A program made the position numbers and the translations under genes. Positions 1 to 40,368 of a DNA stretch of 40,368 nt are shown here, one piece after another (positions within the stretch are counted from its first letter, which is position 1; each line of letters starts with the position of its first letter). The stretch is from Calothrix sp. FI2-JRJ7. GTDB taxonomy: Bacteria; Cyanobacteriota; Cyanobacteriia; Cyanobacteriales; Nostocaceae. Where the stretch lies: positions 1 to 40,368 of the forward strand of contig JAHHGX010000035.1 in assembly GCA_019359675.1 (NCBI GenBank). The letters are read 5' to 3'. The notes under the pieces are model-generated. The model worked only from the letters and a program-made list of their open reading frames with translations. It was not told the DNA's origin and did no database searches.

Positions 1-284
1 TAAACTCAATTCCTTTGGAGCTAATCGTCCCAAACCCTGACTCCTTGCCTGTCAATAAAAAGTTGTTTTAATCTAATTAATCATTATCCCACAAAATACT
101 TGGTTTATTTAAGCCGTTTTGTACTAGATAATTCTGAGCTTTCTTTGAATCCTTACGATGATTTATTTTTTGTTAATTCTGATAGTTATTAAGAAAATCG
201 GGTTTATACAGGTGAGGTACGGTATTATTACGGCTATGGCAAAGTATTTTTCTTTGTCAAAACTTTAAATTACATAGGTAATTC

Positions 285-962
285 ATGAAGCTTTGTTTAA
301 GAACTGCTCTACCTCGTGTGGTTGTTACCTCCATAGGAGCAACAGCAATTACTTTTTTGTCGTTTAAACCCGCAAATGCTGTAATTTTTGTCGAACCACT
401 TGTGACAACAGCAAATCAAGATATCTTAGCGACAAGAAATCCAAGAAGGTTGACAGATATACAACCTGGAGAAGTTATTGAATATGGAGTTCCAGACTTC
501 GCAAACAACTTGCTAAACGCGACAGGAAATAATATAGGTAGTTTTGTATTTGATTTAGAAACGCTTGCCTATAGCAATCCGAACGTGACTCCAGCGTTTA
601 ATAACGAACCAGTTGAGTGGGGAGATGTGAACGGAGATGGAAAAATCGGGTACTCAACCACACCTGGTCTAACAGATATCTTTAAAGACGTTACTGTAAC
701 AGGCAACAGGATAACTTTTAGCGGTGGTGAAATCAGTAATGGAGCGATATTTTACAATCCATTCTCTAGCAAACCCGACCTGAGACCGGGTGGTGGAATT
801 ATCCCACCAGCAGCACCGCCACCAGCAGACCAAGACGGTCCAATCCGCGTTGCTAGTTATTACACCGCCATTCCCGAACCAACTTCCATATTTGCTCTCT
901 TCTTCGCTAGTTTAGGCGCCGTAACAATTAAACGTAATCGCCTCAAAGCGCGTAGAACTTGA
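285..962 (+). CDS. PEP-CTERM exported protein
   Basis: The 225-residue protein starts with a Sec-type signal peptide: basic MKLCLR, a hydrophobic stretch, and a probable cleavage site after the PANA motif near residue 32. It ends with a PEP-CTERM sorting signal: IPEPTS near residue 197, a hydrophobic helix, then a basic KRNRLKARR tail. In this family the tail is recognised by an exosortase and the protein goes to the envelope or extracellular matrix. The middle holds an EWGDVNGDGKIGYS stretch and a proline-rich linker near residues 170-182; no enzymatic motif was seen. The ATG lies in an AT-rich leader without a clear ribosome-binding site. No exosortase gene lies nearby. The class is confident; the function is unknown. 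Confidence 0.85.
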   Translation: MKLCLRTALPRVVVTSIGATAITFLSFKPANAVIFVEPLVTTANQDILATRNPRRLTDIQPGEVIEYGVPDFANNLLNATGNNIGSFVFDLETLAYSNPNVTPAFNNEPVEWGDVNGDGKIGYSTTPGLTDIFKDVTVTGNRITFSGGEISNGAIFYNPFSSKPDLRPGGGIIPPAAPPPADQDGPIRVASYYTAIPEPTSIFALFFASLGAVTIKRNRLKARRT

Positions 963-982
963 TTCAATCTAAAACAAATATA

Positions 983-1015
983 AGATTCCCGGTTTATTAA
1001 ATAAACCGAGAATCT
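983..1015. terminator. Inverted repeat after the PEP-CTERM gene
   Basis: Two 16-base arms, AGATTCCCGGTTTATT and AATAAACCGAGAATCT, face each other with a single mismatch, starting about 20 bases after the stop codon at 962. The position suggests a transcription terminator, but no clean T-run follows, so it may simply be a member of the cyanobacterial GAAACC/GGTTTC repeat family also seen at 13203 and 14971. Confidence 0.5.
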
Positions 1016-1117
1016 AGGTCTTCAAAACCATTATGAAAATCAAACCTAGTTTACTTGGTTGAAAGCTGATTAGAGGATGTTGTAAAAGTATCCAATTGAA
1101 CCATAGCTTAAAAAATT

Positions 1118-1155
1118 CCCCCTAACCCCCCCCCTTCCACACGGGGGTTAGGGGG
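1118..1155. repeat. CCCCCTAACCCCC inverted repeat
   Basis: The left arm CCCCCTAACCCCC and right arm GGGGGTTAGGGGG form a perfect 13-base stem with a C-rich loop. It lies between the convergent PEP-CTERM and GNAT genes, where it could end transcription from either side. A related GGGGGTTAGGGGGG element sits at the recD2 stop codon. Confidence 0.7.
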
Positions 1156-1175
1156 ATCAAACTTAGGAATAAGTA

Positions 1176-2114
1176 TTAAGTTTGGCGCCAACGATACTCT
1201 TTTCTGAAAGCAAACTGGTTATATCCCACACGCCCAAAAGCGGATACCATTGGTATGTTATTTACATCAGCATCGGAGCGAATACGGGTTGCACCATCAG
1301 ATAAAAGAGTCTGAGTTCCTTGAGTTAGTAATTCAGTCGAATAACCATGTCCTCGTTGTTCTGGAGCTACACCAAGGTATCCAATTATGGCTCCACCATC
1401 ATTTTCTGCTGGCATAACTAAACCGACTAGAGCCATTTCTGAAGTATAAGCTAATTGCCAACAAGTTGATTTGTATTTAAGCGCTTTCATTCTTTGGAAG
1501 TATCCATGTGCGTATTCTTTGGCACCAAGTTCTTCTATTTCCTGCTTTATTATCTGGTCTAAAGAGTTAGAGGATACGCGCTCTATTGCATCAATAAAAG
1601 TATCTTCGCCTACATCATCAAGCGTGCGGTATAATAATTGTCTGGATGGTTTAACTTCTGCTGCTATTGCTTGCAACTCAAATCGACATGTTTCTCTGAT
1701 AAGCCAAAATCCAAACTGTTCTAATAATTCAATCCTCGCTACAGAGTTAGAAGGTTCAAGTGTAAATATAGGGTAAGGTATATCAAGCGTGTGCTGAATA
1801 ACAGTATTTACTGGAAGATTTAGCATATCTAAACTACGAGCTAGCAATTCGGCGCCAACTTTGAGATAATCTACACTTAGAGAAACTTCTAAAAAATCAA
1901 TTTCTAGAAAGTTATTTAAAGAGGGTAATTTCCAGTATGCAGTACGTCCAACAAACTCTCCTGCTTCTTCCGCAACAAAGCAGAGTTCTGGAGTAATATA
2001 TCCCTCATTCCACATTTGAGTTAAATAAGCTAAAAATCTTTCGTTCGTCTGTGAGTTGTCGCTAAAAGCAGCAAAGACTTTGAGTTCTTCCTCGCAAATA
2101 GGGCGAATAAACAT
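1176..2114 (-). CDS. GNAT family N-acetyltransferase
   Basis: The 312-residue protein has a C-terminal GNAT fold with the acetyl-CoA pyrophosphate-binding motif VAPEQRGHGYSTELL near residues 246-260 (Q/RxxGxG/A pattern), preceded by a GAIIGYLGV beta strand. The N-terminal half also contains strand and helix patterns such as CFVAEEAGEFVGRTAYW, so this looks like a tandem GNAT whose first domain lacks a clear QRxxGxG loop. Family members transfer acetyl from acetyl-CoA to an amine; the substrate cannot be predicted. The ATG start MFIRPI places a typical first beta strand at the N-terminus. The gene stands alone, convergent with the PEP-CTERM gene. Confidence 0.85.
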   Translation of the reverse strand: MFIRPICEEELKVFAAFSDNSQTNERFLAYLTQMWNEGYITPELCFVAEEAGEFVGRTAYWKLPSLNNFLEIDFLEVSLSVDYLKVGAELLARSLDMLNLPVNTVIQHTLDIPYPIFTLEPSNSVARIELLEQFGFWLIRETCRFELQAIAAEVKPSRQLLYRTLDDVGEDTFIDAIERVSSNSLDQIIKQEIEELGAKEYAHGYFQRMKALKYKSTCWQLAYTSEMALVGLVMPAENDGGAIIGYLGVAPEQRGHGYSTELLTQGTQTLLSDGATRIRSDADVNNIPMVSAFGRVGYNQFAFRKEYRWRQT

Positions 2115-2270
2115 AATGATAATCCTGTGATTGTAAGATCATGTGGTTCCGGAGCGTTTTGTTTTTTGGTTATCATCATGTCTCACCCCCGCGCGCGTGA
2201 ATAATTGGCTTGTTGCAATATTGCTAGTGTGTTAATTGTAGTTGGGGAAGAAAAATATTTCAACCCAAAT

Positions 2271-2951
2271 TTAAGATAATGTCGAAGCTTGTCTTCCACC
2301 TAAACGCTGTTGTTCTGCTTCCGGTAATACGTTAATCGAAATTGTTGCATAAGAACCCTGTTTTTGACCTATCATTATCATCCGAATAAAATCCCCTAAT
2401 CCTTCTACTAACCGCGCGTTACGTAAAACCCCAGAATCTACTGGTGTAAATCCGATTTCTTGGGCAAGCTGCATTACTGTATTTCTAGCTTGCTCATCAT
2501 CTCCAGCTACAAACACCGAAACTTGATAATCTTTAAGTGGTGCAGGCGCCAGTTCAAATACTTCCTGTGCCATTGTATTGAAAGCTTTGACTACACGCGC
2601 GTATGGTACATCTAAAGCAAGTTTTTCTGCCAGAGATTCTACTATCGCAGGATATGCAAATTCTTCTGGAATGTCTTGGTTATTACAATCAATAATGATT
2701 TTACCGCTCAGTACTTCTGTGTTAGATAGCAACTCTGATGGCATAATTCCGCGCGCTGTCCATAGTATTACATCCGCAAATGCTGCCGCTTCATCGTTCG
2801 TACCTCCTTGTGTTCCAAGTCCTGCTTGTTGAGCAACTGCTTTCCCTTTTTCACTATTGCGTGAACCAAAAAATACCTGATGTCCTTGTTCTGCCCAGAG
2901 GATACCCAATGAGCGCCCCATGTTTCCGCTGCCAATAATTCCAATTTTCAT
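2271..2951 (-). CDS. NADPH-dependent F420 reductase-like oxidoreductase
   Basis: The N-terminus MKIGIIGSGNMG is a Rossmann dinucleotide-binding loop (GxGxxG at residues 7-12), followed by FFGSRNSEKG, the usual NADP phosphate-recognition loop. The rest matches the F420-dependent NADP reductase/NADP oxidoreductase family (ILWTARG, DCNNQDIP, VVKAFNTMA, FVAGDD). The frame can extend to a TTG at 2969, but the ATG at 2951 has an AAAAAGGG ribosome-binding site just upstream and begins exactly at the Rossmann strand, giving 226 residues. The gene diverges from the TetR gene at 3068 and shares two palindromic operators with it, so it is the likely target of that repressor. The substrate is unknown. 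Confidence 0.85.
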   Translation of the reverse strand: MKIGIIGSGNMGRSLGILWAEQGHQVFFGSRNSEKGKAVAQQAGLGTQGGTNDEAAAFADVILWTARGIMPSELLSNTEVLSGKIIIDCNNQDIPEEFAYPAIVESLAEKLALDVPYARVVKAFNTMAQEVFELAPAPLKDYQVSVFVAGDDEQARNTVMQLAQEIGFTPVDSGVLRNARLVEGLGDFIRMIMIGQKQGSYATISINVLPEAEQQRLGGRQASTLS

Positions 2952-2977
2952 AGATTTGCCCTTTTTCAATTTATTAG

Positions 2978-2993
2978 TACAGACAGGTCTGTA
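2978..2993. promoter_or_regulatory. Probable TetR operator, copy 1
   Basis: TACAGACAGGTCTGTA is a perfect 7+2+7 palindrome, the size and symmetry expected for a TetR-family dimer. It lies 27 bases upstream of the reductase ATG, inside its promoter or leader. Confidence 0.75.
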
Positions 2994-3014
2994 TTGTTTT
3001 CATAATTGCAATAT

Positions 3015-3030
3015 TACAGACAGGTCTGTA
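3015..3030. promoter_or_regulatory. Probable TetR operator, copy 2
   Basis: This second identical copy of TACAGACAGGTCTGTA lies 37 bases centre-to-centre from the first and 38 bases before the TetR start codon. Two identical sites in one divergent promoter suggest that one repressor controls both genes, including its own. Confidence 0.75.
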
Positions 3031-3067
3031 TCATGTCAATAGGGTCATACAAAAAACGGAGGACTTA

Positions 3068-3670
3068 ATGTCTAAAAAGAGCGCTTTGGGATTGCAAGAC
3101 GGAGCTAAATCCACATTGCGCGAGCATATTCTTAATATTGCGGATGAGTTATTTTACAAGGAAGGGATTAGAGCGACAGGAATAGATACGATTATTGCAA
3201 AGTCAGGAGTAGCTAAATCAACACTATATAGATACTTCCCGTCAAAAGATGATTTAGTGGTTGCATATCTAGAACAGCGTAACCAGCGTTTTTGGGATTT
3301 ATTGGAAGCTGAAATAGCTAAGTGTCCATCCCATTCTCTAGAAAAATTATTAAGGGTATTCATATGGTTGGATGAACTACTGGCAAAACCAGAATGTTTA
3401 GGATGTCCGTTTATTATTACAACCGCAGAATATGGAGAGTTAGATTACCCGGGACATCAAGTAGCTGTGAAACATAAACAGGCAGTGTTAGAACGTTTGA
3501 CTCAACTAGCAGAAGAAGCAAACGTAAATAATCCACACTCGCTTGCAGCTATTTTATTATTACTGATAGACGGCGCCTTTGTACAGCGGCGCCTGTTTGG
3601 TAAAGTTCCCAAAGTATCTTTGGCAGAAGTAGCAGGGTTAATGGTTCAAAATGATAGAAATTCTCTTTGA
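3068..3670 (+). CDS. TetR/AcrR family transcriptional regulator
   Basis: The 200-residue protein has an N-terminal TetR helix-turn-helix (about residues 17-63) with the signature GIRATGIDTIIAKSGVAKST followed by LYRYFPSKDDLV. The C-terminal part is the variable ligand-binding domain. The ATG is preceded by ACGGAGGACTTA, a strong ribosome-binding site. The gene diverges from the NADPH oxidoreductase at 2271-2951 across a 116-base spacer that carries two copies of a 16-base palindrome; autorepression plus repression of the reductase is the simplest reading. The inducer is unknown. Its last 20 bases overlap the start of the downstream TPR gene. Confidence 0.9.
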   Translation: MSKKSALGLQDGAKSTLREHILNIADELFYKEGIRATGIDTIIAKSGVAKSTLYRYFPSKDDLVVAYLEQRNQRFWDLLEAEIAKCPSHSLEKLLRVFIWLDELLAKPECLGCPFIITTAEYGELDYPGHQVAVKHKQAVLERLTQLAEEANVNNPHSLAAILLLLIDGAFVQRRLFGKVPKVSLAEVAGLMVQNDRNSL

Positions 3671-4217
3671 TATATCGTATCACTTTGATGAAAACTTGCG
3701 GGATATACCAAATAACCCTGCTCAAATGCACCAAGCAGTAGAGTTTCTGCAATTTCAACTTCAACAGGAAACTACAGAACGCGCGATAATTCAACTTTTG
3801 GGTTTACTTGGAGTATACGCTCGGATGCTGCATAATTTTCCCCTTGCTCAAAAAGCACTTACCTCAGCACTTAATTTATCAATATCAGTTGGAGAAGAAA
3901 AGTTAATAGTAGTAAACATGATTCGTTTAGCCCATGTTTACCAGTGGCAGCAGCAATATACGAAAAGTGAAGAACTGTTTGAGGAAGCAATTATATTTTG
4001 TCAAACTAAACCAGAAATTTATATATACCTTGACTTTGCGTATCAACATCTTGGCAAATGTAAGTTCGACCAAAAGTTGTATGAGCAAGCTTTGTATTAT
4101 TTCCAGCAAGCTAAAGAACTGCGCGTCAGAAAGGGTGACTCATCTCTTATCGAGTCAACACAAGTAGCGCTTAATACAGTGAATGCGTTTATAAATACAA
4201 CTTCAACATATAATTAA
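3651..4217 (+). CDS. TPR-repeat protein
   Basis: The 188-residue protein consists mostly of helical tetratricopeptide-like repeats, with units visible around YARMLHNFPLAQKALTSAL, AHVYQWQQQYTKSEELFEEA and YQHLGKCKFDQKLYEQALYY. The first 30 residues are less regular. The ATG at 3651 lies inside the 3' end of the TetR gene in another frame, a 20-base overlap that suggests translational coupling and the same operon. TPR proteins are protein-interaction scaffolds; no catalytic domain is present and the partner is unknown. Confidence 0.75.
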   Translation: MIEILFDISYHFDENLRDIPNNPAQMHQAVEFLQFQLQQETTERAIIQLLGLLGVYARMLHNFPLAQKALTSALNLSISVGEEKLIVVNMIRLAHVYQWQQQYTKSEELFEEAIIFCQTKPEIYIYLDFAYQHLGKCKFDQKLYEQALYYFQQAKELRVRKGDSSLIESTQVALNTVNAFINTTSTYN

Positions 4218-4357
4218 TTGTTTCTAGTTGTTCGCAAAGACTTAAATAGTAAGTAAACGATAGCAATTAGCATCCAAGTCGCTTGAGTTTGCAATATTGG
4301 ATCTAAACGCCAACCTTGGAAGACTAGAATGGCGCCCCCCTGAACGGTTACGTACAA
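4214..4357 (-). pseudogene. Ycf66-like C-terminal remnant
   Basis: Read on the minus strand, this stretch encodes about 47 residues including ILVFQGWRLDPILQ, which closely resembles the conserved FQGWRLDPILQ segment of cyanobacterial and plastid Ycf66 proteins, followed by a hydrophobic helix (MLIAIVYLLF). The N-terminal membrane region is missing and an in-frame stop lies immediately upstream. Only a TTG at 4357, inside the end of the DUF2459 gene, could start it. I read it as the tail of a lost gene that abuts DUF2459. Ycf66 function is not established. Confidence 0.55.
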
Positions 4358-5043
4358 TTATTTCTAAGATGCCACATAATAGGAGCAGAAAGACCACTCC
4401 AAACAGGAGTGTTAACATTGGCTATTCTCAAAGCTTCTGCTGTCCAGTTATTACAATTTATGAGAATTGAGTAGCTGCCAGTGGCGCCATAAAATCCACC
4501 ATAAGCATTATAACCATTGGCAATTCTAATCACGCGACCTGTATTATCGAGTTGAAAGGTTCTTTGAATAAATCCTGCCAATCTGAGATAATTATTATAG
4601 CTAATGCGTACACACTTGATATCAACATATTTTTTATCAGGTAAATTCTTAAAACCTCTAACGTGCATTACCGAAGTATTGTTAGGGTAAAATAAGGCTT
4701 TGATAACGGTATGAATTTTAATATCCGCAACAGATGGTGTGTTAATATAAAAATCATGCTCTCCCCAACCAAAACTGAGATATTTATATTGTTGATTTGT
4801 GTCGGCACCAATTTCTTCTATCGGAATAAAATCATTCCAGTCATGTTTTTGAGTTTTGACTGGGAGAATAATATCACTGTGTACCCCACCATTAATCACA
4901 TAAATATTTACATTGCAAGGGCTACTTGAATTGTAGAACAATTTGGTCGGAGTTAAGGCGCCTATAAAGATTATCATAAAAGCAGATAAAACAGCGATTA
5001 AGAGCCATTTACATTTTTTCTGAAATTTTTGCTTGAGAATCAT
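4348..5043 (-). CDS. DUF2459 family protein
   Basis: The 231-residue protein has one N-terminal membrane segment (about residues 13-31, KWLLIAVLSAFMIIFIGAL) and a periplasmic domain of the DUF2459/TIGR02117 type. Features seen include VYVI-like NIYVINGGVHSDIILP, a W-rich HDWNDFIP, YLSFGWGEHDFYINTP, and a closing NNWTAEAL. Family members occur in bacteria, sometimes near urease genes; the function is unknown. The ATG is the first in the frame and fits the membrane anchor. The stop overlaps the Ycf66-like remnant. Confidence 0.8.
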   Translation of the reverse strand: MILKQKFQKKCKWLLIAVLSAFMIIFIGALTPTKLFYNSSSPCNVNIYVINGGVHSDIILPVKTQKHDWNDFIPIEEIGADTNQQYKYLSFGWGEHDFYINTPSVADIKIHTVIKALFYPNNTSVMHVRGFKNLPDKKYVDIKCVRISYNNYLRLAGFIQRTFQLDNTGRVIRIANGYNAYGGFYGATGSYSILINCNNWTAEALRIANVNTPVWSGLSAPIMWHLRNNCT

Positions 5044-5329
5044 GTATCATTTTTAAATATAATTTAAAATATCCACAGAAATTTAAATAGCGAATACACG
5101 TTTAGAATTATACAATCTTAAGTTACGATACTTAGAAAATGTGAACCGTGGTTCACCTGCGTGGTTCCAAGGCAGCAATTTTAAGCATCTCTGTAGAGAC
5201 ATTCAGGAATCGTGTCTCTACTTCTGTGCCATAGAAGTGTCTATGGTCAAAATTATTTAAATTTACACATCTAATATTGTGATATAATAGTGCGTAAAAC
5301 CAGAAAGCGTGAGTAATACTTTAAAATAA

Positions 5330-5842
5330 TTGTATAAATTAGGTTATCTTCAGCGACAACGAGAAGGTAAATATATAATCGATAAGTATAATAAGCTTTT
5401 AGAACGCTGGGAAATTGGCTATGCAGAAACTCTTCGCCCAAAATTATTTATTGGCGCCTATACTCCTGCTTTGCAAAGAGACTTTTCAGATATCAAAGAA
5501 AGCATTATTCAGTTGGCTTCATATGATAAGTTTTTAATTGGTGGAGAATTAGGCGCCGCACTAGCAACATATTATTTAATTCCTAGAAGTGCAACATTAC
5601 ACGTTAACAAAAATCATAGCTCAATCGCAGCTAAACTTAAACTCAAGCCAAGTCCTCAAGGAGAAATTACTTTTATTCAGCAATTTGGTAATCAAAATAG
5701 TGGATTTTATAACCAAGTTGAACATATTGCCGACCCCTTATTGCTTCACGCAGAATTACTACTTTCAGATAACGATAGGCTTCGAGAGACAGCAGAACGT
5801 ATTTATGATAAATTTATTTTAGATAGACAGCAAGATGTTTGA
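5330..5842 (+). pseudogene. AbiEi-like antitoxin, N-terminally truncated
   Basis: The 170 residues contain GKYIIDKYNKLLERWEIGY, LRPKLFIGAY and a C-terminal block HIADPLLLHAELLLSDNDRL then RETAERIYDKFI, which resembles COG4861/AbiEi-type proteins (antitoxin of type IV toxin-antitoxin systems). Those proteins begin with a winged-helix DNA-binding domain; here the frame opens with a TTG directly after a TAA stop, so that domain is missing. A TATAAT-like hexamer lies at 5283. No AbiEii-type nucleotidyltransferase toxin follows; the next gene is recD2 on the opposite strand. It is probably a decayed remnant, though expression of a shortened protein cannot be excluded. Confidence 0.55.
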
Positions 5843-5954
5843 AGCGTTGCAACAAGGAATATTATAAATTTAATCCCCCAACCCCCGCGTGGAAGGGAGC
5901 TAAGAATCGACTTATTTTCACACTTTTAACAGGTGCAAAAAATACCCTCCGGTT

Positions 5955-5973
5955 CCCCCCTTATTAAGGGGGG
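5955..5973. terminator. GC-rich hairpin at the recD2 stop
   Basis: CCCCCCTT and AAGGGGGG pair over an ATT loop. The hairpin overlaps the recD2 stop codon (5964-5966) and belongs to the CCCCCTAACCCCC repeat family. It may terminate recD2, and the same repeat encodes the last residues of the protein. Confidence 0.55.
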
Positions 5974-8198
5974 TTAGGGGGGATCATCAATCTCTGTCGT
6001 AACTGTGTATAGCGTTCCTGTGACTTAGTGGAACGAACACACATATATATAGCTTTCTTAGAACCAATAATAATTGCTAACTTCTTCGCGCGCGTTAGCC
6101 CTGTGTAAAGTAGGTTACGTGATAGCATCATATAATGCTGTGTATACAAAGGCAATATTACTACAGGATATTCCGAGCCTTGCGATTTATGGGTTGTAAT
6201 ACTCCATGCAAGAGCAATTTCGTTAAGGTCAGCGTAGTCATAAGTAACTTCGCGTTCTTGATATTGAATTTTAACTTCTTGTTCTTCAGTGTCGATGTTA
6301 GTAATAAAACCAACGTCACCGTTAAATACTTCGCGTTGATAATCGTTAGTTAGTTGAATTATTCTGTCTCCCGTTCTAAAAATTGTCCCACCTCTGGTAA
6401 CTTCAACTTTTTGAGAACTAGGTGGGTTAATTAATTGTTGCAATACATTATTGAGATTGCGTGTACCGACTAAACCGCGACTCATTGGACACAGTACTTG
6501 TACGTCAGTGGCAGGATGATAACCAAGTTTAGGAATAAAATCACTAATTAATTCACAAATTGCTTGTACTCCATGTTCGGGTTGATATCCTCCTCCATGC
6601 CATAAACAATCAGATTTTGGTGCGTTGGAAATAGCTTCTATATTAGGTTGCTGTCCAACGTTAATTTGGTGAGCAGCAGTGATAATCTTACTTGTAGCAG
6701 CTTGACGAAATACTTGGGTAAGTCGAACTACAGGTACTTTACCCGAATTTATTAAATCAGCTAAAACATTTCCGGCGCCTACTGATGGTAGTTGGTCGAT
6801 ATCTCCTACTAATAATAACTGTGCATCTCCTAATGCTTGTACTAATGAGTGTGCTAAAAATAAATCCAACATACTCGCTTCGTCTACAATAATTGCTCTT
6901 TGTGGTAATGGATTATTTTTATTGCGCTTAAACCCGCGCGTTTTGGGGTCAAATTCCAAAAGTCGGTGTAGAGTTTTTGCTTCTAAACCCGTCATTTCAC
7001 CAAGTCGCTGTGCTGCACGTCCGGTAGGCGCCGCAAGAGCAATAGATTTACCCATTGCCTTCCACAAGCTTACAATTGTATGGGTAGTAAAAGTTTTTCC
7101 TACACCTGGCCCACCTGTAATCACCATAAAATTTGAGTAAGCAGCTATTTCTACAGCTTGCTGCTGTTGAGGTGATAAAGTAACTCTGCGACTATCGCAA
7201 AAACGTTCTATCCAATCACGAACGCGCGGAATATCTATATTAATAGGCGGAATTAAACGTTGTTGTATGCTCAATGCAAGATTTTGTTCAGTATGGAAGA
7301 AAGTTGGTTTGTAGCACAAAGTTGTATCAGTACTTATTTCTCGTACTAATTCGTTCTCGCGCGACATTTTACTGATAATTTCAGTTATAACTTCTTCCGA
7401 AGGTTGATGGTCATTAGTTTTTAATCGTTCGGTTACTTGCTGTATTAATTCTGGTTGCGGTAAATAACAATGTCCTTCTTCTGCTGCTTCGCTTAATACA
7501 TGAATAAGACCTGCACGATATCTAAATTCCGAATCAGAAGGAACACCTAAATTACGAGCAATTTGGTCAGCAGTCAAAAACCCAATACCATATATATCAG
7601 TTGCTAATTGGTAAGGATTTTCATTGACTTGATGTATCGATAAATCGCCATATTGCTTATATATCTTGACTGCGTATGTAGTAGAAACGCCATGAGTTTG
7701 CAAAAATACCATTACCTCTTTTATAGCTTTTTGCGTTTCCCAAGCTTTCTGAATCATGGTAATACGCTTTTTCGCAATACCATTAACCTCATGCAAACGC
7801 TCAATTTGGTTTTCAATAATATTTAAAGTTTCCAGCCCAAAATGATTTACTATACGTTTGGCTGTAACTGGTCCAACACCTTTAATTAACCCACTGCCCA
7901 AATATTTCTCCATTCCCGTCAGTGTAGCAGGTTTAGTTTCTTTATAATTGACTACCTGAAACTGTAAACCGTACTGCGGATGTTCACGCCAAAACCCAGT
8001 TAATTGCAGCGTTTGTCCTGGTTGTATCCCCGCAAAACTACCAGTAATTGTGGTTAACTCAGATGCTCCTGGACGCTGTAAACGTGCAACTGTGTAACCT
8101 GACTCTTCTGAATGAAAAGTAAGACGTTCTACCACTCCCGTTATTGACTCATGCTTGGGAGTGGCGTTTACTGGCTGGTTTGGATGTGCGCTAGACAT
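5964..8198 (-). CDS. recD2: RecD2-type DNA helicase
   Basis: The 744-residue SF1 helicase has, in order: an OB-like N-terminal region (GVVERLTFHSEESGYTVARL), tandem helix-hairpin-helix segments (LIKGVGPVTAKRIV, HEVNGIAKKRI, IYGIGFLTADQIA), Walker A ITGGPGVGKT with Lys368, a Walker B IIVDEASMLD, motif III VGDIDQLPSVGAG, and C-terminal TTHKSQGSEYPVVILPL and LYTGLTRAKK. The long N-terminus marks it as RecD2, the RecBC-independent 5'-3' helicase linked to repair and recombination. The ATG start MSSAHPNQ fits the family. Its last residues, MIPPNPP, are encoded by the CCCCCTAACCCCC repeat, so the natural C-terminus has probably been replaced. Confidence 0.95.
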   Translation of the reverse strand: MSSAHPNQPVNATPKHESITGVVERLTFHSEESGYTVARLQRPGASELTTITGSFAGIQPGQTLQLTGFWREHPQYGLQFQVVNYKETKPATLTGMEKYLGSGLIKGVGPVTAKRIVNHFGLETLNIIENQIERLHEVNGIAKKRITMIQKAWETQKAIKEVMVFLQTHGVSTTYAVKIYKQYGDLSIHQVNENPYQLATDIYGIGFLTADQIARNLGVPSDSEFRYRAGLIHVLSEAAEEGHCYLPQPELIQQVTERLKTNDHQPSEEVITEIISKMSRENELVREISTDTTLCYKPTFFHTEQNLALSIQQRLIPPINIDIPRVRDWIERFCDSRRVTLSPQQQQAVEIAAYSNFMVITGGPGVGKTFTTHTIVSLWKAMGKSIALAAPTGRAAQRLGEMTGLEAKTLHRLLEFDPKTRGFKRNKNNPLPQRAIIVDEASMLDLFLAHSLVQALGDAQLLLVGDIDQLPSVGAGNVLADLINSGKVPVVRLTQVFRQAATSKIITAAHQINVGQQPNIEAISNAPKSDCLWHGGGYQPEHGVQAICELISDFIPKLGYHPATDVQVLCPMSRGLVGTRNLNNVLQQLINPPSSQKVEVTRGGTIFRTGDRIIQLTNDYQREVFNGDVGFITNIDTEEQEVKIQYQEREVTYDYADLNEIALAWSITTHKSQGSEYPVVILPLYTQHYMMLSRNLLYTGLTRAKKLAIIIGSKKAIYMCVRSTKSQERYTQLRQRLMIPPNPP

Positions 8199-8266
8199 TA
8201 TATTATTGGAATTGGCGCCAATATTATACCAATCTTTTCATAATCTGTTAAAAACCTCACCCCCAA

Positions 8267-8289
8267 CCCCTCTCCTACGAGGAGAGGGG
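8267..8289. repeat. CCCCTCTCCT inverted repeat
   Basis: CCCCTCTCCT and AGGAGAGGGG form a perfect 10-base stem with an ACG loop. It lies in the promoter-side spacer between recD2 and the xisH remnant, so it is not placed as a terminator for either. It is a common type of cyanobacterial intergenic palindrome. Confidence 0.65.
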
Positions 8290-8427
8290 AGTTAATATTT
8301 CTAAATTTGTAACTCAAGGTCAGCCATGACTATCGTATAATTTACTTAGGCAAATTATACAGTGTGCTATCATTTTTGGTATATTATAAATAATCCTAGC
8401 CAAATAAATATTAACAACTGTTATCTG

Positions 8428-8840
8428 ATGCCTGCCAAAGATATTTTTCACGACGCTGTAAAGAATGCATTATTAAAAGATACGTGGTTAGTTACCGACG
8501 AGTAATTTTATATTCGTTCTGGAGGTGTGGAAATTTATATTGATATTGGAGCAGAAAAAGTTATTGCAGCAGAACGAGGTGGTGAAAAAATAGCCGTAGA
8601 AGTCAAAAGTTTTCTTGGGTATTCTAATATTACAGAATTTCATGTAGCGGTCAATTTATTAATTACCGTTCTATTTTATCAGATGAGCAACCGGAGAGAA
8701 CATTGTATTTAGCAATACCATTAGATGTTTATGACTCCTTTTTCCAGCTACCTTTTACTCAGAAGATTATTCGGGAAAATAATATTAAATTAATTGTTTT
8801 CAACTCAGTAACGGAGGTAATTGTAAAATGGATAAAGTAG
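8428..8840 (+). pseudogene. xisH: xisH-like gene, broken by stop and frameshift
   Basis: The three-part translation matches XisH (fdxN element excision controlling factor). It opens with MPAKDIFHDAVKNALLKD, continues with SGGVEIYIDIGAEKVIAAER and KIAVEVKSFLG, and in the next frame reads LYLAIPLDVYDSFF and IKLIVFNSVTEVIVKWIK. An in-frame TAA at 8503-8505 interrupts codon 26. A one-base deletion near 8649 (GTAGCGGTCAA) shifts the frame. With one base restored the gene encodes about 137 residues, the normal XisH size, and its stop overlaps the xisI start. XisH-family proteins are now known mostly as XisHI pairs outside the original fdxN element. The gene is almost certainly inactive here. Confidence 0.85.
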
Positions 8841-9163
8841 AACAGTATCGAGAATATATTCAAAGATTACTCACTGAATACAGTAATCACAAAAGTCTAA
8901 ATGAAGACGTAGAAGCACAAACAGTATTTGATAAAGAACACGATCATTATCAGTTGGTTCATGTTGGTTGGCGAAATCAACGACGAATATATGGTTGTGT
9001 GCTGCACTTAGATATTAAAGATGGCAAAATTTGGGTTCAACATGATGGTACGGAAATAGGGATTGTAAGTGATTTGGAAACCTTGGGTGTGCCAAAGCAA
9101 GATATTGTTTTAGGTTTCCATGCTCCTTATAAGCGCAAGTTTACTGATTATGCCGTCGGTTAA
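8828..9163 (+). CDS. xisI: XisI family protein
   Basis: The 111-residue protein is a full-length XisI family member (MDKVEQYREYIQRLLTEY, YQLVHVGWRNQRRIYGCVLH, IWVQHDGTEIGI, LGFHAPYKRKFTDYA). XisH and XisI were first described as factors needed for excision of the fdxN element in heterocysts, but most copies sit far from any excision element and their role is open. The ATG overlaps the xisH stop region by 13 bases, and AACGGAGG upstream is a good ribosome-binding site inside xisH. XisI looks intact although its partner xisH is broken. Confidence 0.92.
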   Translation: MDKVEQYREYIQRLLTEYSNHKSLNEDVEAQTVFDKEHDHYQLVHVGWRNQRRIYGCVLHLDIKDGKIWVQHDGTEIGIVSDLETLGVPKQDIVLGFHAPYKRKFTDYAVG

Positions 9164-9190
9164 ATTTATGCACCATCGACATAATATAAG

Positions 9191-9910
9191 TTGCAAGACT
9201 TATTATTAATGGAGTTAACTAATTGGCGTTGGTCTTGGCAATCTACAATGTTAACTAGTATGGTGGTGCCAATCTTAGGTATTGTTGCTCTTGGTAGTAT
9301 TGCTTCCACTTCTCAAGATACTAATGCGTATATACTAACCGGGAATTTGGTAATGTCGCTGATGTTTGGCAATCTTAATAACTTAGCAAGTCGTTTTACA
9401 TTTATGCGGTTTGCTGGAAATTTGGATTATTATGCAACATTACCGATTCGGCGTGAAGCTTTAATAATTGCTACTGTAATATCATTTTTCTTATTGTCGT
9501 TACCATCATTACTAGTAACTGTAATTTTCGGCGCCTTATTTCTAAAAATTAATTTAGTAATTAATCCTTTAATTCTGCTAGTAGTACCATTATGCGTACT
9601 ACCTTTAGCTGGACTGGGAGCAGTTATTGGTGTGTACTCGCGGACAATTAGCGAGAGCGATTCTTTGAGTTTACTATTAACAATGGTAATGCTGTTTATC
9701 GGGCCCGTTCTCATCCCACCTAATCGTCTACCTTCTCTACTGATATCATTAGGATATTTGAGTCCTGCTACTTACGGAGCTTCAGCGCTACGACAAACTT
9801 TACTGGCGCCAATTACACAAAGATTTTTTCTGGATATTATAGCTTTACTCGCGTTTACGTTAATTACCTTCTGGTTTACTGTCACTAAATTAGATTGGCG
9901 CCAGTCTTAA
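9191..9910 (+). CDS. ABC-2 type transporter permease
   Basis: The 239-residue integral membrane protein has about six hydrophobic segments (MLTSMVVPILGIVALGSIA, VISFFLLSLPSLLVTVIFGA, LILLVVPLCVLPLAGLGAVI, LLLTMVMLFIGPVLIP, LLAFTLITFWF among them) and the ABC-2 pattern YATLPIRREALI. It ends in LDWRQS, typical of this family. The frame is closed upstream by a TAA at 9182, leaving only a TTG at 9191 or ATG at 9209, both with no ribosome-binding site. An ATG at 9168, four bases after xisI, would give MHHRHNI and rejoin the frame if one base were restored. The first few residues therefore look lost. No ATPase gene lies beside it. Confidence 0.75.
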   Translation: MQDLLLMELTNWRWSWQSTMLTSMVVPILGIVALGSIASTSQDTNAYILTGNLVMSLMFGNLNNLASRFTFMRFAGNLDYYATLPIRREALIIATVISFFLLSLPSLLVTVIFGALFLKINLVINPLILLVVPLCVLPLAGLGAVIGVYSRTISESDSLSLLLTMVMLFIGPVLIPPNRLPSLLISLGYLSPATYGASALRQTLLAPITQRFFLDIIALLAFTLITFWFTVTKLDWRQS

Positions 9911-9954
9911 GATAATGATAGAGTTAAATCTTGAATATTTATTGATTATACTCT

Positions 9955-10308
9955 ATGAGTAAAGTAACTTTAGCGCTTCTTAGCTGTGTTAGTTTTCTAT
10001 CTTTAACTTTTTGGGTAAGCAACGCTCATGCAGAAACACTTACACAATCAGCAACTGTAGTCAAGCAACTTCAGCAATACAAAGTTTACCGTCAACAGAA
10101 CGCAGGCGCCATTACCCCATCAGTAAAAACTGTAACGCAGCCTGCTGTAACTGAAATAGTACATGTAAATCCCAGAGCTTTCTCTCTTGATGCCAATAGC
10201 GATACAGTTGGAGATGTGGCAAGCGCGCGATTTGGTTGCGATTGTTTCAGTTGTCGCGCAATGGCACTTCAGATGTTACAAACTGGTCAACTACCTCTCC
10301 CACAATAA
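9955..10308 (+). CDS. Small exported protein with CDCxxC motif
   Basis: The 117-residue protein starts with a clear signal peptide ending in NAHA|ET near residue 27. The mature part is polar and ends with ARFGCDCFSCRAMALQMLQT, holding three cysteines in a C-x-C-x2-C arrangement that could bind a metal or form disulphides. I recognise the general type as a cyanobacterial conserved exported protein but know no function. The ATG directly precedes the signal peptide. The gene follows the permease by 44 bases on the same strand and converges with the DUF433 gene four bases downstream. Confidence 0.7.
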   Translation: MSKVTLALLSCVSFLSLTFWVSNAHAETLTQSATVVKQLQQYKVYRQQNAGAITPSVKTVTQPAVTEIVHVNPRAFSLDANSDTVGDVASARFGCDCFSCRAMALQMLQTGQLPLPQ

Positions 10309-10311
10309 CAA

Positions 10312-10641
10312 TTAAATCGCTTCTTCATTCTCTTTAATAGCTATTTCAATTTCCTCGGAGTATATTGAAGCGTAAACCCAAGCGTTTGTTAAATCAGTTG
10401 CAGATAAAGTTGGATAATCTTTCAATAGTTGAGCTTCGCTAATACCCAAGTTGCGCGCGTTGACCAGCACCCAAACAGGAATACGAGTACCTGAAATACA
10501 AGCATCTCCACCGCATACACCTGGAGTTTTTTCAATTCCACGCCAAGTATTACCCAAACTCTGAGCCAGCATTTGAATAGCCAGTGCTTTTTCGTTTGGT
10601 GTCAGAGCGAGTAGTTCTGGTTCTAGCTTTTGAAGCGTCAT
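10312..10641 (-). CDS. DUF433 family protein (orphan antitoxin-like)
   Basis: The 109-residue protein has the DUF433 core TPGVCGGDACISGTRIPV followed by ARNLGISEAQLLKDYPTLSA and DLTNAWVYASIY. DUF433 proteins are short helix-turn-helix proteins that usually pair with a PIN-like DUF5615 nuclease and act as the antitoxin. Here the next downstream position is occupied by the convergent exported-protein gene, so no toxin partner follows. The extra N-terminal 35 residues are typical of longer cyanobacterial versions. The family is confident; a role as an antitoxin is inference. Confidence 0.85.
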   Translation of the reverse strand: MTLQKLEPELLALTPNEKALAIQMLAQSLGNTWRGIEKTPGVCGGDACISGTRIPVWVLVNARNLGISEAQLLKDYPTLSATDLTNAWVYASIYSEEIEIAIKENEEAI

Positions 10642-10779
10642 CGCATTGTTCCAATCTATGAAAAACTTACTTTACATTCTTGCTTGGGTTTTAGATTACA
10701 GATTGCTATTAGTACACAGAGAAAGACTTTCGCAACAAATAGCTTTGTCCATTCGTGCCTTTTATCTGCACGACTACAT

Positions 10780-11070
10780 CTACTTTGGCGCCTGGTTGCG
10801 ATTAGGTATTTCTGTCGGCGCCGTTTGTAGTTTAGTTGTTGGCGCCGTTCCAAAAATACCTCTAGATTTGCAGTAGTACAATGACGCTACTGCTGTGTAT
10901 GCCCAATGGTCTTTAGATACATCAGAGTAAGGTGACGGCAATTTATTAAGTTGCCCAGTATTGCAAGCTTCACGAATTTCTGCTTCAGTTGGCTGAACTT
11001 GGGCTGTTGATGCTGTAATTACCCACAGGGGAGAAGTAAGTGATACAAGAATTAGTGATTGCTTAAGCAT
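10780..11070 (-). CDS. Small exported SLH-like protein
   Basis: The 96-residue protein has a signal peptide (MLKQSLILVSLTSPLWVITAS) and a mature part with an S-layer-homology-like segment, YSDVSKDHWAYTAVASLYYC, close to the FSDVxxxHWAxxAI pattern. One such unit is too short for a complete SLH trio, so peptidoglycan or S-layer binding is uncertain. Small proteins of this sort are common in cyanobacteria. The 3' end contains two GGCGCC sites, and the last 15 residues are low-complexity. The gene diverges from the alpha-hydroxy-acid oxidase at 11155. Confidence 0.7.
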   Translation of the reverse strand: MLKQSLILVSLTSPLWVITASTAQVQPTEAEIREACNTGQLNKLPSPYSDVSKDHWAYTAVASLYYCKSRGIFGTAPTTKLQTAPTEIPNRNQAPK

Positions 11071-11154
11071 ATAAAATATAAAATCCTATAGTGATCAAAA
11101 TTTAGCTTCTAATTTATTTTACCAATATAAACGTATTAGTTACATTCATTCTCT

Positions 11155-12266
11155 ATGACTAACAGTGTTAATACTCGTGACTCGCTACCAATTAACTTAT
11201 TTGAATACGAACACCACGCGAAAGGTCATCTATCTCAAATGGCATTTGATTATTACAGTAGCGGCGCCTGGGATGAGATAACATTACGTGATAATCGTGC
11301 GGCGTTTGAAAGGATAAAATTATTACCTCGAATGCTCGTAGATGTAACTAAGCGTGATTTAAAGTAAATATTTTAGGAGAATCTTTACAACTACCTATAC
11401 TTATTGCTCCAATGGCTTTTCAGTGCCTTGCTCATCAGCAAGGTGAAGTTGCCACCGCAAAAGCAGCAGCAGCGACTGGCGCCGGGATGATACTCAGTAC
11501 TATGTCTACAAAGAGCATTGAAGAAGTAGCAGCAGGTACTAATAATAGTCTGCGCTGGTTTCAACTTTATATTCATAAAGATAAAGGTTTAACTCGTGCT
11601 TTGGTAGAACGTGCGTTTGCCGCAGGTTACAAAGCATTATGTTTAACTGTTGATGCACCTTTGTTAGGACAGCGTGAACGTGATAAACGTAATGAGTTTG
11701 TTTTACCAACAGGGTTACACTTGGCAAATTTAACCAGTATGTCTGGTCTGGATATTCCCCATGAACAAGGAGAATCTGGTTTATTCGCTTATTTTGCTCA
11801 ACAACTTAACCCAGCAGTTACTTGGCAAGATTTAGAATGGTTACAATCTTTGTCACCCTTACCCTTGGTTGTAAAAGGTATCTTACGTGGAGATGATGCA
11901 GTGAATGCAGTAAAATGCGGCACCAAAGCAATAATAGTATCAAATCATGGTGGGCGCCAGTTAGATAGTGCAATTGCATCAATTGAAGCATTACCTGATG
12001 TTGTAGCAGCAGTTAATAATCAAGCTGAGGTTCTTGTTGACGGTGGTATTCGTCGAGGTATTGATATACTCAAAGCTATCGCTTATGGCGCCAACGCTGT
12101 ATTGATTGGTAGACCTATATTATGGGGACTTGCTTTAAACGGTGAAGCGGGTGTTGCCCATGTTATTGAACTGTTGCGTGCGGAGTTTGATTTAGCAATG
12201 GCTTTAAGTGGATGTACATCTATAAAGGATATCGATTCAAGTTTACTCCGTTACAAAAATTCTTGA
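11155..12266 (+). pseudogene. FMN-dependent alpha-hydroxy-acid oxidase, frameshifted
   Basis: Two consecutive reading frames together encode a complete enzyme of the glycolate/lactate oxidase family. The first part covers residues 1-70 (INLFEYEHHAKGHLSQMAFD, YYSSGAWDEITLRDNR). The second continues with LPILIAPMAFQCLAHQQGEV, FQLYIHKDKG, LPLVVKGI, the active-site IIVSNHGGRQLD (His about 265 of the restored protein), and VDGGIRRGIDILKA. The break is at 11361-11369, where GATTTAAAGTAAAT lacks one base; restoring it gives about 370 residues, the normal size. In nitrogen-fixing cyanobacteria such enzymes can act as L-lactate oxidases. This may be a real null allele or a homopolymer sequencing error. 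Confidence 0.9.
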
Positions 12267-12409
12267 TTAATAAACTTTCTTAACAAAAATTTAAATTATA
12301 CTTAGTTAGTACTTTAACGTTTACTCACAAATTAATAACACATCGGTACTATGTGAACCACTTGAGAGAAAATTAATTGTATGTCTCTGACTGCCAATAG
12401 TAAATCATA

Positions 12410-13198
12410 ATGAAGAAATTAATCAAAGGGCTGCGCGAGTTTAAGTCTACATATGTTAGTAGTCATCAACAACTTTTTGAACAGCTTTCTCAAGGTCAAA
12501 AACCGAGGGTATTATTTATTACCTGCTCCGATTCGCGTGTAGACCCAAACTTAATCACGCAAGCTGAATTAGGCGAATTGTTTGTGATTCGCAATGCTGG
12601 TAATATTATTCCGCCTTACGGCGCCACTAACGGTGGTGAAGGCGCCACGATTGAATATGCCATCCAAGCTCTGGGTATTCGGCAAATTATTGTTTGTGGT
12701 CACTCACACTGTGGCGCCATGAAAGGGTTGACGAAGTTGCATAGCTTAGATGAGGAAATGCCACTTGTGCATGACTGGTTGAAGTATACAGAAGCTACTC
12801 GACTTTTAGCAAAGGAACATTACAGTCACTATAAGGGAGAAGAACTACTCGAAATTATTACCGCAGAAAATGTTTTAACTCAAATTGAAAACTTGAGAAC
12901 TTATCCGGTAGTTCGCTCGAAGCTTTATCACAATCAACTTCGCATCTACGCATGGATTTATAATATTGAGACTGGAGAAGTTTTAGCATACGACCCCGAA
13001 ACTCATTCTTACGTCTTAGCTCAAAGTCTGGTTCCTTCGCTAGACGATGAAATATCAACTAATGGCGGTTCAAATGGTTATGGCACAAAAACCCCTGCTG
13101 AAACGCAAGAAGTTGTTTTTGACAGACTTCACGGATTCCCCATGACGCGACTTCCACAATCGCAAGTTGACCGAATTTACCGAGGTTCATCTAACTAA
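12410..13198 (+). CDS. ccaA: Beta-class carbonic anhydrase
   Basis: The 262-residue protein has all beta-carbonic-anhydrase features: zinc ligands Cys39, His98 and Cys101 in FITCSDSRVDP and CGHSHCGAMKG, and the Asp41-Arg43 dyad. It interconverts CO2 and bicarbonate. Its length and C-terminal extension after residue 200 match the cyanobacterial CcaA/IcfA type, which in other species sits in the carboxysome and binds CcmM; that location is inferred. The ATG is the first in frame. The gene stands alone and is followed by a perfect 16-base hairpin that probably terminates it. Confidence 0.93.
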   Translation: MKKLIKGLREFKSTYVSSHQQLFEQLSQGQKPRVLFITCSDSRVDPNLITQAELGELFVIRNAGNIIPPYGATNGGEGATIEYAIQALGIRQIIVCGHSHCGAMKGLTKLHSLDEEMPLVHDWLKYTEATRLLAKEHYSHYKGEELLEIITAENVLTQIENLRTYPVVRSKLYHNQLRIYAWIYNIETGEVLAYDPETHSYVLAQSLVPSLDDEISTNGGSNGYGTKTPAETQEVVFDRLHGFPMTRLPQSQVDRIYRGSSN

Positions 13199-13202
13199 AA
13201 TC

Positions 13203-13241
13203 CTAGAAACCGGGTTTCTTCGCTTGAAACCCGGTTTCTAG
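13203..13241. terminator. Perfect hairpin after ccaA
   Basis: CTAGAAACCGGGTTTC and GAAACCCGGTTTCTAG form a perfect 16-base stem with a TTCGCTT loop, five bases after the ccaA stop. It belongs to the AGAAACC/GGTTTCT repeat family common in cyanobacterial spacers. Position supports a terminator role, though there is no T-run. Confidence 0.7.
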
Positions 13242-13276
13242 CCAATACGCTAGTTAAAACCCAGATGCATGTATGA

Positions 13277-13282
13277 TATAAT
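13277..13282 (+). promoter_or_regulatory. Candidate -10 element in the cysC leader region
   Basis: A perfect TATAAT follows GCATGTATGA in the AT-rich spacer between ccaA and cysC. No strong -35 sits 17 bases before it. It could drive cysC from about 250 bases upstream; support is weak. Confidence 0.3.
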
Positions 13283-13534
13283 ACTAAAATTTACCTATGT
13301 ATTCTTCTGTGGTGGTTGATATTTGTAAAAAATTAATCCATACATGCTTGTTTTTTCGATTAATATTTTAATCATCGCTAAAATTAAGCCGTAAAGTATA
13401 TACATTCATACTTAGTTAATAAATCTATCTCCCGGTAGAGGTATTTACTTTTACAACAGTATGTAGAGAAGGAACGATGATGTATAAGCTTAAGATATGT
13501 TAATAATTTGATACGTCAATTTATTATAAAAGCA

Positions 13535-14128
13535 ATGATTGAGCAAAAAGGTTTAACAGTGTGGTTTACTGGATTGAGCGGTGCTGGTAAAACTACCATT
13601 AGCCGTGTCGTTGAAAATGAGTTACGTTCTCAAGGCTATAAAGTTGAAGTTCTTGATGGTGACGTGTTAAGACAGTGTTTAACCAAGGGACTAGGTTATA
13701 GTAGAGAAGACCGCGATGAAAATGTTCGTCGCATTGGTTATGTTGCGAATTTACTCACACGCAATGATGTAATTGTACTAGTGTCAGTAATTTCACCTTA
13801 CCGTCAAATTCGCAATCAAATGCGTTTAGACATGGCAGATTTTTTAGAAGTATATGTAAATGCACCTTTGGAAGTGTGCGAACAGCGCGATGTTAAGGGT
13901 TTGTACAAAAAAGCGCGTTCAGGGGAAATTCAAAACTTTACTGGTATTGATGACCCTTACGAGGCGCCTCTTTTTCCTGAAGTAACTTGTAATACACACT
14001 TAGAGACAATAGCCGAAAGCGCAGGTAAAGTGTTGAGAAAAATGGAAGAGTTAGGATATTACCTTCCATTAATTGATAGTCACAACTTAAGATTTAAAAT
14101 TCACAATTTAAAAGCTATTTTGAATTGA
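13535..14128 (+). CDS. cysC: Adenylylsulfate kinase
   Basis: APS kinase phosphorylates adenylyl sulfate to PAPS with ATP in sulfate assimilation. The protein shows Walker A GLSGAGKT (residues 13-20), the APS-binding segment VEVLDGDVLRQCLTKGLGYS, DRDENVRRIGYVA, and VSVISPYRQIRNQMR. The frame can be extended to a TTG at 13508, but the ATG at 13535 (MIEQKGLTVWFTG) matches the usual start. From there it is 197 residues, about 20 longer than typical. The surplus is the tail NLRFKIHNLKAILN, encoded by AT-rich repeat-like DNA. The gene is 20 bases upstream of the broken cheR gene. Confidence 0.9.
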   Translation: MIEQKGLTVWFTGLSGAGKTTISRVVENELRSQGYKVEVLDGDVLRQCLTKGLGYSREDRDENVRRIGYVANLLTRNDVIVLVSVISPYRQIRNQMRLDMADFLEVYVNAPLEVCEQRDVKGLYKKARSGEIQNFTGIDDPYEAPLFPEVTCNTHLETIAESAGKVLRKMEELGYYLPLIDSHNLRFKIHNLKAILN

Positions 14129-14147
14129 TAATTTTAATCCTTTATGA

Positions 14148-14962
14148 ATGATGTTAGAAGATATTGAAGTAGATTTACTACTAGAGGGAATATATCGTTA
14201 CTACGGTTTTGATTTTCGTAATTATTCTCGTGTTTCAATTACACGTAGAATTTCGTATATTGTTGGCATAGAAGGACTAAAAACTATTTCTGCACTCCAA
14301 GATAAAGTCTTACATGACCGTAAGTGTATGGAACGTTTTTTGCTTAACGTGTCAGTCAACGTTACCTCAATGTTTCGCGACCCCAGTTTTTTTCTAGCTT
14401 TGCGCTCCTTAGTAATACCTATCTTACGAACTTATCCGTTCATTAAAATTTGGCACGCTGGGTGTTCAACTGGTGAAGAAGTTTACTCGATGGCAATTTT
14501 ACTTCAAGAAGAAGGTTTATATCATCGTTGCCGTCTTTATGCAACTGATATTAACGAAAGAGTTTACGTCAAGCTAAAACTGGTATTTTCCCTCTAAAAT
14601 TCATGCAGGAATATACACAAAATTATCTCCAATCTGGCGGTAAAAAGTCTTTTTCTGAATATTATTTAATATCTGGTAAAGATGCAATATTTGATACGTC
14701 TTTACGTAATAATATGATTTTTTCTTTGCATAACTTAGCTAGTGATAATTCTTTCAATGAATTTAATTTAATTATTTGTCGTAATGTTTTAATCTATTTT
14801 AACAAAACTCTGCAAACGCGCGTTCATAAATTATTTTATGATAGTTTAAACAGTTTTGGTATATTGGTATTAGGTAAACAAGAATCTATACGCTTTTCGC
14901 CTTATGAGAATAATTATAAATATATAGATAAAGTTGAAAAAATATATCGCCGCTGTAATTAA
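14148..14962 (+). pseudogene. cheR: CheR-type methyltransferase, frameshifted
   Basis: Two adjacent frames make a CheR-family protein-glutamate methyltransferase. The first carries the N-terminal helical domain (GFDFRNYSRVSITRRI, NVTSMFRDPSFF) and the SAM site IWHAGCSTGEEVYSMAILL, then YATDINERV. The second continues with GIFPLKFMQEYTQNYLQSGG, FNLIICRNVLIYFNK and YKYIDKVEKIYRR. The frame is lost at about 14563 (GTTTACGTCAAGC), where one T is missing; restoring it gives about 271 residues, the normal length. CheR methylates chemoreceptors, but no chemotaxis genes lie nearby. Mutation or sequencing error are both possible. Confidence 0.88.
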
Positions 14963-14970
14963 AAAACCAA

Positions 14971-15036
14971 AGAAACCAGGTTTATACGCAAAATTAGCCT
15001 TCTTATCATAATATATCAATAAGAAACCTGGTTTCT
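14971..15036. repeat. AGAAACCAGGTTT inverted repeat
   Basis: AGAAACCAGGTTT at 14971-14983 pairs with AAACCTGGTTTCT at 15024-15036 across a 40-base loop. It follows the cheR stop and belongs to the same family as the hairpin after ccaA. Confidence 0.6.
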
Positions 15037-15062
15037 GTATTTAAAACAACATAGAAATCACA

Positions 15063-15087
15063 GTAGGGTGGGCAGTGCCCACCTTAC
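15063..15087. repeat. GTAGGGTGGGCA inverted repeat
   Basis: GTAGGGTGGGCA and TGCCCACCTTAC pair around one G, with a single G-T wobble. It abuts the argJ stop codon and may terminate argJ; the same sequence is a frequent cyanobacterial spacer repeat. Confidence 0.6.
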
Positions 15088-15088
15088 G

Positions 15089-16402
15089 TTAAGTTGTGTA
15101 CTCGGCATTAATTTTCACGTAGTCGTAACTCAAGTCACAACCCCAAGCTATACCCGAACCGTGTCCGTTACCAATGCTGACTTTAATTATCACTGGGTTA
15201 TCCACTCGTTGCGGCGCCACGGTGCTACGGTCAACTGTAAGGTCGTTGCTCATGTTAGTTGCTGTAAAATCGCTCTTTATACTTGAATTTGCAGCAATGT
15301 GTTTTAAATAATTACTTGCACCCGAACGGTCAAATGGTAATGGTTGCCCATTTTCCATTAGTAAGAAATCACCCAGTTGAATTCGCAAGTTCTCTTGTTC
15401 AAATACAACTCCCGCGCGTCCTCCTGCTGCTGCTATTCTTCCCCAGTTTGGGTCATGCCCAAATATTGCTGATTTTACTAGCGATGAACCTACTATCGTT
15501 TTTGCTACTTGACGTGCTGCTGCATCATCCGGCGCCCCTACCACTTGTACTTCTATCAAGCAAGTTGCACCCTCTCCATCACGGGCAATAGATTTAGCTA
15601 AATGCTGACACACTGCTGTTAACATCGCTTCTAGTTTTTCTGCCTCGGCGCCCATTTCTGTAATTGCAGGAGTTCGCGATTCACCATTGGCAAGGGCAAT
15701 TAAACTATCATTAGTACTAGTATCACCATCTACAGTTATGGCATTGAAACTTCTATCCGCAGCACGCGAAAGCATTTGCTGCCATAAATGGGGTGAAACA
15801 GCCGCATCACACGTTACAAATGCCAGTAATGTTGCCATGTTGGGATGAATCATCCCTGAACCTTTAGCTATTCCACCTATTCGTACTGTCCTATCTCCAA
15901 TAGTTGTCTCTAATGCAATTGTTTTTGGCACCAAATCGGTAGTTATAATTGCTCCTGCTGCCGCATCAGAACCAGTTCCCGAAAGTGCCGCAACAACTTT
16001 AGGAATTCCGCTTCGCATCGCATCCATTTTGATCCGCTGCCCTATTACACCTGTTGATGCCAATAATATTGATTCTGAAGAAATATTTAATGCACTAGCC
16101 AAAAGTTCTGCACTTTCGAGTGCATCGCGCATTCCTTGTTCACCTGTTGCTGCATTCGCTTGTCCCGCATTACAAAGAACCGCACGGGTTATTTGTTTAC
16201 TTTGCAACCGCTCGCGACAATAATCTACACATGCTGCCTTCACGTGACTTGTTGTAAATACTCCTGCTGCTATCGCATCTACATCCGATACTATCAACGC
16301 TAAATCTGGCAACCCCGAAGGTTTTAACCCAGCTTTTATTCCCGCTGCCCGATATCCTCTAGGCGCCGTGATTCCACCATCTATTTCATGCCAGTCTGCC
16401 AT
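15089..16402 (-). CDS. argJ: Glutamate N-acetyltransferase / amino-acid acetyltransferase
   Basis: ArgJ transfers acetyl from N-acetylornithine to glutamate in arginine synthesis, and in bifunctional forms also uses acetyl-CoA. The 437-residue protein carries the self-cleavage site KGSGMIHPNMAT, with Thr191 as the nucleophile that becomes the first residue of the beta chain. TTDLVPKT, GHDPNWGRIAAAGGRAG and the C-terminal AWGCDLSYDYVKINAEYTT are also standard. An insert of roughly 20 residues lies before the last beta strands (TATNMSNDLTVDRSTVAPQR). The ATG start MADWHEIDGGITAPRGYRAA is typical. No other arg gene is adjacent. Confidence 0.96.
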   Translation of the reverse strand: MADWHEIDGGITAPRGYRAAGIKAGLKPSGLPDLALIVSDVDAIAAGVFTTSHVKAACVDYCRERLQSKQITRAVLCNAGQANAATGEQGMRDALESAELLASALNISSESILLASTGVIGQRIKMDAMRSGIPKVVAALSGTGSDAAAGAIITTDLVPKTIALETTIGDRTVRIGGIAKGSGMIHPNMATLLAFVTCDAAVSPHLWQQMLSRAADRSFNAITVDGDTSTNDSLIALANGESRTPAITEMGAEAEKLEAMLTAVCQHLAKSIARDGEGATCLIEVQVVGAPDDAAARQVAKTIVGSSLVKSAIFGHDPNWGRIAAAGGRAGVVFEQENLRIQLGDFLLMENGQPLPFDRSGASNYLKHIAANSSIKSDFTATNMSNDLTVDRSTVAPQRVDNPVIIKVSIGNGHGSGIAWGCDLSYDYVKINAEYTT

Positions 16403-16527
16403 GACCTTACCCGCAATTATGACTGACTGGCGATTATATCAATATAGTGTCACCACTTAATGGTATTTTGTTAAATAACCAGCAACTATATATGGATGTT
16501 AGTAAAAATGCTTTATAGGGAAAAAAA

Positions 16528-16624
16528 GAGAGAGCTACTTCAGCAGCTCTCCAGATCATCAGGGTGCATCTCATAACATAATACACTATTTTGGGGATGC
16601 CGTGCATTACCCCCCATTTATTTT
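16528..16624 (+). ncRNA. Tandem structured element, copy 1 (candidate small RNA)
   Basis: This is the most diverged of five related elements in the argJ-gatB spacer. A 5' hairpin GAGAGCT-ACTTCAGC-AGCTCTC (16530-16551) is followed by the shared core ATCATCAGGGTGCATCT and then a distal strand TGCATTACCCCCC. GGGT of the core can pair with ACCC and GCA with TGC, with a three-base bulge. A T-rich tail follows (TTTATTTT), as in an intrinsic terminator. The stem differs from copies 2-5 but pairs over 7 bases, which suggests structure is conserved. A TTTATAGGG stretch upstream could be a -10. No protein frame is shared between copies. Confidence 0.6.
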
Positions 16625-16689
16625 GAAAAATTTTATAAAGTTTTGTTTATTTGTTGTCTAGTATACAACATAAAAAAGGACAAAAAAAC

Positions 16690-16790
16690 AGAGAGCCACT
16701 TGCGTAACTCTCCGAATCATCAGGGTGCATCTACTTAACATAATATACCATATTAGAGATGATGGGTAAGACCCCTTGTTTTGATTTTGT
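16690..16790 (+). ncRNA. Tandem structured element, copy 2 (candidate small RNA)
   Basis: It has the 5' hairpin with GAGAG and CTCTC arms (16691-16712), the core ATCATCAGGGTGCATCTACT, and the 3' strand GACCCC followed by TTGTTTTGATTTTG. The distal pairing is weaker here because GATGGGTAAGACCCC replaces the GGTGCxxTACCCCC of copies 3 and 5. An A-rich leader precedes the hairpin, as in all five copies. Confidence 0.6.
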
Positions 16791-16828
16791 ATGAAGTTAA
16801 TATGATAAATCCTTAAAGTTAAAATCTA

Positions 16829-16857
16829 TTGATGTGCTAGTTATTTAGTACTAATAA
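16829..16857 (+). promoter_or_regulatory. Candidate promoter of element copy 3
   Basis: TTGATG at 16829-16834 and TAATAA at 16852-16857 are separated by exactly 17 bases. A start 6-8 bases later would put the transcript start at about 16864, just before the A-rich leader and the GAGAG hairpin of copy 3. This supports plus-strand transcription of the array. Confidence 0.4.
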
Positions 16858-16872
16858 AAGTGCAACAAAAAA

Positions 16873-16973
16873 GAGAGCCACTTGCGTAACTCTCCGAATC
16901 ATCAGGGTGCATCTACTTAACACAATATAGCATATTTTGTATGAGGTGCAATACCCCCTGTAAGTATTTTTTC
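16873..16973 (+). ncRNA. Tandem structured element, copy 3 (candidate small RNA)
   Basis: The 5' hairpin GAGAGCCACTTGCGTAACTC and core ATCATCAGGGTGCATCTACT are identical to copies 2 and 4. The 3' strand GGTGCAATACCCCC can pair with the core GGGTGCA (GGGT-ACCC, GCA-TGC, bulge AAT). A TATTTTTTCT run follows, giving a terminator-like end. The 43 bases downstream are nearly the same as those after copy 4. Confidence 0.65.
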
Positions 16974-17094
16974 TGAGTAATGCGTTAAGAAAATTTTATA
17001 GGTGCCTTGAATCAGTGATACCACGGAGCATCCACAGGCGCCGAATCTAAAATTGGGAATTTTGGGGGATTATATTTATAGGTAGATAGAAAAA

Positions 17095-17195
17095 GGAGAG
17101 CCACTTGCGTAACTCTCCGAATCATCAGGGTGCATCTACTTAACACAATATAGCACATTTGGGGTGAGGTGTAGTACCCCCTATAAGTATTTTTT
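17095..17195 (+). ncRNA. Tandem structured element, copy 4 (candidate small RNA)
   Basis: The 5' hairpin is closed by GGAGAG and CTCTCC. Core and spacer match copy 3 almost base for base. The 3' strand GGTGTAGTACCCCC keeps pairing with GGGTGCA through a G-U wobble. It is followed by TATTTTTTCTG. TTGGGA and TTATAG lie upstream with a 17-base spacer, a weak possible promoter. Confidence 0.65.
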
Positions 17196-17274
17196 CTGAA
17201 TAATGCGTTAAGAAAATTTTATAGGCATTAAAAAGCCAAGGAAATTACGTAAGTACGTAAGTAGACAAAAAAAG

Positions 17275-17378
17275 GGAGAGCTATTTACATAACTCTCCGG
17301 ATTCATCAGGGTGCATCTACTTAGCGCACAATATCATTATACGTATGAGGTGCGCTACCCCCTATTCGAGATTTTTTT
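17275..17378 (+). ncRNA. Tandem structured element, copy 5 (candidate small RNA)
   Basis: The stem GGAGAG/CTCTCC is kept although the loop has changed to CTATTTACATAA. The core CATCAGGGTGCATCTACTTA is conserved, the 3' strand reads GGTGCGCTACCCCC, and ATTTTTTTG follows. The copy ends 36 bases before the gatB stop codon, so its terminator-like end may also separate it from convergent gatB transcription. Confidence 0.6.
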
Positions 17379-17413
17379 GTAAGTTTTTGATGAAGAAATA
17401 TTTTCGGTGCCGT

Positions 17414-18889
17414 TTAAGCGTTCAGCTTTTTCTCGACCAATTCGTTGGTGAGACGGGGTTCAGCGAGTTTGTTAGTTTTTTTGAGGACTTGTCCGACGAA
17501 GAATCCTTTGAGATTGACGTTACCACCTTTGTACTTTTCGTATTCTTTGGGGTTAGCGGCGATAACTTCGTCGATAATAGATTCAAGAGTAGCAGGGTCG
17601 CTAATGAGTTCTTTGCCTGCGAAAGCTTTTTCGGGGGTTACACCGTTGAGTAAATCGGTTAACTTTTCTTTTGCTATGGCGTTGCTAATTTTACCACTCT
17701 CAATGCGGGTAATAACATCCGCGAGGTTTTGCGGAGTTAAACCAATTTCGGTGATAGCGAGTTTTTGTTTGTTGAGATAAGCTGCTATATCTTGTGTAAT
17801 CCAGTTTGCCGCAGCTTTGGCACTGGCGCCAGTAGCAATAACTGTTTCAAAATATTCAGAAACAGTACGTTCTTCGGTAAGAACACGCGCATCATATGGA
17901 GAAAGCCCCAAATCAGTTTCGTAGCGATGACGCTTTTGAGCGGGGAGTTCAGGTAACTCGCTTTTCCAAGCATCTAACTGTTCGCTGCTAACTTCGATTG
18001 GTCCTAAATCAGGTTCAGGGAAGTAGCGGTAATCGCTAGAACCTTCCTTCTTACGCATACTAATAGTACGTTGTGAACCTTCTTCCCATAACCGGGTTTC
18101 TTGGAAAATCGGTTCACCAGCTTCGACAGCAGCTATTTGTCGTTCAATTTCGTACTCAATTGCTCTTTGTATTGCGTTGAACGAGTTCATGTTTTTGATT
18201 TCGACTTTGACCCCGAATTCTTTTTGCCCAACTGGACGAACAGATATATTAACGTCACAGCGTAGCGAACCTTCTTGCATGTTACCGTCGCTGACACCGA
18301 GATAGCGCATAATTCGACGTAATTCTTGCGCGTATTCAGCTGCTTCTTGTCCAGAGCGTAAGTCAGGTTCGGATACTATTTCCACTAATGGAACACCTGC
18401 ACGGTTGTAATCTACAAGTGAGTAAGTCGAACCAGATAACCTATCACTACCTGCGTGAACTAATTTACCTGCATCTTCTTCCATGTGCAGACGAGTCACA
18501 CCAATTTTTTTACGAACAGGATTACCATCTTTATCGATTAACTCGATTTCTAACCAACCATGTTCAGCAATAGGTAAATCGTACTGCGATATTTGGTAAT
18601 TTTTAGGTAAATCAGGATAAAAGTACTGCTTACGGTCAAACTTACTATATTTTGCAATTTGGCAATTGAGCGCTAAACCTGCTTTGACAGCATATTCTAA
18701 AACTTTTTGGTTGAGTACAGGTAACACTCCAGGTAAACCCATACAAACCGGGTCGATATTGGTGTTGGGGTCGGCGCCGAACGCTGTCGAACTATCAGAG
18801 AATATTTTAGTGTTAGTACTTAGCTGACAGTGGGTTTCCAGCCCAATAATCGCCTCGTACTCTGTTTTTACTGGAGTAGCAGTAGTCAT
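17414..18889 (-). CDS. gatB: Asp/Glu-tRNA amidotransferase subunit B
   Basis: GatB is the transferase subunit of GatCAB, which converts Glu-tRNA(Gln) or Asp-tRNA(Asn) to the amidated form. The 491-residue protein has the GatB signature blocks IGLETHCQLSTNTKIFS, the substrate-channel region DRKQYFYPDLPKNYQISQYD, GVTRLHMEEDAGKLVH, and the C-terminal helical and YqeY-like tail ending NPKEYEKYKGGNVNLKGFFV then GQVLKKTNKLAEP. The start MTTATPVKTEYEAIIGLETH is normal. gatA and gatC are not in the window, as is usual for scattered cyanobacterial gat genes. Confidence 0.97.
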   Translation of the reverse strand: MTTATPVKTEYEAIIGLETHCQLSTNTKIFSDSSTAFGADPNTNIDPVCMGLPGVLPVLNQKVLEYAVKAGLALNCQIAKYSKFDRKQYFYPDLPKNYQISQYDLPIAEHGWLEIELIDKDGNPVRKKIGVTRLHMEEDAGKLVHAGSDRLSGSTYSLVDYNRAGVPLVEIVSEPDLRSGQEAAEYAQELRRIMRYLGVSDGNMQEGSLRCDVNISVRPVGQKEFGVKVEIKNMNSFNAIQRAIEYEIERQIAAVEAGEPIFQETRLWEEGSQRTISMRKKEGSSDYRYFPEPDLGPIEVSSEQLDAWKSELPELPAQKRHRYETDLGLSPYDARVLTEERTVSEYFETVIATGASAKAAANWITQDIAAYLNKQKLAITEIGLTPQNLADVITRIESGKISNAIAKEKLTDLLNGVTPEKAFAGKELISDPATLESIIDEVIAANPKEYEKYKGGNVNLKGFFVGQVLKKTNKLAEPRLTNELVEKKLNA

Positions 18890-18969
18890 ATAATTACGTT
18901 ATCTCGCTTTACTTATCAGCTTTTTATTTTAGAAGGCTAAGGGGAGAACGGGAAAGGGGTTTACCCGTA

Positions 18970-19002
18970 GGTTGGGTGAAGGCTCTGCGTAACCCAACCT
19001 TG
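18970..19002. repeat. GGTTGGGT inverted repeat
   Basis: GTAGGTTGGGTGAAGG and CGTAACCCAACC face each other, a common cyanobacterial spacer repeat with GGTTGGGT/ACCCAACC arms. It precedes the methyltransferase remnant. Confidence 0.5.
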
Positions 19003-19045
19003 TATCTTAGAAGAAGTAGACCACTCCGAAAGTACGTTTAATATT

Positions 19046-19300
19046 ATGGTTGAATTTTCTGCATGGTATTACGATGAAATCAAACAGCTACTGGGAGCAA
19101 TTTTAGCTGAAAAAGTTGGTGCCACAAATATAGAGTTTCATCATGCTAGATTTCTTAGCTATGAACCGAAAGATGAGCATGTGGACTTTATTATAACAAA
19201 AGCCGCATTTCATAATCTGCCGGATTTTTGGAAAACGGTAGGGTTAACGCGAATATAACAGATGTTGAAACCCGAAGGTGTTTGACCTACGCGACAACAG
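19046..19300 (+). pseudogene. SAM-dependent methyltransferase remnant
   Basis: The first 70 codons encode an internal piece of a class I methyltransferase: GATNIEFHHARFLSYEP, VDFIITKAAFHNLPDFWKTV and LTRI. After an in-frame TAA at 19256 the same frame gives QMLKPEGV and a TGA, then LRD in a shifted frame, matching the usual RIxxMLKPGGVFYLRDV. The N-terminal SAM-binding glycine loop is absent and the C-terminal part is destroyed. The fragment is a relic with at least two stops and a frameshift. Confidence 0.75.
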
Positions 19301-19329
19301 CTAAAAACCTTTTTCCGTATATGTGTACG

Positions 19330-19457
19330 GGCAAGTAATCTCTGACAGACAATTGAATTAACTTTCTTACGATAATCGCTCACAACGAATCTTAGTCTTA
19401 ATAGGTGAAACCATTGAAGTAGAAATTTTAAGTAATGGTGAGGAAATAATCAGATGA
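19330..19457 (+). pseudogene. DUF6888-like remnant
   Basis: The clearest piece is YDNRSQRILVLIGETIEVEI followed by LSNGEEIIR and TGA at 19455-19457, close to the C-terminus of cyanobacterial DUF6888 proteins (ERxxxIxxLAGExIExxIxxNGxW pattern). Upstream IELTFLR in another frame fits the preceding segment, so a frameshift and a stop separate the halves. No start codon is recoverable. Confidence 0.5.
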
Positions 19458-19560
19458 CTAACTATCAACAATTAACAAAAGCCGAAATAATAAATTATGT
19501 TAAACAGTCATGCATTATTACTATATGCTGATTCTTTTGTAGATTGGAAATTATATTTTT
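19454..19560 (+). pseudogene. DUF6887-like remnant
   Basis: MTNYQQLTKAEIINYVKQ resembles the N-terminus of the short cyanobacterial DUF6887 proteins (MxKPNYxxMTKAELRxYV). Its ATG overlaps the TGA of the DUF6888 remnant (ATGA), as in intact DUF6888-DUF6887 pairs. The frame runs into TGA after 25 codons; another frame continues as HALLLYADSFVDWKLYF. The pair is decayed. Confidence 0.5.
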
Positions 19561-21328
19561 AAAGATGTCTTGTGCAGCTTCGCTCGTTAGGTGGAACACT
19601 GGCTTCATTAACGTGAGTTGTTTCAGCTAAATTTTGTACTGTTTCTAAAGTATCAATTTCTTCAACTGGTTTATCCGTGCGTGTTCGCAAAATTCGAGGG
19701 AACCGCAACGCAAAACCGCTATTGTGACGCGATGATGGTTGTACTCGGTCGAAAGTAACTTCTAGTACTAACTTTGGTTCGACTATACAAACTCGACCAT
19801 GTTCTAATTCCTGTATTGTATGTGCGCGACACCAATTACTAATTTCTGTGACTTCAGCATCGGTGAGTCCTGAGTAAGCTTTACCTATATTGAGTAATGT
19901 CGGTTCAGTTTCGCTAGTACGAACAGCAAACGTATAGTCTGATAAAAACCGTGCGCGTTTCCCAGTTCCTACTTCTGCTGCGGTTATTACAACATCGAGT
20001 GTGGCAATAGCACGTTTGATTTTTAGCCATTCTTTACCACGACGACCTGGTTTGTATGTTGAATTAAGGTCTTTGACCATTAATCCTTCGTTACCTCTTG
20101 CGCGTGCTGCTGTAAATTCCGCGTCTAAACCAGAAATATCGTCAAATTGTTTATGAAGTCCTCGTTGAACTTTTTCTGTATCTAACCGTAGCGAATCTAA
20201 TATAGTTCTACGCTCTTTTAGAGGCGCCTCAATTAATACGCAATTATTAGCATACAAAATATCATATACAATAAATGCTACAGGCACTTCTTCTATTAAC
20301 TCTTGTTTAACTTGCTTACGCCCAAGTCGTTTTTGTAATTCTTGGAAAGGCAATATCTTGGCGCCTCGAATTGGTACTATTTCCCCATCTAAAATTAAAT
20401 CATTGTCAATATCGTCGCTTATCAGTTGTGCAAGCGATTCAATTAAATCGGGAAATGTCCCTGTAATTTCATCTAAAGTTCGTGAAAACAAAGCTACCCG
20501 GCAATCATTAATAACAATTCCATGCAAACTATCTTCCCCCTTTCTCCCCATTCCGATATGAGCTTGTGCGCGAATACCATCATATTTATCTTCGACGGCA
20601 AACCCTTGTGGCATTTGCTTTGTAACTTCCGTTAAATCATCCGCAGGACTAGCAAGCATAAACTTGATGGGATGAAAAAGTCGCATTTTTGCTTGCTCAA
20701 GTCGTTGATGACGAGCAAGGATAGCGGTTTCACCAATATCACCAGTTAACATATTCACCCATTGCACTTTCGCAACTGGGACTTTGAACGAACGAGCAAG
20801 AGCATCTTCAACTGCTCCCTCTTTTAATCCAATTCGCAAATCACCTGCTAAAAGTTTAACGATATACTTAGCTTCGAGGGGAGTCGCAAGTCTTAATAAT
20901 TCAGTAACTAGCGAAGTTTTGCTTTTAGTTCCACTAACCGCAGCTAGTTGTTCGAGTTTAGAGAATAAGCTATATAAGGTAAGAGTAGATGGAAGTTGCC
21001 TAGATTTAACATTATCGCTCAAAACTTCAAATGCGACATCTCCAGGGTCTCCCAGTTTAACTAAACGCTCTTGATATTTAGATTTTTCTATATTCGCAAT
21101 AGTTGTAATCGCTGTTTGTAAAGCTGCTCCACCAATATTGATTGTACGTTGGTCACGTAGCGCAAAAATATAACCAGCAAAAAAGCGCGCAGCAGTTATT
21201 AAATCTTCATCTACCAGTTTATTGAAGTAATCACCAAGTATTGAAGCTTTTATCATTCGCTTTGATGTCGCGGCAATATTTTCTGCTGTTTGGGCAAATT
21301 CAATTAACGCAGATGGTGAATAAGTCAT
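19559..21328 (-). CDS. ATP-dependent DNA ligase
   Basis: The 589-residue protein has an N-terminal DNA-binding domain (residues 1-230, with GDLRIGLKEGAVEDALA), an adenylation domain with motif I VEDKYDGIRAQAH where Lys248 is the AMP-carrying lysine, motifs LILDGEIVP, GNEGLMVKD and EWLKIKR, and an OB-fold C-terminus (VITAAEVGTGKRARFLSDY, RVCIVEPKLVLEVTFD, LRFPRILRTR). It seals DNA nicks with ATP, unlike the essential NAD-dependent LigA. No ligase-associated exonuclease or helicase gene is adjacent. The ATG at 21328 fits. The last residues NERSCTRHL are not typical of the family. Confidence 0.93.
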   Translation of the reverse strand: MTYSPSALIEFAQTAENIAATSKRMIKASILGDYFNKLVDEDLITAARFFAGYIFALRDQRTINIGGAALQTAITTIANIEKSKYQERLVKLGDPGDVAFEVLSDNVKSRQLPSTLTLYSLFSKLEQLAAVSGTKSKTSLVTELLRLATPLEAKYIVKLLAGDLRIGLKEGAVEDALARSFKVPVAKVQWVNMLTGDIGETAILARHQRLEQAKMRLFHPIKFMLASPADDLTEVTKQMPQGFAVEDKYDGIRAQAHIGMGRKGEDSLHGIVINDCRVALFSRTLDEITGTFPDLIESLAQLISDDIDNDLILDGEIVPIRGAKILPFQELQKRLGRKQVKQELIEEVPVAFIVYDILYANNCVLIEAPLKERRTILDSLRLDTEKVQRGLHKQFDDISGLDAEFTAARARGNEGLMVKDLNSTYKPGRRGKEWLKIKRAIATLDVVITAAEVGTGKRARFLSDYTFAVRTSETEPTLLNIGKAYSGLTDAEVTEISNWCRAHTIQELEHGRVCIVEPKLVLEVTFDRVQPSSRHNSGFALRFPRILRTRTDKPVEEIDTLETVQNLAETTHVNEASVPPNERSCTRHL

Positions 21329-21829
21329 AAAATTAATTAAATATTTACGGATTCTAGCCGATAGATTCTTGATTAACTTCTATCTGAAGAGCAAAAAGAA
21401 TTTTTGGAAATTTTATTACTTTAGATTTGATGATTGCACAAGAATCTCTATCTTGTGCTAGAGGCAGCACAAGTAGTTTTAATAAAATTTTCAGATTTTT
21501 GGGCTTTTAATGATTGTTTATGTCTTCTATTTTAATACAATTTGGTATCACATTTAGCTGTTTTAAAGTTAGAATAAAAAAGTAATGCAATCAAAAATGT
21601 ATTTGTAGTAAGCTGTTGCAGCGTTCATGAGATAAGTACAGCTAGATTTACTTATCTCAAGAAATATAAGCAAAATTTAAAACTTAAACTATTGGTAGAG
21701 ATATTACACGTAGTTATTTAATACAACATGAAATATATTCAAACGAAAAGTCTTCAGAACAGTAACGAGAAAGTTATCTGTATTCTCAGGATTTTGTTTG
21801 TCTCCTATTAAATTTTATGGAGCAATTTT
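21329..21829. other. 500-base intergenic region
   Basis: AT-rich spacer between the ligase start and the small protein at 21830, with both genes transcribed away from it. Apart from the hairpin at 21452, I see no coding frame and no repeat. GGAG at 21820-21823 is the ribosome-binding site of the downstream gene. Confidence 0.5.
21452..21473 (+). terminator. Terminator-like hairpin in the ligase upstream spacer
   Basis: CTTGTGCT and AGCACAAG form a perfect 8-base stem with an AGAGGC loop, followed by TAGTTTT. No annotated plus-strand gene lies upstream, so it may end a short transcript starting in the ligase promoter region, or it may be chance. Confidence 0.35.
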
Positions 21830-22087
21830 ATGTCTGGACAAATGTGTTGGCTTCCAAGCTTTGCAAATAATGAGAGTTTGATTTTACATCTTCGTACCGA
21901 TGAAAATCAACCTTGGCTACCTTACACTCTTTGCCGTGAATATGCAGTTCCAGATTATCCAGTACCTAGAGGTTCTAAGGGTTGGGCAACCTTCCAAAAA
22001 TTATTCAAAGCAGGTTGGCAAATAGTGCCCACTCCTCGAAAAGAAGCTGAACCTTATGTCGGCGCCTTACAATTTGTGCGCTTGTAA
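21830..22087 (+). CDS. Small conserved protein of unknown function
   Basis: The 85-residue soluble protein (MSGQMCWLPSFANNESLILH, WLPYTLCREYAVPDYPVPRG, GWATFQKLFKAGWQIVPTPR) has no signal peptide or membrane segment. It is rich in Trp and Pro. I do not recognise a domain. A GGAG ribosome-binding site lies seven bases before the ATG, which supports expression. A long AT-rich leader precedes it; the alpha/beta hydrolase follows after 38 bases. Confidence 0.7.
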   Translation: MSGQMCWLPSFANNESLILHLRTDENQPWLPYTLCREYAVPDYPVPRGSKGWATFQKLFKAGWQIVPTPRKEAEPYVGALQFVRL

Positions 22088-22125
22088 AATTTAAACTTAG
22101 TAATACGCAATTGCTTTGGCTATAT

Positions 22126-23070
22126 ATGACTCATACACAATTAATGCCTACTCAAATCTCAGTTGAACCCAAAATAGCCAATAGCAATTTTTGCGGTGAG
22201 TTCGGTGAATGGATGTGGCGAGGTTGGAAAATTCGCTACGCTTATATCAATAATCCTAAATCTCCAGTTCCAGTGCTGTTAGTACATGGTTTTGGCGGTT
22301 CTATTCGACACTGGCGCCAAAATATATCAGAATTATCAAAGCATCACAGCGTTTACGCAGTAGATTTATTAGGCTTTGGCGCCTCCGATAAACCAGTTAC
22401 ACCATATACAATTAAACTCTGGGTCGAGCAAATTCACGAATTTTGGCAGACATTCGTGCAAGTTCCAACAGTGTTAGTGGGAAACTCGATAGGTTCACTT
22501 ACCTGCCTACAAGCAGCTGCAACACATCCAGAAATGGTGCGAGGTGTTGCAATGATTAGCTTGCCCGACATGTCAGAGCAAAATACCAAATCAAATAGTT
22601 TAAGCTTCTTGCAAGATAAAATTCTAAGTGTACTAACATCACCAATTGTATTAAAACCTCTATTTTTTCTACTACGACAACCACGTATAGTTAAACGCTG
22701 GGCAAGCTTTGCTTATGCTTGTAAAGAAGCAGTAACCGAAGAACTGCTAGAAATTCTGATGACACCAGCGCGTGAACAAGGTGCAGTTCATGCTTTTTGT
22801 GCAATTTTGAAAAGCATGATGAGTAAAGACTTTAGTCCGTGTATTCGTTCCATTGTCACCGACCTGAAACTGCCATCGCTTTTAATGTGGGGGACTCTTG
22901 ACCGAATGATTCCTTTGTCTCTAGCTCATAGTTTGTTAAAGCTAAATCCACGGTTGCAGTTAGTAGAATTAGAAAACGCTGGACACTGCGCCCACGATGA
23001 ATGTCCAGAACGGGTGAACTTTGAACTGCTATACTGGATTCGCAACCAAGTACTGGCGCCTGCTGTTTAG
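22126..23070 (+). CDS. Alpha/beta hydrolase
   Basis: The 314-residue protein has the alpha/beta-hydrolase oxyanion segment VLLVHGFGGSIRHW (residues 50-63), nucleophile elbow VGNSIGS with Ser121, acid WGTLDRMIP with Asp259, and NAGHCAHDECPE with His287. The overall pattern (VDLLGFGASDKP) is that of cyanobacterial epoxide-hydrolase-like or esterase-like proteins; the substrate is unknown. The frame opens at a TTG (22111), but the ATG at 22126 is a more likely start. No partner enzyme is adjacent. Confidence 0.88.
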   Translation: MTHTQLMPTQISVEPKIANSNFCGEFGEWMWRGWKIRYAYINNPKSPVPVLLVHGFGGSIRHWRQNISELSKHHSVYAVDLLGFGASDKPVTPYTIKLWVEQIHEFWQTFVQVPTVLVGNSIGSLTCLQAAATHPEMVRGVAMISLPDMSEQNTKSNSLSFLQDKILSVLTSPIVLKPLFFLLRQPRIVKRWASFAYACKEAVTEELLEILMTPAREQGAVHAFCAILKSMMSKDFSPCIRSIVTDLKLPSLLMWGTLDRMIPLSLAHSLLKLNPRLQLVELENAGHCAHDECPERVNFELLYWIRNQVLAPAV

Positions 23071-23222
23071 CCAAAATAAATTTAGGGCTATGGGTTGCGC
23101 TTACACTCCAACGAGCGCTAAAATCTGTAAGTTTCAGGCTATATATTTAGCTAACTAGGAAAGCCGACTTACCAGCTGCTCCTAACAAATGAGATTTTCA
23201 AAGCAAGAGAAAACAAAGAACA

Positions 23223-23681
23223 ATGCCAAAACGTACACAGTTAGTATTAAATCAAGATGTCGCCAAATTGGGTAAGCTGGGCGATTTAGTCGAAGTTGCT
23301 CCCGGTTATGCACGCAATTACCTAGTTCCCAAAAAACTAGCCTCTCCTGCAACCCCAGGTATTCTAAAACAAGTCGAACGGCGCCGTGAACTCGAACGTC
23401 AGCGTCAAGCTGAATTCAAGCAACAAGCGCTCGAACAAAAAGCAGCGATAGAAAAAGTTACAAATTACAGCATCTCAGTACAAGCTGGTGAAAACGAAGC
23501 AATCTTTGGTACAGTAACTACCCAAGACGTAGCTGATGTAATTAAAAAAGCCACAAATCTCGAAATTGATAAGCGCGGCATTACTATTCCCGATATCAGT
23601 AAGCTAGGTACCTACGAAGCAGACCTTAAGCTGTTCTCGGATGTCAGCGCTAAAATCAGCTTCCAGGTTGTGGCTAGCTAA
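23223..23681 (+). CDS. rplI: 50S ribosomal protein L9
   Basis: The 152-residue protein is a full-length L9. The N-terminal rRNA-binding domain shows [20 protein letters not shown] and [12 protein letters not shown], followed by the long connecting helix (residues 45-80, charged and rich in Arg, Glu and Gln) and the C-terminal domain with [20 protein letters not shown]. In many cyanobacteria rplI is directly followed by dnaB; here dnaB starts 1.35 kb further on, with a minus-strand methyltransferase and repeats in between. Confidence 0.97.
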
Positions 23682-23705
23682 ACACGTTAAACATTACCGT
23701 TGTAC

Positions 23706-23733
23706 GTAGAGACGTTACATGTAACGTCTCTAC
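23706..23733. terminator. Perfect palindrome after rplI
   Basis: GTAGAGACGTTACA is followed immediately by its exact reverse complement, a 28-base perfect palindrome. It lies between convergent rplI and the CmcI-like gene and could terminate both. A sister palindrome at 38830 has compensating changes in both arms. Confidence 0.65.
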
Positions 23734-23756
23734 ACACATTGTTTATAACGGCGCCT

Positions 23757-24467
23757 CTACATTTTTTTCAAATAGCCATTTGGGTTAAAAGTTGTCAGAA
23801 ACTTGTGACAATTTTTATCAATGTAAAACTCTGAATGCGTTGACAAAAACTCTTCTACTGCTTCCATAGGTCCCAAACCATAATCTGGACACACAGGATG
23901 ACCATTTATATTAGTATCTTCAACTATTAAATAGCCACCAGATGGAACTAGTTTGTTGTATAACACCAGTTCCTGTAACACATGGTGTTTAGTATGGTCT
24001 GAGTCCAAAATTACTAACGTGTTAGAATTTTTTACTATTTCAAATACTTGTTTACTCGTTTTTATATCAACAGAACTTCCTTCGATTAAGTGAATATTTT
24101 TATACTTCGTCAAACTCGCGCGCGTTTGTTGTTTAATTTCAATATCAACACCAATTACTTCACCTTTACCCACTAATTTACACATATCAGCTAAATAAGC
24201 TGTTGTTCCTCCATACGCTACACCACATTCAAGAATAAAATCAGGCTTTTGGTTAAAAATAATTTCTTGGTAAAGCCATAAGTCTAACGGACATTTTAAT
24301 ATTTGTATTCCCTGCCAGTATGTACTTGTCCATACAGGTTGATTATTAAATACGGGTGCATGGTAATAAGCTTTAGAGAATTCGTTGATTACTTCCATAT
24401 AACCCGCAATTGTATCGTTTACGGGTATTTGATTATGAAGATGATTTGCAGCGATAGAGTCTGTCAT
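23757..24467 (-). CDS. CmcI-like (cephalosporin hydroxylase family) methyltransferase
   Basis: The 236-residue protein matches the cephalosporin hydroxylase/CmcI family, which are SAM-dependent O-methyltransferase-like enzymes. Visible features are WQGIQILKCPLDLWLYQEII, the SAM loop ILECGVAYGGTTAYLADM, GVDIEI, VILDSDHTKHHVLQEL and GGYLIVEDTNINGHP then GPMEAVEEFL. Relatives act in sugar or secondary-metabolite modification; no such cluster lies here. The gene is on the minus strand between rplI and dnaB, and its promoter side faces a repeat-rich spacer, so it may be a later insertion. Confidence 0.85.
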   Translation of the reverse strand: MTDSIAANHLHNQIPVNDTIAGYMEVINEFSKAYYHAPVFNNQPVWTSTYWQGIQILKCPLDLWLYQEIIFNQKPDFILECGVAYGGTTAYLADMCKLVGKGEVIGVDIEIKQQTRASLTKYKNIHLIEGSSVDIKTSKQVFEIVKNSNTLVILDSDHTKHHVLQELVLYNKLVPSGGYLIVEDTNINGHPVCPDYGLGPMEAVEEFLSTHSEFYIDKNCHKFLTTFNPNGYLKKM

Positions 24468-24593
24468 AGTTTCTCAAAAAAATGCTCTAATCTATATTTA
24501 TTTGCCTCAGAAGATTATTTGTTATCATTTGTTCCAATTTAAATGAATTAGTAAATTAATTTTATATAAACTATTGTTTAGCACATAAAAACA

Positions 24594-24656
24594 GTAGGGT
24601 GTGTGACGCTACGAAGAAATTTCAACGTAGTTATAAGACTTGTAGCGTCACGCACC
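24594..24656. repeat. GTGCGTGACGC element, copy 1
   Basis: GTAGGGTGTGTGACGCTAC at the left pairs with GTAGCGTCACGCACC at the right over a 29-base loop, making a long imperfect hairpin. Related elements with GGTGCGTGACGC/GCGTCACGCACC arms occur at 24769, 24863, 28023 and 31048. Confidence 0.8.
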
Positions 24657-24706
24657 AGTTCTTAATTGTGACTAGTATACAATTGAAGATTTTTGTAATT
24701 TGGCGC

Positions 24707-24770
24707 CTTTTGGTTTGTTTCGAGACTTTTGGTTTGTTTTGGGGCTTTTGGTTTGTTTTGGGGCTTTTGG
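24707..24770 (+). repeat. 19-base tandem repeat (CTTTTGGTTTGTTTTGGGG)
   Basis: Three 19-base units start at 24707, 24726 and 24745; the second and third are identical, the first ends CGAGA. A fourth partial copy, CTTTTGG, runs into the GTGCGTGACGC element. The repeat probably arose by slippage next to that element. Confidence 0.85.
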
Positions 24771-24947
24771 TGCGTGACGCTAGGGGGTTAGTTGTTACTG
24801 TTGAAGGTTATTATTAGCGTCACGCACCCTACATGAATCTTAAACTCTACCTAGGGGCTTTTGGTGCGTGACGCTAGGGGGTTAGTTGTTACTGTTGAAG
24901 GTTATTATTAGCGTCACGCACCCTACATGAATCTTAAACTCTACCTA
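24760..24947. repeat. 94-base tandem duplication carrying a hairpin
   Basis: The units 24760-24853 and 24854-24947 read as identical. Each holds GGTGCGTGACGCTA (24769 and 24863) and its exact reverse complement TAGCGTCACGCACC (ending 24828 and 24922) around a 32-base loop that includes TAGGGGGTTAGTTG. Exact identity means a recent duplication. Confidence 0.9.
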
Positions 24948-25030
24948 GTAGCAATTTAAATACATATATACTATCATGGGTTTCGGAGGTTTCCAAATCT
25001 CCAAGGACATTTACCTTAGTAAAAGCCTTT

Positions 25031-27196
25031 ATGTCTGAAGAATTAAATTTTCAAAATAGTAGTGTTGACCGCTTACCACCGCAAATCATTGAGGCTGAGG
25101 AAGCTGTGCTGGGCGGTATATTATTAGACCCCGAAGCAATCAGTAGAGTTAGTGACCGTCTGCAACCAGAAGCATTTTATATTAGTGCCCATAAAGAAAT
25201 TTACCAAGCGACTTTAAGTCTCCATCGGCAAGGCAAACCAACTGATTTACTTAGTGTTACAAGTTGGCTTTCTGACCATGATTTGCTCGCGCGCGTTGGT
25301 GGTAGAAATAAACTCGCGTCTTTGATTGAATCTACAGTATCTGCTGTAAACATTGATGCTTTAGCACAATTAATTACAGACAAATATCAACGGCGCCGAT
25401 TAATTAAAGCCGGAAATGAAATAGTCCAGTTAGGATACGAAACCGAAACGGATATTAGTAAAGTCATAGACCAAGCGGAGCAAAAAGTTTTTAATATTGC
25501 TCAAGACCGTTCTAATTCAGGTTTAGTTCATATTAGTGATTCTCTAATTAGTAATTTTAAAGACATTGAGAATCGTAATCAAGGTATAGCGTTACCAGGT
25601 ATTTCCTCTGGTTACTATGATTTGGACGCAATGATAAACGGAGGTTTTCAGCGCTCAGACTTGGTTATTATTGCCGGGAGACCTGCAATGGGAAAATGTG
25701 TAGCTTACGATACAGAAATTTTGTTAGCTGATGGTTCTATTTCTTCTATAGAAGAGATATATCATCGCCAAAAAGCGAATTTAATTACATTGGGAGATAA
25801 TTGGAAATTTAAAGTAGCTCAACCATCAGCGTATGTAGATGATGGTCATAAGCCAGTATTCCGTGTAACTACTCGTTTAGGAAGATATGTAGAAACAACT
25901 ATAACTCATCCATATTTAACCATTAATGGATGGCGCCCGCTCTCTGAATTGAAGGTAGGTGATAAAGTCGCAGTACCTAGAAAATACAATGTATTTGGTA
26001 CAGAAACTATCACCGATAGTGAAGTGAAATCGCTGGTAGATTTTATAAATGGTGGCGCCGAAACTATCCCACCAATTATATTTAAATTAACACGAGCGCA
26101 AATTGCTTTATTTTTAAACCGCTTATTTGCAAATAATGGATGGCCATCATCAGGTCAAGCACAATTAGGATATTGTAGTGTTAACGAGAAACTTGCAAGG
26201 CAAATACAGCATCTTCTTTTGAGATTTGGAATTATTGCTGCTTTAAAAAGAAAATCGGTTAAATATCAAGAGACTCGTCGAGAAGCTTGGCAATTAGACG
26301 TTATAGATGCTAACTCTATTAAAACTTTTGCTTCAGAAATAGGTATATTTGGTAAACAGAAAGCAATATCTAATATAGAGTTAGCTAATAATGATGTATA
26401 TTGGGATGAAATTGTTTCAATTGAACCAATGGGAGAAAAGCAAGTTTATGACTTGACTATTTCAGAAACTCACAACTTTGTTGCTAATGATATATGTGTA
26501 CACAATACAAGCTTTTCGATTAATATAGCTCACTATATTGCTGGTTCAATGCGAATGCCAGTAGCAATATTTAGTTTAGAAATGTCAAAAGAACAATTGG
26601 CGTTACGGATGTTATCGAGCGAAGCAAGAATTGAAAGTACTTATTTGCGAAGTGGACGTATTAGTCAAAATCAATGGGAAGATTTAACGCGCGGTATTAG
26701 TCTATTACAGGATATGCCTATTTATATAGATGATACACCTGGCATTACTGTAACTGAAATGCGGAGCCAAGCACGGCGCCTACAAGCAGAAGCAGGCGCC
26801 GATTTAGGGTTAATCTTGATAGATTACTTACAATTAATGGAGGGTGCAGGTGATAACCGCGTTCAAGAGTTATCGAAAATTACTCGTAACATTAAAGGTT
26901 TAGCAAGGGAATTAAATGTACCAGTTATTGCGCTTTCGCAGTTAAGTAGAGGCGTAGAATCACGTACAAATAAGCGACCAATGTTATCAGATTTACGCGA
27001 AAGCGGCAGTATTGAACAAGACGCGGATTTGGTGATGATGCTATATCGTGATGAGTATTATTCTTCAGATACACCTGAGCGAGGTTTGGCTGAAGTTATT
27101 GTTGCTAAACACCGTCATGGTCCAACTGGAACTATAAAGCTGTTGTTTGACCCACAGTTTACTCAGTTCAAAAATTTAGCACGGGGTAGTTATTAG
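25031..27196 (+). CDS. dnaB: Replicative DNA helicase with P-loop intein
   Basis: DnaB is the hexameric helicase that opens the replication fork. The 721-residue precursor has the N-terminal DnaB domain (residues 10-115, PPQIIEAEEAVLGGILLDPE), a linker helix, and the RecA-like domain starting near ISSGYYDLDAMINGGFQ. The Walker A loop GRPAMGK|T is split after Lys222 by a 270-residue intein (223-492). After it come TSFSINIAHYIAG, FSLEMSKEQLALRMLSSEAR, LILIDYLQLM, PVIALSQLSRG and DLRESGSIEQDADLVMMLYR, the last showing the other known cyanobacterial DnaB intein site empty. The mature helicase would be about 451 residues, normal size. Activity requires splicing. Confidence 0.97.
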   Translation: MSEELNFQNSSVDRLPPQIIEAEEAVLGGILLDPEAISRVSDRLQPEAFYISAHKEIYQATLSLHRQGKPTDLLSVTSWLSDHDLLARVGGRNKLASLIESTVSAVNIDALAQLITDKYQRRRLIKAGNEIVQLGYETETDISKVIDQAEQKVFNIAQDRSNSGLVHISDSLISNFKDIENRNQGIALPGISSGYYDLDAMINGGFQRSDLVIIAGRPAMGKCVAYDTEILLADGSISSIEEIYHRQKANLITLGDNWKFKVAQPSAYVDDGHKPVFRVTTRLGRYVETTITHPYLTINGWRPLSELKVGDKVAVPRKYNVFGTETITDSEVKSLVDFINGGAETIPPIIFKLTRAQIALFLNRLFANNGWPSSGQAQLGYCSVNEKLARQIQHLLLRFGIIAALKRKSVKYQETRREAWQLDVIDANSIKTFASEIGIFGKQKAISNIELANNDVYWDEIVSIEPMGEKQVYDLTISETHNFVANDICVHNTSFSINIAHYIAGSMRMPVAIFSLEMSKEQLALRMLSSEARIESTYLRSGRISQNQWEDLTRGISLLQDMPIYIDDTPGITVTEMRSQARRLQAEAGADLGLILIDYLQLMEGAGDNRVQELSKITRNIKGLARELNVPVIALSQLSRGVESRTNKRPMLSDLRESGSIEQDADLVMMLYRDEYYSSDTPERGLAEVIVAKHRHGPTGTIKLLFDPQFTQFKNLARGSY
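25697..26506 (+). mobile_element. DnaB intein (270 residues, eroded homing endonuclease)
   Basis: The intein starts at Cys223 (CVAYDTEILLADGS, block A), has TTITHPYLTINGW (block B, TxxH) and ends with QVYDLTISETHNFVAND (block F) and CVHN before Thr+1 (block G), so the splicing residues Cys1, His, Asn and Thr+1 are present. It is longer than a mini-intein but shorter than a full homing-endonuclease intein. The middle keeps only the second half of a LAGLIDADG domain: LFLNRLFANNGW in place of the usual LxxLFDADG helix, then NEKLARQIQHLLLRFGIIAA. The first LAGLIDADG helix is missing and the catalytic acid is replaced by Asn. Splicing-competent but immobile is the likely state. Confidence 0.9.
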
Positions 27197-27210
27197 AGGA
27201 GTTTTTCCGT

Positions 27211-27330
27211 GTCATGCTGAACGTAGTGAAGCATCTAAAGTATATGGTAAATACTTAGATTCTTCGCTGCGCTCAGAATGACAATTTGTAATTAGCTAGC
27301 TTTTAGATTCTTCGCTGCGCTCAGAATGAC
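27211..27330. repeat. Repeat cluster (TTCGCTGCGCTCAGAATGAC)
   Basis: Two identical 26-base copies end in TTCGCTGCGCTCAGAATGAC at 27257-27282 and 27305-27330. An inverted partner GTCATGCTGAACGTAGTGAA at 27211 can pair with the first. The cluster lies between dnaB and the convergent FKBP gene. Confidence 0.85.
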
Positions 27331-27340
27331 AGTTTGGAGA

Positions 27341-27871
27341 TTAGTTGACTCCTAATAGTTCGACATCGAAAATTAGGGTTGAGTAGGGTGGAATTACGCC
27401 ACCTGCACCGCGCGCTCCGTAACCTAGTTCGGATGGGATGATTAATTTACGGCGCCCACCAACTTTCATGGTGCTGAGTCCTTCGTCCCAACCTTTGATA
27501 ACTTGTCCACGACCTATATTGAATTTGAAGGGTTGACCACGGTCGCGTGAGCTATCGAATTTAGTACCGTCTTCTAATGTACCTGTGTAGTGTACTTTTA
27601 CTGTTTGTCCTGTTTGAGGTGTTTCACCTGTACCCTCTTGGATTTCTACGTATTTTAGTCCAGAGGGGGTAGTGATAATATTTTCGTCTGACATATCTTT
27701 GCTCGCTATTAAGGTGTTGCTTTCTATGTTTGGTGTTGTTTGTGTGATAACAGGTGTAGGTTGACTGATTTGGGCAGCGTTTGCTTCTGTGTTATTGCCA
27801 CCGATTTGCGTTAGTACTAGAACTACAACGCAAACCATGATAATACCCACACTAAGAAATATCGCTTTCAA
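27341..27871 (-). CDS. FKBP-type peptidyl-prolyl isomerase
   Basis: The 176-residue protein has an N-terminal signal or anchor helix ([20 protein letters not shown]), a variable Pro/Thr/Gln-rich stretch, and a C-terminal FKBP domain from about residue 85: [55 protein letters not shown] and [16 protein letters not shown]. It catalyses proline cis-trans isomerisation of proteins in the periplasm or thylakoid lumen, which the anchor implies. FK506-site aromatics (Y, F, W) are present. The ATG start MKAIFLSV precedes the anchor and is well supported. Confidence 0.93.
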
Positions 27872-28022
27872 CTTAAAACCCTCCTTTGCAAGTAATGAGT
27901 TATGAGTGCGCTCGTGCTGAGTTATGAGTATGACAAAATTAAGTTTAAATCAGAAACGGTATTTATAGAAAAAACTTCCCCCTCCTTTATCTAAGGAAGG
28001 GGGTAACACTAGCGTGGCGTTT

Positions 28023-28086
28023 GGTGCGTGACGCCACTATATTTTTGGCTTCGTTGTTAAATTCTGGGTAGCGTCATGCACTCTAC
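28023..28086. repeat. GTGCGTGACGC element, copy 4
   Basis: GGTGCGTGACGCCA pairs imperfectly with GGTAGCGTCATGCACTCTAC. Its right end supplies the TAG stop of the phasin-like gene at 28083-28085. Confidence 0.75.
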
Positions 28087-28406
28087 TTCCACATTTTGTT
28101 TTCTAGGTCGCGTACTTGTCGCTCTAAGCGGTCTATTCTACCGCGTAATTCGTCTACTTCTGATTGACGCGCTACTCCTAAGTCTTGCATCATGTTTCGC
28201 ATTTGACGCTGCATGGTGGCATCCCAGTTGCCTTGCTCGGATTTCATTTGCTGCACCATGTCGTCCATTACTGCTTTCGCTTGTTCGGGGTCGAGTTTCC
28301 CGTCTTTGACTAATCTGTCACCAGCTTCTTTGATTTTTTCTGCCATTACTGAGGTTGTGCCAATACCAAGCATTAATAGCTGCTGCATCCAATTGTTGTT
28401 ATCCAT
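28083..28406 (-). CDS. Phasin-like protein
   Basis: The 107-residue protein is almost entirely helical, with a short hydrophobic N-terminus (MQQLLMLGIGTTSVMAEKIK), a region AGDRLVKDGKLDPEQAKAVM, and a C-terminal heptad-rich coiled coil EVDELRGRIDRLERQVRDLE. This layout matches cyanobacterial phasin-family (polyhydroxyalkanoate granule-associated) proteins. A PHA granule role is inference; no pha genes are in the window. The ATG is the first of the frame. The stop codon is supplied by a GTGCGTGACGC-family repeat. Confidence 0.75.
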   Translation of the reverse strand: MDNNNWMQQLLMLGIGTTSVMAEKIKEAGDRLVKDGKLDPEQAKAVMDDMVQQMKSEQGNWDATMQRQMRNMMQDLGVARQSEVDELRGRIDRLERQVRDLENKMWK

Positions 28407-28531
28407 ACCTTTTTCCTATTGTTTTTTTTAAACTAGCTGGTTATTTGTAACTACCGTCAAGTTATGCTAATCGCTAGTGTCTCTAGACTACAGCTCTATT
28501 GTGGCAAACTAAAATAGGTAAATGTAAGTGC

Positions 28532-28840
28532 ATGGTTATCGAGTTACTCAAGTTTAAAGTCCCTTCGGAACGGCGCGAAATTTTCATTCAAAAGGATGAT
28601 GAAATATGGACAACTGCACTAGCTAAGTATCCTGGGTTTCTCGGTAAAGAAGTATGGATTAATCCAAATGTACCTGAAGAAATAACCTTTGTGATACAGT
28701 GGGCTACTCGCGAACAGTGGAAAGCTATACCAGAAAAGGATTTAGAGCCAATATATAAACAGTTTGATACCGCTCTTGGCTTTGCTTACCAAATGGTGGA
28801 GTCATCCGAATATCAGGTTCGGAAATTTCCCCAGATGTAA
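28532..28840 (+). CDS. TIGR03792-like protein
   Basis: The 102-residue protein (MVIELLKFKVPSERREIFIQ, EIWTTALAKYPGFLGKEVWI, VIQWATREQWKAIPEKDLEP) resembles the TIGR03792 family, small cyanobacterial proteins with an antibiotic-biosynthesis-monooxygenase-like (dimeric alpha/beta barrel) pattern. The frame opens at TTG 28499, but MVIELLKFKV at 28532 is the usual start. The function is unknown. The gene lies alone, divergent from the phasin-like gene. Confidence 0.75.
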   Translation: MVIELLKFKVPSERREIFIQKDDEIWTTALAKYPGFLGKEVWINPNVPEEITFVIQWATREQWKAIPEKDLEPIYKQFDTALGFAYQMVESSEYQVRKFPQM

Positions 28841-28894
28841 ATTCTTTATTAATGGGGGAGGAGCGCCAATTTTCCCCCCGGCGCCTATAAAATG

Positions 28895-29422
28895 CTATTT
28901 ATCAGATTTTTTTTGGGCACTATTCGATGTAATGGTACCTATATTAGGTAAACTCAATCGCGCTGTTGTGTCTATTCTGCCAGTTACTCGATACCCTAAA
29001 TCGAGTACTGATAAGTTACTAATTGTCTGTGGTACTCTAAAGTTGAACGCAAGTCTTGTTGGAACCCCAGGCGCCAGTTCAATCAATGCTCTTTCAGATG
29101 CACGCTGATATTGGTTAAACTGCAAACTGCTGGCTGTGTAAACATTTCCATCAGTGTCCACAAGACGTGTTTCATAACTATCATATCCGGCGCCAAAGCT
29201 GATTTGTCGATGTGTGTCTGTAAAATTTGTAACTATCACATCACAAGTTACCCTTGTACTACTACTACGCTGACAAGGACGGGGTTCAAAAGAAATGTTA
29301 AATCTTCTATCTACTTGTCGTGTGGTGGCAGATTGCTCTGGTGCATTCTGGGTTGCACCTGGAACTGTATAAGCAATTGCAATTAAACTCGATAGTGTGG
29401 CTATTAGGCTTTTAGCGTACAT
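28895..29422 (-). CDS. Exported protein of unknown function
   Basis: The 175-residue protein starts with a signal peptide MYAKSLIATLSSLIAIAYTV and continues as a beta-rich domain (FNISFEPRPCQR, RVTCDVIVTNFTDTHRQISF, ALIELAPGVPTRLAFNFRVP). The pattern resembles an immunoglobulin-like or DUF4352-like fold, with a possible disulphide between the two cysteines. The frame extends upstream to 29482 (MFLFHTCV), but the internal ATG at 29422 matches the signal peptide. Function unknown. Confidence 0.7.
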   Translation of the reverse strand: MYAKSLIATLSSLIAIAYTVPGATQNAPEQSATTRQVDRRFNISFEPRPCQRSSSTRVTCDVIVTNFTDTHRQISFGAGYDSYETRLVDTDGNVYTASSLQFNQYQRASERALIELAPGVPTRLAFNFRVPQTISNLSVLDLGYRVTGRIDTTARLSLPNIGTITSNSAQKKSDK

Positions 29423-29529
29423 GGCTTTGACTGATATATAAGAAAGCAACCCTATTTTGACACAAGTGTGAAATAGAAACACGTGTATCTATATTAAAAC
29501 TTTAATGCGGGTATTTACTCAGATATCAT

Positions 29530-30216
29530 TCAAGCAGTACGTATTTCATCATACTTCGCACGCACAACTTGAATATCTTGCCACATCTGCCATTTTGGAC
29601 CACCACGGTCGCGTGTAGGGTTACGCAATAAATAAGATGGGTGGAAAATTGGCATACAAAATCTTCCTTCCCACTCTATCCATTTACCACGAATACTTGT
29701 CATTGACCCTTTGTCACCAATTAAACCTTTTACTGCTGTTGCACCTGTCAAAAGGATGATTTTTGGGTTAACTAAGCGAATTTGTTCAAATATATAAGGT
29801 TTGCAAGCTGCCATTTCTTTGGCACTTGGGACTCGATTCTCAGGTGGTCGGCATTTATTTATGTTACAAATATATACATCTTTCTCAGTATCAAGTCGAA
29901 CTGATTGTAAGATTTTTTCTAGAAGTTGTCCCGAACGACCGACAAATGGTAAACCTGTTTCATCCTCGTTTTGCCCTGGCGCCTCTCCCACAATCATAAT
30001 GTCGGCATTGAGATTTCCGCGTCCGACAACTGCATGAGTTCGGGTATCTCCTAATCCACAACGGTGACACTGATTGCAATGTTGTGCTAATTGAACCATG
30101 CTGGCATAAGTACCAGCAGGGATAGGAATTTTGGCATCGGTTGGAATTAAGTCGTTAATTCCAGGACTTAGACTTGGTTCGTCGAGATTGAAGAGGTTGA
30201 GTTGATCACTACTCAT
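29530..30216 (-). CDS. Type-4 uracil-DNA glycosylase
   Basis: The enzyme removes uracil from DNA at the start of base-excision repair. The 228-residue protein (from ATG 30216) carries the four iron-sulfur cysteines C50, C53, C122 and C138 with the spacing of family-4 UDGs (69 and 16 residues after the CxxC). It also has GEAPGQNEDETGLPFVGRSG (motif A, near residue 77) and PIFHPSYLLRNP (motif B, near residue 189). The frame opens at TTG 30252, but MSSDQLNLF at 30216 is preferred. The gene diverges from the phosphoribosyltransferase gene across about 150 bases. Confidence 0.93.
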   Translation of the reverse strand: MSSDQLNLFNLDEPSLSPGINDLIPTDAKIPIPAGTYASMVQLAQHCNQCHRCGLGDTRTHAVVGRGNLNADIMIVGEAPGQNEDETGLPFVGRSGQLLEKILQSVRLDTEKDVYICNINKCRPPENRVPSAKEMAACKPYIFEQIRLVNPKIILLTGATAVKGLIGDKGSMTSIRGKWIEWEGRFCMPIFHPSYLLRNPTRDRGGPKWQMWQDIQVVRAKYDEIRTA

Positions 30217-30365
30217 GAAACTTTTTTTACGGGCAAAAGCACCGGGTATCAAATTTCGGCATATTTCTTATAACAATTTTAAATCTTTTTGGTCAGATAA
30301 TTACAACTATCTCAAAAATCGGTCATTATAAAAGTAATGTCACCTTAGAGTACGGGGGTTAATTA

Positions 30366-31076
30366 ATGATAGATGCCCCACTTTTTCAAGACCGCACACA
30401 AGCTGGTGAAAAATTAGCGGCACTTATTCAAGCTGAGTTAATGCTTCCTTCGGTGGATGCAACATCTAACAAAATTGTTTATGCACTACCACGGGGAGGA
30501 CTACCAGTTGCTTCACCAATTGCAAATTCGCTTTCGTGTCCTTTAACGGTTTTAGTCTCTAAAAAAATTACCCACCCCAATAACCCAGAGTTAGCAGTAG
30601 GCGCCGTCACTGCATCTGGCGAAGTATTGTGGATGGAGCAGCAAAAAACGTTTAGTTTTCGACCATCCCATTGGCGAGAACAAGCTATGGAAGTAGCTAT
30701 TGATAAAGCCAAATCACTGGAATCACAATTTCTGCCATTTTGTCCAGAAGTTAATCCTAAAGGCGCCATACTAATTTTGGTCGATGATGGTATCGCCACG
30801 GGAATGACTATAGCTGTCGCAGTAAAAGCATTAGCAAAACTTGCACCCGCACAAATTTGGTTAGTGGCGCCGCTAGCACCACCATCGATGATACCTTGGT
30901 TACAAGAATGGTGCTCCCGTATACTACACGACTCAAAAATTAACCATCGTGTCATAGTACTTGCAACACCCGAACAATTTTTTAGCGTTAGCAGCTTTTA
31001 CTCCCAATTTCCACAAGTCGCAACATCCGAAGCATTAGAATATTTGGGTAAGGTGCGTGACACCACCAAAAACTAG
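30366..31076 (+). CDS. Phosphoribosyltransferase family protein
   Basis: The 236-residue protein has the PRPP-binding loop LILVDDGIATGMTIA (residues 136-150) of type I phosphoribosyltransferases and IVYALPRGGLPVASPIA near residues 37-53 in the hood region. The substrate is not predictable; such proteins are common in cyanobacteria. The last residues KVRDTTKN and the stop codon are encoded by a GTGCGTGACGC-family repeat (31048-31115), so the native C-terminus was probably replaced. GGGGG before the ATG could serve as a ribosome-binding site. Confidence 0.85.
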   Translation: MIDAPLFQDRTQAGEKLAALIQAELMLPSVDATSNKIVYALPRGGLPVASPIANSLSCPLTVLVSKKITHPNNPELAVGAVTASGEVLWMEQQKTFSFRPSHWREQAMEVAIDKAKSLESQFLPFCPEVNPKGAILILVDDGIATGMTIAVAVKALAKLAPAQIWLVAPLAPPSMIPWLQEWCSRILHDSKINHRVIVLATPEQFFSVSSFYSQFPQVATSEALEYLGKVRDTTKN

Positions 31077-31115
31077 TAAACGAAGCGCAAATACTAGTAC
31101 CGTCACGCACCTTAC
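31048..31115. repeat. GTGCGTGACGC element, copy 5
   Basis: GTAAGGTGCGTGAC and GTCACGCACCTTAC are exact reverse complements around a 40-base loop. The element overlaps the last codons of the phosphoribosyltransferase and ends at the stop codon of the TPR gene (31116), between these convergent genes. Confidence 0.85.
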
Positions 31116-32219
31116 TCATCGCTTACAATTCCCTTTAATCATTTCCTCATATTTTATTGCTTTCGCATAATCTCCCGAAGCGTAGCAAGCAGCCTTCAAA
31201 CTCGCAAGCGCCTGTTCTTCACTCTTAAGGTCTTTCATATCTTGTGATAACTTTAAACGTTCCTCATAATACTTAATCGCGTTAGAGTAATCACCTAAAG
31301 CTTCGTAAGCAACTCCCAAGCTTCCCATAGATTGTTCCTGACTGCGTTTATCTCGCGCTTGTTCAGCAACTTTCAAACGTTCTTCATAATACTGAATAGC
31401 TTGTGGATAATTGTTCAAAGCATAACAAGCATTACCCAAATGTTTAAGTACCTGAATAACGCTCCGATGATTATTAAGCGTGCGTGCTATTTTTACACAA
31501 TCTCTATAACACTCAATTGCCTTCTCGTAATTTCCTAAAGCATACCAAGCATTACCCAAGTTCTTCAAAACTTGTTCTTCTGCAAAACTATCTTTGAGTT
31601 CGCGTACTAGCTTAAGACTTTGCTCTTTATATTCTATTGCTTGCTGTAAATTTCCATTTGCCTTATATACAAGCCCTAAATTATTCAGTGCGACAACTTG
31701 ACTTTTTTTATCACCCCAAGAGCGCGCAATATTTAAACAGTCTTGTAAATATTCAGTTGCTTGCTCATAATTACCTATATGACGGTATGAATTGCCTATG
31801 TGTGACAATGCTTGTAGCCGTAAACGCACATCATTAATTTCTATTGCTAAAGATAAACATTGCTGTGAGTATGATATGGCGCCTTTGTAATCACCCGAAT
31901 TATACGCAACTAGTACTAAAGAACTAATAACTTGTGCTTGTAAATGGGAGTTGCCAAAAGCTTGAAACAATGCTAAAGACTGTTGTAAAGATTTAGTTGC
32001 AGCAACAAACTCACCTGCTTGCTGGTGTTGAATACCTTCGCATAATAGTGTGTATGCTTCAGATGAGTAGTCATCTAGTTCTGACATTAGTATTTTTGCT
32101 GGTACTTGTTGATACTCATGGCTAATTGTGCCGCGCTGTCTAACATTTGGATATATGCTTCTTGACTGCGCCTGAATCATCTCTTCTCTAATGTTGTTAC
32201 ATCCGCTTTCCACATTCAA
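31116..32219 (-). CDS. Protein with eight TPR repeats
   Basis: From about residue 50 to the end the protein consists of eight 40-residue tetratricopeptide units with the pattern ALxxLGxxYxxxGNYxxAIxYxExxLxLA, joined by D-K/S-rich turns (DVRLRLQ, DKKSQVV, DSFAEEQ, NHRSVIQ, DKRSQEQ, DLKSEEQ). Arrays of this kind (TPR_12-like) bind protein partners; no enzyme domain is present. The start is uncertain: TTG at 32219, ATG at 32180 behind GAGAAGAG, or ATG at 32087 just before the first repeat. The last repeat ends abruptly in GNCKR. Confidence 0.85.
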   Translation of the reverse strand: MNVESGCNNIREEMIQAQSRSIYPNVRQRGTISHEYQQVPAKILMSELDDYSSEAYTLLCEGIQHQQAGEFVAATKSLQQSLALFQAFGNSHLQAQVISSLVLVAYNSGDYKGAISYSQQCLSLAIEINDVRLRLQALSHIGNSYRHIGNYEQATEYLQDCLNIARSWGDKKSQVVALNNLGLVYKANGNLQQAIEYKEQSLKLVRELKDSFAEEQVLKNLGNAWYALGNYEKAIECYRDCVKIARTLNNHRSVIQVLKHLGNACYALNNYPQAIQYYEERLKVAEQARDKRSQEQSMGSLGVAYEALGDYSNAIKYYEERLKLSQDMKDLKSEEQALASLKAACYASGDYAKAIKYEEMIKGNCKR

Positions 32220-32371
32220 CCCCCCTGATAACTCTTCTGTCTTAGTTTTCCCAGAAATAGTTATTTTCTCTCATCCCGGATAAAAATACTTATCTTAAAT
32301 TATATTTAAGGGTGACTTTTGATGATGCGTTGAAGGTGCCAGTTTGAAAATGATATTGATTTTGATTCATA

Positions 32372-32653
32372 TTACCTATTCATCGGAATATTTTCATTCC
32401 ACACATATTCAAATTCGGCTTCAGTAATTTCAAACTCTTCAAGATTATCATCTTTAATCGGCTGGTCACTTAACCGACCATAGTCATCACTGAAATGTTT
32501 TTTGTCGTAGGACAACACATTGCCGTTTTCGTAAAGCTCTATTTGCCTATACGTGTAAGCATTTTCACCTATCTCCAAGAAATAGGTACTTGTACCCCAT
32601 GCATCAAAAAGTCCGCCCAAGGGCACCGTCCAGAACCATTTATAATATCGCAT
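32372..32653 (-). CDS. DUF6881-like small protein
   Basis: The 93-residue protein (from ATG 32653, MRYYKWFWTVP) resembles DUF6881: YFLEIGENAYTYRQIELYEN, GNVLSYDKKHFSDDYGRLSD, and the acidic end FEITEAEFEYVWNE. DUF6881 proteins are small, strongly acidic and of unknown function. The reading frame also allows a GTG 15 bases upstream. It lies 33 bases downstream of the NADAR gene on the same strand, so the two are probably co-transcribed. Confidence 0.6.
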   Translation of the reverse strand: MRYYKWFWTVPLGGLFDAWGTSTYFLEIGENAYTYRQIELYENGNVLSYDKKHFSDDYGRLSDQPIKDDNLEEFEITEAEFEYVWNENIPMNR

Positions 32654-32686
32654 ACCCAATATTCCCACAACATTACTTCTATAATT

Positions 32687-33136
32687 TTACTTTAAATATG
32701 AGTCACGTAATAACTCTCTAACTTCCATTAAGATTTTTCCCAGCATATTTTTACCGCTGCCATCTTTACCGCAACCCCAATAATAATCACGAGGTGCATT
32801 TTCAACTAATTCTTCATTTGAACTATTTAGTAAAACTTCACGTATTTCTTTATGCATTTTAAATTTGCGTATGACTGCTGCACGCATTACGTCATCTTTA
32901 ACTACTTCCCAATCTGGACGTAGTGGACGAGTGCGTTTACGACCCTCTCTAGCTGCCTCATTGGGTGTTTTACAGTTACGGATTTGTTCTAAATGTGGAG
33001 TCCCGACAAACTTTTGCGCTTGAAAATAATGTTCGCTTGTTTGCCAATACAATCCATCTAGCTCAAAACCATGCGCTGAAAAGTTGGAAAAACAGCCATA
33101 TTCACCTTGATTACTATAAAAATAGATAGTCATCAT
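32687..33136 (-). CDS. NADAR family protein
   Basis: The 149-residue protein matches the NADAR (YbiA/DUF1768) family: YGCFSNFSAHGFELDGLYW, TSEHYFQAQKFVGTPHLEQI, EAAREGRKRTRPLRPDWEVV, VMRAAVIRKFKMHKEI and NAPRDYYWGCGKDGSGKN. Known NADAR enzymes cleave N-glycosidic bonds of riboflavin intermediates or remove ADP-ribose from modified nucleic acids; which applies here is unknown. Two ATG codons in tandem open the frame; either could serve. The DUF6881-like gene follows. Confidence 0.9.
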   Translation of the reverse strand: MMTIYFYSNQGEYGCFSNFSAHGFELDGLYWQTSEHYFQAQKFVGTPHLEQIRNCKTPNEAAREGRKRTRPLRPDWEVVKDDVMRAAVIRKFKMHKEIREVLLNSSNEELVENAPRDYYWGCGKDGSGKNMLGKILMEVRELLRDSYLK

Positions 33137-33227
33137 CTACCCTACGGTATACTATTTTACTGATATTATATAAAACTAAATTGATAGAGTCATCAGAAAT
33201 TACAGGCGCCGTGTCGAATGCTTACTA

Positions 33228-33554
33228 TCAAACGCTGTCGCGACATGAAACTTCTTTAGATTCGTAAAAACGACACCCTTCACAAGGGCCACTCGGATTA
33301 ACCGCACAACGAACGTAACCTGAACGGGCGTTATATTGGCAGCTAATGTCACCAATCAAATAACCTACACCCTCAAGATAGTAACGGTCATGTTCTAATG
33401 GTCTTGGATGCTGTGGTACGCGGCGCCCCGAAGTAAAGGTATTAGCTGCCTGTCGAATCCGCATTCGCGTGCGCCACTGAGCTTTGCGAATTATCCAAAG
33501 TGAAAACAATGACGGCAAACAGCCGATAACAAGGACTAAAAGTGTTTTTAACAC
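33228..33554 (-). CDS. DUF6464-like membrane-anchored protein
   Basis: The 108-residue protein starts with a membrane segment (LLVLVIGCLPSLFSLWII) and a basic stretch (RKAQWRTRMRIRQ). Its C-terminal part, GYLIGDISCQYNARSGYVRC then AVNPSGPCEGCRFYE, carries cysteines in a pattern typical of cyanobacterial DUF6464 proteins; they could bind a metal. Function unknown. The ATG directly precedes the membrane helix. TTGTAATCAAAGAGGTG-like sequence upstream gives a ribosome-binding site (AGAGGTG). Confidence 0.75.
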   Translation of the reverse strand: MLKTLLVLVIGCLPSLFSLWIIRKAQWRTRMRIRQAANTFTSGRRVPQHPRPLEHDRYYLEGVGYLIGDISCQYNARSGYVRCAVNPSGPCEGCRFYESKEVSCRDSV

Positions 33555-33683
33555 TGGAATTTCACCTCTTTGATTACACGAATCGAAGCTAATTTTTAAA
33601 CAAGCTTCGATTTGCCATTTTACCCAGCATAACTTTTACATCGCTTCGGGTGTATGTAGGTTAAACATTTATTTAAACATCTA

Positions 33684-34118
33684 TCATTTTCGTCTTGACT
33701 TGACTTGTGGCAAACGCTTTCTACTATTTTTATCGCGTAAATCTTGCGCTAAAGAGGCAGCTTCACGTTCTAAACGGAATAAATCTACCTTTCGCGTTGT
33801 CATTACAAATGTTTTGTCCGTTCTTTGACGAACACACGGAACGCTGATCGCAAAATATTTACACCAACTTTTAGATAATGATTTTTGTTGACTTTCTGCT
33901 GGATGATTGTTTATGCTACCAGCTATCGTTTTAAACTCTAATATTGCTTCTTCTAGCTCTTGTGCCATACGGTTAATTTGTCGCGCTTGCTCTGCTAACG
34001 TCTCCCAAGCACCTGTCGGCTTCACCTGCTCTGGCTGCAACGGTATAATTGCTGCATTTCCTGACGGTGCCGCTATTTGTGACGAATTTGAGTTGTGATT
34101 GTTGTAATCTTTTAACAT
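33684..34118 (-). CDS. Hypothetical protein with coiled-coil segment
   Basis: The 144-residue protein has a polar Asn/Ser-rich N-terminus, a helical region WETLAEQARQINRMAQELEE that could form a coiled coil, a middle part with two cysteines (WCKYFAISVPCVRQRTDKTF), and a basic C-terminus (KNSRKRLPQVKSRRK). No domain is recognised. Its codon usage is like its neighbours and a start ATG follows a plausible AGAGAG site. It is divergent from the gene at 34285. Confidence 0.6.
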   Translation of the reverse strand: MLKDYNNHNSNSSQIAAPSGNAAIIPLQPEQVKPTGAWETLAEQARQINRMAQELEEAILEFKTIAGSINNHPAESQQKSLSKSWCKYFAISVPCVRQRTDKTFVMTTRKVDLFRLEREAASLAQDLRDKNSRKRLPQVKSRRK

Positions 34119-34284
34119 GCGTATCTCTCTTCGAGTACCTGCGCGTCACCTATCTTACCATTAATTAAGTACAAAAATACTATTTAACAAAAAAATTATA
34201 GTTTGAATTGAAGGGCATTACTTTAGGTAGTTTCCCTGTGACGTAGGTACGATAGGCTAAATTAAGGAGTAGGGAGCATAAAAC

Positions 34285-34848
34285 ATGGACAGTAATGAAA
34301 TTGAAAGTACTTTAACCAAATTATTTGATACCAATGTGAATGCGGTGGCGCCTGGTTCTTGGCAAGTTGAGACACCAAACTTTCGATTGCTGGTACTACT
34401 TTCGGATGATGGAAGCTGGTTTCGTGCATTGCTGCCAATAATGCCAATTCAACAAGCGCAACCTTTTTTAGAACAGTTGCTCGAAGCAAGCTTTGACGAT
34501 ACACATGCGTGTCGCTATGCTTTACACCAAAATGTTGTGTGGGGAGTGTATCAGCATTTTACCAACACTTTAACTACACAAGATTTTGAAGACGCAATCA
34601 CAAAACTCGTTTCACTTCAGGAAACTGGTTTAAATGATGTTTTTGGTAACTTAGTAGAAAGTCGTATTCAACTTATTGTCAAAGCTGCGAAACAGCAAGG
34701 GCAAACTTTAGAAGCAACGATGCAAAACTTAGACCGCTTTTATGCGGAAGGTTTGATGGGTGAAATTGATGAATCCTCTGAAGTGCGTCAGAAAACTCTT
34801 ACTGCATGGCGCCGTCAATTAGAACGTTTGTGGGATGAAGTAGCATAA
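34285..34848 (+). CDS. Conserved cyanobacterial protein of unknown function
   Basis: The 187-residue soluble protein has an alpha/beta N-terminal part (SWQVETPNFRLLVLLSDDGS, FRALLPIMPIQQAQPFLEQL, DTHACRYALHQNVVWGVYQH) that recalls the CesT/YbjN chaperone-like fold, followed by a helical C-terminus. That similarity is by eye only. No catalytic motif is visible. The start ATG is preceded by AAGGAGTAGGGAGC, a good ribosome-binding site. DUF2358 follows after 10 bases, so the two are probably an operon. Confidence 0.7.
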   Translation: MDSNEIESTLTKLFDTNVNAVAPGSWQVETPNFRLLVLLSDDGSWFRALLPIMPIQQAQPFLEQLLEASFDDTHACRYALHQNVVWGVYQHFTNTLTTQDFEDAITKLVSLQETGLNDVFGNLVESRIQLIVKAAKQQGQTLEATMQNLDRFYAEGLMGEIDESSEVRQKTLTAWRRQLERLWDEVA

Positions 34849-34858
34849 CTCAAAATCA

Positions 34859-35239
34859 ATGAATATCATAGAAACCCTCAAGGCGGATTATCAAAGATTT
34901 CCTGATAATCAAACTTATTCTATTTATACTCCAGATGTTTTTTTCAAAGACCCTTTGAATAAGTTCAATGGTCTTTGGCGCTTCAAGTTGATGATTAAAT
35001 TTATCAATACTTTTTTTCTCAATTGCAAGATGGATTTGCATGATATCTCTCAGCATTCCGATACCATCAAAATGGAGTGGACGTTAAGTTGGAATACTCC
35101 TTTGCTTTGGAAACCCCATATTGCCATTAATGGGTGGAGTGAATTAAAGCTTAATGCCGAAGGTTTAATTTGCTCACATATCGACTATTGGAACACTTCG
35201 CGTCTTGATGTGATTAAACAGCACTTTCATTTCCACTAA
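34859..35239 (+). CDS. DUF2358 protein (SnoaL-like)
   Basis: The 126-residue protein matches the DUF2358 family, which has an NTF2/SnoaL-like cone fold: IYTPDVFFKDPLNKFNGLWR, KMDLHDISQ, MEWTLSWNTPLLWKPHIAIN, GWSELKLNAEGLICSHIDYW. Family members occur in cyanobacteria and plants; no enzymatic role is established. The ATG is 10 bases after the stop of the preceding gene, and the ArsA-like gene follows after 77 bases, so it is likely in the middle of a three-gene run. Confidence 0.85.
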   Translation: MNIIETLKADYQRFPDNQTYSIYTPDVFFKDPLNKFNGLWRFKLMIKFINTFFLNCKMDLHDISQHSDTIKMEWTLSWNTPLLWKPHIAINGWSELKLNAEGLICSHIDYWNTSRLDVIKQHFHFH

Positions 35240-35316
35240 TATTGAACAGTCTTAGAGAATTTAGTCGATAATGTAAATAAATGTAAACAAAGCGACTAGC
35301 AGGACAGAATCATTCC

Positions 35317-36498
35317 ATGCGTGTAATTTTAATGACAGGCAAAGGCGGCGTAGGTAAGACATCTGTCGCTGCTGCTACAGGGCTTCGCTGCGCTGAACTT
35401 GGCTATCGTACCTTGGTGTTAAGTACAGACCCTGCTCACTCGTTAGCAGACAGCTTCGATATTGAGTTGGGACATGAGAGAAAGCAAATTCGTCCGAATT
35501 TGTGGGGCGCCGAACTAGATGCGTTAATGGAGTTAGAGGCAAACTGGGGGAGTGTCAAGCGTTATATTACCCAGGTATTACAAGCGCGCGGTTTAGACGG
35601 AGTGCAAGCTGAGGAGTTAGCGATATTACCAGGTATGGATGAGATTTTTGGCTTGGTCAGAATGAAGCGTCATTATGATGAAGGCGAGTATGATGTTTTA
35701 ATTATCGACTCGGCGCCAACAGGTACAGCGTTGCGACTGTTAAGTTTACCTGAAGTTAGTGGTTGGTACATGCGCCGCTTTTATAAGCCATTTCAAAATA
35801 TATCAGTTGCGCTTCGACCTTTAGTAGAACCTATATTTAGACCAATTGCGGGTTTTTCTTTACCTGATAAAGAAGTAATGGATGCTCCGTATGAGTTTTA
35901 CCAGCAAATCGAGGCATTAGAAAAAGTGTTAACTGATAACACGCAAACCTCAGTACGGTTGGTGGCAAATCCAGAGAAAATGGTTATTAAAGAATCGCTG
36001 CGTGCCCATGCGTATCTGAGCTTATATAATGTGGCGACAGATTTAATAATTGCAAACCGTATTATTCCCGACGAAGTGCAAGACCCATTTTTCCAACGCT
36101 GGAAAGATAATCAAAAACAGTATCGTCAAGAAATTCACGATAATTTCCACCCTCTGCCAGTCAAAGAGGTGCCATTATTCTCTGAAGAAATGTGTGGCTT
36201 ACAGGCTCTTGAGCGTCTTAAAGATACACTCTACAAAGATGAAGACCCTGCTCAGGTTTATTATAAAGAAAATACGATTCGTGTCGTTCAAGAACCAAAT
36301 CAACAGTACAGTCTAGAGTTATACTTACCTGGAATTCCTAAGAATCAAGTTCAATTGAGCAAAAATGCTGATGAATTAAATATACGTATTGGCAACCATC
36401 GCCGCAATTTAGTGTTACCTCAAGCATTAGCTGCACTACAACCGACTGGCGCCAAAATGGAAGACGACTATCTCAAAATACGTTTTAGCAACGGATGA
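35317..36498 (+). CDS. ArsA/Get3-family ATPase with HSP20-like tail
   Basis: The 393-residue protein begins with the deviant Walker A GKGGVGKT (residues 8-15) of ArsA/Get3 ATPases and continues with [13 protein letters not shown] (A' loop), [14 protein letters not shown] and [16 protein letters not shown] (switch I/II region). The last 80 residues ([51 protein letters not shown]) form an alpha-crystallin-like ArsA_HSP20 domain common in cyanobacterial members. No arsenite metal-binding cysteines are apparent, so a Get3-like protein-handling role is more likely than arsenite transport; that is inference. Confidence 0.92.
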
Positions 36499-36667
36499 TT
36501 AGCGGATGTAACGGATGAGTTATTTGTTACAAAGTAGTTAAGTAAATTTAACTATCCGTTACATGCTTTATATGCGTTGCAGTACTTGTACTGAAGACAA
36601 ATTTATTCAAAAAATCTGACAATAGTAGTCATATTTTTGTTGTTACCTTTTTATCTCAGTACAGGCA

Positions 36668-38833
36668 ATGACTCTAGCTAGTGATTCAGATTTACGTCTT
36701 AATATTGAACCGACTAAACTGCTACATTCTATTAATGATAGGATTCGTAAGCTTTTAGAGTTACCAGATATCCTCAAGGTAGTGGTAGAAGAGTTACGTA
36801 TATTTCTCGGTACTGATAGAGTAATGGTCTACAAGTTTCATGCTGACAATAACGGGCAAGTCATAGCTGAATCTATAAACGAGAATAAACTACCTTCATT
36901 ACTAAATTTAAATTTTCCAGCGGATGATATTCCTGCTCATGCGCGTGAATTATTCGTGCAGTCAAGGATTCGCTCGATTGTGAATGTAGATACTGGACAA
37001 ATTGCTCAGAACCCTGTGAATTTTAGTGGAATAGGCACCAGTCAGCGTCCGGTTGACCCTTGTCATGCAAAATATTTAACTGCAATGAGGGTACAGTCTT
37101 CTATTGTCGTGCCCATACTTTATCATGAGCAGCTTTGGGGACTGCTTGTATCGCATCATTCTCAACCCCGCTCAATTTCTAACGTTGAAGTTGATACAGT
37201 GCAAACAGTTGCTGATTTGCTTGGGGTGGTGATTGCTTATATTACTCCACTACAAGAAGCGCGTTTGAAAGTTCATCGTGAAACGATAATCAATCGCATT
37301 GCCGACCGACTTCATTTATTGCCAGACATGGATTTACAGACAGCTTTAGAAGAAACGGTTACTGCTTTTGATGGTTGTGGAGGTAGATTATGTATTCGTT
37401 CAGAAACTATTCATCAAGCTGATACGTTACAAAGCTTTATTGAGTGTTTGACAGACGCTACAAAAATTAAAGTTTATCAATTTGGTAAGCAACCCGTTGT
37501 TCCAAAGATTGCGAAATTTGACATAATCGAACAATATAGCGCTTGGGAAGAACATTACAAAGGAGATTATAGTGTCTGGGCAATATCAGATATATATGAA
37601 ACTCCCGAACTGCGAAACTTACAAATTGCCTTTCAAGCCACTAATATTCGCAGTATTTTAATGATACCGTTGATGTATCGTTCGCAGCTACAGGGTTATT
37701 TAAGTGTTTTTTGTGACAGCTATGAGCCTGAAACCTTGTGGGCAGGTGAGTTTGACCCCGATGAACGACAACTTTATCCTCGACAATCTTTTGAAATTTG
37801 GCGCCAGTCCAAACAGCTACAAGCAAAACAATGGACTTGCGACGAAATTACACTTGCAACGAGCATAGGACATCAATTTGCCACAGCTACATATGAATAT
37901 GAGCTTTATCAAAAAGTAAATTATTTTAATTTCAATCTCGAAAGTCAAGTTCTCAAACGTACATTAGAACTTACAACAACATTACAAGAATTAAAACAAA
38001 CTCAAACTCAACTTATTCAAACTGAAAAAATGTCAAGTTTGGGTCAGCTTGTAGCGGGAATTGCACACGAAATTAATAACCCCGTCAATTTTATATACGG
38101 TAACATTAATCACGTTCATCAATATGTAGATGACATACTTGGCATTTTAGATTTATATCAGCAAAATTGTTCAAATGATATACCAGAACTAATTGAACGT
38201 GCGGAAGAAGTTGATTTAAATTTTATCGTCGAAGATTTGCCCAAAATGTTGTCGTCTATTAAACTAGGAACAAATAGAATTCGGCAAATAGTATTATCAC
38301 TGCGTAATTTTTCTAGACTTGACCAAGCAGAAATTAAGCCAGTAAACATTCATGAAGGAATTGACAGCACACTAGTAATATTGCAGCACCGTTTGAAAGC
38401 GAAACCCGAAAGTCCAGCAATTTGCATCATCAAGGAATATGGAGATTTGCCACCTGTAGAATGCTATGCAGGACAAATAAATCAAGTTTTTATGAACGTT
38501 TTGAGTAATGCCATTGATGCTTTTGAAGCATACCGGGAATCACATTTAAAATCACAAAATAAAATTTCAATTACCACCAGCATCAGTAAATTACCAGATA
38601 ATAGACCTAGCGTATTAGTTTCTATCGCTGATAACGGATGCGGAATGCCACAAAACATCATAGAAAAAATCTTTGACCCTTTCTTTACAACCAAAGAAGT
38701 TGGGCAAGGAACTGGGTTAGGTTTATCAATTAGTTACCAAATTATTGTAGATAAACACAACGGTATTTTTAAATGTAAATCTCAACCAGGAGAAGGAACA
38801 GAATTTTTAATCGAAATACCAATCAAGGTGTAG
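36668..38833 (+). CDS. GAF-domain sensor histidine kinase (possible cyanobacteriochrome)
   Basis: The 721-residue protein has two GAF domains, a coiled-coil linker (residues 430-455) and a histidine kinase. GAF1 (about residues 25-195) has [14 protein letters not shown] and [20 protein letters not shown], where Cys132-His133 occupies the Cys-His position that binds bilin in cyanobacteriochromes. GAF2 (about 210-425) lacks it and contains [20 protein letters not shown]. The kinase shows [17 protein letters not shown] with His467, the N-box [22 protein letters not shown] and GQGTGLGLS. No response regulator lies beside it. The ATG start [10 protein letters not shown] is the first in frame. Bilin binding is inferred from Cys132. 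Confidence 0.9.
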
Positions 38834-38857
38834 AGACCGTACATGTACGGTCTCTAC
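38830..38857. terminator. Perfect palindrome between histidine kinase and dnaN
   Basis: GTAGAGACCGTACA is followed by its exact reverse complement TGTACGGTCTCTAC. It overlaps the stop of the kinase gene and ends five bases before the dnaN stop, between convergent genes. It differs from the palindrome at 23706 by paired changes. Confidence 0.7.
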
Positions 38858-38861
38858 AAAA

Positions 38862-40022
38862 TTAATTTCTTAACTGTACAGGCATCGCTAAATAGGTCAT
38901 TTTAACACCGCTAAGGGGTGTGAAAATTACTGGCGTCAAATTTGAGTTTAACTGCATTACTATCTCGGTAGCTGGTAGTGCTTTTAAACCTTCCATTAAA
39001 TATTTAACGTTAAAAGCAATATCAATATCATCTCCTGATATTTGTGCTGGCATGGGTTCAACTGCGCTACCAATATCTGCTGCTTCCACTGATAAGGTTA
39101 TTTCTTGGGCGCCGCTATCAATGCTAACTTTAACGATATTATTCTTTTGGTCAGCTAAAACTGCAATTCGTTCTAAAGTACTCAAAAGTTGCTTTCTATC
39201 TAAGGTTAGTTCGCGTTGAAACTGACGAGGTAATAGTTGCCGATATTGCGGATACTGCCCATCTAAAGTTCGACTCGTTAAACGTTGGTTTTGCCATTCA
39301 AATATCGCTTGTCCCTGGTCAAAATGCAGCGCAATAGTTTCCTCAGATTGGGCACTATGTGCTAACATCCGCTCAAGTTCGCGTAAAGCACGAGCAGGTA
39401 CTGTTACTTCTAACTCAGCATCATTATTATCGTCAGAACCCTCGTTTATTGTTTCCACAACTGCTAAACGGTGTCCATCAGTTGCTGCAAACTCAAGAGC
39501 ATTAGGTAAAACTTTTAAGTGAACTCCTGTTAATACTTGCTTGGTTTCATCAGCACTCGTAGCAAACAAAGTTCCTCGCAACCCTTCAATTAACGATGCT
39601 GCACTCAAATATATTGGTTGAGTATCTTCAATTACTGGTAACTCAGGAAATTCCTCACCACCCATTGCTCGAACTTTGTAGCTGCCGCTTCGAGGTGTCA
39701 AAGTAACAAGTATACCTTCACCTGTATTCCCTTCTGTATTTGTTTCATCTTCAAGAGTAATTTCCCCTTCTGGCAACCGCGAGACTATATCATTAAGTAA
39801 CTTCGCTGGCATTGCGATTGTGCCACTTTGAATAACTTCTGCATTAAAGCTAGTGCGAATTCCTAAACTCAGGTCAAAAGCTGTAATCGTCACAATATTA
39901 GTATCAGCATCAGCGACTACCAGCACATTCGCTAGTACAGGATGTGTTGGACGTGAAGGTACTGCACGGCTCGTCAGGGAAAGATTTGTGTTAAGGTCGC
40001 TTTGGTTACAAACTAGTTTCAT
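38862..40022 (-). CDS. dnaN: DNA polymerase III sliding clamp (beta subunit)
   Basis: The beta clamp is the ring that tethers DNA polymerase III to DNA. The 386-residue protein has the usual three similar domains: MKLVCNQSDLNTNLSLTSRA and RPTHPVLANVLVVAD in the first, TDGHRLAVVE in the second, and the C-terminal TPVIFTPLSGVKMTYLAMPV then QLRN (partner-binding pocket with Met and Leu residues). The frame continues upstream to 40064, but MKLVCNQ at 40022 is the family start. dnaA is not in the window and no DnaA-box cluster was seen upstream. The gene converges with the histidine kinase. Confidence 0.97.
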   Translation of the reverse strand: MKLVCNQSDLNTNLSLTSRAVPSRPTHPVLANVLVVADADTNIVTITAFDLSLGIRTSFNAEVIQSGTIAMPAKLLNDIVSRLPEGEITLEDETNTEGNTGEGILVTLTPRSGSYKVRAMGGEEFPELPVIEDTQPIYLSAASLIEGLRGTLFATSADETKQVLTGVHLKVLPNALEFAATDGHRLAVVETINEGSDDNNDAELEVTVPARALRELERMLAHSAQSEETIALHFDQGQAIFEWQNQRLTSRTLDGQYPQYRQLLPRQFQRELTLDRKQLLSTLERIAVLADQKNNIVKVSIDSGAQEITLSVEAADIGSAVEPMPAQISGDDIDIAFNVKYLMEGLKALPATEIVMQLNSNLTPVIFTPLSGVKMTYLAMPVQLRN

Positions 40023-40368
40023 ATGCTGAGGGTGAAAGTGAGCGCGCGTTTTAATATGCCGCAATAGGTAAGACTAAGGTAGTATTGCATCGAAATCAAC
40101 ACTGCCTTACATATCGTCACAGCAACTTAAGATAATAGCATTGTATGCCAACTTACTAAAACTCATGTACTAATATTGAAAATTTATAGACGTGGCACAG
40201 GTGCCTTATCTGTGCTATATCTGTATAGAAATCTTGCTAACTACATAGGGTTTGCTGAAAAAGTCATGAAAAGCAATCTCAAGTGTTGGGCAGTTATTTA
40301 AGCAGAATTAACTATAAGTTTATATTGTTTATAGATATTAAGATGATAAATTTTAATTATATTAATTC
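40023..40368. other. Upstream region of dnaN, no gene seen
   Basis: The 346 bases before dnaN to the window end are AT-rich. No coding frame is convincing and no DnaA-box cluster (TTATCCACA-like) is present. GGGTTTGCTGAAAAAGTC at 40248 resembles an insertion-sequence end but has no partner in the window. A gene could continue beyond the edge. Confidence 0.4.

What the first reader, a model, noticed from the sequence alone, without database searches (positions are those of the whole stretch)
16528..17378. Five tandem copies of a structured, probably transcribed RNA element between argJ and gatB
Five units of about 100 bases start at intervals of 161-223 bases. Each has an A-rich leader, a GAGAG/CTCTC hairpin, the nearly invariant core ATCATCAGGGTGCATCT, a distal strand ending ACCCC that can pair with GGGT of the core, and a T-rich tail. 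That is the layout of a small-RNA gene with an intrinsic terminator, repeated five times. No shared protein frame exists. Tandem small-RNA arrays such as NsiR1 are known in cyanobacteria upstream of hetF, but hetF is not here and I do not recognise the sequence as a described family. The conserved unpaired core could be a base-pairing or protein-binding site.
Basis: partly seen in the sequence, partly recalled or inferred. Interest (0 to 1): 0.88.

Follow-up and report, generated by a model that had tools for sequence, protein, structure and literature searches.

The report
Second NsiR1-type small-RNA array
Between two housekeeping genes of this filamentous cyanobacterium lie five tiny regulatory-RNA genes that share the front end of NsiR1, a known regulator of nitrogen-fixing cells, but seem to be switched on by a different promoter that resembles the binding site of the master regulator HetR.

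Summary
The five units are real but lie on the minus strand. Each reads: GGGGT palindrome, -10 box, 52-56-nt RNA with conserved 5' element (AGAUGCACCCUGAUGA), GGAGAG/CUCUCC hairpin, T-run. All five match Rfam NsiR1 (RF02399) end to end but below threshold (19.4-33.2 bits; gathering 39): same 5' element, different hairpin. The same genome has a canonical NsiR1 array beside hetF, so this is a second, sibling array. It is conserved between gatB and argJ: 267 of 286 copies lie beside one or both genes, none misoriented, 19 unplaced. Promoters split cleanly: GGGGTNTNACCCC (2 mismatches or fewer) in 162 of 227 such copies and 0 of 73 hetF-array copies; DIF1 (1 or fewer) in 4 of 227 and 73 of 73. NsiR1-type RNAs track HetR across 386 genomes; where HetR was not found, the box is missing in 8 of 9 loci. 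Most likely these are trans-acting NsiR1 siblings under HetR control. Expression and targets are untested, and only 1 of 5 window boxes keeps strict GGGnnnnnCCC.

The parts
15089..16402 (-). argJ, the gene downstream of the array
   Evidence: TIGR00120 529 bits, NF003802 507 bits
17414..18889 (-). gatB, the gene upstream of the array
   Evidence: NF004012 681 bits, TIGR00133 596 bits
17267..17322 (-). sRNA gene 5 (gatB-proximal); 5' end inferred
   Evidence: RF02399 32.3 bits; model R1; hairpin 17275-17298
17087..17141 (-). sRNA gene 4; 5' end inferred
   Evidence: RF02399 27.9 bits; model R1; hairpin 17095-17118
16864..16918 (-). sRNA gene 3; 5' end inferred
   Evidence: RF02399 28.4 bits; model R1; hairpin 16872-16895
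16682..16736 (-). sRNA gene 2; 5' end inferred
   Evidence: RF02399 33.2 bits; model R1; hairpin 16689-16714
16521..16576 (-). sRNA gene 1 (argJ-proximal); 5' end inferred
   Evidence: RF02399 19.4 bits; model R1; hairpin 16529-16552
17349..17361 (-). HetR-box-like palindrome of gene 5 (GGGGTAGCGCACC)
   Evidence: 3 of 11 mismatches to GGGGTNTNACCCC
17168..17180 (-). HetR-box-like palindrome of gene 4 (GGGGTACTACACC)
   Evidence: 2 of 11 mismatches
16945..16957 (-). HetR-box-like palindrome of gene 3 (GGGGTATTGCACC)
   Evidence: 2 of 11 mismatches
16763..16775 (-). HetR-box-like palindrome of gene 2 (GGGGTCTTACCCA), the only strict GGGnnnnnCCC of the five
   Evidence: 1 of 11 mismatches
16601..16613 (-). 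HetR-box-like palindrome of gene 1 (GGGGTAATGCACG), the weakest
   Evidence: 4 of 11 mismatches
17328..17333 (-). putative -10 of gene 5 (TATTGT)
   Evidence: position conserved in the family; inferred
17147..17152 (-). putative -10 of gene 4 (TATATT)
   Evidence: position conserved in the family; inferred
16924..16929 (-). putative -10 of gene 3 (TATATT)
   Evidence: position conserved in the family; inferred
16742..16747 (-). putative -10 of gene 2 (TATATT)
   Evidence: position conserved in the family; inferred
16578..16583 (-). putative -10 of gene 1 (TATTAT)
   Evidence: read from sequence; inferred

Best explanation
The locus is a tandem array of five small-RNA genes on the minus strand, siblings of NsiR1. 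Shown by sequence: each unit has a conserved upstream palindrome (family consensus GGGGTNTNACCCC), a -10 box, a 5' element identical to that of NsiR1 and an intrinsic terminator; the arrangement gatB - RNA genes - argJ is conserved. Inferred: HetR binds the palindrome, centred near -34 of the inferred start, and drives 52-56-nt RNAs, probably in differentiating cells or under nitrogen limitation. The RNAs act in trans by base-pairing through the mostly unpaired 5' element, as NsiR1 does, so that two arrays place one element under two kinds of promoter (DIF1 beside hetF, HetR box here). Several copies give dose and, through differing boxes, several promoter strengths.
For: Minus-strand terminators 5 of 5. 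RF02399 over its full length on all five units. Own hetF array shown beside HetF (NF045509, 1409 bits). Synteny: 182 copies between gatB and argJ, 53 with argJ only and 32 with gatB only in the stretch, 19 unplaced, 0 misoriented, of 286. Box at 2 mismatches or fewer in 161 of 222 copies, 0.4 expected from shuffles; promoter split against the hetF arrays. R1 match at E 1e-3 in 80 of 80 HetR genomes and 24 of 306 others; at 1e-5 in 77 of 80 and 9 of 306. Box in 31 of 31 HetR-positive loci outside the window's family and 1 of 9 HetR-negative loci; HetR found in 15 of 15 other named genomes and in neither L104 nor L117, which have no box. Published HetR sites: GAGGGGTCTAACCCCTC in hetP, requirement GGGnnnnnCCC (PMC4192349, passages). 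Hairpin covariation: 10 cells changed on both sides against 4.0 in shuffles.
Against: No expression or binding data. In the window only 1 of 5 boxes keeps GGGnnnnnCCC and gene 1 has 4 mismatches; over the family 117 of 222 copies have GGGnnnnnCCC upstream. A group of Nostoc loci has decayed boxes (4-5 mismatches) though HetR is present in the four genomes checked. G043 has the box but no HetR match. Number of pairs with two-sided change is not above shuffles (3; 267 of 500 shuffles reach it). No target: 25 of 26 hetP-like start regions were no better than their shuffles and one beat all 40 of its own, about what chance gives.
Confidence: 0.7

Rival explanations
1. Ordinary extra NsiR1 copies: the same RNA in function and timing, only at another place; the promoter difference is of no consequence.
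For: Identical 5' element and terminator layout; eight dispersed NsiR1-like genes in this genome show that copies spread.
Against: Different hairpin in all copies examined, below the NsiR1 threshold; clean promoter split, box 190 of 227 against 0 of 73 at 3 mismatches or fewer; own conserved synteny.
Confidence: 0.15
2. NsiR1 siblings as described, but the palindrome is the site of another factor and HetR control is indirect or absent.
For: Degenerate boxes in this genus and in Nostoc; one HetR-negative genome keeps the box; the RNA persists in genomes without HetR.
Against: Match to published HetR sites; box and HetR occur together in 31 of 31 and 15 of 15 genomes sampled and both are missing in G052/L117, L104 and g68.
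Confidence: 0.2
3. Cis elements: promoters and attenuators that set argJ transcription or end gatB transcription, not trans-acting RNAs.
For: The units sit just upstream of argJ on the same strand wherever argJ is held.
Against: The 5' element is shared with NsiR1 and dispersed genes that are not beside argJ; in g68 the RNA lies away from gatB and argJ; in Scytonema hyalinum copies stay beside gatB and beside argJ although these lie in different stretches of the contig (L065 and L079).
Confidence: 0.06
4. A tiny leaderless peptide beginning M-H-P-D is encoded by the element.
For: ATGCACCCTGAT is present in nearly all copies examined, partly because search patterns fixed it.
Against: Frames shift or stop right after it: gene 5 has a 1-nt insertion, hetF-array copies run into stops and one lacks the ATG. 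Identity extends upstream of the ATG.
Confidence: 0.03

Closest known systems
NsiR1 (Rfam RF02399), tandem array beside hetF in Nostoc sp. PCC 7120
   Same: Identical 5' element GUAGAUGCACCCUGAU, about 60 nt, hairpin plus T-run, tandem copies with own promoters; present in the same genome.
   Different: Different hairpin sequence, below gathering score; between gatB and argJ instead of beside hetF; HetR-box-like palindrome instead of DIF1.
HetR-bound promoters such as hetP and hetZ
   Same: Family consensus GGGGTNTNACCCCTCA matches the hetP site GAGGGGTCTAACCCCTC.
   Different: Drives an sRNA; binding untested; boxes degenerate in this strain. The passages seen of the HetR ChIP study do not mention nsiR (0 occurrences).
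NsiR8 and NsiR9, HetR-dependent sRNAs of Nostoc
   Same: HetR-dependent sRNAs (PMC4734099, passages and one section).
   Different: Reported as 171 and 122 nt and not as tandem arrays in the parts read; their sequences were not seen.

Membership tests
NsiR1 (RF02399) | Rfam gathering score of 39 bits | tested here: not met
   33.2, 32.3, 28.4, 27.9, 19.4 bits over the full model
NsiR1 (RF02399) | 5' element UAGAUGCACCCUGAU | tested here: met
   AGAUGCACCCUGAU in all five, UAG in four; gene 1 reads GAG
NsiR1 (RF02399) | Tandem array of copies, each with its own terminator | tested here: met
   Five units, five minus-strand terminators
NsiR1 (RF02399) | Upstream of hetF on the opposite strand | tested here: not met
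   Lies between gatB and argJ; hetF with a canonical array is on contig C20
NsiR1 (RF02399) | DIF1 motif TCCGGA near -35 | tested here: not met
   0 of 5 window units within 1 mismatch; 73 of 73 distinct hetF-array copies
NsiR1 (RF02399) | HetR-dependent, heterocyst-specific transcription | not testable with these tools
   No expression data for this strain
NsiR1 (RF02399) | Regulates hetF and the hetP-like gene alr3234 | tested here: inconclusive
   No pairing beyond shuffles in 25 of 26 hetP-like start regions of relatives; this genome's own could not be assessed; hetF leader not tested
HetR-bound promoters | GGGnnnnnCCC core | tested here: inconclusive
   1 of 5 window units; 117 of 222 family copies
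HetR-bound promoters | Site occurs with HetR and is missing without it | tested here: met
   31 of 31 HetR-positive loci with the box, 8 of 9 HetR-negative loci without, exception G043; the eight are two lineages (g68 and G052)
HetR-bound promoters | HetR binding in vitro or in vivo | not testable with these tools

The most novel reading that the evidence does not exclude
The gatB-linked RNA is a second, HetR-box-driven arm of the NsiR1 system: one 16-nt element under two promoter codes (HetR box and DIF1) with different hairpins, kept through HetR-bearing filamentous cyanobacteria. It persists without HetR and without the box in unicellular relatives, so HetR recruited, or later lost, an sRNA whose job is broader than heterocyst development.
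Probability: 0.4. Interest if true: 0.75.

Novelty: new variant of a known kind. Interest (0 to 1): 0.6.

Why it matters
NsiR1 is one of few sRNAs known to act in a bacterial cell-differentiation programme, and the papers seen here treat the hetF array as its source. A second array with the same 5' element and apparently direct HetR control would be an overlooked part of that circuit and could complicate NsiR1 depletion and overexpression results. It also supplies natural controls: genomes without a HetR match that keep the RNA between gatB and argJ but without the box, in which to ask what the element does outside heterocysts.

Tried and rejected
Plus-strand RNA as first proposed: no plus-strand terminators and weaker folds. 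Rfam at gathering threshold: nothing in the window or in 11 related loci. At relaxed threshold other families also appear weakly, for example sbrA at 19.8 bits on gene 4; I take these as chance hairpin matches.

Finding hetF by CHAT domain: 20 stretches of this genome and 8 of another gave other CHAT genes or no NsiR1-like array. RF02399 hits then located the array and hetF and NCBIfam confirmed HetF. Tandem repeats of 53 nt and 126 nt near CHAT genes are not NsiR1-like.

Targets: 29 hetP-like loci from 12 genomes; 3 without a usable start, this genome's own among them; of 26 assessed, 1 beat all 40 of its shuffles and 25 did not. Exact CAGGGTGCAT in this genome: 21 hits = 5 window units, 4 hetF-array copies, 8 dispersed NsiR1-like genes, 4 inside coding frames. 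Imperfect targets were not searched genome-wide.

Prior description: the searches on NsiR1, its relatives and argJ/gatB listed no paper on NsiR1 relatives between gatB and argJ; I read only parts of a few of the listed papers, and the original NsiR1 paper (Ionescu 2010) is not held, so this is weak evidence of novelty.

Full report
Observation. Start spacings are 161, 182, 223 and 180. BLAST with one unit found five matches in the 8.66-Mb genome, all in this array.

Strand and anatomy. A terminator scan of 16300-17500 found five sites, all on the minus strand and one per unit, against 0.8 expected in shuffles. Minus-strand folds have z-scores of -1.99 to -3.42, plus-strand folds -0.59 to -1.81. 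On the minus strand each unit reads: GGGGT palindrome, -10 box, the conserved AGATGCACCCTGATGA element, a 10-pair hairpin, a T-run. In isolated folds the element has a mean unpaired probability of 0.56 to 0.83. The transcription start near AAGTAG is inferred from the -10 position, not measured.

Kinship with NsiR1. Rfam gives nothing at gathering threshold. At relaxed threshold NsiR1 (RF02399) matches all five units over its full length on the minus strand, with 33.2, 32.3, 28.4, 27.9 and 19.4 bits (gathering 39); the 5' part is the same, the hairpin is not. The same genome holds a canonical array: hetF (NF045509, 1409 bits) at L260 733-3276 minus, and six NsiR1 copies on the opposite strand, the nearest 460 nt upstream. 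Of 14 stretches with RF02399 hits fetched from this and 13 other genomes, 11 showed hetF with the copies upstream on the opposite strand and 3 showed no hetF match. Eight dispersed NsiR1-like genes were also seen in this genome. The window array is therefore a second, sibling array.

Distribution and synteny. BLAST found the unit in 47 of 60 related genomes. These and 30 loci make 146 loci; some are the same genome twice, and the pattern fixes part of the element. In them 286 hairpin-bearing copies were placed: 182 between gatB and argJ, 53 with argJ only, 32 with gatB only, 19 with neither within 2.5 kb in the stretch held; none was misoriented. In 73 loci bracketed by both genes the number of copies was 1 in 34, 2 in 6, 3 in 10, 4 in 12, 5 in 10 and 8 in 1. 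Record titles include heterocystous and non-heterocystous filamentous genera (which genera form heterocysts is recalled).

Structure. On 49 copies, 95.0% of hairpin cells are standard pairs (92.8% in shuffles, 0 of 500 as high); 10 cells are changed on both sides against 4.0 (0 of 500); three pairs have such changes, which 267 of 500 shuffles reach. Support is moderate, because the base of the stem hardly varies.

Promoter. Over 222 of 233 copies (11 dropped for lacking the plain hairpin pattern; some of those are diverged copies, some unrelated) the upstream consensus is GGGGT....CCCCTCA followed by TATA.T. GGGGTNTNACCCC within 2 of 11 mismatches occurs in 161 of 222, 0.4 expected from shuffles. 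HetR binds GAGGGGTCTAACCCCTC in the hetP promoter and needs GGGnnnnnCCC (PMC4192349, passages). The hetF arrays differ: 0 of 73 distinct copies have the box at 3 mismatches or fewer and 73 of 73 have DIF1 at 1 or fewer (49 exact). Of 227 distinct copies of the window's type, 162 have the box at 2 or fewer and 190 at 3 or fewer; 4 have DIF1 at 1 mismatch, none exactly. The dispersed genes of this genome have no box (0 of 9 distinct stretches) and DIF1 within 1 mismatch in 7 of 9. Window boxes have 3, 2, 2, 1 and 4 mismatches for genes 5 to 1, and only gene 2 keeps GGGnnnnnCCC. The variants are unit-specific and shared by seven genomes of the genus: GGGGTAATGCAC in 7 of 7 argJ-proximal units, GGGGTAGCGCACC in 6 of 7 gatB-proximal units. 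This suggests that each promoter is kept in its own form.

HetR as natural control. In the same 386 genomes, model R1 (built from 49 copies) matches 104 and HetR (PF03574) 80. All 80 HetR genomes have an R1 match at E 1e-3, 77 at 1e-5; of the 306 others, 24 match at 1e-3 and 9 at 1e-5. R1 also hits canonical NsiR1 weakly, so this tracks the NsiR1 group, not the gatB locus alone; RF02399 itself rings in 95 of 386, over its cut-off in 80. I fetched 40 of the 104: all nine HetR-negative ones at 1e-5 or better and 31 of the 37 HetR-positive ones outside the window's family. A box with 3 mismatches or fewer lies at the fixed distance (within three positions) in 31 of 31 HetR-positive loci and 1 of 9 HetR-negative loci. 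The exception, G043, has 11 RF02399 matches and 320 contigs, so a missed or lately lost hetR is possible but not shown; a second search again found none. Seven HetR-negative genomes are one genus (g68), with the RNA away from gatB and argJ.

Among 143 named and unnamed loci, three had 5 or 6 mismatches in their best box: L104 (Chroococcidiopsidaceae MAG), L117 (Gloeocapsopsis) and L119 (Nostoc, a decayed form of the Nostoc variant; its HetR not checked). L104 and L117, both still between gatB and argJ, lie in genomes without a HetR match, while 15 of 15 other named genomes searched have one. G052 and L117 are probably the same genome, so the lineages without HetR and box number about three. 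A group of Nostoc loci has a decayed box (4 mismatches) although HetR is present in the four genomes checked.

Function. In PMC9045159 (abstract, Introduction, Results part 1 of 2, Discussion and Methods read) NsiR1 copies from individual DIF1 promoters repress hetF by antisense and the hetP-like gene alr3234. By analogy the window RNAs should act in trans through the shared element. If hetF transcription starts beyond its nearest NsiR1 copy, the hetF leader carries a perfect complement of the element; here that copy is 460 nt upstream of hetF and the start site is unknown, so this is inference. A scan of 26 hetP-like start regions gave one that beat all 40 of its shuffles, about what chance gives. 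Outside sRNA genes the exact CAGGGTGCAT occurs four times in this genome, always inside coding frames. The target question is open.

Prior art. Searches listed no paper in the held library that describes NsiR1 relatives between gatB and argJ. One paper reports a 57-nt Limnospira RNA that resembles NsiR1 (PMC8400943, passages). 'DIF2' motifs are named in PMC10287535 (passages) but their sequence was not seen; the promoter here might be such a motif. The founding NsiR1 paper is not held.

Verdict. Real, sRNA-like, on the opposite strand from that proposed, and a sibling of NsiR1 rather than an unknown family. The strong parts are synteny, promoter split and correlation with HetR. The weak parts are expression, targets and the degenerate boxes of this strain.

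Noticed in passing
L370, L371, L372, L373, L374, L375, L387, L390 (own genome, contigs C5, C6, C8, C13, C71, C87): Eight dispersed NsiR1-like sRNA genes with the same 5' element, various hairpins and DIF1-like -35 motifs.
   Followed up: partly
L302-L308 (seven genomes of unnamed genus g68, no HetR match): A single-copy RNA with the same element and a GGAGAG hairpin, away from gatB and argJ and without a HetR box. Its role without HetR is unexplained.
   Followed up: partly
L065 and L079 (Scytonema hyalinum MAG, same contig JAHHIB010000067.1): gatB and argJ lie in different stretches of the contig; one copy stays beside gatB and six beside argJ.
   Followed up: no
window 25031-27193 +: DnaB-like helicase with intein splicing and LAGLIDADG domains.
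   Followed up: no
window 19562-21328 -: ATP-dependent DNA ligase with N-terminal, catalytic and C-terminal domains.
   Followed up: no
L169 5335-5665 (own genome, contig C10): Tandem repeat of about 53 nt, five copies, nature unknown, near a CHAT-domain gene.
   Followed up: no
   Followed up: partly
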